Positions 1-64,000 of a DNA stretch of 64,000 bases are shown here, piece after piece. Source of the DNA: Amanita rubescens (Eukaryota > Basidiomycota > Agaricomycetes > Agaricales > Amanitaceae); the NCBI GenBank assembly GCA_015039365.1, contig WION01000153.1, positions 1 to 64,000 of the forward strand, in the 5' to 3' direction. Positions within the stretch are counted from its first letter, which is position 1, and every line of letters starts with the position of its first letter. Position numbers and translations under genes: made by a program. The notes beneath the pieces are model-generated. The model saw only the letters and a program-made list of their open reading frames with translations. It made no database searches and was not told the DNA's origin.

Positions 1-665
1 TCTTCATCGTTCATAGGCTCGTTATCAACCAAATATAGGTCAGACGGGAAAGGAATCAGGTTGCCGTCCTTCGTAAGAAGAACGGATCCATGTTTCCCGT
101 CTGGTAGAAGGGAAAGACTCGATCCTCCCAATGTAGAGGATACGGAGGAGCTGGGAGTGTAAGGTGAGGCTGGTGGAGAAAAGAAGTTTTCATCCGTGGT
201 GCTACGATTCAAGTGCAGGCGCGAGCCAAACGAACGAGAAGAAGTGGAGCTCTTCCTGTAGCTTTCTAGTATCAATGGACTGATACTAGGTCTCGTTTGC
301 GGCTTCGGGTGAGAAAAAGGGAGGCTGGAAAAAGATGCAGGATTAAGAGGCGAGTGTCGCTTCAAGGGGATGGCGCGGTTCGGAGGCGGTAAAGCGAATG
401 TCACTTCTGAAGCATGTCGACTTGACTCTGGAGAAGACTCCTGGGGTGGGGAGATGGACCCCGAGGAAAGTTTTGATTGCGAAGACGTTAGCCCCTGAGA
501 TGATCCAGGACTACCCGAGGAGTGACTATCGGAGGAAGATCGTGAAGAATGCGACGATGCGGGCTCTTCATTGGAACGACCAGACTCTCGTACTGGTGCT
601 GGAAGAGATATCAAAGTGGGGGGATTCGGGAGCCGCCTCTTCGATGTTCCTGGAAGGGTAGGCAT
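1..665 (-). CDS. Serine-rich hypothetical protein, N-terminal part (runs off left edge)
   Basis: An open frame of 221 codons runs on the minus strand from an ATG at 665-663 to the window edge without a stop. The product begins MPTLPGTSKRRLPNPP and is rich in serine and proline, with several SSS and SPP runs, as in a disordered regulatory region. Near the edge it becomes more ordered (DGKHGSVLLTKDGNL). Immediately upstream in this frame is a TGA, so the first ATG is the natural start, although a spliced upstream exon ending in CAG is possible. I do not recognise the family. It is divergently arranged with the phosphatase-like gene that starts at 1270. The frame is real by length and composition; function is unknown. 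Confidence 0.55.
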   Translation of the reverse strand, partial: MPTLPGTSKRRLPNPPTLISLPAPVRESGRSNEEPASSHSSRSSSDSHSSGSPGSSQGLTSSQSKLSSGSISPPQESSPESSRHASEVTFALPPPNRAIPLKRHSPLNPASFSSLPFSHPKPQTRPSISPLILESYRKSSTSSRSFGSRLHLNRSTTDENFFSPPASPYTPSSSVSSTLGGSSLSLLPDGKHGSVLLTKDGNLIPFPSDLYLVDNEPMNDE

Positions 666-1269
666 AAGGACAAGAGAGGACGAGAGCCGACTGCACAGTC
701 GCCCTCATCTGTTTTAATCGAGGGTTTATGTGACGTTAAAGTCACATTTTTGGATGACATGCCTACGAAACATCTCGTATGGATTCAGCCCCACTGAAAA
801 ACGGGAGACTCAAGTGGGCTCAATCACCTACAAGCTCTTCGGCGTCTTCCAAGTTAATAAACATGGCAATGGCTAAGGTTGGAGCCTTCGCTCTTGCACT
901 CAACGAATCCGCGCCATATAATTATAAAAACCACCCCATCCTGTCATTCGTGAATGGGATACAAGTCTGGATATTGGTTGTGAGACAAGGTGAGTCACTT
1001 GGATGGATTTGTCTTTCCTTGTTGTAGGTCAAATTCGTAATGAAATTTTGTCAGAAAAAGATATGGCTTCGTCAGGGGTTTGGCGGTATCGTGCCTGGGA
1101 CGACGATGTCTGTGGAAAGAATGATTTATTTTACGGCTGCACTCATTGAAAGTCGCCAAGTGGCAAGCATCGTTCGACGTTGGCCATGTCGTTGCCAGCT
1201 GGGAAGTTTGAAATCGCCACGTGCTAAGTACGTTGCAAATAAAATAATAAATATCAACACACACAAAAC
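666..1269. promoter_or_regulatory. Divergent intergenic region, probable promoters
   Basis: About 600 bp lie between two divergently oriented coding starts. A TATA-like, AT-rich stretch is at 917-932 and another AT-rich stretch at about 1237-1255 lies just upstream of the ATG at 1270. No convincing coding frame is seen. Assignment as a promoter is by position only. Confidence 0.35.
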
Positions 1270-2219
1270 ATGGATAGCCATCATCCGCGCAGCGACGCGG
1301 TCGACTTCAAGACAAGGTCGAATGCGAATTGCCAATTTCGCGCAACTTTGCATACGACAAGAGCCGCGTCTTCGGAATTACTTTCCAAGAAGCTTCTTGT
1401 ACTGGACCTGAATGGCACCCTCTTGTTCCGCCCAAAGCGGTCTCCGCTTCCTCATTCTGGACCGTCTCGTGGCAGGTTTGAGCGCCCTGTATTTCGCCGC
1501 CCGTTCATGCGAACTCTTTGCAAATATCTCTTTCACCAAGAAACGCGTTCGTGGTTCGACACCATGGTTTGGAGCTCCGCGCAGCCGCACAACGTAGCCA
1601 CTATGGTGCAATCCTGCTTCATGAATGAGCAAGAAAAACTGGTTCTAGTATGGGGCCGGGACCACATGGATCTAGACACAGACAGTTATAGTGCGTATCA
1701 TTTGGGTTTCTCGCTTTAAACTGTCTCATACTCCATACTCAGACAAGGATGTGCCGACGATGAAAAATTTGGAGACAGTATGGAATTATTTCAAAATCAA
1801 ACCGAACCATCGTTACCTCCGTATTCTGCGCACAACACGATTTTGGTAGACGACTCATTGGAAAAGGCTTCACTCAGCCCTTTAATCATATATATGTCAG
1901 GCAATACGATTCTAAAAAGTGCCGGTCAGACTTGGCGGCAGCGGTCTTCCCTCCAAATGCTCCGAATGTTTTATACGATGTGACGCTTCTTGCGCTTATC
2001 GGCATTCTTGAGGAGTTAAAAAATGAACCCAACGTCCCAAAGTGGATCCAGAATGCCGAACTGTTCCTCGTGATCTGGCCGCTGATTGTAACAAACCAAC
2101 TGCAGCTGAGAAGGTGCGTGGTTCGAAGACAGGACATTGAGCATCATTGGGCTGAAAAAGGAAAAATCATTGCGGATAGACTCGGGATTGATGTCGAGGC
2201 AGGTGTCAGTCGGACTTAG
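1270..2219 (+). pseudogene. FCP1/NIF-type phosphatase domain gene with two frameshifts
   Basis: The first exon (1270 to about 1690) encodes the start of an FCP1-homology (NLI-interacting factor-like, HAD-type) phosphatase domain. KKLLVLDLNGTLLFR matches the DLxGTL signature, although the usual first aspartate-x-aspartate is DLN here, and VWSSAQPHNV follows. A GT-AG intron at about 1691-1742 is followed by KDVPTMKNLETVW. The next conserved blocks are in other frames: YSAHNTILVDDSLEKA in a second frame and FNHIYVRQYDS in a third, then an open frame to the TAG/TAA region at 2219. Two single-base shifts (near 1785 and 1872) are therefore needed. The Asn in place of the second catalytic Asp and the shifts suggest a decaying gene, but sequencing error in the two places cannot be excluded. 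Confidence 0.6.
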
Positions 2220-2837
2220 GTACGTCCTCACGATTACGTGCCAATTTATATGCTCACGCATCAACCTTAGAATGGTCTCAATGCGATCGCTCCCTGAGAA
2301 CGTCTGCATTTGAACTTCGTTTCACATTTGTATCTTGGTTGGGAATGCGTAAAATGTGACATACGATACCTACACAACGACTCTTTATCAGACAGACGTG
2401 CGTGGGTGACTTCTGCACCGCCCCCGCATCTGAACAACCTGGATATTCTCTATCGAGAACTCCATAATCAACGTTCCCCGCCGTCTTTCTCCGCCGTCTT
2501 GCTTTTGTTTACTCTCCTCCTTTGCCAAGTCTGTCACCATCGTTTCAGCCTCGCATCACCCCTTTCTCGTCACCCTCACTTCCTCTTAACCTATCCCTTT
2601 CTAGCAGCCTTCCGAACTATTTGCTCCACTCCGACCCCAGCAACGCGCCCACCTCTGCATTAGTGTTCACCCACGCGCAAAGCATCTGCGTGCGTGTGCA
2701 TCTCAATAAACTGATAATGGACTCCACGTGATAGGATCCGTGGTCAGCCTTGTTCACGACTGTTCACGGCTGTTCACTGCGATTCACAATGAACGGGAAT
2801 GAATGTATTTTGCATATACAAAGTGGCGTAGGTATCC
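2220..2837. other. Intergenic stretch without a supported gene
   Basis: Nothing convincing is coded here. The segment about 2460-2640 is strongly pyrimidine-rich on the plus strand, as in fungal promoters or 5' leaders. At about 2750-2790 a short TTCAC-containing motif is repeated four times. Open frames in the region have no recognisable protein features. Confidence 0.4.
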
Positions 2838-5115
2838 TCAACGCCCAAGTCTCTAACTCCACCTGCAACAATCTCACCCAGCCTAATCACTGCCTCGTCA
2901 TCATGCGTTCGTCCAACTACCTGTACAGACACAGGTGCATTCTGAAACAGCTCGGGCTCGTCTGTCTAATCTCAGCGCTAATCCCTGGCTAACTCAGAGG
3001 CGGACACGTACAAAATTCGTATACCCGGCGGTCACTCCCCGAAGAATTCGCTCCGGGTCCGTTTAATATCCCTTTGAGGATCGACTCTCGTTATCGGTAT
3101 TACAAGCGCAGGATGATCAAGAAGGTTCCATATGACGGTATACTGAGAATACTAAGATGCCTTTGTATGATCGTTTTGTAATTTGGGTATACGTTACTCA
3201 CTTGCTCATTCCGTGCGGTGGTGCTGCAAATGGCGCAGCCGGGGCAATGATAGCGTCAATCGGACGGCCTGTACCTGTCTCACTGGCCGATGCTTGCCAG
3301 TATTCGAGATACTCCCTTCTTAGCTCACGCCTCTCCTTGTGCAGTTGCCACAAATCATACGTTGTGAGGTACCTTTTCCCTCCCGAACCCCAATTCTGGA
3401 TCTCTACCATATTGCTTGGCTTTGGCCAAGTAGGATGTTCGCCGGGTTGCGGAATCATCGTTTTTATGACCGGTTCTCCTGTAGGTGCTGTACTTGCGAG
3501 AAAGTCTTCTCCTCCGTCCGCATTGTAGATGCGAGACTTCCGAATATCAAATGGGAATGAAATTCGCTGGCTGCATCACTCACAGCGGCTTCCCCTATTT
3601 CAAACAGCTTGTCCGGTTGCCAATTGATGACTGTTCGGGTCGCGACATTGGTAAGCTCGATTTCGGTTACCATTTCAATACAAACCTCGGTGCCCTTTGG
3701 CGAGCAGGGCTGCTTTCACGATTTCTAATGCTCGAGTCACTGGAGGATGTGGATGCACGACACCATCGTGCCACAATATCCCAAAGCACAGTTGCCCACC
3801 ATTCCCGTGTTCAGCGAGTGTGTACGCCCTCTCGTTCCAAGGCATTCTCAGTACCATCGGGTCTCTGTTCCACGGTTGCGCATCAAGTACAACCTTCATG
3901 AATCGTTTGATTCCTTCAATGCTTGTCGTCATCGGTCCGAGTACAGATGGCATTGCCTCCTGTCCATCAAGCGAGTTGACGCATCCGGCGTATGGCATTC
4001 GATTATACGATGGCCTAAGTCCATACAAGCCGTTGTACGCTGACGGAATACGGATGGATCTACGGTCGTAAGGTTCAGTCATGTAGAATTTCTGGAATGG
4101 GGTTGACGGTGCAGATTTCTTACCCTCCAATGTCAGAACCTACACCTGAAAGGATATTTAATTAATTGAAATATAAAGGATAATTTGGACGAACCCAGTG
4201 GACTTCCCCTCAATGCTACGAATGATTCAGAGCGTTGATCCGTACTTGAAGAGGAGTTAACTTACCTACAAGCGCGCCTTCTCCTCCAGAAGAACCTCCT
4301 GACGTGAGAGTACGGTTGAATGGATTGGCAGTTCTCCCAAACATATGATTATAGGTCTCTGGCCACTATGTGCGATATAAATGCGACGCTTTTCGCGAAA
4401 AGAGATACAGACCATCAGTGTCTGAGGTACATTTGTCTTGACATATAGGACGGCCCCTTGTGATTCCAGTATGTCCGCAAGGACAGAATTTTGTTCCGCG
4501 AAATTCCCAATCCAAGCCGTATACCCTGGAAAAAGCGCATCAGAAGGTCACGAACGTAGCAATGTCTTCTGTCGACGAACCCATAGTAGATTCTATGCCT
4601 TTCACATCGATTTGGTCTTTGAGAGATATCGGAAGGCCTGCTTGGATGTTGGACGAGCTGTCCTGTGCGCTAGTGACATGATCATACCGTGTAGGGGCCC
4701 AACGGTTTTGCCCGTTTTCACGAATTGTTCATCCAACCATGCCGCACGCTCCAATGCACGGTCAACGAATATCTCGGCGAGGCAATTTGTCTGGACAAAA
4801 CATCTCAAAAACGTTCAAGATCGACTACCTTAGACCCACCAGCTGTTGAGCAATGATAGCCCTCTTGGCAAAAGCCGTGGTGACTTCCACAGCAGACCAT
4901 GTTTTGCTCGCAATTTTCTCGAGCAAAACCTCAACTAGCGTATTTGTTATCTCTACCTCTTTCTCCGTCAAAATCTTTGATTGTTCCGGGATATGCGTGA
5001 CATCCAACAGACTGGTGGGAGGCGGATTTGAGAGAATCCACTGTGTGGGCAGGAGGTCATCTCTTCTTTTCCTCTTGTCTTCTGCGAGCTGTCTCCAGTT
5101 GGCTTGGGTCGCCAT
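2838..5115 (-). pseudogene. Acetamidase-type amidase, copy A (C-terminus broken)
   Basis: This is an amidase-signature (AS) hydrolase gene in many short exons. It starts MATQANWRQLAEDKRKRRD at 5115. Splicing by eye gives GPLHGLPISLKDQ (the catalytic Lys region), then LTSGGSSGGEGALV and GVGSDIGGSIRIP (the Ser-cisSer-Lys signature), then a C-terminal half through PPHGMSK. Fungal homologues hydrolyse short amides such as acetamide in the cytosol. Compared with the inverted paralog at 17,701-19,976 this copy lacks one G at the acceptor near 3145 and two bases after the GAG codon near 3037, which puts stops into the last exons. The family's final block (NAPVSVQVVGR-like) is still recognisable at about 2870-2940. 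The first 80 percent is intact, so loss is recent or the last part may tolerate change. Confidence 0.7.
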
Positions 5116-5460
5116 TGGTATGCTTATCTTGATAACGTGAAATAGTTAAATAGCTGATTGCCGACGGAATAAGAAGTAGCCAGTTGCACGACGGTCAGAG
5201 TCCAATCGCTGATCGTGACAGGTACGTACGATAAACGGTTTTGTGTGCGGGTCCTTCAGAGACGTCCAGTCAATGTCCATGTACTGCCCTTTGGATCCCA
5301 TGCCTTGACCCTGACTTGGCAAAAGCCGACTCGGACGGCCATAAGACCGGTATTGCTTCAGTATACGTAAGGTATACGGATTGGTGTGGAAAAGCTTAAT
5401 CCTTCTGGGTCATTTCTTCCCGTGCCTGGGTTTTTATGGACATGGATAGACTAGTATCAG

Positions 5461-5685
5461 ACGGATATCACATTTGACGTCCTTGATGTGCCTTTCCCGC
5501 ACCGCTTTGACATTATCATCAGGCATCAGATGCTACATCTGACGACGGCGACAGTGAAGAAGAAGATGCAAGCGAGCAGTCCAAGAAGAAAGGTCCTGAT
5601 AATCGGGCAGTAGGCTCCTTCTTCAGGGACCCTTGACATCGGTCAGAAGCGGAGACTTTCTGATGCTGAGGAAGATGTGTCGTAA
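5461..5685 (+). pseudogene. 3' fragment of an acidic protein gene, copy A
   Basis: The plus strand shows the end of a coding sequence: an acidic stretch with SDDGDSEEEDASEQSKKK, a short intron-like gap, then GQKRRLSDAEEDVS and a TAA at 5683-5685. The same sequence, inverted, is at 17,164-17,350, so it was co-duplicated with the amidase. No upstream exons of a parent gene could be identified in the window. Likely a truncated gene tail carried in the duplicated segment; parent function unknown. Confidence 0.4.
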
Positions 5686-7967
5686 ACTGAAAATTAATGT
5701 CTTCTTTCGAAAGCGGTCCCAGTTACTTTAACCGCGAGTCCTTTGAAAGTGAAGGCCTTCACGGTGGTCTGCTTCCTCTTTGATCCCTTACGACTCAAAC
5801 TTCATATTAGATCACAGACAATAAGATTGCTATGGTAATCAATATCAATAGCACGATCAACAGAGATCAATGCAGATCCCAATACAGAATGGTGAGCGAG
5901 TGGGCTGGATGATAAGCGACCCGTCTCCAATACAAATCTATAACTGCATTAGCAAAATCGACAGAAGAAACCTTGAAACGTATATGTGAACCTGAGCGAA
6001 CATTACATTCAACGCCAACGACGAAACATGCTAGCAATGACTGAGTAATAAACAGCGCGCACGCGCCAAGTCAGGGATATGGCTTATATGCATATCGTCG
6101 CTACGCACCGTACAAGGCGATGATGAAAAGTTCGAACGCCGAGGGCGAGGCGATAAACGATATCCGGGTTGGAGATCTCAGCGGGAATGGGAGGAAAGCG
6201 GCGGGTTGGATGGGACGCAGGTGGACCTGTTTGCATTTTGGGCTCGGCGGGGCGTGCGGGGGTCAAGATTCCAACGTCAGAAATTCTGAAAAAGTGTATA
6301 TATAAGGTCATTTTGTTGCCTCTAGGATATGGGAATAGCTCGTGAACGAACCTAGACCACCATCTCGTCTTGGTCAATCATTAGACTCTGCTGGGCACAG
6401 ACGTTGAGTAAGCCGAGTCTAACAGTATCACTATATGCGCATCGTCCATGGTGAGAAGGGGAAGAGAGGTGTCGTTCATACCTACGTAGCTTAATATGAT
6501 GCCCTTTAAAAAAAAAAAGAAAAAAAGAGAGGTGTCGCGCGCGCCGAGTGATGTCACTTTATTTGGTGGTGTTTGCACCATCACCAAAAATTTCGTCGTC
6601 CGACTCCATGTCTCTCCAATTTAGCTGAACGTCGACAAGCATTACAGAGCGCGGCCCTCCACAAGTAGTCCTGTAGGAAGAAGATTCTATGGACGTGATG
6701 GGATCATATGTGGCAGTTTGTCGGCGGCGCCGTTATATTGGAAGTTGGTACGACAAGGTTGAAGGCCGCCAGTCACCAGCGTGGTGAGCAGTCAAAATAT
6801 TTCCCCCTTTGTACACTTATCCTTGCTGTATAGGCGATATAAAAGCTCCCTGAACAAGTACTCACCACCACCAACGAGTCGACAGTCAACGCGTTTACCA
6901 ACGCGGATCAAGTTCGTTTCGCACTTCTCCACACCGCCCCCGCTTACACCCAAAATGCGCTGAACCTCACGCGTAGCGCATTACTATATTGACAAACGCG
7001 CCTTCTGCCATGAGCTCGACCATACGGTCTCATGGTCATGAACGGCACCTGTAGGCCGAATAGTTGCGCGCGAAGTCATCTAGAAATGCATGCCATAATG
7101 GCCATCTGGCCCTCGACCCTTCTAGTTGGACTGCTGGGAGCCTGGGTCCAAATTCTCGCCGTCTGTCTTTTTAACTTCTCTGCCAAAATCATCTTACCCC
7201 ATCTTCAGGCTCGCGAAATGCTGGCTTTTTGCTGAATGCTAAGACACTCACTGACACATCTAATGAGGTCGGACCTGTACAATGAGATCAAACATGGTGA
7301 TTTATGCGACCTACGAGTCGATGGCTAGTACCATCGTACTTCATTCACTCATTGCAGCCGAGTGTGTGTTGAAGATTGAATGCCCATTTGATGACCAGTA
7401 TATGAGTTTGTAGCTTCTTCTGTTCTTATTGAGTTGAATCTGTATGTGGAGCTGTATGGTAATTTGTGCTCGCTAACAGGGGTATCTATCACTGAACAAG
7501 CAATAGAGGGTGGACATAGCATTTGCTTGAGATGCCTGCACCTGCCATGGCCCATGGTGGCAAGACCACATTTGTTTCACTTGGATGAATGGTTCTATTA
7601 TCTGCCATGCCCAGCAGCAGCCCATTTACCCAAGTTTTGTGTATTTGTCTAGAGCCTAGCTGCTAGCAACATTGTACTAACACTACCTCAATCAAATTCC
7701 AGCACAGAATAGATACCAATACCATTAGTGCACATCCATCATTGAGTAGGCCAATCATGTACAGACATTAACAGAATTCGGCTGATACATACATACATGC
7801 ATGCATATACATATATGTCTACATTACAAACAAATTTTGAAACAAATGTATAAATGGTCAGGGGAAGGCATATGAGAAGTGATCTATGTACAAATAAATG
7901 TTAGCTCAATGCAAAGGTAATGCAGCCTATGTTGAAACAACTGAACTTGAATATCATGCTAGATGTT
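5686..7967. other. Gene-poor stretch leading into the AT-rich island
   Basis: No supported gene. A promoter-like block near 6837 (TATAAAAGC) is followed by a leader-like, C-rich stretch and an ATG at 6955 that meets a stop after two codons. An A-rich homopolymer run is at about 6509-6526. Base composition turns clearly AT-rich from about 7240, and a TA/CA microsatellite-like run lies at 7785-7820. Open frames here have no family features. Confidence 0.4.
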
Positions 7968-10900
7968 TCACCCTGCCATAGATTGTTTATAAGTGATGCA
8001 TGACTAGACAAAGTACTTACCATCAATGTGATTCACCTGCCTATAAAGTAATGTGATCAAATCTTGATGACCAGATTGCATAAAGTCAGGAGTAATGTGA
8101 GTCTTCAGCTTCTGAACATAGCCTTTTTGCTTGTATTGATCCAAGGCATCTGCAACTGATGGCAGAAATGATTTTTTGGTCCAAAAGGATAGCTTGGCAA
8201 TGATAACAATTGCTTGAAGGTTTAAGCATAAATATAGTAAATGAAAGGGAACAATTTACAAACTAAGATCTGACAATCAGTAGGCTTGTTGCAATGGCAT
8301 CAGTTGTATATAGTACCCAGAAAAAATGAACAAAAGTACCATGATGGTAAAGTGCCTTTGCTTGTCTCCAAACATGGAGAAAATTTCATGCTGATTATGA
8401 GATAGAATTATATGCCCAGTGTGTCATCAGACCTACACACTAGTATGCAAACTGATATAAAAATCAATACCTCTTGAATCAGATCTGTGACACACCTGGA
8501 AATTAAGGAAGATATAAGTGACAGGAATGACCACATAACATGGGAGTGGGTCAGCTGAAATGAAATCTCACAATCTATAATGATAATAATGGAAAAGTGA
8601 GACATGGAAAAAATATGGCAACATGCTCACTTTCTAATATACATAATGATGTAATGATATTTCAAACATTCATGAATTATGGTGAGAATACAGGTCAGAA
8701 GATTTGTGATGTCACTCACAAGCTATTAATCATAGGAAAAGATGTTAGACTGCTGTTCAAAACATGTACAATGTCACTCACTTCCTGTTGGTTACAGGGA
8801 AAGATGTGATGAGACATCCTTTCACAACATCTGCTATCACTCACTTCCTGTTGGTCATAGGACAAGACGTGGTGAGATTGCCTTGGACAAAATGTGCAAT
8901 GTCACTCACTCGCTATTGGTCATAGGAAAAGATGACATGAGTGCATTTCACAAAATGTTCAATGTCACTCACAAACTGTTGGTCATAGGAAAAGATGTCA
9001 TGAGACTAGAATTCACAAAATGTGGAATGTCACTCACTTCCTGTTGGTCATGCATAGGAAAAGGTGTGATGAGACTGCCTGCCACAAAAGGTGTAATGTC
9101 ACTCACTCGCTATTGGTCATAGGAAAAGATGTCATGAGACTGCCTTTCACAAAATGTGGAATGTTACACACTTCCTGTGGGTCATAGGAAGAAATCTGAT
9201 GAGACTGCCTTTCACAAAATGTGCAATGTCATTGTCACTAACAACCTGTTGGTCATAGAAAAAGATGTGATGAGACTGCTTTTCACAAAATATGCAATGT
9301 CACTCACAGCCTGTTGGTCATAGGAAAAGATGTAATGAGATGCCTATCACAGAATGTGCAATGTTGCTCACTCCCTGGTAGTCATAGGAAAAGATGTGAT
9401 GAGACTACACTTTACAAAATGCATAAAATGTCACTTACTCGCTGTCAGTCATAGAAACAGATGTGATGAGTGCCTTTCACAAAATGTGCAATGACACTCA
9501 CAAACTGTTGGCCATAGGAAAAGGTGTGATGAGACTGGATTTCACAAAATATGCAATGTAACTCACTCCCTGGTGGTGATAGGAAGAAATGTGATGACTG
9601 GCTTTCACAAAAGTGCAAGGTGACTCACTCCCTGGTGGTGATAGGAAAGGATGTGATGAGAGTGCCTTTCACAAACTGTGCAATGTGACTCACTGCTTGC
9701 TGTTGGTTGTAGGAATAGATGTGATGAGACTGACTTTCACAAAATGTGCAATGTCACCCACAACCTGTTGATCATAGGAAAAGATGTGGTGAGACTGCCT
9801 TTCACAAAATGTGCAATGTCACTCACTCGCTGTTGGTCATAGGAATTGATGTGATGAGACTGCCTTTCACAAAATGTGGAATGCTACTCACTCCCTGTTG
9901 GTCATTGGAAAAGATATGATGAGACTGACTTTCACAAATGTGCAATGTTACTCACTCGCTGTTGGTCATAGGAAAAGATGTGATGAGACTGACTTTCACA
10001 AAATATGCAATGTGAAGGCTCACTCGCTGTTGGTCATAGGAAATGATATGATGAGACTGCTTTTCACAAAATTACTCACTCGCTGTTGGTCATGGAAAAA
10101 GGTGTGGAGACTGCCTTTCCCAAATTGTGCAATGCCACTCACTTGCTGTTGATCATAGGAAAAGATGTGATGAGACTGCCTTTCACAAAATATGCAATGC
10201 TACTCACTCCCTGTTGGTCATAGGAGAAAATGTGATGAAACTGCCTTTCACAAAATGTGCAATGTCACTCACTTGCTATTGGGTGTAGGAAAAGGTGTGA
10301 TGAGCCTGCCTTTCATGAAATGTGCAATGTCACTCACAAACTGTTGGTCATTGTCATTGGAAAAGATGTCATGAGACCACCTTTCACAAAATGTGCAATG
10401 TCACTCACAAGCTGTTGGTCATAGGAAAAGATGTCATGAGATTGCCTTTCACAAAATGTGCAATGTTACTCACAAACTGGTCATAGGAAAAGATGTCATG
10501 AGACTCCCTTTTATGAAATGTGCAATGTCACTCACATCCTGTCCATAATAGGGGAAGATGTGATGAGACTGATCACAAAACATGCAATGGCACCCACTCC
10601 CTGGTGGTCATAGGAAAGGATGTGATGAAACTGTCTTTCACAAAATGTGCAATGTCACTCACAAGCTATTGGTTATGAGACAAGATGTGACAAGACTGCC
10701 TTTCACAAAATGTGAAATGTCACTCACAAGCTGTTGTTCATAGGGAAAGAGGTGATGAGAATGCCTTTCACAAATGTGCAATGTTACTCACTCCCTGTTG
10801 TTCATAGGAAAAGATGTAATGGGATGCACTTCAAAAAGTGAGAAATGTCACTCACTCGCTGTTGATCATAGGGAAAGATGTGATGAGAAAGCCTTTCACA

Positions 10901-13900
10901 AAATGTGGAATGTCACTCACAAACTGTTGGTCATATGAAAAGATATGATGCAACTGCCTTTCACAAAATGTGGAATGTCACTCACAAGCTGTTGATCATA
11001 TATGTGATACTGAGACTGCCATTGACAAAATGTACAATGTTGCTCACTCCCTGTTGGTCACAGGAAAAGATGTGATGAGATGCTTTCCACAAAATGTGAA
11101 ATGTCACTCACAAGCTGTTGGTCATATGTAGGATAAAATGTGATGAGACTGCACTTCACAAAATATACTCACTCCCTGTTGGTCATAGAAAAGATGTAAT
11201 GAGACTGCACTTCACAAAATAAGCAATGGCACTCACTCCCTGTTGGTCATAGGAAAGGCTGTAATGAGACTGCCTTTCACAAAATGTGCAATGTCACTCA
11301 CATCCTGTCCATAATAGGGAAAGATGCGATGAGCCTGCCATTCACCAAATGTGGAATGTCACTCACTTGCTATTGCTCATAGGAAAAGGTGTGATGACCT
11401 TCACAAAATGTGCAATGTCACTCACTCGCTGTTAGTCATTGGAAATTATGTGAGGAGACTGCTTTTCACAAAGTGTGCAATGTCACTCACTTGAAGCTGT
11501 TGGTCATAGGAAAACATGTGATGAGACTGACTTTCACAAAATGTGGAATGTCACTCACATCCTGTTGGGAAAGATGTGATGAGACTGGCTTTAATAAAAT
11601 GTACAATGCTACTCACTTGCTATTGGTCATAGGAAAAGAAGTGATGAGATTGGCAATTGCCATTCACAAAATGTGCAATGTCACTCACAACCTGATGGTC
11701 ATAGGAAAAGATGTGATGAGACTGCCTTTCACAAGATGTGCAATATATCACTGACTTCCTGTTGGCCATAGGAAAAGAGGTGATGAGACATTCACAAACA
11801 TGTAATGTTACTCACTTCCTGTTGTTCATAGGGAAACATGTGATGAGGCTACCTTTCACAAGACATGCAATGTCACTCACTCCCTGTTGATGATGGGAAA
11901 GATGTTATGAGACTGCCTTAAAAACCTTGAATGTTGCTCACATCCTGCCAGTAGTATGGAAAAATACATAGAACAGCTTTTCAAAAATTATTTGCCATGC
12001 TACTCACATACTGTTAGCCAAATTTTGATGGGGTCATCTCTTAAACCACTAAACCAGCATGGCATGCTGCTAACCTTCTATGTTTATAGGAAAAGATATG
12101 ACTTCACTGCTTTTCACAAAACTTACAATATCACTCACAATCTGTAGAACACAACAATGTGTTAAAATTGTGTTGTTGCAGATTTTGCACTCACTTCCTT
12201 TTAGAATGCAATTAGCATAATCAATTAAGAAAGGAAAATAATGCCACTGACTCTCTTTTGCCATAGTATTTCATATGACAAATTTTGAAATCTAAACAAA
12301 GTAGCACATACATCCTGTTTGTTTTGGAATAGTGAAGAGGCATTGAAAGGAGAAATATTCACTGTCTGTTGTTTTGGGACAAGATGTAATGTTTTTCAAC
12401 AGACAGAAATGAAATGTCACTTACTTCCTATTATTAATCCAATGAAGTTTGTTGAGATTCTCTTTCAGATAACAATACATATGTCACCAACTTTCTATTG
12501 TTCATTAAAGTATGTCTGACAAACTGCACAAACACTGATGTTGCTTACTTTCTTTAAGCAGGTCAGATGTGGTGTGATGCAGTGTTGTACTACTCACTCC
12601 CTGTCCATGAGAGACTAGGTTGACAGGTCTGCTTCCAATGGTAGATTAACTCACTTTCTATTGGTTATACATGATGCAATATGGGATCATTTTCCAAAAA
12701 TCAAAATTGAGTGTCAATGAGTGACTCACATCCTGTAGATTATGGGACAACACTGTTGACATAAAAGAAAGCATTACTCACAAACTGTTGCCATGAGGCA
12801 ATATAGATCCATGCTAGTTCTATGTCACTTACCCACTGATATCAATAACATCAGAGTATGCCATCAAGAATATGGTGACAACTAACCTGTGTTTCACTTA
12901 GTTGTTTATTCTGGAGCATGGCTAATTTTGTTTTCATGTCAAGGCATTGGAATGTTACTTACCTCCTAATGAACTTTTTGCTAAGTATTAATCATCCCAT
13001 ATGAAGGCCACCTACCACCCTGTCCACCTACTGCCATTTAACTTTTCCTATACTAATATGCAGTTTGATGAAGGTACATACCCAGAAATGTGGAAATTTG
13101 GAAAAAACTATTATAATGACCTCATCCCATGTCAAATCTTTATATTTCAGAACATGCCTGACCAATGTCAATGTTAGTTAGTGACATTTTGAATGTGACA
13201 CTCACTGAAGTGCAGATTTGACACAAAGGTCAAGATTGTTTTTCTGTGTTGAAATAAACAAGTGACGTATGCTGTCATCATCTATTGCATCAGCAGTTTG
13301 CTGAGTTAATTCAGCACAATTCTTCTCTGGTAAATCCATGTCTAGGAAACAACATTACTCCCAATTTTCAGGAAGAAACCCTCATAATTCTCACCTTCCA
13401 ATCGCACATATGTCTTAGGAGGATATTTGGCATTGAAAACTTTAGGAAGGTAAACTTCCTGAAAAATTATGTCAGCGATTTCCCTGGCTCTCTCCCACCT
13501 ATCTTCATCCTTTGAATCAGTCAAGTTGACAAATGCAGTGGCTATTTGACCATCAAATTTAGTGAATATAGCCACCAAAGGAACTGTAAAGGGCATATTT
13601 ACTAGTCAGTAAACTGTAATTTGGTACTTAGTAGATTTTGTGGAAATTTAGCAAAAGGAAAGAGAGGTAATAACAGTTAAGGATAAACAATCTCCCCAAA
13701 TAACAAGATGAGATATGAATTAATTAGGACTTACCTCTGCCTGTCCCTTTATTGAAGAACTCAAGTTCTGCAGGTAGAATGGGACGAGGGCTGTCCATGG
13801 GTATACAGTACCTACAGGAAACCAGGTCAGACAGTACCATAAAGGAATAAAACAGCTTCAAAAGATACCAAATTGCATGCAGCTGATTCTTTAACTCAGT

Positions 13901-14434
13901 TTCTGCAGACTTGTTTTCAATGAACTTCCAAGCATTCTCCAATTCCTCAGCTGAACCAGATTCAAAACCCTGAGAGTCATGGAAGATAAAGTTACTTCCA
14001 GGGTATGTAATTTGATGCTCAATATTATGCAGGCCTCTCTATTATCATTGCACTGTGTGAATGGGTACAATCATACATCAGTACCTGACTCACCTCTATT
14101 GATGGCATCAAGTGAATCACAGATTGTTCAAGCTGATTACCTGCAAGAAACTCAACAGTCTAAGGAAACACAAAACTCAGACTGACTTACCATCCTTGTT
14201 ATATATGATGGGATTTGTCCCCTTTCCTACACCACAAACCTTCTCAAGGATGGTTGTCTTGCCTGCATTAGCCCTCCCAATGAGAAGGATGTGAAAATAT
14301 GGGCATAGGTAGTGATCCCTGAGCATTTTAACATGCATCTCATCTTGATCTAATTATATGCATTAGTAGTGGTTGAGGATTAGTATTACTGACCGTAATG
14401 CCAAGGCATACTTACTCAAAGAAGGTGCAGCCAT
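7968..14434 (-). CDS. P-loop GTPase-like protein with an internal array of ~68 codon-sized micro-exons
   Basis: The start ATG is at 14434 and the stop at 7970-7968. Exons read by eye: 14416-14434, 14191-14349, 14094-14140, 13869-14038, 13735-13811, 13395-13583, 13206-13341, 13082-13157, then tentative 13016-13019, 12963-12965 and 12887-12896, then 68 micro-exons from 12835 to 8572, then 8471-8495, 8340-8390, 8264-8269 (tentative), 8021-8192 and 7968-7972. The sum is 1359 nt, about 452 residues, with no stop. The N-terminal half is a G domain: GRANAGKTT (Walker A, about residue 33), HDSQGFE (G3), FTKFDG (G4-like), as in Agaricomycete GTPases of unknown role. The C-terminal part is helical (CVTDLIQE, then HEIFSMFGDKQRHF). 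The micro-exons supply about 70 charged residues in between. The gene is much richer in A+T than its neighbours. The G domain is certain; the use of every micro-exon is inferred. Confidence 0.72.
9694..9699 (-). other. 6-nt micro-exon (probable fused pair)
   Basis: Between an AG acceptor and a GTGAG donor lie six bases instead of three, reading CAAGCA on the gene strand. CAA is itself a common 3-nt micro-exon in the array. The simplest reading is clean loss of one intron between two micro-exons. The frame is kept. Confidence 0.6.
11491..11496 (-). other. 6-nt micro-exon (probable fused pair)
   Basis: The gene strand has CTTCAA between AG and GTGAG. Both CTT and CAA occur repeatedly as single micro-exons, so this is best explained by exact loss of one intron, or by a duplication of exon sequence that kept the frame. 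Confidence 0.6.
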
Positions 14435-17163
14435 AATTGGTGTTGTTCTAGAATCACAATGAGATTGTTTGGTGAGGGGTGGTGAAAAGGAAATGCCTTC
14501 TTCCACAGAAAAGTACACCAAAGAATTGAATGATGAGAAAATGCTATAGCTGGGTGGGCAGCGGCGAGCGGGTCGAGATCAACAAGGTGCGTCAGGTGAC
14601 CGTGCGACAGGCAACAGCCAGTTAGAAACGATGCTCCGAGAACTTCGAGAGACGATGCGAGAACTTCAGAGCACAGAGCGATGCGAGTCACTACTGTGTG
14701 GCACGGACCCGGGTACGAGCGAAATCGGATGGTGCGTGTGTCGAGAGTGCGTAACCTTATGTTCAGGCTGAGGCTGCGGCGCCACTGATCCTCGAACCAG
14801 GTCGCTCTCAAACCCAGTCATATATATTTGGTTTCTCCATTCAGCAACATGGATACCAGGCCCATCTCACCCTGTCTTATTCTAGCCTACGGATTCTCAG
14901 GCTAGTGACGCAACAATCTGGACGGGCGCTCGGCAAGCGAAGGTGCTCCGTCCCTTCGTTGACCCCGCTTCCTAGGGCTACAAACTGTCCACGCTCCCCA
15001 ACCACCCTTTTCGCGTCCCCGCCAATTCATTGAAACCTAACCAATCTTCAATATAGTCGAGCCAACGAACGTATGAAAACATCGAAAAGAAGACTGGTCA
15101 CTTGTGGATCTCTGCCAACATCTACCACGGCCTGGCGATATGCGGAGGATGAGGCTAAGCGACGCATCCTACCAAGCAAAGGATTGGGTATACTAGCCGT
15201 TCAGGCCAAGTATGGCGCAAGGGTGGAAAATGACAGACGGACATAAGGGGTAAGTCCGCCAGCCAAGACAATTCCTGCCTCACTAGTCCATTTCCGCAAT
15301 TTTGCCCCAACTCCGGAGCGACTCTGCCTCTCAAGTACTCCAACTTAAGCTCTACTAGTCTAAAATTCCCTCATTCATGTCCCCCCTACCTGCCAGTCCC
15401 ACGATGCCTTTGTCACCCCGTGGCCGTCAGCGGTCGCAATTCTGCCTTTTTATTCAGCGCTATCCATCTCCCCAGCATGCCCAAATACCTACTAGTCTAG
15501 GTGCCATCGCCTCTGACGAACGTGTATCTGGCGTGCCCTACACCTTCTTCTCCGTCTGCCACTAGCTCGCCTGTTCCAAATCTGACGCGTTCCTTTTCAT
15601 CTGCTGCCCACGTTTCTCCTGTTCCGTTGCCCCGGTGACTCGGTTTCTATTACTACAACAACCTGCGCGGGGGGCGGTGACGATGCTTTTGAGGTAGGTG
15701 GGTCCTGCTTACCTACAGTCTACCTGCAAGCCCTTAGTCATACCGCACCCGCCGGGCGTTCGTATCGTGCACCTCGTCTATCAAGTCCCATCGACGGTCA
15801 ACTCGAGGTGAGCGAAAGAAAATCCAGGAGTTTTCGCTCACCCTTTCTCAAGCTGTTCGGTATTAGATCCACGGAGGGAAAGGCTGCGGCGAAACATGGC
15901 AAGCTGCAGGGCTAGTTGATGTTCTTTTTTGTTGTTTTTATCCATTGCGTCGTTTGCCAGAGATTGCAAAACAAGAAAACCGCCGGAAGCTGGAAGTGGC
16001 TCGTCGTCGCCCAAGCGTGCTTGTTTGGCGCCCACCTGGAAATGATTGGACTTGCGCGAGCCTATGACAGACAAAATCGAAAATATGACTGCATCAGGGT
16101 ACGTATATGCGCATATTAACTAATGCAGGGTGAGATGTCCGTCGGGGCAATTGCCCGTCCCGTCACAGTGATTCTGACAGCTGCGGACCCGGAATCGACC
16201 TCGCTGCTCGCCCCTACCACACGTACAACACTAGCAATACATCAAATGCCCAATCTGCTCGGCGTTTTCTGCTTGTTGGGTAACTTTGTTGTTTCAATTC
16301 GTCTTCTGACTCAACAGAAATCTCCCCTACGTCCTCTACCTGGTGCCACTGCACATCAAACGACTCGGATTATGGTTTCATCGCAACCACTACTAACCAA
16401 CTTTTACTACCTGCAGTATGGTTCATCATAGCACTTTAGTCTCGTCTTATCATGCTCTCTCCTAACCACCATTCCCTAATCACTCGTATTTGCACTGACT
16501 TTCATTAGTAACTCTGCTCTAGTTCCGTACCATGTATAATTCCATACAGAGAAGCCCCTTTCGAAAGGGACTTGAAAATTATCTTAGTTAAAAAATAATG
16601 CGAGTTGCGAGTTGCGTACCAGACCATAAAATGCCATGGACATCATCCACTATTGCAGTCCGCCTGAACCTCATCAACTTGGAGTGCTTGCCACGGGTTG
16701 CTGGGAGCCCCAGCCTTGAGGCGTACAAGCGGCGCAATCATGTTTCGAAGTCATCGCGTGCTTCGGCCGGCAAGTGGTTCGTTTGCCGGTCTCGTTGCGG
16801 CCTTGTTTTTCGACATGAATGGTCTTGGATGTCACCGGATTAGGCTCGATGTTGCCAAGCTGCGGACTAGATTTATCAGAAGAGTTTATATGGCATTGAC
16901 TGAACTTTATCATCACCAGCCTGAGCACGTTCCCACTTTTATGCACCGCTTTCATTTCTACATCATCACTCTCGCCAACGTAGCCTGCGCAGTTATGAAT
17001 GATACCGTCCGAGGCTTGAACGTCCTCTTTATTTTTGGATGCGGGTTTCTTCTTATTCCTGTTCCATCCTTTGCGCAAAGCCAGTTGATTATCATGTTTT
17101 TCTTATTACAAGGAATCGGGAATTGTGCTCAATATAAAGATAATATAAAACATTACTTTTAGT
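14435..17163. other. Stretch with unassigned open frames
   Basis: No recognised gene. Composition returns to the window average past about 14,550. A long open frame without a clear start runs on the plus strand at about 15,590-15,915 (SVSITTTTCAGGGDDAFE at its beginning, stop at about 15,915) and may be an exon of an unknown gene. At 16,123-16,431 a frame contains an intron-like break ending in CAACAG. On the minus strand 16,674-17,078 encodes a lysine-rich peptide. None has a family signature and each may be chance or relic sequence. Confidence 0.3.
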
Positions 17164-17350
17164 TTACGACACATCTTCCTCATGATCAGAAAGGCTCCGT
17201 TTCTGACCGATGTCAGGGGTCCCTGAAGAACTTGCCTGATTATCAAGCCTTTCTTCTTAGATTGCTCGCTTGCATCTTCTTCGCTGTCGTCGTCGGATAT
17301 GATCAGGTGGCTTTTTATCTAACATATACGGTGGTAATGTCAAAGCGGCG
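17164..17350 (-). pseudogene. 3' fragment of an acidic protein gene, copy B
   Basis: On the minus strand this segment repeats the acidic tail seen at 5461-5685 (DDDSEEDASEQSKKK, then GQKRSLSDHEEDVS and a stop at 17,166-17,164). The two copies differ by small indels in the middle and share further sequence toward the amidase. It marks one end of the duplicated block. Confidence 0.4.
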
Positions 17351-17700
17351 CGGGAAAGGCACATCAGCGGCAACGTCAAATGCCATATTCGTCTAATAGT
17401 CTAGGGACGGGAAGAAATGACTCAGGATTAAGCTTTGCCACGCAATCATTGCATCCGAGTCACCAGTACGTACTTATGTATTGCCATTGAAGCAACAGGA
17501 CCTTATGGGGGTCAGGTCAAGTCATGGGATCCCAAGGGCAGTACAAGGACATTGACTAAACGTCTCTGGAGGACCTGCATACAAAACCTGTCACAGCGGT
17601 TGGACACGATCGCCACATGGTCACGAGTGCCGCTGGGTGCTTCTTATTCCGTCGGCAATCAGCTATATAACCATGCCGCGTTATCAGGATAAGCATACCA

Positions 17701-19976
17701 ATGGCAACCCAGGGCAAAGGCTGGAGACAGCTCGCAGAAGACAAGAGGAAAAGAAGAGATGACCTCCTGCCCACACAGTGGATTCTCTCAAATCCGCCTC
17801 CCGCAAGTCTGTTGGATGTCACACAGATCCCAGAACAATCAAAGATTTTGACCGAGAAAGAGGTAGAGATAACAAATACACTAGTTGAGGTTTTACTCGA
17901 GAAAATTGCGAACAAAACATGGTCTGCTGTTGAAGTCACCACGGCTTTTGCCAAGCGGGCTATAATTGCTCAACAGCTAGTGAGTCCAAGGTAGTCGATC
18001 TTGAACGTTTTTGAGATGCTTTGTCCAGACAAATTGCCTCACCGAGATATTCGTTGACCGTGCATTGAAGCGTGCGGCATGGTTGGATGAACAATTCGTG
18101 AAAACGGGCAAAACCATTGGGCCCCTACACGGTATGATCATGTCATTTGTACACAGGACGGCTCGTCCAGCATCCAACCAGGCCTTCCGATATCTCTCAA
18201 AGACCAAATCGATGTGAAAGGCATAGAATCTACTATGGGTTTGTCAACAGGAGACCTTGCTACGCCTTGAGTCTGATCCGCTTTTTCTCAGGGTATACGA
18301 CTTGGATTGGGAATTTTGCCGAACAAAATTCTGTCCTTGCAGACATACTAGAATCACAAGGGGCCGTCCTATATGTCAAGACAAATCTGCCTCAGACACT
18401 GATGGTGTGTATCTCTTTTCCGCGAAAAGCGTCGCATTTATACCGCATATAGTGGCCAGAGACATATAATCATATATTTGGAAGAACTGCTAATCCATTC
18501 AACCGCGCTCTCACGTCAGGAGGTTCTTCTGGAGGAGAAGGCGCGCTTGTTGGTAAGCCAACTCCTCTTCAAGTACGAACCGACGGTCTGAATCATTCGT
18601 AGCATTGAAGGGAAGTCCACTGGGTTCGTCTAAATTACCCTTTATATTTCAACTAATTAAACATCCCTTCAGGCGTAGGTTCTGACATTGGAGGGTAAGA
18701 AATCTGCACCGTCAATCCCATTCCAGAAGCTCTACACGACTGAACCTCGACCGTAGATCCATCCGTATTCCGTCAGCGTTCAATGGCTTGTATGGACTTA
18801 GGCCATCGTATAATCGGATGCCATACTCCGGATGCGTCAACTCGCTTGATGGACAGGAGGCAATATCGTCTGTACTAGGGCCGATCACGACAAGCATTGA
18901 AGGAATCAAACGATTCATGAAGATTGTACTTGATGCGCACCCGTGGAACAGGGACCCGATGATACTGAGAATGCCTTGGAACGAGAGGGCATACAACCTC
19001 GCTGAACACGGAAATGGCGGGCAATTGTGCTTTGGAATATTGTGGCACGATGGGGTCGTCCATCCACATCCTCCGGTGACTCGAGCGTTAGAAATCGTGA
19101 AAGCAGCCCTGCTTGCCAAAGGGCACCGAGGTGCGTATTGGAATGACAACCGAAATTGAGCTCACCAAAGTCGCGACAGTCATCATTTGGAAACCCCACA
19201 AGCTGTTTGAAATAGGCGAAGTCGCTGTGAGTGGAGCAGCCAGCGAAAATCATTTTTAACTGATATTCGGAAGTCTCACCTCTACACTGCGGACGGAGGA
19301 GAAGACTTTCTTGCATGTACGGCACCTACAGGAGAACCGGTCATAAAAACGATGATTCCGCAACCTGGCGAACACCCTACTTGGCCAAAGCCAAGCAAGA
19401 TGGGAGAGATCCCGGATTGGGGTTCTAGAGGGGGAAAGAGCCTCACAGCGTATGAACTGTGGCAAGTACACAAGCAGAGGCGTGAGCTAAGAAGGGAGTA
19501 TCTCGAATACTGGCAAGCCTCGGCCAGTGAGACAGGTACAGGCCGTCCGATTGATGCTATCATTGCCCCCGTGGCGCCATATCCGGCACCACCGCACGGA
19601 ATGGACAAGTGAGTAACATAAACACAAATTACAAATGACCACATAATTGGCGTCTTAGGTATACTCAGTATACCGTCATATGGAACCTTCTTGATTATCC
19701 TGCGCTTGTAATACCGATAACGAAAGTCGATCCCCAAAGGGATATCAAACGGACCCGGAGCGAATTCTTTGGGGAGTATGACCGCCAGGTATACGAATTC
19801 TGTATGTGTCCGCCTCTGAGTTGGCCAGGGATTAGCGCTGAGATTAAACAGACGAGCCCGAGCTGTTTGAGAATGCACCTGTGTCTGTGCAGGTAGTTGG
19901 ACGTACGCAAGACGACGAGGCAGTGATTAGGCTGAGTGAGATTGTTGCGGGTGGAGTCAGAGACTCGGGGGCGTGA
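17701..19976 (+). CDS. Acetamidase-type amidase, copy B (apparently intact)
   Basis: This amidase-signature hydrolase starts MATQGKGWRQLAEDKRKRRD; the first exon is 17,701-17,979. About twelve exons separated by 45-65 bp introns give LHGLPISLKDQ (catalytic Lys), TSGGSSGGEGALV and VGSDIGGSIRIP (Ser-cisSer-Lys triad region), then a conserved C-terminal half ending with YEPELFENAPVSVQVVGR and a TGA at 19,974-19,976. Length, about 550 residues, fits fungal acetamidases/general amidases, which release ammonia and a carboxylic acid from small amides. It is the inverted paralog of 2838-5115, and unlike that copy it keeps the frame at the last two exons. Exact substrate cannot be told from sequence. 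Confidence 0.82.
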
Positions 19977-21839
19977 GGGGCAGATTTTGGGTCATGTCGA
20001 ATGATCACCCGCAACCTTAGTTTATGGTTCTTCTCCCATTCATCACTCGCGAGATCCTTTGTCACCTGTCATATCCATCCTCATATTAGCACAAAAAGGC
20101 GAAACCGCGCAAGAGGAAAAAAACCGCGCACCGGTTCTTTTCGCCTCGGTTATCCTTTCTAAAAGCTGCTCGAGTAAATTTTGTTCCGATTCAGACCACG
20201 CTTGTTTGTACGTCTCCGATTTGGGTTTGGTGAGTTAAGCCTGAGGGTTTGAGGAGGATGTTCTGCGTCCCTCCGCAGATGTGGAGTTACCGTTGGTGGA
20301 AACCGAGTATCTGCCGTTGCACCGTGCATACCAAGCTGCACCTCTCTACAGTTCGAGATCCACAGCTCTTCCGAATCCACACTGGCGCATGGTCAAGCGG
20401 TGCACGGACCATCGCTTTTAGGTCTGACCCGACGCGATCCTCTTTTGGAAGCTGTCAACTTTTCAATTGCGCTGCAGGTAAGGTCGCCCACGGTAATGAG
20501 GGAGAATCGGTCAAGGTCTGTTGCTATTGGCCAGTGGGAGTAAATATACACAAACACTATCGGACTGCGCCGGGACTTCTTTTAACTTTTACGCAACATT
20601 TTCTACACTTCTTGGAGGCCCACGGAGCAGCGACGATGAGGTTTTACATAAAGCAATATAATGACCAAAGCTATGGAGTACAAGTTTGCTGCCTCAGGCC
20701 ACGAATATGCACTTGAAGCAGGTATTACGCTGGCGCTGGATGTTGAATGTACGTCTTCCATCAGATGCTAATTCTTATGAATCCAATACTATTTGTTAGT
20801 CATTACCATCAATCTACTGCATATTGGGCAGACCTAAAGCGATAAACCTTTCAAGCCATCTAACCAAAAGACCCCGACCGTAGGAAGGGCATGAGGCTCC
20901 CGTCTTTTTCCAAGGTTTTCAGTTCGGAATCGAAACCGATAACTGCGACTCCACCCTTTTCCTGTGATAGAATCCACACGCTCGGCCTGGAGCACGATCT
21001 TTGCCTGCTCGACGCACGAGACGCTCGCACCGTTATCCTGGGTCCATGGTGCTGGTTCTGAGGAACCACGTGGCGCTGCTTGTGCGCTCTCGTTTCCTGC
21101 TTTAACCTACGTTTGCACCATCTCGCATAGGTAAGGAAACGGGGATGGATGGAGATCGTGTGGCCTTCGCGGGCAATGAGAATTCTATTCCCAAGCGTCT
21201 AATATACAAGATTCCACGGTTGGACTCTATCACCAAGGTCACCGCTAGAATATGTGGGAGTCTAGTATCGTGCGTGATAGAAACTGAGAGACATATTGAA
21301 TGGCATGTGGTATCAAACTAGCACTAACGAAAAGAAGTATATGTCTAGAAGAAGGAACGTGGTATATCCAAGCGCGTTCTCTTGAATGAAACAAAGGGTG
21401 GCTTCTCGAACGGTGAAATTCGGTTTCGAGGCGCGAGGTTGATCGTACCGAGATAAACCTCTTGGGTCTCGTCGAGTCCCAGTACCATGTCGGGTAATAC
21501 ATGGATCGATGACCTTCTAGCTTTCTCTCGACAATATACGCATAACATTAACAATGGTATCTTACGGAACAAGGGGTTTTAGGCATCAACAACTGAACGG
21601 ACAGAGGGAAGAGGGCGACCGATAGTATGCTCAATTCCGATTGGAGTCCTTGTTCAGCGTCCTCGTCTCTCTCCTGACTTCTTTTGATACTAAAGAAGAT
21701 CTCTATTTCATCCATTCAGCGCCGTTCGCGTCAGCAGTAGCAGCACTTACGCGATGTTCAAAGGCGTCTCATTGATCTGCGTATGGTAGAATTCTATCCA
21801 GTCAAACGTTAGCCAGTACCCCTTTATGCAAATGAAATC
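19977..21839. other. Intergenic stretch with F-box relic
   Basis: Apart from the F-box fragment at 20,690-20,960 no gene is supported. A plus-strand frame at 20,249-20,716 and minus-strand frames at 21,245-21,572 have no family features. Part of 20,530-20,640 resembles 24,395-24,510, extending the direct duplication upstream. Confidence 0.35.
20690..20960 (-). pseudogene. Duplicated 3' fragment of the F-box gene
   Basis: Bases 20,690-20,960 repeat, in the same orientation, the 3' flank and last coding part of the F-box gene at 24,640-25,656. The minus strand still reads LEKDGSLMPFL before diverging. The flanking non-coding sequence (for example the tract around 20,770-20,860) also matches 24,560-24,660. 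Only the C-terminal tail is present, so it is a relic. Confidence 0.6.
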
Positions 21840-24011
21840 TCACTGACGCTCAATTTTACGGAGCATAGCGACCTCGTTAGTCGTCACAATGTTCACGACG
21901 ACACTCTTGCATCCAAATCGTCCGCCACGGCCGATACGGCGAAGGTAGTTTTCATGACTGGTCGGCAAGTCGTAGTTGATGACAAACGGAACTTGCTGTA
22001 CATGAATTATGCGGGAAAAGGCGTCGGTGGTAATAAGGACACGCGATGAACCGGATTGGAACTCCTTCATCAAAACCTCATGTTCTTTTTGTTCTATCCC
22101 CCTATGCTGCAGTGACGGTTATCTGACGATAACCCAGTTTACAAGATCAGTTGCGCACCATTGCAGACACACTGAGCCCTCGGGAGTTCATTTCTTGGTG
22201 AATCAAGTCTACCTTACGTCTTGTGTTGCAGAAAATCACTACTTGGTTGGTCGTCATAGCCTCCCAGAAATTACAAAGCGTATCCAACTTCAATGATTCC
22301 TTTTTAATGGCGGTGTAGAACTGCTTGATACCTTCGAACGTCAACTCGTCATGCTTCACTTGAATGTGAAGAGGGTCACGCATGAACTTCTTGGTAACCT
22401 CTACTATATCTCCTGACATAGTAGCAGACGTCCATGCGACCTGGACATCCTGAGGAAGAAGTTGAAAGACTATAAGCACACTCTGTTAGGAACGGCATTC
22501 ACGAAGCCAGGTCCGGGAGATACCTTCGTAAACCTTGTCCTCGAAACCACGCGACATTAGTTCTTCCGCATCACCGAGACAGAACAAGCTGATATTATCC
22601 ATCCTCAACGCACGACGTTTGATCATGTCGTACACTCGACCCGGGGTACCAACGACGACATGAACACCTTGAGTCTGTAACTTGGCCTGTTCCTCGCGGA
22701 CGTTAGTACCGCCGATGCAAGCATGACACTCGACATCCATGTAATCACCGAGGGCGATTACAGTCTTTTGCATCTCCTGAGCCAGTTCACGAATAGGCAC
22801 CAGCATCAAAACTTGGCATTCCTTGACGCTCGTATCCAGCTGTCATATCGGCATTTATCCCTGCCTCAAAGTGGCATAGGACTTCCATTTACCTTCTGAA
22901 GGATAGCAATACCCAACGCAGCGCTCGTGCCTGTTCTGTCTTGTCCCTGGACAATGACATCCTGACCTTTGACAATAGACACAATTGTACGGTACTGGAC
23001 GACTGACGGGCAATCCAAACTAGGCAGCACAAGAAGTGGTATCGGTGGCAAAACAACACAAAAAAGAAATGTACGCACCCATAGGCGTCGATACCACGAA
23101 GCAATTCCACCTTGAGACCCATGTTATCGAAGCTTTGCACCAGTAAATTAAACTTGGAACACGGTAATGCATATCCAGACAACTCAACCTGTCCACAATT
23201 TGGTCCCAATTGGATTCGTCAATGCCAACATCACGATTGTTCATGTCTGATTCGGTTACCGGCTCATCTAGCTCGACCAGAGTTCGGATTGGTTCGCGCA
23301 TGAACTGCTTGACGAGCTTCATCACATCTGCGGACAAAGTGCCGGACAGGAGTATGACCTGCGTACCCCCAGGAAGACGTTGGAAAACTATTCGTAAAGT
23401 TATGTCAGTCATCGGTTGTGAGAGCCCTATGACAGATCACCTTCCCAAGTTCCTTCGTAAGTCTGACCCTTAAAATCACGACGTAGGATATTGTCTGCTT
23501 CGTCCAGGCAGAATATCTTAATATTATCCATCCTCAGTGCGCGACGACTAATTAGGTCACATATTCGGCCAGGGGTACCGACAACCACATGAACACCTCG
23601 CTGTAGCTTGGCGATGTCCCCGCTAACGTCAGTAGCATCAACGCAGGCACAACACTGGACGTTCAAATAATCTCCGAGTGTGTCAATAGCCCTCGCGGTT
23701 TGCTGGGCCAGTTCAGGGGTGGGTATCATGATCAAAGCTTGACAGTTCTTGTTGGTCAGGTCCAGCTATTCCATCAATCAACGATCAGCCGTGGAACGAA
23801 AGGGGATGGTGCAGGTTCACAGACCTTTCGGAGGACGGCAATGGACAACGTAGCGCTCTTGTCAGTACCGGATTGTACTTGGGCAATGACATCGTCGCCT
23901 CTCATAATAGGTAGGATGGTTCGTAGCTGGATGGATGATAAGTCTCCGAAACTGTCGGTTTTGAAAAAGATTTAGGAGAGGAGATAAACGAATCGATACT
24001 AACTTTGACAT
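21840..24011 (-). CDS. eIF4A-derived DEAD-box-like protein with two N-lobes and one C-lobe
   Basis: Eight exons starting at ATG 24,011 and ending TGA 21,842-21,840 join in frame to about 570 residues. Order: a first RecA1 lobe lacking the eIF4A N-terminus (motif I as QSGTDKSA, Ia PTPELAQQ, Ib TPGR, II DEAD, III SGT); then a second start of eIF4A ([20 protein letters not shown]), a second RecA1 lobe (motif I region QDRTGTSA, Ia [12 protein letters not shown], motif II GDAE, III SAT); then one RecA2 lobe ([36 protein letters not shown]). eIF4A unwinds mRNA leaders with ATP. Here both ATP-binding loops are altered, the second DEAD is replaced, and motif V has lost its usual aspartate. All introns are 45-60 bp with normal ends and there is no stop, so it is not an obvious pseudogene. 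Catalysis is doubtful. Confidence 0.8.
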
Positions 24012-24639
24012 CTTGTGCGCAGGTACAAGGATTTCGTGCAATCGATTGGAAATGAGTGGTGAGACAAAAGTTTCCCGATTCGGGTGAGAAAAAAAAACGC
24101 TTAAGTAGTGTGGGGAAATCACACGTCGCATCGGAGAACGGGCAGGCAGCTGCTAGCAATGCGGTGGCCTGTTACTACTAGGTGGCGTATACCAAATTTG
24201 GCGGTCGGCTTATCCATTCTGTGCAACCGATTGGAAATGAGTGGCAGGAACAACACAATGATGATAAACTTGGTCACCGGTAAGTTGATAAGCTCAAATC
24301 CGGGTGGGAAGAATTGAGGGACCTAAGTAGTGGTCAAGCTAAGTCCTGCGCAACCAGTGAATTCGCTGCTTACTAATACGATGTTGGCCAACGGAAGTAA
24401 ATATACACATACATTCAAATCAGAGGTAGTTTTTGCGGCTTGCCTCATTCACGCCTTAAATTAAGCAACATTTACTACCTACACTTCTTGCAGGGCCACT
24501 GAGCGGCGACATTGTAGAACGAGTCCGCTGCCTCAGGCCACGAATTTATGCATTTGAGGTAGGCACTGCAAATGTACGTCTTCCATCAGAGTGCTAATTC
24601 TTATGACTTCAATACTATTTGTTAGTCATTGTCATCAGT
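24012..24639. other. Upstream region of the helicase-like gene with a short direct repeat
   Basis: The leader around 24,040-24,112 (GATTGGAAATGAGTGG to TTAAGTAGTG) recurs in degenerate form at about 24,228-24,335, so the promoter/leader of the eIF4A-like gene is partly duplicated. The rest, up to the F-box gene, is the source of the flank copied at 20.5-20.9 kb. No gene is seen. Confidence 0.4.
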
Positions 24640-25656
24640 CTAAAGCACCGACATTAAACCTTTCAAATCATCTAACCAAAAGACCCCGACCGCTACCTCA
24701 TAGTACACCTCTCTCCCGTCGACAACTACTCGTTGTAGGAAGGGCATCAGACTGCCATCCTTTTCCAAGGTTTCCAGTATCAGTTCGGAATCGATGCAAT
24801 CCAACTCCAATTCCCGAACGTTAGGAAAGAGTGAGAAAAAATCGATTATCTGTGGCTTCTTTCGGATGAAAAGCGTGTTTGAAATGGACAATGATTCCAC
24901 GGAGGCGAAGCAGTTAGTCGGCGGTTTCCTTGCATAGTGATAATGCCCCATCTCATCCATATCCACATTGTAGGTCCAGCCGATCAGTTCGTAAGCCCGG
25001 ATATCGGACACGCAGAGCCTGCGGAGAAACGGCCATTCGAGGTTTTCCCCGAGGATGATGGACGTATGCACGAGCGTCAAGCTAACGCACGTGCTGAGGT
25101 CGAAGCATATCGATGCAAAATTATGCATGCAAGTATCCTTATCCACTTGTATCAACGAGAGATGTGTCAAGGATAGAGGCCGGATAATGGTGATCTGTTC
25201 AAACCACGCAAAAATCGCCCCCTTTGCCTCGACCGTAAGACGACGCAACCGGGCTTGGTGATCGGCCAAGGTGTGGAACAAGTCGTATAACCTCCATCGC
25301 GTCTTTACCGTCTCGATCCCTCTCGGCCAAAAGTAATCTGCGTCTATGTGTCCGAGGCGAACGGCAATGTCCAGTTGATGGTTTCCGGAACGGGAGAGGA
25401 TGTCGTTGAGAATCTTTGCGTGGTTCAGATGTCGAACGCGTACGGTCGCCCAGTGGGATGGTGTGAGGAGGTCTTTCCATCGGTGGCATACATGGGAGAG
25501 AAGTAGCGCGGCGCTCGCTGGCTCGCCACTTTCTTCGGCCCAGGGGGACGTAAATTCGTCAAGGACTAGTCCCAGAACTTCGTTTGGAAGCTTGTCTGTG
25601 GGACAATCTGGATTATGCGAATCGTCGGCTTCTCTGAGCATCTTGAATAGTGGCAC
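24640..25656 (-). CDS. F-box protein, leucine-rich-like
   Basis: A single uninterrupted frame of 338 codons starts MPLFKMLREADDSHNPDCP. Residues about 22-70 form an F-box-like motif (DKLPNEVLGLVLDEF, then LLLSHVCHRWKDLLTP and W at the expected spacing), which in other proteins binds SKP1 in an SCF ubiquitin ligase. The remainder has regularly spaced leucine-rich segments (LRRLTVEA, LTHLSLIQ, CVSLTLVHT, VRELELDCID), as in mushroom F-box/LRR-type proteins that recruit substrates. Its last part and 3' flank are copied at 20,690-20,960. Substrate is unknown. Confidence 0.8.
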   Translation of the reverse strand: MPLFKMLREADDSHNPDCPTDKLPNEVLGLVLDEFTSPWAEESGEPASAALLLSHVCHRWKDLLTPSHWATVRVRHLNHAKILNDILSRSGNHQLDIAVRLGHIDADYFWPRGIETVKTRWRLYDLFHTLADHQARLRRLTVEAKGAIFAWFEQITIIRPLSLTHLSLIQVDKDTCMHNFASICFDLSTCVSLTLVHTSIILGENLEWPFLRRLCVSDIRAYELIGWTYNVDMDEMGHYHYARKPPTNCFASVESLSISNTLFIRKKPQIIDFFSLFPNVRELELDCIDSELILETLEKDGSLMPFLQRVVVDGREVYYEVAVGVFWLDDLKGLMSVL

Positions 25657-26328
25657 ACTTGGTTCGTCACGTATCTCGAGCCTTTATCCTCCTTTATTAA
25701 TGGTGGTGACGTGTGGTTTTCTGATGGCACGTGTAATCGAGGAACAAGACAAAGGATTTAAGGAGCGAAAGAGGATATCTTCTGGCATTTATTGTCTGAG
25801 TCTGCTTTGCGTGGACACCGCCTTGACCTAATAGCCAGTCGATCAAACTACAGAATCTCGCCGCGGATGCCGTTCACGTGGCTCCGCCAGCTTCTGCCAG
25901 TGCTGTGGCATCCGCCGCACTCCGTCGTCTGTCACCAGGGAAGAATGATTCGAACTTACTTCCCAACCTGTCCAGCACCCTGTCGGCCTTTTGATTTATT
26001 CGGTATACGCCGTTCGCCATCACACATCTCATAAGACCACATGTGGCGAATTCAAATTCACCGATGTAGCCGCCGAAGATGACACATCTCCGCCACCTAT
26101 TGTGAGCAAGGCGCCGCTTTATTCCATATACGGCTTCTCTGAGTCGTTGGTGAAGAATTGTAGCCTAGGTCTTGTCCTCGCGCACAAGCGATGCCTTCTT
26201 GAGCGATAGCAGTGAAAACTGTTGCAGCCATTATATGAAGTACACTGTTCTACGTATATATGTGTTCGCAAGCACAAAGGCAATCGGGATCATCCTGATA
26301 TCGAATACTTCGTCTCCCATTCTTAACG
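25657..26328. other. Intergenic stretch without an assigned gene
   Basis: Frames at 25,792-26,034 and 25,991-26,209 on the plus strand include peptide-like stretches (for example EDDTSPPPIVSKAPLYS) but no recognised domain, start context or splice pattern. This may hold a relic exon between the F-box and BTB genes. Confidence 0.3.
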
Positions 26329-27319
26329 TTACAAAAGGGTACTGAATTTCGGAACCGTGCTGCATGCGTTATTGGCATTATTGCGCCAGGTTCGGATGTG
26401 CGTCGAGCAACAATTGTTCACGGACGGCAGTTGAAAGACATCGTCTATGTTGGACAATGATTCGACTTTCCCGCCAAATTTATCCAATATCGTTGTGCAA
26501 TTGGGGTACCATGCACCGCACGTACAATTGGATGGCCTTGCAGTAGCCTTCGTATACACATCTCGCCATTTTTGGTAATAACGAACCTAAATCACGCGTA
26601 GTCAAGAAATCTGGTTACGTCACGTAATGGGAACTTCCTTACCCATGCTATCGCGATGGCAGGTGGCATGCGGTCAATCGCAGAATCCAATGATTGCCCA
26701 ATCACCATTGTTGCCGCTTTGTCAAGAAGTTCAAGATAGCCGTGCTTTGCGGCGTATACCAGAATATCGAGCGGATGTTTTTCAGTTTCTGCCCTATCGA
26801 AGGTGTCAACTGCGGTACATGATTGACCAGGAACGACATGAAACATACACCATATGCGTGTTACAGGTGGCTATAGCGGAGAAGACCTCATACTTTTCAG
26901 CAGCTTCCGCAAGATCCGCCAATACGCGGAAACTGATCTTCTTCAGGTTGGGTTGCCGTTCCGGATACATGAAAGTGAATAATAGGTCGAGGACCTCGGA
27001 GTGCTCGGGCATAGGTACGACTTCATCTTTCTTGGATTCGAACTCGGCAGCTGGAAAAGCCCCTGAAGAACACTCGAGATTCTTCCTGTGGATGCGGTAC
27101 ATGATACCATCTACGGATTGGAAAGTGATGTCCGCGTCTGGAGCGTTAACTACCCCAACTAGGTTACTTAACCATATCAATTTGAAAGTTAGAGAACTCA
27201 CATCGGTCAGGATCATGTTCTTTCGAAAGTCTGTCTTTGATGTTCTTTTTCTTAGTCTTAATTGGAGTTGATGAGGTGCCGGTTGCAGGTTGAGCGAGGA
27301 CAGTTGCGGTATGAGACAT
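26329..27319 (-). CDS. BTB/POZ domain protein
   Basis: The start is ATG 27,319 (MSHTATVLAQPATG). Exon 1 ends near HDPDR; exon 2 carries the BTB domain: DADITFQSVDG, YRIHRKNLECSSGAF, VVPMPEHSEVLDLLFTFMYP, VLADLAEAAEKYEV. Two further exons encode KHPLDILVYAAKHGYLELLDKAA and a cysteine-containing tail (VRYYQKWRDVY to the TAA at 26,331-26,329). Introns are about 40-60 bp with GT-AG ends. Agaricomycetes carry many such short BTB proteins; BTB domains dimerise and can serve as CUL3 adaptors, but the role of this one is not known. Confidence 0.82.
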
Positions 27320-27865
27320 TGTGTATTATGGCACCGAGTTCTTGGCGATATATATATAAGGTTGCTACCGCCTCGTGTGAGGAGATGTTCATCTGACTCC
27401 TATAAATTATATTGCACCTTCTCAGAACAACTTCTCCGCAGCCTAAGAGCGCTTCAGAACCGACAAAATGCATGCGTGTCAGCCGCAGCATTAGAACAGT
27501 TGCGGGTTCTGAAGCTTGTCAGACACGATATCAAAAACTCCACAAGTGAAGCATGAAAAGACGTTGAAGAGACCTTGCATCTATCCTACAGCGCCACTGT
27601 CGCTGTCGCGAGGAACCGCGTCGATGCCACCGTATCGCCGTTAAATTCAGCGGCGCCGACTAAAGTTTCTTGAATAAGCCACATAAGGAATAATAAATGT
27701 TGAATAGCGTACTGAAAATGAGCTGAGAGATGGCTGTCAAATGGAGGATACGAAGACATGGTCGTGGCATCTGTGAAAGAGCAAAAATGGAGTGTTTGCA
27801 CTTATTTGTTGGCAATTCTGATAGATCTGACGATCCACTTCTGCCAATGACTCTGAGCCGGTAAA

Positions 27866-30800
27866 ATGGACAAGGCCAAAGACGCACGCGAGGCAGAGGT
27901 ACATTTTCTACGTTTCCAGATACGCTTATCTAACCTCTGCCTGGAATAGACGACATACTCCAAGGCAACGGAGGCGGAGCTGGCGAAAAACTATGACGCC
28001 GCCTTCCGATTGTATATCAAGTCAGCCAATGGATATTTGCATTTGAGTCGATCAGCACCGAGCGACGTGCAGAAGGAGAAATGGAAATCTAGTGCAAGCA
28101 AGGCTCTCGAAAGGGCTGAGAAGATCAAGTCGTTCGTGGAAAGGCAGAAGGCGGGAGCATCCACCTCTTCCGAATCCGCCACGGGCCAAACGGAAGGAAT
28201 TGCGCACAGTGCTAGTGAGATGAGATTGACGCCTGTGGCTGTGGATCATTTCTCGTCCCGTGAGTTGTATGTTGTGTGAGACAATTTGCTCATACGAATA
28301 CTGTTGTACAGAGGAGCAATTTCTCGTTCTAAAGAAAGGCGAAGTAATCAACGGGCGAACGTACTCTCCTTGGGATGAACCCATCGTGCAATCGTTAAAC
28401 CGCCATCATCAGTACGTCCGACATCACAAGCGAACATCCCGTTGTGACTGTTGGATGCAGTAGTGAGGACGATCAACCCTCGCTGTCTTCAGAACAGCTC
28501 CGTCAGTCACCTGAATGGCGGCGACCAACCAACTCCGTCGTTACCTCTGTCTGTCGACACGTACTTCCTCAAGAAATTTTACAACACATTGTCACAGACT
28601 GTTCGTTATGCGCGTCCATTACTGTGTGTCTTGAACATGACAGAAGGTTCAAATCTCGCGTAATTTGTTTGGTCCTTTCGGTTCGCCTTTCTTAAACGAT
28701 TTTCTATTGTAGCTCCTCATGGGTGCCATATATTCATGCCAAGAACATTCCTCGTTGATGGATCCCTGCGGTCAATATCACGTTCGAATTCTCTTTAATG
28801 GCACTTGGAGACGCGTACGTGCAAACCCTCTTCCTCCTCTTACCGAAACTGATCCCTGTCTAAGATCGGTAAGATCTGCCATCAGATACGCCCGAACCCA
28901 CCTCACAAGAATCAGTCATCGATGACAGTTTACCTTACCACCCAACGGATGGTACGCTACTATGCATATCCGTGGTTCCAACCCTAGATAGTCAGCGCGA
29001 GGACACGGGTCAGATCATATGGCCTAGCCTAATAGAGAAAGCCGTGAGTTGCTTCGGTTTCAGGAAACTCAGAACTTTAAACAATTCTCAGTATATGAAA
29101 CTCATGGGAGGGTACGAATTTCCAGGCTCGTGTGTCATACCTTTTTCAATGACCCTCGGAATCGCTGAGAATCTGTAGGATATCAAGCTCCGACCTTTAG
29201 TTTGTCTCTTTCGATTGCTCTAGGTGGCTAGTATGCTTAATACGCTGTTAGCGCACTTGTTGGCTGGATACCCGAGCATGTCGACGTCAGAAGGTGAGAT
29301 TCCAGAACCCTGTGTACATCGATATTGACCCGCTCGAAAGTCCCCATTTTGAACGTGAAAGGACTTGGATGCGGCTGCTGCAAGGTTTCTTGAGTGGTAC
29401 GTGGTATAGAAACGCGTCGTTTTTGGTCTTGTAGGAATGCTTGTGACCAGGCCAATGCATGGCGACAGTCGGTACTGGTCCTTCGAAGACCTGCTCCTGG
29501 CGCGGAAAACCACTCTTACCCTCTCATTGCTACCCCATCGTTGGTAAGAGTCTAGTCATTTCTCGTCAAAGCAAGGCTCATTGTCATGCAGATGTAGTCG
29601 AGGACACAGAAGGACCATTAGTGACAATTCTTGATTCATGGAAAGTTGGAGAAGATGATAACCATCTTTCGGAGTCTAGTACGTGACCTCCTGACACATT
29701 CAACTCGATGGTTGACTGTTCGCAGGGCATTTGGTCATGCCATGGTCCGACGTTCTATCGACTTTCGACGGAGTGTACCTCAGTTGGAATCCGGAGATGT
29801 GGCCGAAGAATCTGAGATTCCACAGGTAGGTGATGCTGGTAGACTTGTTCAGCCTCGATCTCACCGAAATGACAGCATGTGGAAACGAAGAGGACAGGAT
29901 GAGCAATGTGCGTAGCTTGTTATATCGTATGCATCACATTAGTAATGTACCCTGTACAGCATCCTTGGGTCATTTACGCTTGATATTTAATACCGCATTA
30001 TCTGACGCGTGGATATGGGTCCTTCTGACGCGTCATGTTGTTAATACCAAACAAGCGTCAGATTACATTTCTCTTAGAATTGAGCTTGAAGAAGGGACGC
30101 CAATACCTAGTACAAGGCTCGCAAACGAGCAGGTGTTAGCCAAAGCCGTGAGCAACGACCTTGATGTTGTCGATTTTGTTGAGAGCGCCTGTAGGGAACA
30201 TTTACAAATGGCATCCATTTCCTGGTGAGACAATCTAGTGCATCACATCCTTCGTTGATAACACGTGCAACAGGTCAAAGCACGAGTTCCAAGGGGCGCA
30301 GGTGCCTTTTCGATTACCGCGTCTTATGATGGTCATGCCGACGAAGTTGGATATACCATTGATGTGTATGCTGTCCAAAGCGTACATCTCGCTTGGGATG
30401 AGAAAGTTGTTCAGCCGCCGTACACGGAAAGAGTGACGGGCTCGTTCACAACCAAGAACTGTGGTGGCAACGGAATGTACCCAACGTTCATGTTAAATCC
30501 TCAATATCATCTACGACTGCATCCGCCGAAGGCCAAGTCGACATTGACTTCTGCTTCTCGAGTAAAAGTAAAGACATCGATGGTGTTGAAGACTGGAAGG
30601 AACGTGCCTGTCAATGTATTGGTGGCGTGGTCTCAAGGGGAAAGAATATATTCGTACGACTTGATCTTCATTCATGATTCACACTGAATGAATAAGCAGG
30701 TTATCTGAGAAGGAGTTAGCTGCCACGTCGGGACCTTACTCATATGGGTTGGCAAGTATCACGAAGGATTTAGCACGTAAGAATCTTTCTTTTAGTATTT

Positions 30801-31468
30801 TACAGGCATTCAATTTTAGCGTTTAGCTGGTGATTATTCCATGGTCGTCTCGGCATTTGAGCCCCACCACCTGGATTCATTTACATTATCCGTCAATTCC
30901 ACTGCTCCGTTCGACCTCAGACCTATTCCGCAAGAAGGAGCCGGGATGTACCAGAAATTGATCAAAGGGGAATGGTGATTGATCTATTATGTATTGTCAG
31001 CAATGATTTACCGAGTTCTGCTCATAGGACCGAAGAATCTGCCGGTGGCAGTCCAAGCTTTGACAAATACGCGATCAACCCAATATACGAGATTGAATCC
31101 CCTTGTCAGTTCCAACTCAAGTGCGTCTTTGTTTTTCCAGTACCGAAAGAAACCGGTTCTCAACATTCACATTCAGGCTCCGTTTGCAGCTCATTCATCC
31201 TTCCACAACGGCATCATCAAACATCACAATTTATCCAGCTCCTGCTTCAAGCGTGTCTGATCAATATTTCAAACAGAAACATGTGACAACTTCGGGTCCA
31301 TATGACGATTCCGTTTGTGGGGTCGCAACGCCTCAGGTATCGTTAAACGGTGGCAAGTACTGGGCTATTCCGTCCACCTATATACCCGGGGTACAGGCGG
31401 AGTTTCGGTTAATAATCTACACTAGCGTGAAGGATTTATTGGTTCAGAGGCGGACAGAAGGTAACTAG
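27866..31468 (+). CDS. palB: PalB/Rim13-type calpain-like cysteine protease
   Basis: Exons beginning at ATG 27,866 (MDKAKDAREAE) encode an N-terminal MIT-like helical domain (KNYDAAFRLYIKSANGYLHL, KALERAEKIKSF), then the calpain protease domain: VLPQEILQHIVTDCSLCASI with the catalytic Cys, YHVRILFNGTWRRV, YMKLMGGYEFPGS, GWIPEHVDV, and SHCYPIVG with the catalytic His. After LVTILDSWKV the C2-like and tail domains follow (HVVNTKQASDYISL, NPQYHLRLHPPK, and a last block ending RRTEGN at 31,468). In fungi this protease, recruited to ESCRT-III on endosomes, cleaves PacC/Rim101 in ambient-pH signalling. The join around 29,140-29,260, where DLHALAG is expected, is unclear and may hold a tiny exon or an error. 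Everything else splices in frame. Confidence 0.85.
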
Positions 31469-31838
31469 CGTTTGAATGTACTTTTAATTGGAAGTGAGAT
31501 GGGTCATACAGCAGTAAGAAATGGGAGCAGCATACTCGGATAAAGAGGTGCCGTAGATGCGGTGCGAATCCCGCATGATTGCAAGAGGTGGTTGATTGGC
31601 TAGTAGCGACCAACCTTGTGTTTTGGTATACGATTAGTTAGCACAATCGACGAAGACTATTTCGGGGCAGACGTATGTCAGAGCTCAATCTCCCTGATAG
31701 ACCGTCAAGTCTCCTTTGATTATATTTTTCCGACGAATAAATCACGATCGTTAAAGACATCCTATCGGGGCAGGTCAAAATCAATCTAAAATAATGACGC
31801 ATAGATAGGCACCACCATGTTAAAGCTATCGCAAAAGT
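31469..31838. other. Convergent intergenic region PalB-SUA5
   Basis: About 370 bp between two convergent genes. It is moderately AT-rich with no coding frame of note. A short hairpin at 31,555-31,576 resembles a tRNA T-arm but no complete tRNA fits around it. Confidence 0.4.
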
Positions 31839-33155
31839 CTAGGTTGACAGAATCCCGTCATCTGCAACAGGCCTCCCCAAAGAAATCGACCGAACATAGG
31901 ATGCGGCCTTTCTGACCCGGTTCATGATCGCGAGACCCTCCCATTCTTCATTCACCTCTTCAATCAGGATATGATCGACCCTTTCCTCGTCCAACGTGAT
32001 CAAACCATCAAATAGGCGATGCGCAATGGTGGACGGCGCAGCCTTTAGCCCAAGAGGATATCGATGCCATTCGAATGCATCATCTTGTCGAAGGCAGCCC
32101 CATAAGTCGGAATCCTCGGGCGCTAAGACGCCAACTCGGATAGGTCTTCCTGACGATGTGGGCAAACTCTCTTGTAACGACTTCAGATACGCTTTGACTG
32201 GCAATGGGGGAAAACTCGATGGTTTCGTTTGCGTGAGAAGTAGCGTTACGGGTGCGGTGGGTGAATAATGTCTATATTTCATGCCAGGAGTCGTTGGCGC
32301 TTGTTCCATCACCGTATCCACGTAATCGCGGCGGTGAACTAGCACTTTCGGGATGGTATCATCCGTCTTGTCCATTTCACTTTGCAAAACGCGCGTAATG
32401 CCTTCAAAAGTTACGCCTCCGGGGCGCAGAATACGAATATCGCCGTCTTCTTGCAAGCCATCCACGACGGTGCTCTCCAATCCCACTCCGCACTGACCCC
32501 CGTCAAGGATGATACCAACTTTTCCATCTAGATCCTTCAGCACGTGCTCTGCCCGCGTCGGACTCGGCTTTCCCGAAGTGTTAGCACTAGGTGCGGCCAA
32601 AGGGACGCCTGCGAGAGCGATGAGAGCCCGGGCTACGGGGTGTGACGGTATTCGGATGGCGACCGTTGGCTGACTCGCGGTCACTATTTCTGGTATGACT
32701 CCCTGTCTTTTCGGAAACAGTAGAGTCAGCGGTCCGGGCCAAAAATGCTTCATAAGAATTTCGTATGTGGGTGGTATTCGGTATCCATCAGGAAGGAGCG
32801 TTCGGAGCATAGAAAGTGAAGAGACGTGCACGATCAGGGGGTTATCCGCAGGACGGCCTTTCGTTTTGAATATTTGGGATACTGAATCTGCATTCAGTGC
32901 ATTAGCGCCTAGTCCGTAGACGGTTTCTGTAGGAAACGCGATGGTCTCGTGCAGGTTTGACAGACGGTGGGCAGCTACCCTTAATGCATCTAGAGTTTCG
33001 GGTGACGAGACGTCTGGTTGATCAGATTTCGAAGAGAACGTGATAGAGGTAGGATCGCATCTAAGAATGCTTGTAGACGAGTGATTCATAAAGCCAGATA
33101 ATTTTGCGGCATTTCCCCGATAGAGACTGAGATAGCGCGCAGAAAAAATGCGCAT
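31839..33155 (-). CDS. SUA5: Threonylcarbamoyl-AMP synthase (SUA5/YrdC family)
   Basis: A single 438-codon frame. Residues about 55-265 are the YrdC/Sua5 domain: FPTETVYGLGANAL, FKTKGRPADNPLIVH, FWPGPLTLLF, VAIRIPSHPVARALI, LAAPSANTSGKPSPT and LRPGGV. The C-terminal Sua5 domain follows a proline-rich linker (KYRHYSPTAPV to the end). The enzyme makes threonylcarbamoyl-AMP from threonine, bicarbonate and ATP for the t6A37 modification of ANN-decoding tRNAs. The N-terminus (MRIFSARYLSLYRGNAAKLS) is basic and could target mitochondria; a second Met at about residue 23 (MNHSSTS) would give a cytosolic form, as described for other eukaryotes. This is inference. No introns are needed. Confidence 0.9.
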   Translation of the reverse strand: MRIFSARYLSLYRGNAAKLSGFMNHSSTSILRCDPTSITFSSKSDQPDVSSPETLDALRVAAHRLSNLHETIAFPTETVYGLGANALNADSVSQIFKTKGRPADNPLIVHVSSLSMLRTLLPDGYRIPPTYEILMKHFWPGPLTLLFPKRQGVIPEIVTASQPTVAIRIPSHPVARALIALAGVPLAAPSANTSGKPSPTRAEHVLKDLDGKVGIILDGGQCGVGLESTVVDGLQEDGDIRILRPGGVTFEGITRVLQSEMDKTDDTIPKVLVHRRDYVDTVMEQAPTTPGMKYRHYSPTAPVTLLLTQTKPSSFPPLPVKAYLKSLQESLPTSSGRPIRVGVLAPEDSDLWGCLRQDDAFEWHRYPLGLKAAPSTIAHRLFDGLITLDEERVDHILIEEVNEEWEGLAIMNRVRKAASYVRSISLGRPVADDGILST

Positions 33156-33222
33156 ACGTCACGTGGAGCGTGATGGTGTGACATTAAATTTAAAATGATG
33201 ACTCGAAAGAGAACAATTGCCA

Positions 33223-34959
33223 TTAAACATGGCCTATAATAGCTCTCGGTATGTACGGCTCCTCTAGGTACCGTATTTCCTCCTCTGTCAACTTGATGTG
33301 CACGGCTTCTGTCAAAATCACATCAACAAAACAGGACGGAGCAAGAGCAGGCGAACATACGAATCGAGTCATTCAATTTTTCCAGAGAAGTCGCACCCAG
33401 AATTGGCGCAGTGACAGCTGAAATGTGCTCAGACAGATTGCATCCAAAAATTGAACAAAATACCATCTTTTGACAAAACCCAGGCAAGCGCTACTTGCGC
33501 CATACTGATATCCCTCTTCTTCGCGACCTCCTCCACGCGTTCAACAATTTTACTCGTAACATCTGCTCCTGCCCCTGTGATGTATGCCGAAATATACCTG
33601 TACAGACTTGAGCTACTTTCAGCGGGAATAAAGCGTAAGATCACATACCTATCCACTTCACTCCGTTGCGTTCTTGTGCCAGCAGGACGAGTGAGAATAC
33701 CGTTAGCAAGAGAAGACCAAGGAATTGATCCAACGCCAAAGTGCTATCGGCATAAACAATCAGCGTATAAACTAGCAGACCTAAGATAACAAAACCAACC
33801 TTGAGCGTAGGCATCATCTCGCGCTCTTCTTCCCTGTAAACAAGGTTATAGTGGTTTTGCATCGATATGAACGGCGTCAGCTTGTTCGAGATGGCATAAC
33901 CTGTGGAAGTCACAATGGGATTGGATATCGCATAAACGCGCGAACCACTGTACTTTGCATAGCATGGACTAGGGAAGGTCCAATTAATGAGATGGCAACA
34001 ACAAAAGGGTTCGAAGCTTACATTGCCAAGCCCAACAAGATGACATGCCAATGTACCGAACATAACCAGCCTTGACCACGTCATGAAGAGCCTCCATCTA
34101 TTGGCATGATCAAGGTCTTCGCGCAATTTGACTAGATGGTAAACCCACAGTCTCTGCAATCGGCGTATTGGGGTCGAAGCGATGACCTGTTCGTACGTGG
34201 TTTTAACGATGATTCAAAGAAGTATTACAAATCTTACATTGCAAGACGTCGATGTAGTCTAATTGAAGTCGTTCCAAACTAGCTTTAACGGAGTCAAAGA
34301 TGTGCTGATTGATCGTTCAATGTGACCGACGTGCATCTATTGCAAAGCGGAAATTCACCTTGCGACTCAAACCGTGCTGGTTGACGAATCCATATTCATC
34401 CGGGGGCAGGCCAGAACGAACCATGGAGAACGAAGGCGAAGGAAATACCGGGAAGTAGACCTACAGGAGTGATGATTAGCTCACTCAATTTCCGAAGAAA
34501 AAATAGAAGTGACCTTGGTCATGATAACGATTTCATCTCGAGGCAGGTTGAATTTTTTGATTGCCTTCCCAAGAACGATTTCAGATACCCCGTTGGAGTA
34601 AACCTTGACCAACCAGTTAGTTTGTTATCATACGGCGGATTTGCAAACGCATACATTCGCTGTATCAAATGTATTGATCCCTGCATCGTAGCTATTTGTC
34701 GCAGAGTAATGAGAATGCAATCCGGATAGGTCAAACTTCAGACATACGCAGCCTTGATCATCTTGTGAGACTCTTCTTCGCCCAGAATCCAGCTTTCGCG
34801 ATCGGGTGTACCAAGGGACAGGCATCCTAGGATGACCCTGGATACTTTCAAACCAGAATTCCCCAATCGCACTGGTTCTGACGTTTTAGCTTGTTTTGAA
34901 CGACAGGAGACGGAGTACGCACCATAAGGCATTTCTCTCTTCTGCAGTAGGTTAGACAT
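33223..34959 (-). CDS. Aldo-keto reductase, paralog A
   Basis: Spliced from about ten exons. It starts MSNLLQKREMPY (ATG 34,959) and continues [33 protein letters not shown] (the Asp of the AKR catalytic tetrad, with the Tyr in NVYSNG), [21 protein letters not shown], then [13 protein letters not shown] and HRFDPNTPIAETM (His), [24 protein letters not shown], and a C-terminus ending LEEPYIPRAIIGHV with TAA at 33,225-33,223. The best fit is the aryl-alcohol dehydrogenase/norsolorinic-acid-reductase-like AKR group: NADPH-dependent, cytosolic, reducing aldehydes or ketones. It is the more distant of three paralogs here (others at 45,921 and 48,762). Confidence 0.82.
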
Positions 34960-35794
34960 GGTGGTAATTTCTACGGGACGATGCGATGAAATGCGTGTAT
35001 TTAAGATGAATCAGCGTGAGAGGCGCAGAACCAACACTTGTGTCAAAACAACGCGTCATCAGCGTAATAGCCTGGCATTTTGATGCTTCTATCCACCACT
35101 GCTGCATTAGTGATTGACGTGGGTTGTGGGTACGGGTAGCGACGAGTACGAGGAAAAATATTGAAAGTGTGGGTTGAACCTTCCTAATTTGGACAATAAA
35201 CCTTCTCCGCAACAATTTCCCAGCCTGTAAGTACAGTACCCCTCTGTTCGAATTCCGAATTGAATTCAAGAATAGATAAAAGCACGACTATCGTGCGGCG
35301 AGTTATCCAAAAGGCCTTTTCGAGGCGAGTTACGCACCTCATTCCCCGGCGTGAGAGCTGAGAGAGGAATTTCAAGTTTTGTTGGCGTCGGTCAGTGAGT
35401 CTTGAGCTTGAGAGTCGAGACGATCTGGAACAGACCGAGGAAATCGTGTCAGCCCCTAGGTGGCTTGTAACGGAAGTCCGTCCTCTTTCCAGCGCTGATG
35501 CACTGCAACATGTATGATACGCTTTCGTCCCATGTTCAATCAGAACTTTAAAGTGCCGCACAGGAGAACGTGAAGTCCCAGACGCTGCCGAGGTCCGCAC
35601 GGCGCAACCCCGGCCACCTGCCGCGTCACCGTCTATATGGGCGTGACGTCAGTGCACACTTGTCAAAGTTTGCCACAATACTACTGTGCCATGGAGCTCA
35701 CTGTCGCTGCAAACCTTCCTTTTGGAATCCATTCTGTCATCCCGGAGCTCCAGAATGTTCCTTGCCCTCATAATCAGGCGACAAGTCTAATGTA
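34960..35794. other. Upstream region of AKR paralog A
   Basis: About 830 bp between the AKR start and the next gene's 3' end. A long minus-strand frame (35,184-35,600) lacks any family signature and its arginine/serine-rich composition looks like a chance frame. No clear promoter element is identified. Confidence 0.35.
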
Positions 35795-36339
35795 CTACCA
35801 CCTGCCAATCGCGCTTTGCCAAATTTGGAACTCACGCCTGAGCGGGTTGAGTTCAAAATCCTTCCAGCCACCATCTATCGATTCCACTGTCCCGTCGCCA
35901 CCACCCAACGCCTTTCGAGCCTTCTTGCTGCCTTTTCCAATCGGTTCAGTCCCGTCTCCGCCACCCGACACCTTTCGAGCCTTCTTTTTGCCTTTGCTGG
36001 ATGACGGACTACCACCTGTGCCTTTCCTCTTAGACCCATGACCACCCTGCCCACTGCCACCACTTGGCCCACTACCACCACTCGGGCCGGCATCATGATC
36101 AGGGAGATATGAGTCACGGCTTTGCAAACTAAGAATATCGCGGATGTCGAGTGCTAGCTTGATATCTTCACATTGAGAAGAGGCCTGTCCAAGTCGTTCA
36201 AGTAGCGCTGCAAAGATAGCAGCTGGGGGAACCGGGAGCTGCCAGTACCCCCTTTCTGTGAAAGCTTGGTCCTCAGGTGAAAGTGGTATTGCACCATGGC
36301 TTAAAGGTGTATCGTTGTTAATAGTTTTTGAATGAAAGA
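35795..36339 (-). pseudogene. Hypothetical gene split by a Copia element, 3' part
   Basis: The minus strand reads open from the retrotransposon border to TAG at about 35,795. The product includes AFTERGYWQLPVPPAAIFAA, then a Gly/Ser/Lys-rich tail (GPSGGSGPSGGSG, SSSKGKKKARK repeated twice) that resembles a nuclear-localised low-complexity tail. If the element and one copy of the AAAGA target duplication are removed, the frame continues directly from the 44,660-45,414 part (ENVARIF then HSKTINND) without a stop. So one exon was interrupted by the insertion. Function unknown. Confidence 0.65.
36335..36339. repeat. Target-site duplication, left copy
   Basis: AAAGA immediately left of the LTR; the same five bases follow the other LTR at 44,660-44,664. 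Five base pairs is the usual Copia/Ty1 duplication. Confidence 0.9.
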
Positions 36340-36743
36340 TGACGAAAGGGAAACGCCCAGTAGCGCAGCGTCGAGGAGTTAAAGCGATAGCTTACCCGAT
36401 GTGTAAAGTAGCAGACCACTCAGCTAAGAAGATGGTGGTAGGAGGTTAAGAGAGCTTGTTCCTATTCTACGGTACATGGCAGGTTTATATACTGTCTGTG
36501 TCCTAATAGGTAACAACATAGGTAAATATATGTAACTACATATGTCATACTCATATATGGAAATATGGAGCTGCGCTGATGTCATGCGCAGCTATGGTGT
36601 CATATGGCGCCATCCGCAGTAAGGATGACGCAAGCGTACTAGAACCTTCTACAAGGTTCTATCTATATATATCCTAATCTGCTTAGTAAGCAGATAAGAT
36701 AAGATCTCCTTGTTATCTTAGATTAGATAAGATAACTTCGTCA
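36340..36743 (-). repeat. Copia 3' LTR
   Basis: 404 bp with TGACGAA/TTCGTCA terminal inverted ends. It has AT-rich TATATATA-containing sequence near 36,662-36,670 and matches the other LTR base for base as far as I could compare by eye. Confidence 0.93.
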
Positions 36744-36753
36744 CACCCCCTCG
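36744..36753 (-). other. Polypurine tract
   Basis: On the element strand CGAGGGGGTG directly precedes the 3' LTR, the expected position of the plus-strand primer. Confidence 0.7.
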
Positions 36754-36758
36754 CTAAG

Positions 36759-39700
36759 TTATCCTAGAATATTTATCTGCCATTTCTTCTTAATGAATTC
36801 TACTAGGAATTTGTTTTCATCCATTAATGTTTCTAAAAGATTCCACGAGTCCAACATATTGATGTCTTCTCGTTTGAAGGATCTTTTGATCTTCGACTGC
36901 CTTATAGGTTCGTATATCTTCATAATACGATCTCTAACTGGTTTTGGTAGAAGATCTTCTTTTCTATTCATGAACGTATCCTTTGGTACTTTCGGATCAA
37001 GCATATCACGAATGAAATTTTGTCGCTTGTTCGTATACATGAATGTTGCTTCAACTCCATTTAAACCTTCGGCTGAAAGGTGTATCCAGTGACTTGCACT
37101 ATGCATTTTGATAGTGGGATATGGAGTAACATTAACGGTGATTCCTAATTCATTTATAAAGAACTGAATTTTCTCTCTATTCAGGTTCTTAGTCATTAAG
37201 TCCGCTATTTGTTGATTGGTGGGAACATAATAAAGATTGATCTCTTTTTGTTCAACGCGTTCCCTAATGTAATGATAGCGAATGGAAATGTGTTTTGATT
37301 TATGCTGTTGTGCAGGGTTTGATGCCAGAAATATCGCACCCTGATTGTCGCAAAGTAGGTCAATGCCGCCCAAGGGGAAACCTAATTCTTGATATAGGTT
37401 TAGCACCCACATAATTTGACGTGAGGCGTCGGACATTGCCATATATTCAGCTTCCGTTGATGACAACGCAACTGTTTTCTGTTTTCGAGAAACCCAACAA
37501 ACTGCACCCCCTGCCAAAGTTAAGGCATAGCCTGTAACCGAGACTCTAGTCTCTCTGTCAGACGCCCAATCTGCATCTGCATAAGCAACGAAGCCTTTCC
37601 CATTTCTGGAATAGGTAATTCGTGTGTCAAGGGTGTGCGCTATATATTTTACTATATAAAGCGCCCTTTGGATGTGGTCGTAAGATGGATTAACAGAAAA
37701 TTGCGACATTAAAATAACAGCATAAGCAATATCAGGCCTAGTTCCTAAGGCGAGATACAATAACGATCCAATTATTTGTTGATAATAGGATCTATCTTCG
37801 GAGGATGCTTCAGAGGTGTTTTTAGCAGGTACATATCCTGCAGGTAAAGGAGTTGACACCGGCTTGCAATTTAACAAGCCAAAGCGTTCAACGACTGTCT
37901 TTGCATAGGCAGCTTGATCTATTACAAGCGTACCAATCGCTCGGTCGTAATTGATTCTGATGCCCAAGTATTCTTTGACTTTTCCTAGGTCTCGACATTC
38001 CCACATTTTCATAAACTCCTTTTTGATATATGAAATTGTTTCGGTTCTGTCTCCCATGAAAAGTATATCATCCACATATATTACACATATGGTAATATCT
38101 TTATCTGTGGTTCTGACATATATGCCAGAGTCGGCTAAGCATCGTTTAAATCCTAGGGACTTCAAGGATTTGTCTGCTTGTTTATTCCAAGCGTACGATG
38201 CTTGTTTTAAGCCATAAATAGCTTTCTTAAGTTTATATACTTTAGATTCTTGTCCTTTAATGATGAAACCTTCTGGTTGTTGCATATATATTTCCTCGTC
38301 TAAGTCGCCATAGAGGAAAGCAGTTTTAACGTCAAGTGCTTCAATATCCCAATTTTCTAAAGCACTTGTTGCCAGAAGAAGTCTAATAGTTTCATATCTC
38401 GCTACCGGCGAGAATGTTTCATCATAATCCAATCCCGGGCGTTGGCTAAAGCCTTTGGCGACAAGTCGTGCCTTTTTACGGCCATCCGACTTAATATCAT
38501 AAACCCAACGACACTTTATTGGGTTACGCCCTTTTGGTAATTCCATTAATTCCCATATATCTCTATTTTGTAGAGATTTGAACTCGTCTTCCATTGCAGT
38601 TCGCCACTGCTTATATAGATCAATATTTTCACCTTTGATCTTATATATATCCCTATATTGATACGTTCGAATTTCTTCTCTTGGTATCATATTCGCGAGT
38701 AGGAAATGCATAAAGTCATTTCCACACTCTTTGATCATCCTAACCATTGTTGCCTTTGGATCTATATCCATAGATCTTGAAGGCGGTGTTTTAGCAGTTG
38801 GATCAAAGCGTGTAGCCGCATCCTTGTTTGGGATACGGCCACCAAAGTCATTCTCGTAATTGTCAATCTGATATTTGATCAGATCTCTTTGTCTGAGAAT
38901 TTCTTTTTCTATTTCAACTGCTTTCTTTTCACCATACGCATTATCTTTACGTATAATTGGCTTGGGAACACGATTAGATCTTCGGGGAACTACTGCCAGT
39001 GGGGGTACCACTGGAGTGGGTTCATTTAGCCTCTGTCTACTATGAGGTCTATGAGATCTATCTAAAGATTTGGATCTTTCTCTACGTTTTCCCATGGCTT
39101 TGGATGATGGTTTAATCGTTTCAGGGATATAATCTGCTGGATTTATAGGCTTTTGAACGGTTGATCGTTTGCCAAATTCCTGTCTAACTTTATTAAAAGT
39201 TAGATCTGGCATCGGAATTTGTTCATCAATCTCCTTTTTAAATTCAGGGATTGATTTATGATCTTTATTAATTCGTTCAAGATTCCTATCTGGTGCGAAT
39301 CTTTCTGCAAGTCTTTTTCTAATATCCAGGACTTGTTCTCTAGTATTCGTACGTGGTGGACTTCTGTCAGGGATGAATTTTTTTAGGATCTCATCCGCAT
39401 TGCGTCTACGAATTTCTATATTCGTGTGCCTGTCACGAAGTCCACTATTCTGTTCCAGCAGGCGAGTTCTTTCTCCTGCTTCAAGGTCCTCTAGTTCATC
39501 ATCAATGTTCCTCATGGTTTCTTGGAATCTCCTTCTAAGATCATCCATGGTGGAACCTTTTCTGATATCAGGACTATCCGGTTTATCAGCCTCATCTGGT
39601 GTTGGACTACGAGATTTTAATCCCCAAGACGGAGTTTTAAGGCCATCTGATAGGGGTGATAAGGATTCTCGTTTTACTGATGCCGGTTTATCGCCCGAGT

Positions 39701-42700
39701 GACCGGAGCTGGAGCTTGAGTCGCTTTCAGGATCTCCTCCCTCTACAGAGTCAGCTGGTAGAGGAGATTGTGTGCGCCTGCGACCAAGTTGTCTTCCCCT
39801 AACAGGGGAAGGGGATGGAATACCATTATTAGTGTCTCGATTATCGAGAAGGATTGGTGCAAGATCTTTAGTAATAATAATATCACTTTTTCCTTTACGA
39901 GGAAATCTGTCTTCAAAGAATGTGGCTTGGGCGGATATGACTAGTGCGTTATTGGAATCCATAAATTTATATGCTTTTGATCCTAGTTCATACCCGACAA
40001 AGGTCATAAGTTCTGATTTTGGAGATAGTTTATCAGAACGTTTTTCAACTGGGATAAAGACCCAAGCTTCACATCCAAATACTTTAAAGTATTGAATGTC
40101 AGGAAGGGAACTATATAAAAGTTCCCAAGGCGTTTTCCAGTTGCCACGCACAATTGGGGTTCTATTATATACATGTACAGCTGTTTCGATTGAAAATTCC
40201 CACCATGATCTCGGTATACATGCATCGAGCCGCATAGCTTCAGACTTATCATTTAAAGTCTGAATCATCCGTTCAGCTCGTCCATTTTGCTGATGTATAT
40301 GAGGTGCCGATGTTTGGTGTTGAATGCCATTTTTGTCAAGGAAATCTTTAAAGGCTTTATTTACGAATTCCCCCCCTCGATCGGAACGGAGGTAGAGTAT
40401 TCGTTTATTAAGTGCAGAAACTTTCGTGAACCATCGCTGGAACACTTCAGTTGTATCTGACTTGTGTTTAAGGAATCCGATCCATACATACGATGAATAA
40501 TCATCGACCACAACAAGTATATACTTGTATTTGTGGTAAGACTGAGTTGGAAACTCTTTTAAGTCCATGTGGATCATTTCAAGCGGACGTGATGCCCGCT
40601 TTTTGGATTCTTTGTAAGTTTTTGCCTTCATTTTTCCTTTTAAGCATCCTTCACATCGAAGATTTGGGGATGGTTTGGGAAGATCGCCTTTTTCAAACCC
40701 TTTTACGTGTCCTTTAAGATGTTGGAACACGTCTTTACCAGGGTGACCTAGACGTTTATGCCATATATCGTACGTTGATACACTTTCATTTACTGTATAA
40801 GTTTCAACAGGTGGAGCCTTATCAACGTGTGTATATGTATTGACAGATTCTCTTTCAAAGAATGGTGGCACTTTGTGGACGTTTTTATGAATGATACGTC
40901 CTGTGCATAAGGTTAATGTATCTTGATTGCGATAACTTGCTTCAAGATATATTTCCTTTTTACCATCTTTATAGGAAAAGGTGATCCGTTGATCGTCTTG
41001 TGACGCCAGTAACCCTTGCTTACACAACATGCCATTCGAAACAAGTCTTATGTTAAGACGCGGCATGTATAACACGGGGTACAGTTTCACAAGGTGGCTA
41101 GTTCCATTAGATAATTTATGAATAAATATAACAGTGCCTTGTCCAATTAGATCGGATGTGCCATCTGCTGTTTTTACCAGTTTTACTTTATCAAAAGGTT
41201 TATAATCTGAAAAATCATTCAGATTAAAGGTAAAATGCTCAGATGCACCGGAGTCACACATCCATAGTGTTTCTCCAGTTCGTTCTGTACAACAGGAAGG
41301 ACATTTGCAATTGTCCGTTCTACCAGCACATATTATGTGCTGATGTTGATTTCCCGTTGTATGCATTGGATAGGCGACATGAACCTTATTTTTATAGTTT
41401 GGACTTATAGGGCTAACTCTCATTGGGACGTTTTTAGTTTTACATGAATTTTTATTACATTCCATGTTATATACAATTACAGAATTTGAAATTGTTTTAC
41501 ATACGTCCACTGAATAAGAGTTAGCCCAATCCATACTAAAATAAGATTTAACCCACTCGTCATTATAGTAATCATCATATGTAGAATCATCATAATTCTT
41601 CATATCATAATCGTCGAAAGCCGTGAAGTTATCATTCGGCTGATCATCATATGCCCCTTCTATAAGGGGTTCTTCTTGCATGGGAGTAACTTCTTCTATT
41701 CTCCCAGTGGATGATCCTTGTACAAATGGTACAATGGAATGGTGGCCAAGTATGGCCGGTGCAGCAGTATACTGAGTTTGGTTTTGCCCAGTATAGGTCA
41801 TGCCAGAGGTTACTTGATGAGCGTCAGCTCGTGCTGCCGCTCGGTTGACCTTCGCAGTTTGGCGAAGTTGCCTATTACGTTGCCAGTTACGGCCACGTGT
41901 TTGATTGGTCATTTGACCCTGCCACTGCTGCTGATGCTCTGGTAACCTAGGAGCGTTACCAGTTCCCATTACTGGTTGCTGATTTTGAGGTGTGTATGGT
42001 TGAAAACCACTACGACCTCGTCCACGGCCACGGAATCCTCCGCGGCCTCGTCCACGTCCTCGCCCACGACCTTGCCAGGGTGCCTGACCACCAATTCTTT
42101 GTTGCAGGTCACCTCGTGCCATTTGTGCGGTCGTATGTGCGACACTTGAGTGTCGCCTTCTCCATTCTTCCCTAATCTGAATCGCAACGTGCTGGACTGT
42201 TAGGCCAGCCGCCGGTGCAGTTGCCAAAACGGCTCCTACAAAATTGTCCCAACGATGCGGAACACCGCGGACAATTATCATCGCTTTTTGTTCTTCGGGT
42301 AGCGAGAAACCCTGTCCACTTAATCGCTCAAATTTGGCGATTATTTCATTAAGGGACTGTTCAGGGTCCCTTCTTTCATCAAGCTTCCAATCCAGGGCAG
42401 CCTGGAATTCGTTGAAGGTACCGGTTCGGCCGGTATCTCCATATCTCTGTCGCAAGGCAACCCAAAGGACCCTTGCATTGAGATGAGCACCTGTGTCATA
42501 TATCTCCGCGATAGAATCGCTCAAACGGAGCATAATTGAACCCAGGGCTTTTTCGTTATCAGAGAGCCACTCTAAATATGAGTCTCTCTGATCTAGTAAA
42601 GCTTGGATATTTGCTGGTATTGGGGCAAGCATAATAGCTTCACCAGCTTCTGCAGGCAATACCGCATCGAAGTCATGAGCCTCGAGCGTTGCCTGCTCGG

Positions 42701-42854
42701 TTGCGTTTAGATCTAGCGGTTGGATAAAGGAATCTCTCATGTATTTGTAGATTCCTTTTACTTGTAAATAGGCCGTCATTTTGCGAGCCCACAAGCGGTA
42801 ATTGTCTCCCTTAAGTAAGGGGACAGTGGAGAGTGATGCTGAATCTTCGGACAT
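36759..42854 (-). CDS. gag-pol: Copia Gag-Pol polyprotein
   Basis: One frame of 2031 codons. Gag, about residues 1-400, ends in an Arg-Gly-rich stretch; I see no CCHC zinc knuckle. Protease: WMCDSGASEHF at about 531. Integrase: zinc-binding region HKRLGHPG...CEGC near 700 and the catalytic core with SDRGGEF near 825 and GRAERMIQTLN. A linker of roughly 400 charged residues follows. Reverse transcriptase begins WVYDIKSDGRKKARLVAKG and has YVDD near 1593. RNase H: YADADWASD near 1760, STEAEYMA near 1800, and ADLMTK near 1887. An extra tail of about 140 residues follows RNase H. Gag and Pol are in one frame, as in plant and fungal Copia elements, so stoichiometry must be set otherwise. Confidence 0.93.
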   Translation of the reverse strand: MSEDSASLSTVPLLKGDNYRLWARKMTAYLQVKGIYKYMRDSFIQPLDLNATEQATLEAHDFDAVLPAEAGEAIMLAPIPANIQALLDQRDSYLEWLSDNEKALGSIMLRLSDSIAEIYDTGAHLNARVLWVALRQRYGDTGRTGTFNEFQAALDWKLDERRDPEQSLNEIIAKFERLSGQGFSLPEEQKAMIIVRGVPHRWDNFVGAVLATAPAAGLTVQHVAIQIREEWRRRHSSVAHTTAQMARGDLQQRIGGQAPWQGRGRGRGRGRGGFRGRGRGRSGFQPYTPQNQQPVMGTGNAPRLPEHQQQWQGQMTNQTRGRNWQRNRQLRQTAKVNRAAARADAHQVTSGMTYTGQNQTQYTAAPAILGHHSIVPFVQGSSTGRIEEVTPMQEEPLIEGAYDDQPNDNFTAFDDYDMKNYDDSTYDDYYNDEWVKSYFSMDWANSYSVDVCKTISNSVIVYNMECNKNSCKTKNVPMRVSPISPNYKNKVHVAYPMHTTGNQHQHIICAGRTDNCKCPSCCTERTGETLWMCDSGASEHFTFNLNDFSDYKPFDKVKLVKTADGTSDLIGQGTVIFIHKLSNGTSHLVKLYPVLYMPRLNIRLVSNGMLCKQGLLASQDDQRITFSYKDGKKEIYLEASYRNQDTLTLCTGRIIHKNVHKVPPFFERESVNTYTHVDKAPPVETYTVNESVSTYDIWHKRLGHPGKDVFQHLKGHVKGFEKGDLPKPSPNLRCEGCLKGKMKAKTYKESKKRASRPLEMIHMDLKEFPTQSYHKYKYILVVVDDYSSYVWIGFLKHKSDTTEVFQRWFTKVSALNKRILYLRSDRGGEFVNKAFKDFLDKNGIQHQTSAPHIHQQNGRAERMIQTLNDKSEAMRLDACIPRSWWEFSIETAVHVYNRTPIVRGNWKTPWELLYSSLPDIQYFKVFGCEAWVFIPVEKRSDKLSPKSELMTFVGYELGSKAYKFMDSNNALVISAQATFFEDRFPRKGKSDIIITKDLAPILLDNRDTNNGIPSPSPVRGRQLGRRRTQSPLPADSVEGGDPESDSSSSSGHSGDKPASVKRESLSPLSDGLKTPSWGLKSRSPTPDEADKPDSPDIRKGSTMDDLRRRFQETMRNIDDELEDLEAGERTRLLEQNSGLRDRHTNIEIRRRNADEILKKFIPDRSPPRTNTREQVLDIRKRLAERFAPDRNLERINKDHKSIPEFKKEIDEQIPMPDLTFNKVRQEFGKRSTVQKPINPADYIPETIKPSSKAMGKRRERSKSLDRSHRPHSRQRLNEPTPVVPPLAVVPRRSNRVPKPIIRKDNAYGEKKAVEIEKEILRQRDLIKYQIDNYENDFGGRIPNKDAATRFDPTAKTPPSRSMDIDPKATMVRMIKECGNDFMHFLLANMIPREEIRTYQYRDIYKIKGENIDLYKQWRTAMEDEFKSLQNRDIWELMELPKGRNPIKCRWVYDIKSDGRKKARLVAKGFSQRPGLDYDETFSPVARYETIRLLLATSALENWDIEALDVKTAFLYGDLDEEIYMQQPEGFIIKGQESKVYKLKKAIYGLKQASYAWNKQADKSLKSLGFKRCLADSGIYVRTTDKDITICVIYVDDILFMGDRTETISYIKKEFMKMWECRDLGKVKEYLGIRINYDRAIGTLVIDQAAYAKTVVERFGLLNCKPVSTPLPAGYVPAKNTSEASSEDRSYYQQIIGSLLYLALGTRPDIAYAVILMSQFSVNPSYDHIQRALYIVKYIAHTLDTRITYSRNGKGFVAYADADWASDRETRVSVTGYALTLAGGAVCWVSRKQKTVALSSTEAEYMAMSDASRQIMWVLNLYQELGFPLGGIDLLCDNQGAIFLASNPAQQHKSKHISIRYHYIRERVEQKEINLYYVPTNQQIADLMTKNLNREKIQFFINELGITVNVTPYPTIKMHSASHWIHLSAEGLNGVEATFMYTNKRQNFIRDMLDPKVPKDTFMNRKEDLLPKPVRDRIMKIYEPIRQSKIKRSFKREDINMLDSWNLLETLMDENKFLVEFIKKKWQINILG

Positions 42855-42860
42855 CTTTCT

Positions 42861-43496
42861 TTAGATAACGAAGATTGAGAGTGATGCGAGGAAGGCGGCA
42901 AGAAAGATTTGTAAAAAGGTTCTTTGGAACCTTTGACGGATGATGATTTGATTTGGTTCAGCTAATGAGCTGAACGAACTTGAACTGTGTTGCGAGAACG
43001 GTTCTATCTCGCTATAATCGGGTCCTCGATCTTCGATTAAAGATCTTCGGAACCGGATTTCGTCGGTTAATGTAAAACCGGATCGAAATGTGTCAGTTTC
43101 AAGTCTGTACTGACGATTTATCAGCGAGGTATGGACACCTGCTGAATGACGAGCTGTTCCTGGTAAATATACAGGAAGTGGAGTATCTGCTCGCGGGACG
43201 TAATAATCGTTTGGATCACGATCTAATTCGTCCTCGGATGATGAGGCAGATGGGTATGTTGGTACTATCCGGTTAACGGGCCGGGTAGTAATGCGAGCTG
43301 AACTGCTTGCAAAATTTGCAGTCAGCGATTCAAGTTCACTGTCGGAAGATGAACTTTGAAATAGGTCGTTTAGCCTATTTAGGTCTTCTGCTAATCTATT
43401 ATATCTTCTAGCTCGACGGCTCATAGGCTGGAGCGAAGATTTATCTAAAATTGGAACAATTAATGAGGTGTCATTACGAAAACGACAACAACCCAT
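42861..43496 (-). CDS. Extra ORF in the Copia leader, with C-terminal membrane segment
   Basis: A 211-codon frame in the element's orientation lies between the 5' LTR and gag-pol. Its stop is 6 bp before the gag-pol ATG. The product is Ser/Arg-rich (SSSSDSELESL, ASSSEDELDRD), with a hydrophobic C-terminus (LQIFLAAFLASLSIFVI) preceded by RQRFQR, that is, a tail-anchor-like arrangement. An internal Met (MSRRARRYNRL) is a possible start. Standard Copia elements have no gene here; envelope-like genes, when present, lie after pol. Whether it is translated is not known, and a spliced subgenomic RNA or reinitiation would be needed for gag-pol. Confidence 0.5.
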   Translation of the reverse strand: MGCCRFRNDTSLIVPILDKSSLQPMSRRARRYNRLAEDLNRLNDLFQSSSSDSELESLTANFASSSARITTRPVNRIVPTYPSASSSEDELDRDPNDYYVPRADTPLPVYLPGTARHSAGVHTSLINRQYRLETDTFRSGFTLTDEIRFRRSLIEDRGPDYSEIEPFSQHSSSSFSSLAEPNQIIIRQRFQRTFLQIFLAAFLASLSIFVI

Positions 43497-43885
43497 TCGT
43501 GCAGCTTATGAGCTGCTCCAAGCATGGATATGCCTGGACGCCACCACCTTGGACATGTACCCGTGTGTGTGAATGTGCTACCTATAAGAGATGACATGCA
43601 TATGGTCCTGGAACTGGGAGCGCGCAAAATGGCATTTCTCCCCTGGATCCCCTTGAACGGGGGAGAACAGTTTGTTCCAGGAATAGAAATAGCTTCTGGT
43701 CCATAAACCCCCCAGACAGCTATGTAAGCACGACCGGTAAACAATATGAAGCTATCTAGATAGGATTGTGGGATCACCACAGAGCCTAAACTTAGAATGT
43801 TCCTATAGAACATTCCGACTAGAGGAGTCCCTAAGGGCGCATCCTCAATAGACTGCGTGTACCACCCCAAATGGGATGTCAGCAC
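43460..43885 (-). other. Possible second leader ORF of the Copia element
   Basis: A 141-codon open frame overlapping the start of the preceding ORF in another frame. It has a few hydrophobic patches and a clear Met start but no family signature. It may be a chance frame in the untranslated leader. Confidence 0.25.
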
Positions 43886-44243
43886 GTCCTTTATACTAGA
43901 ATAGCTATTTACGAGCCATATTGTATTATAAAGCCTCCAATGGGCTTATGATGTTATATCGTGCATTAATACCCCAATCACGTCACGGAGGGCAAGTAAA
44001 ACTCCGTGGGGGTCAGGGTTGCCATGCCAGCCCTGAGAAACGTAGGTGGTACCCTTATCCCTGGGTGTCTAGGAGATCCCCCTTAGCCCTAGGGTCCGGG
44101 CGCATGTCATTAGCTCTTATAACAGGTGCAAGGGTCAGCTGTAATCAACGGTGCTACAAGTACACAGACCCGCACGATACTATACCTGTGTTCACACATC
44201 GCGTACGTCGTTGGCGATAGCGTCGACAAGCAATACCATGTCG

Positions 44244-44255
44244 GGGCCCATAACC
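44244..44255 (-). other. Primer-binding site, half-tRNA type (initiator Met)
   Basis: The plus strand reads GGGCCCATAACC abutting the LTR. This equals the anticodon-stem-loop segment of eukaryotic initiator tRNA-Met as I recall it (CAT anticodon inside), so the element strand is complementary to an internal part of that tRNA. Drosophila copia is known to prime from a cleaved initiator-tRNA half in the same way. There is no TGG start complementary to a tRNA 3' CCA end. Confidence 0.65.
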
Positions 44256-44659
44256 TGACGAAAGGGAAACGCCCAGTAGCGCAGCGTCGAGGAGTTAAAG
44301 CGATAGCTTACCCGATGTGTAAAGTAGCAGACCACTCAGCTAAGAAGATGGTGGTAGGAGGTTAAGAGAGCTTGTTCCTATTCTACGGTACATGGCAGGT
44401 TTATATACTGTCTGTGTCCTAATAGGTAACAACATAGGTAAATATATGTAACTACATATGTCATACTCATATATGGAAATATGGAGCTGCGCTGATGTCA
44501 TGCGCAGCTATGGTGTCATATGGCGCCATCCGCAGTAAGGATGACGCAAGCGTACTAGAACCTTCTACAAGGTTCTATCTATATATATCCTAATCTGCTT
44601 AGTAAGCAGATAAGATAAGATCTCCTTGTTATCTTAGATTAGATAAGATAACTTCGTCA
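44256..44659 (-). repeat. Copia 5' LTR
   Basis: Same 404 bp sequence as 36,340-36,743, next to the primer-binding site. It would hold the element's promoter; a run of TATATATA is present near 44,579-44,587. Confidence 0.93.
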
Positions 44660-44664
44660 AAAGA
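44660..44664. repeat. Target-site duplication, right copy
   Basis: AAAGA directly right of the LTR, matching 36,335-36,339. Confidence 0.9.
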
Positions 44665-45414
44665 TGCGTGCGACGTTTTCGGCAGTGGCAGGTGTGTGGA
44701 CAGGTGCCTCGACAAATGTAGAGTCCTCAATGATCGACAGGGTGGGTAAGTATGGTGTAAGAATCCTATCATTTCTCACTGCATCCGGCTTTAAGGTGAC
44801 CAACGTGAAAAGCCCTATGTACGGAAGAATTGGTTCAACGTTGCCAGGTAATTCTTCTGCTCCCTGGTCCTCCAGTGAAATGTCCACAAGAAGTTCAAAG
44901 ACCTGATGGACAACACCTCAGGGTTGTGAAAAACTCAAGGCAGGGCATAATGTACCTTGTGCAGGGGTTTCCACTTCGCTTTAGAAGTAGTTGAAACATA
45001 TGTCAGGAGATATTTGAGGATAGGGATTGGGAGAGAGAGGACAACCTCATTCAATGCAGTGAAGAAGGCATGGCAAGTTGGGCACACTGTTAGTATATGC
45101 TATCTGTTTAGAGCATACAGATTACAGGCTTATACTTACAAAAGATGCCATTTGTCGCTGCATTCCTTCGATAATTATCACGTAAAACACCAAGTCTGAC
45201 TGCGTTGAGAAGCTGACGACCTAAATGTTACTAGATGATACTACATCACCATTTCACTACCAACCTGCTGCTCTCCTGCTGTAGCTGCATCGATGATGTA
45301 AGTGTATTGAGTGTGTCCCATGAAGTGCAGACAAATCACTCAGCGATAGTCGTAGGTCTTCTGAATGTTAACATTAACAAATTGCGAGAAACTTGCTTGT
45401 GAATTGCCCGCCAT
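44660..45414 (-). pseudogene. Hypothetical gene split by a Copia element, 5' part
   Basis: A candidate start ATG is at 45,414 (MAGNSQASFSQF). Three GT-AG introns join exons reading GRQLLNAVRLGVLRDNYRRN, CPTCHAFFTALNEVVLSLP, PILKYLLTYVSTTSKAKWK, VFELLVDISLEDQGAEELPG and IIEDSTFVEAPVHTPATAEN up to the retrotransposon. The same exon continues on the other side at 36,339. CPTCH hints at a small metal-binding site. I do not recognise the family. With the 8.3 kb element inside an exon the gene is presumably inactive in this allele. Confidence 0.6.
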
Positions 45415-45553
45415 TGTTAGGGAGGTTCCGAGGTTGAGACCAATGTCGAAAAGGGGGACGCTCGCCAAGATCTCACCTGACTAATCGTTCGGCGGCTTCC
45501 GTGCCCTCCTAGTACTCACTACCGGGACCCTCCCATTCTGGGACCCCTCTGGA

Positions 45554-45934
45554 CTAGTGACTCTCAGTTGCACACAAGTAGCCGTTCCACGAACCGCCCA
45601 TTTGCGGGATCCAAGCATTCGCATACTTACCATTGTCCACCACCCTATCCAAGTCCGGACTCCCCTGAGATGGCGGCAGGTCCGTCCTCGTATCACCGAG
45701 TTGCAGAAAGACATCTAAGTGGGTCCCATGCTCCTTTGGGGAGCGCTTACCGATGTCCTTCGCGTAGGCGACACGACAAGGGCAAGTTGTACGGTAAATC
45801 GAGAAGAGAAACAATATGGTGTCGGTGCTGTGTTTCCTCGAGTTAATATCAATTCCGTTACGTGTACAAAGAATGAAATCGCAACTTGATATTAAATACG
45901 CATCTATACATCTCGTACTCTCAAGTATGACCAA
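45554..45934 (-). other. Possible upstream exon of the split gene
   Basis: The minus strand carries an open stretch including SPKEHGTHLDVFLQLGDTRT and LDRVVDNG followed by a good GTAAGT donor. It lies just upstream of the candidate start of the split gene and may be its first exon or a separate relic. No start codon could be fixed. Confidence 0.3.
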
Positions 45935-47643
45935 TAATAGCTCTCGGACTGTATGACTCCTCTAGGTATTGGATTTCCTCGTCCGTCAACTTGACTTGCA
46001 CGGACTCTGTTATAAGCAGAATTTAGCAACAGGAAATAGCGCGGAGAGCGCAGAACAAGACATACTGATCGTGTCATTTAATTTCTCAACCGAAGAGGTA
46101 CCCACAATCGGCGCCGCGACAACTGATATTTCCGGATTGGCTACTACTTCCAAGAGTCGAACAACCTACTCACCATCCTTGGACAAAACCCAGGCAAGCG
46201 CTACCTGCGCCATACTGATATCCTTCTTCTTCGCAATCTCTTCGACACGCTCAACGATTTTGGTTATAAGATGATCCGCCTTGTATCTAGAAATAAACCT
46301 ACAGCACTCTCAGCAACTTCCAATAGTAGGAATAAGACTCATATCACCTGTCTGTCTCACTGCGTCGTGTTTTCGTTCCAATGGGGTGACTGAGAATGCC
46401 ACCAGCAAGAGGGGACCAAGGGATTGAGCCAACGCCAAAGTGCTGTCCATATAAACAATCAGAGGATGAACGGGTGGGGTAAGATTGTTAATAAACCTTG
46501 AGCGTGGGCATCATTTCGCGCTCTTCTTCTCTGTAAACAAGGCTGTAATGGTTTTGCATCGATATGAATGGAGTCAATTTGTTCGTGATAGCATAATCTG
46601 TCAGTTTCACGATGGGATTGGATTATTAAATGGAACTGGTACAAATTGATAACAGTACTTTGCATAGCGTGGACTAGCGGAGGTAAGAGCGATGATACGG
46701 CCAATGAAATGATTGGAACTTACATTGCCAAGCCCAGCAGGATGACATGCCAATGTATCGCACATATCCGGCCTTGACAACGTCATGGAGTGCCTCCATC
46801 TGTTGGTACAATCAACATCTTCAGAGAGGTAATTAAACTTTGTCATACAGTCTCCGCAATCGGCGTGTTGGGATCGAAGCGATGGCCTGATATAAATGGT
46901 CAAGATAATCCAAGAAATGAATAATGTATCTTACATTGCAAGACGTCGATATAATCCAATTGAAGCCTATTCAAACTAGCTTTGACAGAGTCAAAGATGT
47001 GCTAGGAATCCTTTAACACGGACGCGCGTTGACTAAAAGTTGAATTATCACCTTGCGACTCAAACCATGTTGATTGACAAATCCATGTTCGTCCGGGAGC
47101 AGGCCTGCCCTCATGAGGGAAATTCCATGCACCGGGAAGTAGACCTGAAAGAATCGTGATTGAGTCAGCCGAACTGCGAAGCAAAGGTGTAGTGACCTTT
47201 GTCATGACAACGATTTCGTCCCGCGGAAGGTTGAACTGTTTGATGGCCTTCCCAAGAACGATCTCGGATACGCCGTTGGAGTAAATCTTGATCAATCAAT
47301 CTGTTCGTTATCATACAGACGATTCAGAGCAAGGAGTCATACATTAGCTGTGTCAAATGCATTGATCCCAGCATCGTACCTAGTTGTAGGTTGTAGCTCA
47401 GTACCTCATACACGTGCAACTTCAAACTTACGCAGCCTTAATCATCTTGAGAGATTCTTCTTCGTCTAATACCCACCCATCCCACTCGGGGGTACCATAC
47501 GACATACATCCCAATATGATCCTAGAGACCTTCAGACCCGATTGCCCCAATCGCACTGATTATCACGTTAAATCTTGTTTCGAACCCTACCAGATACAGT
47601 ACATACCATATGGCATTTCTCTTTTCTGTGGCAAGGTGGACAT
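45921..47643 (-). CDS. Aldo-keto reductase, paralog B
   Basis: It starts [12 protein letters not shown] (ATG 47,643) and is spliced like paralog [32 protein letters not shown] plus [81 protein letters not shown], and a C-terminus LEESYSPRAIIGHT with TGA at 45,923-45,921. It carries the AKR Asp-Tyr-Lys-His set as far as seen. NADPH-dependent reductase, substrate unknown. It is closest to paralog C, with which it shares introns and flanks, so B and C arose by a recent tandem duplication. Confidence 0.78.
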
Positions 47644-48160
47644 CGTCGTGGTTTCTCCTGGTGATAGTAAGGTAGATGCGATGAAAGGCTGAATATCTCA
47701 GAACCCAGTAACGCTGATATATAAGATGAAGGTTGAAACACGGCAATAATCGGCATGAGAGGCGCGGATGGCCATCCGAATCGAAATGACGCGTCATCGG
47801 CATGAGGGAAGCGGAAGGTCCCAAGCCGAAAGAGTCCTGCTAAAAGATTTGTATCCGTTTTCGCCACAGCGTTCCAGTAATTTCATTGTTAACAACGTTC
47901 AGTAGCGAATTACGGCGTGCCTCCGAATTTTTATCGCTACAATCTGAGCGTCTGAGTATCGGTCTTCCGACAGGTGATGCGTTCAACGGACGGCTTACGC
48001 AAGAGTATTATGAACAATGGCCCGCTGCATGCGTAAGCATCCCCTGGTAGATATGAGGATTAGGGCAGTTATTTGGTTCCGCCAGTGCCACGCTATCATT
48101 GAGCGTCGATGAGTAATAACGTCAGCTATTTTTGTAATACACCGCCTAGTACGGCTGTGC

Positions 48161-48761
48161 CAGTCACTTGCCCCCTGCAGCCTCAGATCCAAGAAACGAA
48201 CATGGCGCGTCAGAGTTTATTCCGCCGATGCTCCGGCGACGCCCGTTGAGATGGTTGGTGTCGAAGTTATTCTTAGACGATGATCCGGTCCAGATCTGTG
48301 TTATGGCAACTCTGGGAATAACCTCTCGGACATTTTCCCAATTATACCCGCAGTAACATCGACCCGGGAGTGCATAACAACTGACTGAACAGGATTCAAA
48401 TTCCCTAATTTCATATCGATAGTGGATGATTGGCAGGTGTTGAACCGCCACTATGGACTTGAATTGAATGCTCAGGTGCTCAGGGCTTATGGGTTCCGCT
48501 CCATATTTTTTGGGGAGGGACATAGCACTGAATCGCGTCTTTTTGTTTTGCGGTTGAGGGTTGGTAGCAAGGGAGGAGGTGGACCTCCTGAGCCTCATCA
48601 GCCGACACCAGAATAAAGGTGTTCCCGGATGATAGGTGAACCGCAACAACTTGAAGCGCACTCTGACATTAACAAAGAGAGAGAGAGATAGTGCGCACAG
48701 AGAATGAAATCGTTACTTGATATTTACCATCATTGAACACGAATCTATATCTCTCGTACTC
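48161..48761. other. Spacer between the tandem AKR units
   Basis: A minus-strand open frame of 165 codons (48,164-48,661) and a short plus-strand frame are present but have no family features. A GA microsatellite-like run sits at about 48,677-48,690. I see no supported gene. Confidence 0.35.
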
Positions 48762-50481
48762 TTAAGTATGACCAATAATGGATCTCGGACTATATGGCTC
48801 CTCCAGGTACTGTATTTCCTCGTCCGTCAACTTGACTTGCACGGACTCTGTTATAGTCAGAATTTAGAAACAGAAAACGGCGCGGAGAGAACAGGTTAAG
48901 ACATACTGATTGTGTCATTTAATCTCTCAACCGAAGAGGTGCCCACAATCGGCGCCGTGACAGCTGACGTGTGTGCTCAGATGGGCTACTTCCAAGAACC
49001 GAACAACCCACCATCCTTGGACAAGACCCAGGCAAGCGCTACTTGCGCCATACTAATATTCCTCTTCTTCGCAATCTCTTCGACACGCTCAATAATTTTG
49101 CTCGTAACATCCGTTTCGTATCTAGGAATGGTCCTGCAGCAGTCTTAGCGACTTCCAATAGGAATAAGACTCGTATTACCTGTCTGTCTCACTCCGTTGT
49201 GTCTTAGTTTCAGGGGGACGACTGAGAATACCGCGAGCAAGAGGGGACCAAGGGATTGAGCCAACGCCAAAGTGCTGTCCGTATAGAACAATCAGAGGGT
49301 GAACAGGCGGGGTACGATTATGATAAACCTTGAGCGTGGGCATCATTTCGCGCTCTTCTTCTCTATAAACAAGGCTGTAATGGTTTTGCATCGATATGAA
49401 TGGAGTCAATTTGTTCGCGATAGCATAGTCTGTCAGTTTCACGATGGGTGAATTATTAAATGGAACTGGTGTAAACGGATAACAGTACTTTGCATAGCGT
49501 GGACTAGCGGGGGTAAGAACGATGAGATCGCCAATGGAATGCTTGGAACTTACATTGCCAAGCCCAGCAGGATGACATGCCAATGTATCGCACATATCCT
49601 GCCTTGACAACGTCATGGAGTGCCTCCATCTGTTGGTACAATCAACATCTCCTGAAAGTAATTAAACTTTGTCATACAGTCTCCGCAATCGGCGTGTTTG
49701 AATCGAAGCGATGACCTGGGGTAAATGGTCAAGATGATCCAAAAAACGGATGATGTATCTTACATTGCAATACGTCGATGTAATCCAACTGAAGCCTCTT
49801 CAAGCTAGCTTTGACGGAGTCAAAGATGTGCTAGGAATCCTTTAACACAGACGTGCGTTTACTGCAAAGCAAGACATTACCTTGCGACTCAAACCATGTC
49901 GATTGACAAATCCATATTCATCCGGGGGCAGGCCTGTCTTCATGAAGGAGAGTGCAGGCGATTCGGGTACGGCGAAGTAGACCTTAACAAATCATGATTG
50001 AGTCACTGGATGCAGAAGTGCAAAAAGTGGAGTAACCTTGGTCATGACAACGATTTCGTCCCGCGGTAGGTTAAACTGTTTGATGGCCTTCCCAAGAACG
50101 ATCTCAGATACACCGTTGGAGTAAATCTTGATCAATCGATTAGCTCGCTATAATACTAACGATTCAGAGCACGGAGCCATCATACATTAGCTGTGTCGAA
50201 TGTATTGATCCCAGCATCGTACCTAGTTGCAGCTCAGTACAACCCTTACAGGTGCAACTTCAAACTTACGCAGCCTTAATCATCTTGAGAGATTCCTCTT
50301 CGCCTAATACCCAGCTTTCCCACTCGGGAGTGCCGTACGACATACATCCCAATATGATCCTAGAGACCTTCAGACCCGATTGCCCCAATCGCACTGATTA
50401 TCACGTTAAATCTTGTTTGGAACCCTACCAGATACAGCACACACCATAGGGCATTTCTCTTTTCTGTGGCAAGGTGGACAT
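48762..50481 (-). CDS. Aldo-keto reductase, paralog C
   Basis: It starts [12 protein letters not shown] (ATG 50,481) and ends IGHT with TAA at 48,764-48,762. Exons match paralog B closely but the substrate-loop region differs ([17 protein letters not shown] against VYFPVHGISLMRAG in B). [20 protein letters not shown] and [16 protein letters not shown] are retained. Splice sites are GT-AG with 45-60 bp introns. A change of loop length in otherwise near copies suggests altered substrate range, which is inference. Confidence 0.78.
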
Positions 50482-50960
50482 CTTCGTGGTTTCTCCTGGT
50501 GATAGTAAGGTAGATGGAGAATACCTCAGAATAGAGCAACACTGGTATAAAAGATAAAACACGGCAACAATAAGCGTGAGAGGCGCGGATGCCATCCGAA
50601 CCGAAACGGCGCGTCATCAGCGCAGAAAGGTGGCCGAGTCGAAAGAGTCCTCCCTAGTCCTCCTGAAAGATCTTTCATTTTCGCTTCATCATTTTAGTAA
50701 TCAAAAGCGAATTCCAGCGTGCTTCTAAATCTTCAATCGATACAGCAGCGTAGGCTACAAACGTCTGAGTATCTGTCTGCCGACGGCGGCTGCGGTGACG
50801 CGTTCAACAGGTGACTTACGGCAAGAGTATTATGAGTAGGTGGTCCGCTGCGTACTAAGCGGTTATTTGGTTCTGCCAGTGCTATATCATCATTACTCAG
50901 CGGCATGTCGACTATTTTTGGATATTCATAACATATCCAAATTGGGAATAATAGCACAAC

Positions 50961-51876
50961 ACACCAAATCCTGCGTCCTTTTATTCTGCAATCGAAATTG
51001 AAGAACGCTTACTAGTCTAGCTTCGATTCAACCATCCGATCCAAGAATCGAACATCGCACGTACCAGATGGTTAACTGGTCTTTACATTCTCCTTCTTTC
51101 AAATAGATCATGGAATTCCGGAAGAATTGATGATCGATTACGACCGCAGCATAGAATCTTGAATTTCCGCAGTGCGTAAGTTGTAAAGTGCTTTTGAGAT
51201 CAAGCTTAGCTCTGTAACGATTGCGTGGTGTCAACTCGTTTTGATTGGACAAGAATAAATTTCTCACGAAGAAAATAAATAAATAAATGCTCATATACCA
51301 TCTCGTCCATCCCCGAGGTATCATCGATATCGTTGCTTCCGGCCCAACATAGTCCCCTCATCTTACGGCACTCACCTCATCTACTCGAGGTTCTTCCGCA
51401 GCATAGATAAGAATCAGCGCTACTCACGGCCTCGTGTACCGATAACGACATCATTGGATCCGGGTCCATATATGTTTCAGGAATCTCTGGCTACGATCTG
51501 GCGCTGCACTCAACTTGTGCGATATCAGAGGTGTAGCATGCACCGGATGATAGAAACATGGGATGACATGGTCACATTAAACAAGGGCTTGAAAGCAACA
51601 AATACCGAATAAGATCCGATATTTGAATTTCAGCAGCTCCAATGACCGAGTCGAGAACCAGTCCTTTTGATACCATCACGCCGCACAGAGCCAATATTGA
51701 GCAAAGAGTCGCACGCAGGGCGAAAGCAGGTAAACGGGGTTTCGGACGTCAAGTGGGAATAGAAGTAGCCCCTTTGGCAATATGGACGGGTCGCCTGACA
51801 TATTATGACATGCGGGTACTAGACATTTGGCTAGGCGCTTTCCTGCCGCGATTCTGAGAGTTTGGGGTGACACATG
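50961..51876. other. Intergenic stretch
   Basis: No gene supported. A plus-strand frame at 51,642-51,857 (MTESRTSPFD start) is uninterrupted and basic but has no recognised domain. Confidence 0.3.
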
Positions 51877-52080
51877 TCAATAAACAGGGATTTTGCCTCT
51901 CTCATACTGATCGGGCAGCCATCTATCAAAGACAAAATCCAGGTGTTGGTTCTCGAGCTTAAAACGGGGACGAAGGACCGATAACGCACCTAATCCCACG
52001 ATCCCCAGTGTTACGACTGCCGGTATGACGTCCTGTGTGAACATAATCCAAGCGCCTACTACCACAGCGTCATCATCCAG
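51877..52080 (-). CDS. Small membrane protein, C-terminal exon(s)
   Basis: The minus strand reads DDDAVVVGAWIMFTQDVIPAV, a hydrophobic stretch (VVTLGIVGLGALSVL), then RPRFKLENQHLDFVFD and ends QYERGKIPVY with TGA at 51,879-51,877. An intron acceptor (CACAG) just upstream of the DDD suggests an earlier exon toward 52,130 that I could not fix. One transmembrane helix with a charged C-terminal tail; family not recognised. Confidence 0.4.
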   Translation of the reverse strand: MDDDAVVVGAWIMFTQDVIPAVVTLGIVGLGALSVLRPRFKLENQHLDFVFDRWLPDQYERGKIPVY

Positions 52081-53051
52081 CTGTGTACGATGAGGGCCGA
52101 TAAAATGGGTATAGGGGCTTGGTGATGTGATGGTCTACATCATCGCGTAAGAGCCTGGAAGAAGCTAGATTAGTGAAATTGAAGTGGAGTTACATGAGGC
52201 ACTTATAAAGTAGAACCTCAACCTTTACCTCAATTCACCCACAGTTCAGGTCGATAGTTTGCCTCCCTTGCTGGCTGGCTGGCGAGCAGAGCTTGTTGGT
52301 GGGCATCATGACGGTAAGGATGGAGAATTTGGGCGTGACGCGTGATGGCAAATCATGGCAACCGTCGCTTGCCACGCAATGCTCACTGGGTGCTGGACGC
52401 TCTGTTCCGACGCTAGTGTCAGACCACTGTCAGTACACATCAACTTGCCCGCCACACCACATATGATGGCCCTGGCTACGTTAACATTTGGGAACGCCAC
52501 CGCCTCATGGTCGAATTAAACTCGACCACGAGGCATTTTGCCATTCATTGACCACTTACCTCATTCCTGGCCCACCATGCCTCACGCGTGTGATTCAGCA
52601 GCAACAATGTTCAGAGGTACAAGTAAGAGCCGGGTGCAAAAAATTGAATGGGCAAGGTGAGTCTATTGCGGGCACTCTTCACCTCTTCCGGAAGCCTTAT
52701 TCAATAATTTGACAGAAATAGATGTGAGAAGCGCCACGAAAGCAAATAGAATGAACCCATGACTAGTTTGAAGTGTTGCGATAGCGCTTTTTGGTGTTAT
52801 ACTGGCGTCATTCAGTACGTTCCTTCACTCGCCGCCTTACGGCCTTATATCAAACTATTACTTCATACGTTTCAGGCACTTGACAATCGTGTTTGCCAAG
52901 ATCAGAATCAACCGGATCATCACTAATTCAAATCACCCCTTAGGCGGCGACAGCCACGATAAGTAAATGTTTCGTGAGCTCTCACTGCTGCTGTTCTAGT
53001 TCCATCCGCGCTATGGTATAGTCGCAATTTCGTTCACACCCACAACTCGCC
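52081..53051. other. Intergenic stretch
   Basis: No gene is supported. Short frames on both strands lack features. The last 100 bp before 53,052 form a pyrimidine-rich leader typical of a fungal transcription start region. Confidence 0.35.
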
Positions 53052-54422
53052 ATGGATCCCACCCCTCACATTTTGAGTATCGGCTCCGTTTCATTCATCG
53101 ATTCCATCAATCAGCGATGTTCGTCGAAACGAACTACGAAGGAACTTGTCAAGCAAGCGTTGCTTCTCGTTAACGCCGTCTCTATTTCACCCAAGTTTCA
53201 ACTCCAATGGCTACGAAGATACGAGTTGGACCTCGAGCTCTTCCTACGCACTATGCTAGAGTGTGCTCCAACGGCATCAAGTCGGCGATACGTTGCAAGT
53301 GCTATCACCGGATGCAGCGTCAAGGAGTGGAGCAGCCCGGAGACTGCAGAAAATTTACGGGAGCTGGCGATTAATTGGTTTGGTCATCTATTCTGGACTT
53401 GTAAGCCCCGTATCTTCTCCGTTTGAAAATGGTGTTTTCGAGATTGGATTTCTAGTCAAATCAGCAGGCGCCGACGGGATGTTTCCAACAAACAATGAGA
53501 TTCAAGATTACTTTCTTCGCGAACAGGTGCGTTTCGTAGTCTATCAATGTGTGCTCCGCGTCTCGACCTCCTCATAGGTTATGCAACGACATGGTAACCG
53601 GTGCACAGTTACTGGCGTTTATGACTGGTGTAGGGCGCGGAGGCATCAAGTCCCGAAGGCAAGCCTCGATTATGCGTGCATCCTGCCAAGGACCGCCAGG
53701 CTCGATGGCTGTAGGGAAGGATTGTCACAAAGCATTGTCCGTTCGCTTTTATTTACCGATGGAAAGTTGATCCATTCTCTCCATAGCACGAGTATTTCTC
53801 TCCTAAAAGCTGGGATATCTTACAAAATTATGCGCCGGTGACTTTCGACGGAGAGGAAGATCTTCTGGCCGAACTTGAATCGTCAGCTAACGCTATTGCG
53901 ATGGAAGTTGATGCGGGTGATTCGTTTCAGCAATTTTTGTTCACCTTGGAGCCAACTCAGGTTTAGCTAACACTTTTTGACGTTTTCTTGTCTCACCCCT
54001 GACAGGTCCCTGATGAGTATGATATTGTGGCGTACGACCACGCGATAAATGAATTGTGCGCTATCCCACCCCTGCAAGGCCAGATCTCCTTACGTACGCC
54101 GGCGCCAACGGTGTCTTCATCTGGCATTCCCACTCCGTCATCGTCGCTCCTTCAGGTTCATGCAGCGATAGCCAAAGTTCTGCATCGTAGCCGTGCTGGC
54201 ATGGCGATCGACAGGATTAACGAGTATCTGGGTTCCACTCATCCTACGCTACGGAACTTGGACTTCGATAGTGCAAGAGTGACTCTAGAATTGGGAGAAA
54301 GTGTAGAACGTATGTTTGCCAGCATTCCAAGGGACAAGAAGCGTACATCGAGGGATGACAGAACATCTGGAAGACACGAGGCGATTATACGACAGGAATT
54401 GAAGAAACGAAGAATATCTTGA
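53052..54422 (+). CDS. HNH-nuclease-domain protein (Agaricomycete family)
   Basis: It starts MDPTPHILSIGSVSF. Exons by eye: 53,052 to about 53,400; about 53,456-53,526; about 53,578-53,731 (ending QSI before a GTCCGT donor); from CAC at about 53,788 (HEYFSPKSWDIL) to LEPTQ near 53,959; and from VPDEYDIV to TGA at 54,422. The central part, QRHGNRCTVTG followed by VPKASLDYACILPRT, matches the HNH layout of a widespread mushroom family in which this last motif usually reads AHI; here the His is Cys. The C-terminus has the usual VHAAIAKVLHRS segment and a basic tail (KRTSRDDRTSGR, KKRRIS), suggesting nuclear location. Activity is uncertain because of the His to Cys change. Confidence 0.68.
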
Positions 54423-54626
54423 TCGCGACAGTCCCGACATTATCGCCCGCACCATCATCACACACGTGCATGGCCTGCTAGTTGCCATTTTCATCCATAT
54501 TCTACGCCTCAAGAAAATAATATTTCCACGCATATATGTACAAAGTGGTGTTCTACCTGATTTGTCCAACTTTTGACAGATGACATCATCACACCCTCGA
54601 AGCTGCCGTCGATCTTTGCGACGGGA

Positions 54627-54634
54627 TATATAAA
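54627..54634 (+). promoter_or_regulatory. TATA box of the SDR gene
   Basis: TATATAAA lies 40 bp upstream of the ATG at 54,674, a plausible core promoter distance for a short leader. Confidence 0.5.
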
Positions 54635-54673
54635 CGTCCTCACCACGTCATTGCTTCTAAATCGTCTTCCACC

Positions 54674-55850
54674 ATGTCGTCTCTCCTTCGTCGTATCCCC
54701 ACCTTATCATACACCATCCAAAACATCCTTATTTCTACATCAACAATAATATCGTCCGTCTCGTCTTTACTTCTTACCGCCACCGTTATTCTCCCTCTCT
54801 CCATTGTTCGAGTCATCTTGCCTAATCAAATGAAGGCGGATGCTTTGGCCTTCCAGCGGGGCACACACCCGCGTGACCAACGTAAAGTCGTCCTCGTCGT
54901 AGGTGCTAGTCACGGAATCGGCTGCAACGTCGTCCGAGAGTACGCCCAGGAAGATGGTACCACGATCATTGCCGTGTCCAGGTCCATGGGTGCGCCCAGC
55001 CGAGCTTATTAAACCGATAAGCTAATATATGCTCGCATATAGAAGAGTTGGAAGCTATGGTTTCTGACATCGGACCTATGCGAGCGAGTATACGTCTAGA
55101 GGCCCTTGATATGAGTGTTCCGCCAAGAAATATTATGCAAACTACCAGTGAATGGGACGGCAAATACGGTCCCATAACTCACGTATATGCGATCAGCGCC
55201 ACCTCTAATCATCTGGACAATGAGAAGCCATATGACTTGGTACGTGTCATTCTGCATTTTGACACGCTATTTATCTTGGAGGGATGGGTAGGACACTACC
55301 GTTAATGTCAACATTGTAGCCACAGTTATGGCGTCCTACGAGTTCATGAAACCCCGGCGATATGGCACTATCGTGAGTCTCGTTTTTGCGACGGGTCCAC
55401 GCTCTGACACCTGCCACAGTGCGTCGTAGGATCAGTGGCAGGATTGTTCAATCCTGCCAACATCATTTCATATTCGTCCACCAAAGCCTTCATTGAAACA
55501 TTTACGTCCTCGCTGCGAATCCTAGCTCTCGAAGATAATATTGAGGTGATCACAGTTTTCCCTGGCCTCATTGATACACACATGACGTCCAAGATGCGAG
55601 GGCAAGGCAGCACAATTCCTGAGTATGAATTTGCGTCCGCAACAAAGAAAATGAAACGTAGGGTCGAAGGCGGTGGTGTTGGTGTTATTGCATGGCCGGT
55701 CAGGCAAGCTATGGTGATGTATGCTCTCCGCGGTACGCACATTTAGGCTTTGATGAAAAACTAGATTAATCTATTTGAATAGCTCTCAATCCGATCTGTG
55801 AAGATTTGGGTAGATACATTCATATGCGGCGGGGCTTGCTGGCAAGGTGA
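54674..55850 (+). CDS. Short-chain dehydrogenase/reductase, membrane-anchored
   Basis: It begins MSSLLRRIPTLSYTIQN with a hydrophobic helix at about residues 22-50 (SSVSSLLLTATVILPLSIV). The Rossmann motif VVLVVGASHGIG at about 74-85 is the SDR TGxxxGIG equivalent. After a first intron: LEALDMS, then VYAISATSN, then NVNIVATVMASYEFMKP, VGSVAGLFNP and the catalytic YSSTK. A further exon (LNPICEDLGRYIHMRRGLLA) ends with TGA at 55,848-55,850. The pattern resembles 3-ketodihydrosphingosine reductase-like SDRs anchored to the ER, but the substrate cannot be assigned. Confidence 0.78.
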
Positions 55851-56106
55851 CCTGACTGAACAATAACCGTCGCAAATGGTTTGTTGCTTTACATTCTGGG
55901 GAGTTTTTGTAGATATTGGCACGTGGAATGATCGTGAAGGAAAGAACTTATGTTACTGGTCGCCCTAGCTGTGGTTTTACGATTTTTGCTTCGGCGTCAA
56001 AAGGGTGTGAATTAGGCTATCGGTATTCCCACAAGAAGTTTGTCACACCTTTTAACTGCTGCGTACGCAGGCATCCATCGTTGCTTTGCTTTATCAAACG
56101 ACATCA

Positions 56107-56822
56107 ATGGGTCCCAGTTCACCGCTCTACGTTATGAACCACAAAGACGACAACTTTGGCGATGTCATACACGCAGTCATTCGCTTGTTACAGCAAGGTA
56201 CGACGCTCCGATCGAGCTGCACCTATGACGGTCACTGATGTGATTTCGGGTTTCAGCGTTCGACGAACTGATACGATTTCTCCAGTGTATCGTACGGTCC
56301 ATCCTCCGACTGCCTCAGACGATTAAGAACATCGACTTTGAGCGACTAGGACAAGTCCTCGTCTCAGCAGGACAACATTGTAAGAGAGAAAAATAAATGC
56401 CATCACAAAACCTTTTACTAAAATAGACGTTAAAAGTGTCTCAATTTTTCATTGACCACGAGCGAGCCATTGCAGTGGTCCTGTTCATTTTTTCAAATGG
56501 ACTCCTTCACTGTGTAGCGCTCAGGAATTCCAACGGAACTCAGAGAGGTGTGTTGTATATCAAACCTCACGCGCCTGAGCTGCGCGCTGCGTAGTACCCC
56601 TATATCCTCACATTCTTTCTTCCAGAAGGCCTACTAATGACCGCCCATCAAACTTCGCGGACATATGGAGCAGTTCATACACGATACTACCCAAGTCCCA
56701 GCGGCAGGTACCAACCACGTGTGACTAATCCGTTGGCGTTGTTCGGTTGGTTATTGATGATAGCGTCTGTTGCGCTCTTCATCGATTCCTTGCATGAAAC
56801 AAGCGGTTCTCTCAGTTTCTAG
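56107..56822 (+). pseudogene. Small membrane-protein paralog 1 (degenerate)
   Basis: Segments equivalent to the gene at 57,044-57,867 are found in order: PLYVMNHKDDNFGDVIHAV, then FDELIRFLQCIVRSILRLPQ, IDFERLGQVLVSAGQH, FIDHERAIAVVLFIFSNG, and the last exon with MTAHQTSRTYGAVHTRYY and a hydrophobic helix (LFGWLLMIASVALFID). At the join before FIDHERA the phase is off by one, so the copy is probably inactive. Its last part is repeated again at 60,243-60,590. Family unknown. Confidence 0.45.
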
Positions 56823-57043
56823 TACTGACACGTACGTTGAGCATGTAATATAGCATGTACATTAGGCAAACAGCATCGAACTATGCAAGATTCCTTTCCA
56901 GGGTATGCTGGGGTGCGCACCGAATTTTGACTTGAAAAGCGCAGTAGGTCCACGCGTGGTTCACATGAATTGTGAAGTTGTATTACTCCTTGATTTCATA
57001 AAGTCTAAATGTCCTTCGTGTCGATGGAACATTGAGTCAAACG

Positions 57044-57867
57044 ATGGGACCCACAAGTTTATATACTCCCACGACATTTCCACAGCTTTTAATTGCAAGC
57101 GCCAACGTTTATTCCTTTTACCAAACCGCATCAGTAGTTCCAATGCCCCCGTTCTGGACTATGAACCACAGAGACGACACCTACGAGCAAATCAGACGCG
57201 AAATTGTTCGCGTGTCACAGCAAGGTACGGCATCTCACCTACGTGCATGATATTTGTCCAGGACATCTGAGTGGCGTCGATTTGAAAAGGCTTTGACATG
57301 ACGACGCAAATTCTACGTCGGATCGTGCTATTCATTCTGCAACTTCCTCAAATGATCGGAAACATCGACACCGAACAAGCAAGACAGGCCCTTCTCAGCG
57401 GAGAACACGAGGGTGAGGGCAATCTTTATACGCCGTATTGTCACTGAACAATGCATATTAGGGATTAAATTTGTTGTTGAACATGAGCGACTCCTTGCAC
57501 TGATTTTGTTCGTTTTGTCATATATGATGATTTTTGGGACCATTCTCAACATCTTCTTCATTCCGCGACACATTTCACTTGTCGTCCTTTGGTGTCTTGG
57601 CTTCAGGAGAGACGGAGTAGAAGATGGTGCGTTGTGTTAGGCGTCTTTGCACCACTATCCTCACATTTTCTTCCCAGCTAGCTTTGCTTCCAGTTACCAA
57701 TCGCGCAATTATGGCGGGAATGTCCTGCCCAATAGCCCCTTTTCTAGATGTCAGTCGATAGGGGCGGCCGGGTTCCGAGTACCTGTTAACGAGGAGCTGG
57801 TCAGCTGGGTGTTTTGGATAGCATCTATCTGCCTCTATGCAGATTATTTGTATCGGCAGCAGGCATA
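57044..57867 (+). CDS. Small multi-exon membrane protein, unknown family
   Basis: The ATG at 57,044 (MGPTSLYTPTTFPQ) gives four exons joined by GT-AG introns: MNHRDDTYEQIRREIVRVSQ, GFDMTTQILRRIVLFILQLPQ with IDTEQARQALLSGEHE, KFVVEHERLLALILFVLSYM (a strong membrane helix), and a last exon NYGGNVLPNSPFSRCQ ending with a second hydrophobic segment (LVSWVFWIASICLYADYL). The encoded protein of about 200 residues has amphipathic helices followed by two membrane segments. A degenerate tandem paralog precedes it. I do not recognise a function. Confidence 0.5.
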
Positions 57868-57997
57868 ATGTCAATTTATACTCTGTGAAGAATTCCACCC
57901 ACCTTTTTAAAGAAACCAAGGGAGTAAATGCGCGGAGTTCTGTCCACCTTTTTTTGTACCGAACAGTCATAGTACGTAAGACCTCCCAAACCCTCAC

Positions 57998-58868
57998 CTA
58001 CAAGAGAGCCCAATCGTCCGGTTTCGTTGCCTTTCGTAACTTCTCCATTAAATCCTTATCAGTTCTAACCTGCTCCCGATAATATCGAATGAATGGAAGC
58101 AACTCTCCTTTACTCTTGCCTCCGTACACATCGAATTCGATGGTCATGTCATTGTCAGCCAGCCATACGACCATGAAATCGAGATCTCTTCTATCGGAAC
58201 GTCGTTTAGACACCGCCTTTGGATATGTGGAGTCACGATTTTGATACCACCGCTTTATCTTGGTAAGTAAAAGGACCCCGGGGTGCAGGATTTCAATCTC
58301 TGCGAAGAACACTTATAAGAGGGGAACATATGTAAAGGGTATGGCCTACGCAGTCCTGATTCGTGCGGAATTTTGACTGTGGGCCCCACAACGGTGGGAA
58401 GACCCAACGATCCAGTTGAGAGCGTTTCAATCAAGACGTTGTCTTTGCTTGCCCGAACTAGCTCTTCACCAGTTAGATTGTCTTTGAGTTCCTGTATTTC
58501 TCGATTCACACCCTGTATGATTTGAAACGAAAAATAACCTGCCTTTACGAAGTAGAGCTTCAAGCCCACAGAAGCAAATTGGTTGTTAGAATCTAATATC
58601 TTCTGGCGCAAACCCTCCATTGTCAAGCTTTTCGTGTCAATAAGCACATCGATATCGTGGATAGAGATTAGATAGGGGTACGGAGAAGACCTGTCGTAAG
58701 ACTTATCTGGGTGGGGCGAGAGCTGCCAAGCAGCGACCACGCAAATCCACCAATATACGCATGAGGGCACCCCAGGTGTTGGAGATACGCTGATAGATAT
58801 GCGGCGGCTTTAAAATGGTCGAGTTGAGATGTTGTGATCGAAATTATGTTCGACCGTGGCGTGCTCAT
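57998..58868 (-). CDS. Nucleotidyltransferase-like protein (GGFAxSLLG family)
   Basis: It starts MSTPRSNIISITTSQLDHFK (ATG 58,868). AYIGGFAWSLLGSSRPTQ followed by DIDVLIDTKSL is the NTase-fold signature (GG and D-x-D metal ligands) seen in a fungal family of unknown role. The next block, GEELVRASKDNVLIETLSTG, and ILHPGVLLLTKIKRWYQNR, KRRSDRRDLDFMVVWL complete the fold. The two signature halves are separated by a 50-nt segment with AT-AC ends (see 58,657-58,706). A second intron at about 58,307-58,348 uses GTAGGC. The end is TGA/TAA at 57,998. NTase-like enzymes transfer nucleotides to proteins, small molecules or RNA; the substrate is not known. Confidence 0.65.
58657..58706 (-). other. Candidate AT-AC intron
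   Basis: On the gene strand a 50-nt segment starts ATAAGTC, has CTAATC as a branch-site candidate 17 nt from its end, and ends CCAC. Removing it joins RPTQ to DIDVLID exactly as in the protein family. No GT-AG pair gives this join. ATAAGT...AC is the known rare U2-type AT-AC class. Confidence 0.5.
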
Positions 58869-59179
58869 AGTACGAGTCCAAGTCAATAGATTAGTGACGC
58901 GTGACGCGTGACGTAGAATGCATGTCAACATCTCAGATAACCTGCAGCCACGTTGCACCTCTTAAACAGAACAACGATGACATTCTACGTCGCGAACCTG
59001 CGGAAGTGGTGGACATGGCATTGGGAAAATTACAAACAGCAGGCATAGTTATGTTAGAGTGGCTGGCTTTGCTTTACCGCAGGATGAATGTTCCTGTTAT
59101 CATAAAGGCACGTATTTTCATTTCTATGCCCGTTCCAATGGCAATATCGAGAATTTCTTAATAGAACTATTCATACCTC

Positions 59180-59779
59180 GTGCCAGACGAGCAGCTAGAC
59201 AAAGCCTCCGCCCTTCTCTCTTCAATGGGCCTCCCCCTTTCGCCCCACTCGACGCTTCTTCTGATGACAGACGGGGACTTTCACGCCAAAGCGCGCCTCC
59301 ATCGGATCACCATTTGGACCTTGCCTTCGTCTGTACAGCATCTGGCCCTCTATCCGCAATCATTTTCTACCCTCGACGACTCGGAACTGGAAGAAATGCC
59401 GCCTTCCCACCTCTCTACTACCTCATCCCTATGTAAATCGATCCGTGTACCTTCTCCACCAGCGGTCTACGCGTCAATCTTTCGCTTGTTGCTTCGTTAC
59501 CCAAAACATTGCGCTACAACAACTGTACTTCTGTCGGATCTATCGGAACTTATCGGATACGATCTCCTTGGCTTGGAGGATGGATATTTGGATCCATACG
59601 ATAAAGAAGCATTAGCTGCAGTGGGACTGAACCAGAGGTTGAAGCACGGTGCCAAGATTGTATTGCAATGGGGAATTGACGGCGCTTGGCGCCCAGGTGA
59701 AGAATGGATAGGAGATGCACTGGCTGCGGTCGTTGCAGGGACAGGAGATCTTGAATGTCTTCCTTTGAAGGATGAGTAA
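59180..59779 (+). CDS. Nucleotidyltransferase-associated family protein, C-terminal exon
   Basis: An open frame of about 199 codons (MPDEQLDKASALLSSMGLPL at the start, stop at 59,779) contains PPAVYASIFRLLLRYPKH, LLSDLSELIGYDLLGLEDGY and EEWIGDALAAVVAGTGDLE. I associate this with a recurrent but unnamed Agaricomycete family in which it follows an NTase-like domain. The expected earlier exon(s) at about 58,960-59,165 (a stretch reading YVRVAGFAL) are degenerate or could not be joined; an acceptor GTGCCAG sits at 59,170-59,180. It is head to head with the NTase-like gene on the other strand. Confidence 0.5.
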   Translation: MPDEQLDKASALLSSMGLPLSPHSTLLLMTDGDFHAKARLHRITIWTLPSSVQHLALYPQSFSTLDDSELEEMPPSHLSTTSSLCKSIRVPSPPAVYASIFRLLLRYPKHCATTTVLLSDLSELIGYDLLGLEDGYLDPYDKEALAAVGLNQRLKHGAKIVLQWGIDGAWRPGEEWIGDALAAVVAGTGDLECLPLKDE

Positions 59780-60242
59780 CCCGCGGTTTTGGGGCGTTTT
59801 GCGGTAGGTCGTCCTTCGTCAATCCTATTACGACCATTAGTTGATGTTTGTGGTGTGCTTCTAGGCAGTTTACGTCATACAAGGAACCGGCATGGTATAT
59901 TTCAGATAAACCTGATTGCGTACTCACACCGACTTTGAGCACGAGTCCGTCAAGACTCGATCGAGATTCAACACCGTCGTTCCTTTGATCGCACACCTAC
60001 GATCATGGCGTGCGGCACGCGCCGACATCTGTAAGTCAATATCATGGAGTATGCAAAAACGTTGTGTATATGAGAGTAGTAAGTACATGCAATGTACAGA
60101 TAGTACAATATATGCTCATAAAAAACAGAGATGAGTAATCTGTTAGAAGGAAAAAATGGTAATGCAGGATCCGGTCAGTTGTGCAAGAAGGGGGGGAAGA
60201 GGAACCTTGACTTGAGTGGACTCCTGAGCTAGCGCTGAACCC

Positions 60243-60590
60243 AGAGAGGCGTGTTGTATCAAGCCTCACGCGCGTGAGCTGCGCGTTGCGTAGTACCCTA
60301 AACCCTCACATTCTTTCTTCCAGAAGGCCTACTAATCACCACCCATCAAACCTCGCGGACATTTCATACACGATATCAGCCAAGTCCCGCCGGCAGGTAC
60401 AAAGCACGTGTGACTAACCCATTGGCTTTGTATTGATGATAGCGTCTGTTGCGCATTCCTTGCACGAAAAAAGTGGTTCTCTCAGTTGCTGGTACTGACA
60501 AGTACATCGAGCATGTAATGTAGCATGTACATTAGGCAAACAGCATCAGACTATGCAAGACTCCTTTCCAGGGTAGGGTTACCCGTGGTG
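60243..60590 (+). repeat. Direct duplicate of the 3' end of the membrane-protein paralog
   Basis: This segment matches 56,530-56,905 with several small deletions, including the last-exon sequence after CTTCCAG. It has lost the reading frame and has no upstream exons. It is a dispersed copy about 3.7 kb from its source. Confidence 0.65.
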
Positions 60591-60828
60591 ATGCCTAACT
60601 GCCACAAGGTCACACCGCGTTGCAGAGTCACCGCTGCCAGCTTGTGTAGCGCTGATAGACCCGGTTTGTTTGGTCCAGTTTACCGCGGCTAGTATAGTTG
60701 GGGTAACTTGAATGTGTGTTCATTTCATATTAACTGGCGCAGCGTGCCAGTTTGGGCCTCATGTTTTCCAGCTGCTTGCGCGGTTTGAAATCCAAGGTGA
60801 AAACCCATACCACAAATCCCCTACTACA

Positions 60829-63800
60829 ATGACTCCCCCCGGCGAGAACAAGAGAACATTCTGCACGTGCTTTGACAACTCCACTCGTCCGGGTCGCAAC
60901 CTCGTCGTTTGCATCGACGGCACCTCAAATCAGTTCGGAGACTATGTTCGTCATTTTTCCCCGCACAGTTATGGACTCCGAGTTTGATACCGACTGTCCC
61001 AGAACACCAACGTCGTCGAACTCTACAGTCGGGTTATTGAGAGCGAGAACCAACTCACATATTACAACAGCGGTATCGGCACCTACGCGAATCTATCATG
61101 GGCCTCATGGTCGTCTTGGAGACAATGGTTCGATAATATCGTTGACCTTGCAATTGCTTGGTGAGCCGCAACAATTCTTGAACGCAAGTCAGTTATGAAG
61201 AGTGTAACAGGAACTTTGATCGTGTTCTTCGAGGCGCATATCGATGGCTCTCCGATAATTACCAGGACGGGGACCGGATCTACCTATTTGGTAAGTCTCA
61301 TGCCATTCTTTATGTTCTGTCTCCCTGAATCCTCAAGGCTTTTCTCGTGGGGCATATCAAGTTCGCTCTTTGGCGGGGATGATTGAGACGGTATGTACAT
61401 CGTTGCATAAGGATATACCGTCTTTTAGCTTGACTGCTTGTTAAGGTCGGGCTGATCCGCAAGGGAAACGACGAACAGATTCCGTTGTGAGTAGATCGTT
61501 TTGTTATTGACCTCAAATATTCCGCGATTCAGAACTGCTACAGTGCGTACGAGCTATATATGGGAGTGAACTCGACGGATGGACGGGCCTCTCGCATTTG
61601 GAAGGTCCTGCAAATATTCTATTTCGTGTTTGTTGATTTTACCATCATTTTCCTGGCGTGTATCGCTCGATACATCCCCATTGGGGACCGGAGCTATCAC
61701 GTCGGGGACACAACGGAGGAGCAGAAGGAACCAAAGCCTCATGATGACAATGTTGACCAACATCATACACCTATACTATGGTCTCGGTGGAATCGGTTGT
61801 TGACTATCTTGAGGCGTTTGGACTTCGCCTCTCCTCAACCATCCGACCAGCCGGAATCTTGTACAAACTATATCACGAATATGACCATCCCAGGGCGCTA
61901 TCCCGGAGGGGAAGATGTATTCAGTGGCGATATGGGAGGAGCCGATGTGGCATCAAAGCCGAACGTTTGGGTTAGCAGCGCGCTTCAAAAAGACGTTTAG
62001 TCGAAAAAACGTTCGCGTGCATTTCGTAGGCGTGTGGTTAGTGTCATTTTTTCTAATCTATCCCCCCCGCCCCCCGTTCCGTAAGGTCACCTTGATTTAC
62101 GTTCTCCAGGGATACGGTATCGTCTGTGGGCCTATTCAAGGATAAGAGCTTTCCGCTAACGGACACCGCCAACCACGTTTGTTATTTTCGCCACGCCCTT
62201 GCCCTCGACGAACGTCGTGTAAAATTCATTCCAGAATACGTGCGTGGGACCGCCTTTGATTCCGAGGAGCGTGTGAAGGAGGTTTGGTTCGCAGGAACCC
62301 ATTCAGACATGTTAGTATCGATGTTTCTCTCTCGTGTTATGATCTAATTACATAGTGTATAGCGGGGGCGGTAATGAAGAAAACCAGGACTGTAAATTAG
62401 GCTCCGTATCATTCCAGTGGATGGCTCGAGAGGCCATATTGCGCGGCCTGCAACTCGCAAGTCCCACTGAGGAATGGCAATTTCATAAGCTGGGTGAGGT
62501 GAAAGAGTCGCTTAGAGGGTTTTGGCAGGTCTTAGAGCATCTCCCGATCGACTGGCTGTCATATGATAACGAACATTTCCAACGAGGATCTTTGCGCTCG
62601 ACGAATTCGTGAGTTCATGTCAAACGCGTTTTGAAACTTTCTCTTACCACCAGAAAAAAGCATGCACCAGGGTGCGTCGCGGCAGATTATGGAAGGTCAG
62701 ACGGTCCACGCTTCTCTTGCTTTTTGCCAGAGCGGCTATCATCCAAAAGCCACTCTTCCTCCTTCGTTTCGTAACGACTGGAAAACCCTTGTTAATCCCG
62801 AGAAGGGTTCGAAGATCGAAAGCCCAGAGGAAAGGTCGCAGTTTATAAGGGAGATCTGTGAATTGTGGAACACGGAAGGCTCACCTATTACAATCGAGAT
62901 GGATATTTTTCATTACGAAGGCATAGTACACACTTGGCACAGGCTGATGTCCTCTTCGGGGTCTGTAAGAGATTTGTTGGCATATCGCCTCTCATCTAGC
63001 ATGGCATCTGGTTAGATATCTTCTTCCCTCCGACTCTTTCCAGCGATTAATCTTGATTTACAGACGAAGAAAAAAAACTGATAAAGTACTTGACGAGCAA
63101 CGCATGCCATGATCTTCCCGTAATCTTACAAATGAAGGGGGAATATGTCCGGACATCGGTTCGCGTGGTTCTGGTAAGATTGATGTATCGACAACTTTCC
63201 GATCGCTACCCGTCCAGCGTGACATTACGAGACGAAGAAAGGGTGAAGCAGGAACTCGCCAATTCGATCGACGGTATGTATCGAATGGGGGACGAGTGGG
63301 TGAAAGAACATGGTATAGACATTTTCAAATTGCTATTTGCGAGCGGTAAGCACACGTTGAAGGCTATGGAGTATAAATCTATCACTCATCGTTTGACTCC
63401 GACTAGACGAGTCGCAGGACCTTGCGCAAGACAAGCCGAGCCTAGTACCGCCTCCAAAAATCCTTTCCATGCTCGAATCGACTAAAACTCGCGGCATTTC
63501 CTGCCCGATAGTTCAAATAGCCCTCGACAATTTACCTCTCGTCGCTGAACAGCCCGGCGCAGTTGAAATCAGTTTTTTCGAATTCTGCACCTACGCACTC
63601 GAGAAAGTGAAGGAAGATGACATCGATGAGAGCGTTAAGAAAGTCGTCGTCGCACTCCTTACATTTGCTTTATGGCCCGAAGGTAGCCAAAGACCAATCG
63701 TTCGTCTATAGATTGAATGCTAATTTAATTTGATCCATGCAGGCCGTATAAAGGAAGTAACGGATATTTATGTATACTTCCTGGAGTCAGAGCCGAGCGA

Positions 63801-64000
63801 AGTCTTATCCGAGCACGATATGGAGGTTATGAGTCGCTTGAGCAAGGACTATATGCGCATCTTGAGTCACCGTAAGTATATAGATCCAAAGGATCATCAA
63901 GATCATCAGCTAAAATTAGTTGCTGTTAGATCTGGCGGCTAGAAAATTGTCTAGGGCAGAAGTTCGCGAAGCTCTCTATACTTTGAGAGACAAGTTCTCG
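60829..64000 (+). CDS. DUF2235 alpha/beta-hydrolase-like protein (runs off right edge)
   Basis: The ATG at 60,829 starts MTPPGENKRTF, followed by RNLVVCIDGTSNQFGD, the DUF2235 opening. Exons then give NTNVVELYSRVIESENQLTY, YYNSGIGTYANLSW, FGFSRGAYQVRSLAGMIETV (GxSxG nucleophile elbow), VHFVGVWDTVSSVG, ALDERRVKFIPEY and EVWFAGTHSDM, then GSVSFQWMAREA. DUF2235 proteins resemble bacterial Tle phospholipase effectors. After IMEGQTVHASLAF (about 62,680) the product continues as helical repeats of unknown type to the edge (DEEKKLIKYLTSN, VVLVRLMYRQL, CPIVQIALDNLPLV). A hydrophobic stretch at about 61,610-61,680 may be an intron or a membrane segment. Joins around 61,560-61,980 are uncertain. Confidence 0.75.

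Follow-up and report, generated by a model that had tools for sequence, protein, structure and literature searches.

Our analyses have identified, in the Amanita rubescens genome, a GTPase gene in which a segment of about 70 residues, hypervariable among the members of its family, appears with a probability of roughly 85% to be encoded almost one codon per exon, with short introns that would be removed stepwise and units that would be exchanged under diversifying selection. The gene is located on the minus strand of the window, i.e., the whole stretch of 64,000 nucleotides that was analysed, and its best reading from the sequence is as a real array of single-codon exons, subject to a putative turnover of units with selection for codon diversity. 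The features of the gene are listed below, where P0001 and P0015 are proteins of intron-free relatives.

8004..14434, minus strand: whole GTPase gene of Amanita rubescens, 82 exons and 81 introns, 468 aa
13082..14434, minus strand: exons 1-8, GTPase domain up to ...KFPHFW
13082-13157, minus strand: exon 8, ending in phase 0
13016..13027, minus strand: exon 9, 12 nt, VDRV (VDRA after FPHLW in P0001)
12963..12965, minus strand: exon 10, 3 nt, GAG
12887..12910, minus strand: exon 11, 24 nt, NKQLSETQ (NEQLSETK in P0001)
11942..12886, minus strand: array head, with mutually diverged introns and the codons W F D K G K K E T D R E I K Y D
8572..12835, minus strand: array of 68 exons separated by introns, 66 of one codon and 2 of two codons
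11491-11496 and 9694-9699, minus strand: the two-codon exons of the array
8709..11919, minus strand: tandem 65-bp units, 49.8 copies with 76% matches (Tandem Repeats Finder)
8391..8571, minus strand: exit intron, with an internal AG/GT at about 8496
8340..8390, minus strand: exon 80 (HEIFSMFGDKQRHFTIM), starting in phase 0
8260-8284 and 8004-8212, minus strand: exons 81-82, C-terminal part and stop codon (boundaries placed by eye against P0015)

When assembled and translated, this model comprises 468 codons with phases that agree and no stop before the end, and 67 of its 82 exons are 3 nt long. The count of about 84 exons in the initial annotation was close to this, and its array of single-codon-sized exons stands, with the correction that the fine cutting starts upstream of the array, with the exons of 12, 3, and 24 nt. 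The codons of the array head (W F D K ...) are largely conserved among paralogs, and many of the 65-bp units carry differing codons. The exit intron exceeds the length of its counterparts in the aligned paralogs. A possible 25-nt exon at 8,472-8,496 was rejected, since it would disrupt the reading frame and none of the seven aligned paralogs has an equivalent. The encoded protein contains GRANAGKT, HDSQGF, and TKFD, the G1, G3, and G4 motifs of a P-loop GTPase (TRAFAC-type), and an alignment of 30 proteins shows little or no variation at most of these positions. In a Pfam scan, MMR_HSR1 reached 20.8 bits in the window protein, under the curated cut-off of 21.9, and the G-domain score was also below the cut-off in P0015, P0018, P0044, P0001, and P0088. 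No NACHT domain was detected by Pfam in the GTPase part of the window protein (E up to 0.001) or in the same five proteins (E up to 1), and no ankyrin repeats were detected in these five (E up to 1; C-terminal parts of P0015, P0018, and P0044 included).

The best chain of introns on the minus strand extends from 12,886 to 8,496 and consists of 69 GT-AG introns of 46-86 nt (median 62). In a search restricted to gaps of 3, 6, or 9 nt, the gaps within this chain measured 3 nt in 66 cases and 6 nt in two, which confirms the GT...AG units with 3-nt (66) and 6-nt (two) gaps first noticed on this strand. The last of the chained introns ends at the internal AG of the modelled exit intron. When gaps of 1-12 nt were admitted without penalty, the window yielded 67 gaps of 3 nt, 2 of 6 nt, and one each of 10 and 12 nt (the L018 row of this search mixes sense chains with antisense 8-nt chains). 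Dinucleotide shuffling of the region (100 replicates) gave a longest chain of 6 introns (mean 0.68) vs. the 69 observed, and the remaining window sequence (both strands of 15,501-64,000) is devoid of chains of at least 4 introns.

Across the genome, 27 loci of one GTPase family were examined and arrays are present in 26 of them, with as many as 86 one-codon exons in L017. The exception to the counts given below is L031, a degraded locus with only 5 chained introns, whose removal for want of a chain of 8 leaves 25 array loci. For 1041 of 1099 GTRAG sites in these 25 loci, the nearest upstream YAG is at a distance of exactly 3 nt, vs. 7 of 68 in control sequence. Genome-wide, the 3-nt junction motif has 2254 matches, part of them assigned to genes, and the 27 examined loci represent one family; the 4-nt version of the motif has 10, and the reversed-motif controls have 4 (3-nt) and 2 (4-nt). 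Chains are likewise obtained from the antisense of homogenised arrays, with lower scores and a fixed gap of 8 nt (23/24 in L018, 27/28 in L010, and 23/32 in L017), and hence repeat periodicity alone is little proof. In the non-repetitive arrays L032, L033, and L034 the antisense chains comprise only 5-8 introns, and these arrays are independent evidence for the architecture. An ordinary chain artefact is ruled out by the shuffles and the antisense strands.

The codons of the arrays avoid stops in the predicted frame. Frame 0 has no stops among 1167 codons in 22 of the 25 array loci; for all 25 loci the figure is 18 in 1334, and all 18 fall in L011, L021, and L026, three probably decayed loci that contain frame-breaking spacers as well. 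The corresponding figure for frame 2 is 126 stops in 1141 codons. T is the first base in 18 of the 729 codons in which a stop would result (NAA, NAG, NGA) vs. 195 of the 605 other codons (p = 3e-54). With every exon a single phase-0 codon, the gain, loss, or skipping of units stays in frame, and skipping the array keeps the frame because the entry and exit exons are both phase 0.

In the sister arrays, 159 units have exactly one 62-nt intron in common, yet they contain 20 different codons and no stops; this shared intron sequence occurs in nine loci. Among homogenised units, non-consensus bases per site amount to 2.2% in the introns vs. 42-64% at the exon positions, and the divergence of the introns does not rise towards the exon. 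Pairs of units whose introns are identical or have a single difference are unlike on average at 1.3-2.0 of the 3 exon bases in six of nine loci (viz. L010, L012, L013, L016, L017, and L018); the same measure is 1.14 in L024 (28 pairs) and 0.5 in L028 (2 pairs), and the window, in whose own array no two introns are identical, has no such pair. The presence of identical introns beside very different codons in sister genes looks like a device for the rapid reshuffling of one protein stretch.

Intron-free relatives on short JGI contigs contain the peptide of the one-codon exons (predicted WFDKGKKETDREIKYD; found WFEKGKKESDREIEYD); these contigs, known as proteins only, are apparently cDNA, judging from their length and unbroken frames. 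It is the beginning of the encoded peptide that they carry as a contiguous sequence. P0001 agrees with the spliced prediction in 27 out of 35 residues (E 2e-16), and within the one-codon-exon stretch 13 of 16 residues matched, a number reached in 0 of 200,000 permutations. From the first W of the array to its last I, P0015, P0018, and P0044 have 69, 52, and 49 residues, respectively, and because P0015 and P0018 also differ elsewhere they are separate genes or alleles. P0001 and P0005 stop short of the C-terminal exon, and they come from relatives, since their best identity in the A. rubescens genome among the matches listed is 88% and 85%. Region searches for further intron-free relatives gave only P0001, P0005, P0002, P0015, and P0018. 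The W-F array head is found in 6 of the 14 JGI proteins; P0054 has a W-T variant of it, P0010 and P0058 terminate soon after FPH without it, and 5 more distant proteins are also without it. The initial proposal of tandem introns with single-codon exons is thus supported both by the sequence and by cDNA-like relatives bearing the encoded peptide.

Several other explanations for the array were considered. That it is a tandem satellite whose unit contains AG-NNN-GT by chance, with nothing spliced, agrees with the 65-bp, 49.8-copy repeat at 8709-11919 and with the fixed-gap antisense chains of homogenised arrays, but we give it almost no credence: L032, L033, and L034 form the same chains with 0 tandem-repeat rows, which takes the satellite explanation out and bears out the earlier claim that satellite decay is unable to explain the array, frame 0 avoids stops, and the predicted peptide is present in intron-free relatives. 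Between L032 and L034, none of 161 GT/AG sites differs, compared with 162 of the 1901 remaining intron sites; in the array head, significantly higher conservation of codons than of introns was found in only 5 of 8 locus pairs, and for L032 vs. L034 the difference (7/134 codon sites vs. 162/1901 intron sites changed) has p = 0.25. A single long intron, removed stepwise with AG-NNN-GT as relay points and the triplets lost or incidental, would fit the phase 0 of the entry and exit exons, the AG/GT site after the last microexon, and P0067, a public A. rubescens model that seems to bypass the segment. This is very unlikely, as relay sites need neither stop-free triplets, nor exact 3-nt spacing, nor conserved codons, and P0015, P0018, and P0044 hold 49-69 residues at this place. 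Decay of the whole family into non-functional copies, to which the stops and broken spacers of L011, L021, and L026 and the degraded L031 could point, is more improbable still, considering that 22 of 25 array loci are stop-free in their chained codons, that the window gene is open across 468 codons, and that the relatives appear to be expressed.

Two further explanations concern the origin of the pattern, and we regard both as unlikely, if less so than the preceding ones. An introner-like burst, in which copies of one intron were inserted between adjacent codons of an older uninterrupted exon, would directly yield identical introns next to different codons. Insertion at every third base in a single phase is improbable, though, and no uninterrupted genomic copy of the peptide was found in a genome search run without a positive control; moreover, the arrays of diverged members have mutually dissimilar introns, and the architecture therefore probably predates the homogenised introns. 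Mutation targeted to exons, by a mutator that alters the triplets and leaves the introns intact, agrees with the exon differences between near-identical-intron units in 6 of 9 loci and with the flat divergence within introns, but the absence of stops means that strong selection would be required anyway, we know of no enzyme that mutates triplets while sparing introns, and two near-identical locus pairs are without exon change (L017/L019, exon sites 0/255 and intron sites 1/4591; L017/L020, exon sites 0/183 and intron sites 7/3230). Exons changing faster than introns are thus not a feature of all near-identical loci.

For the array of real single-codon exons, the short introns would be spliced out successively by intron definition, given that only 3 nt separate a 3' site from the following 5' site; such sequential splicing is plausible. 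A strong intronic 5' site (GTRAGT) could free the codon from base-pairing duties. Unequal recombination would duplicate, delete, and exchange the 65-bp units and in this way may homogenise the introns family-wide, while diversifying selection would keep the codons unlike. Recognition of changing partners is the probable role of the variable segment. It is conceivable, at somewhat less than even odds, that the array is a device for diversification codon by codon, in which identical introns would serve as homology cassettes and the single codon as the unit of recombination, such that unequal exchange, unit loss, and exon skipping could rewrite the recognition segment in any combination with the frame intact, in DNA and possibly in RNA too.

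Schistosome micro-exon genes have long runs of tiny exons with lengths in multiples of 3, a feature shared by the Amanita arrays; they differ in phylum and proteins, and their exons are longer. Introners or introner-like elements are many near-identical introns in one genome, which is also observed here, whereas the Amanita introns are in tandem inside one gene family in the loci examined. The truffle Tuber is an ascomycete, and Iotti et al. reportedly described in 2012 NACHT-ANK genes of Tuber melanosporum with 3-bp mini-exons. According to passages of four papers, the NACHT-ANK (nank) superfamily of T. melanosporum has dozens of 3-bp mini-exons, which are credited with diversifying a recognition region and for which alternative splicing is reported (PMC9815663, PMC4986451, PMC3689799, PMC10197012). 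The architecture, for which the initial annotation knew of no tandem intron array with 3-nt exons, hence has a precedent, given what these passages describe. Both systems, on that description, are expanded fungal families with dozens of codon-sized exons in one protein region, and tandem 3-bp exons number 67 in the window gene and 86 in L017. Unlike Tuber as there described, Amanita differs in phylum, in host protein (a GTPase, not a NACHT-ankyrin receptor), and in its identical-intron pattern; in the Tuber passages nothing is said about identical introns next to variable codons.

The HNWD receptors of Podospora anserina have, in the passages concerned, WD40 repeats under concerted evolution, whose units are exchanged within and between family members (PMC2873952). 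Near-identical repeat units with diversity concentrated at a few codons, as so described, are found in the sister loci and not in the window array; the HNWD repeat is translated, whereas the Amanita repeat is intron except for one codon. Recursive (zero-nucleotide) splice sites, in the passage describing them, have a 5' site closely after a 3' site, implying stepwise removal (PMC13149111). The adjoining 3' and 5' sites of the arrays imply the same, but unlike those recursive sites Amanita keeps 3 nt between them in the product.

In the literature found, as far as its passages extend, Amanita is a second fungal lineage, with a different type of protein, that has arrays of codon-sized exons beside the Tuber receptors, and this addition suggests that such arrays emerge repeatedly where rapid variation is required of a protein. 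The mushroom spliceosome in all likelihood copes with up to 86 consecutive one-codon exons, and arrays of this kind put models of splice-site pairing to a severe test. Identical introns next to 20 codons allow concerted evolution in the presence of diversifying selection to be studied as a clean natural experiment. The arrays also represent a blind spot of annotation: both of the two public A. rubescens models examined end at the array or bypass it. The near-identical loci L017 and L019 differ by one whole unit.

Our analyses have identified, on the minus strand of the window, an array of GT–AG introns within a predicted GTPase-family gene, and the features required to follow it are these:

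12,886 to 8,496, minus strand: 69 chained GT–AG introns, separated by 66 gaps of 3 nt and two gaps of 6 nt
8,004–14,434, minus strand: joined gene model of 82 exons (67 of 3 nt) and 468 codons up to the stop
Exon 8: closes with ...KFPHFW, in phase 0
After exon 8: exons of 12, 3 and 24 nt, then the array
Exon 80: begins in phase 0 after the array, with HEIFSMFG...

The initial annotation had put the gaps between GT...AG units at 3 nt in 66 cases and 6 nt in two, and the chain search returned the same counts. This chain was sought with permitted gaps of 3, 6 or 9 nt only, and an alternative parse puts a few units elsewhere; when gaps of 1–12 nt were freely permitted, 67 of 71 were 3 nt and two were 6 nt. 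The longest chain in 100 dinucleotide shuffles never exceeded 6 introns, and no chain of 4 introns was found in the rest of the window. The 69 introns, no two of which are identical, start with GTRAGT in 51 cases and end in CAG or TAG in 66. The GTPase part, encoded by exons 1–8, contains GRANAGKT, HDSQGF and TKFD, most of whose positions are conserved among the aligned proteins and which we take to be its GTPase motifs; its Pfam MMR_HSR1 score is slightly below the cut-off. For the exons on either side of the array, the limits were fixed by comparison with paralogs, and those of exons 9, 81 and 82, which are less certain, by eye with the aid of the family proteins P0001, P0002 and P0015.

The Amanita rubescens assembly (75.7 Mb, 786 contigs) contains at least 338 matches to the array DNA, at least 150 to exon 8 and at least 150 to the C-terminal exon. 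Among the 150 exon-8 matches listed, 111 are paired with a C-terminal match on the same contig and strand within 12 kb (gap 1,517–7,799 bases, median 3,623), and the other 39 have no such partner; these counts probably include haplotype copies, since the array of locus L009 is nearly identical to that of the window (over 4.4 kb, 4 substitutions and a single gap). We examined 27 loci including the window, of which L009–L028 were picked for similarity to the array DNA from 20 contigs among the matches listed, L029–L033 were drawn from loci for which no array match was listed, and L034 was included for its close relationship to P0015. Every one adjoins at least one exon of the GTPase family and 26 of the 27 contain arrays, L031 retaining 5 chained introns. 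The longest array, that of L017, comprises 87 introns and 86 exons that are each 3 nt long.

Their avoidance of stops marks the array triplets as codons. Across 25 array loci, with 25–86 chained codons each (near-duplicate loci included, L034 excluded), stops occupy 18/1334 codons in frame 0, 5/1301 in frame 1 and 136/1301 in frame 2. All 18 frame-0 stops fall in L011, L021 and L026, and the other 22 loci have 0/1167, 4/1141 and 126/1141, respectively. Frame 1 is nearly without stops because of the codons in use, and the telling test is the lack of T as first base where it would create a stop: T stands there in 18/729 codons of the forms NAA, NAG and NGA versus 195/605 elsewhere. Besides these stops, the arrays of L011, L021 and L026 have 2-nt or 4-nt spacers, and these loci are probably decaying genes; non-3-nt spacers before GTGAGTGACATT number 4/47, 14/43 and 1/18, respectively. 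A single 4-nt spacer precedes GTGAGTGACATT in each of L014 (1/33) and L022 (1/12), and no non-3-nt spacer precedes it in L010, L017, L025 or L027. In the conserved part at the start of the array, the codons are less diverged than the introns in 8 of 8 locus pairs (p<0.05 in 5), and splice dinucleotides show 0/60 differences in seven pairs and 4/60 in one.

Satellite DNA as the source of the array is ruled out by the same 3-nt chains in L032, L033 and L034, where Tandem Repeats Finder reports no tandem repeats and introns of 46–82 nt nonetheless chain with 3-nt exons. L032 has 45 chained introns (exons 41 × 3, 2 × 6 and 1 × 9 nt), L033 two chains (14 and 30) and L034 three (24, 5 and 9). With free gaps, 120 of the 140 exons in these loci are 3 nt and 133 are multiples of 3; their antisense strands yield chains of 5–8 introns at most. 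Between L032 and L034, GT/AG sites differ at 0/161 positions versus 162/1901 for other intron sites, and of the gap openings 54 fall in introns, 3 at splice dinucleotides, 2 at neighbouring sites and 1 in an exon. A GC–AG intron (CAT|GCAAGT) near base 1360 of L033, minus strand, seems to link its two chains. Past the last ATT microexon, AG|GT with no bases between recurs in the window (~8,496) and in L029, L030, L031, L032 and L033, and is possibly a zero-length exon or a relay site.

The introns and codons of the arrays differ sharply in uniformity. Of the 340 units from 12 loci whose introns are 62 nt long, 4 were dropped and the remaining 336 depart from the consensus by no more than 10 changes; the introns of these 336 are 2.2% non-consensus per site versus 57%, 64% and 42% at the three exon positions. 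An exactly identical intron is found in 159 units of 9 loci with 20 different codons and no stops, and in L017 alone 41 units with an identical intron carry 8 codons. Exon sites changed at a higher rate than intron sites in four of six locus pairs, viz. window/L009 (1/210 vs 3/3640), L013/L015 (4/159 vs 4/2894), L013/L014 (9/159 vs 7/2890) and L010/L018 (41/117 vs 20/2079, an excess part of which may come from pairing of non-corresponding units); no exon substitutions were found in L017/L019 (0/255) or L017/L020 (0/183). The near-identical window and L009 arrays are one codon apart (R/Q), and those of L017 and L019 one whole unit. No rise of divergence toward the exon was found within the 62-nt introns.

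With the spliced prediction as query, the matches were NCBI proteins and proteins on JGI contigs of ~1.0–2.6 kb. These contigs, known here from their proteins alone, are most simply read as transcripts, because they are short and have unbroken frames across many intron positions. Of 14 JGI proteins compared, six (P0001, P0005, P0015, P0017, P0018 and P0044) have the W-F array head after FPH..W, a variant of which occurs in P0054; P0010 and P0058 terminate shortly past FPH without it, and the more distant P0080, P0088, P0100, P0101 and P0114 also lack it. P0001 reads FPHLWVDRAVTNEQLSETKWFEKGKKESDREIEYDG without a break and matches the prediction at 27/35 residues (E 2e-16); its one-codon-exon part matches at 13/16, which 0/200,000 permutations equalled. 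P0015, P0018 and P0044 extend from the GTPase through the C-terminus, with 69, 52 and 49 residues from first W to last I of the array. P0015 and P0018 are nearly identical at residues 1–240 and in the C-terminal part, and their array segments differ, with gaps. Since their identity to A. rubescens among the matches listed is at most 88% and 85%, P0001 and P0005 come from relatives of this species. The public A. rubescens model P0002 stops at the array (...FPHFWVDRVVDGQ), and in P0067 a few residues separate FPHYW from the apparent exit exon, the array being bypassed; such arrays may therefore go unseen in other annotated genomes. The related JGI proteins P0100 and P0101 have the GTPase part in common and diverge sharply directly past FPH, and other lineages may likewise have a variable segment there.

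Adjacent 3′ and 5′ sites could hardly be bound together, being only 3 nt apart, and this spacing suggests that the introns would be removed stepwise by intron definition. Because ~91% of array codons have A or T in third position, it seems to be the intronic GTRAGT (1054/1384 introns) that guides recognition. Unit turnover that homogenises introns, together with selection that maintains diverse codons, would explain the intron and codon pattern. The homogenised units and diversified codons proposed here for Amanita are like the HNWD repeats of Podospora, in which positive diversifying selection acts on four positions of each repeat while the repeats evolve in concert (PMC2873952). The expansion and variability of the family suggest that the array segment may have a recognition function.

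Among the papers listed from the literature searched, which takes in a minority of subscription papers, none deals with exons of codon size in Amanita or in a GTPase gene. Exons this small have a precedent in the NACHT-ANK genes of Tuber melanosporum, each with 3-bp mini-exons by the dozen. A functional microexon has reportedly been described in Trichoderma Xlr2 (PMC11121469), microexons are also said to occur in Phanerochaete P450 genes (PMC1184071), and the primary paper on the Tuber mini-exon genes is reportedly that of Iotti et al. of 2012.

The window also contains an uninterrupted gene for a Sua5-type threonylcarbamoyl-AMP synthase (31,839–33,155, minus strand, 438 aa) and a Copia-type LTR retrotransposon (36,340–44,555) with an open frame of 2031 aa, which is probably a recent insertion because its two 300-bp terminal direct repeats are identical.
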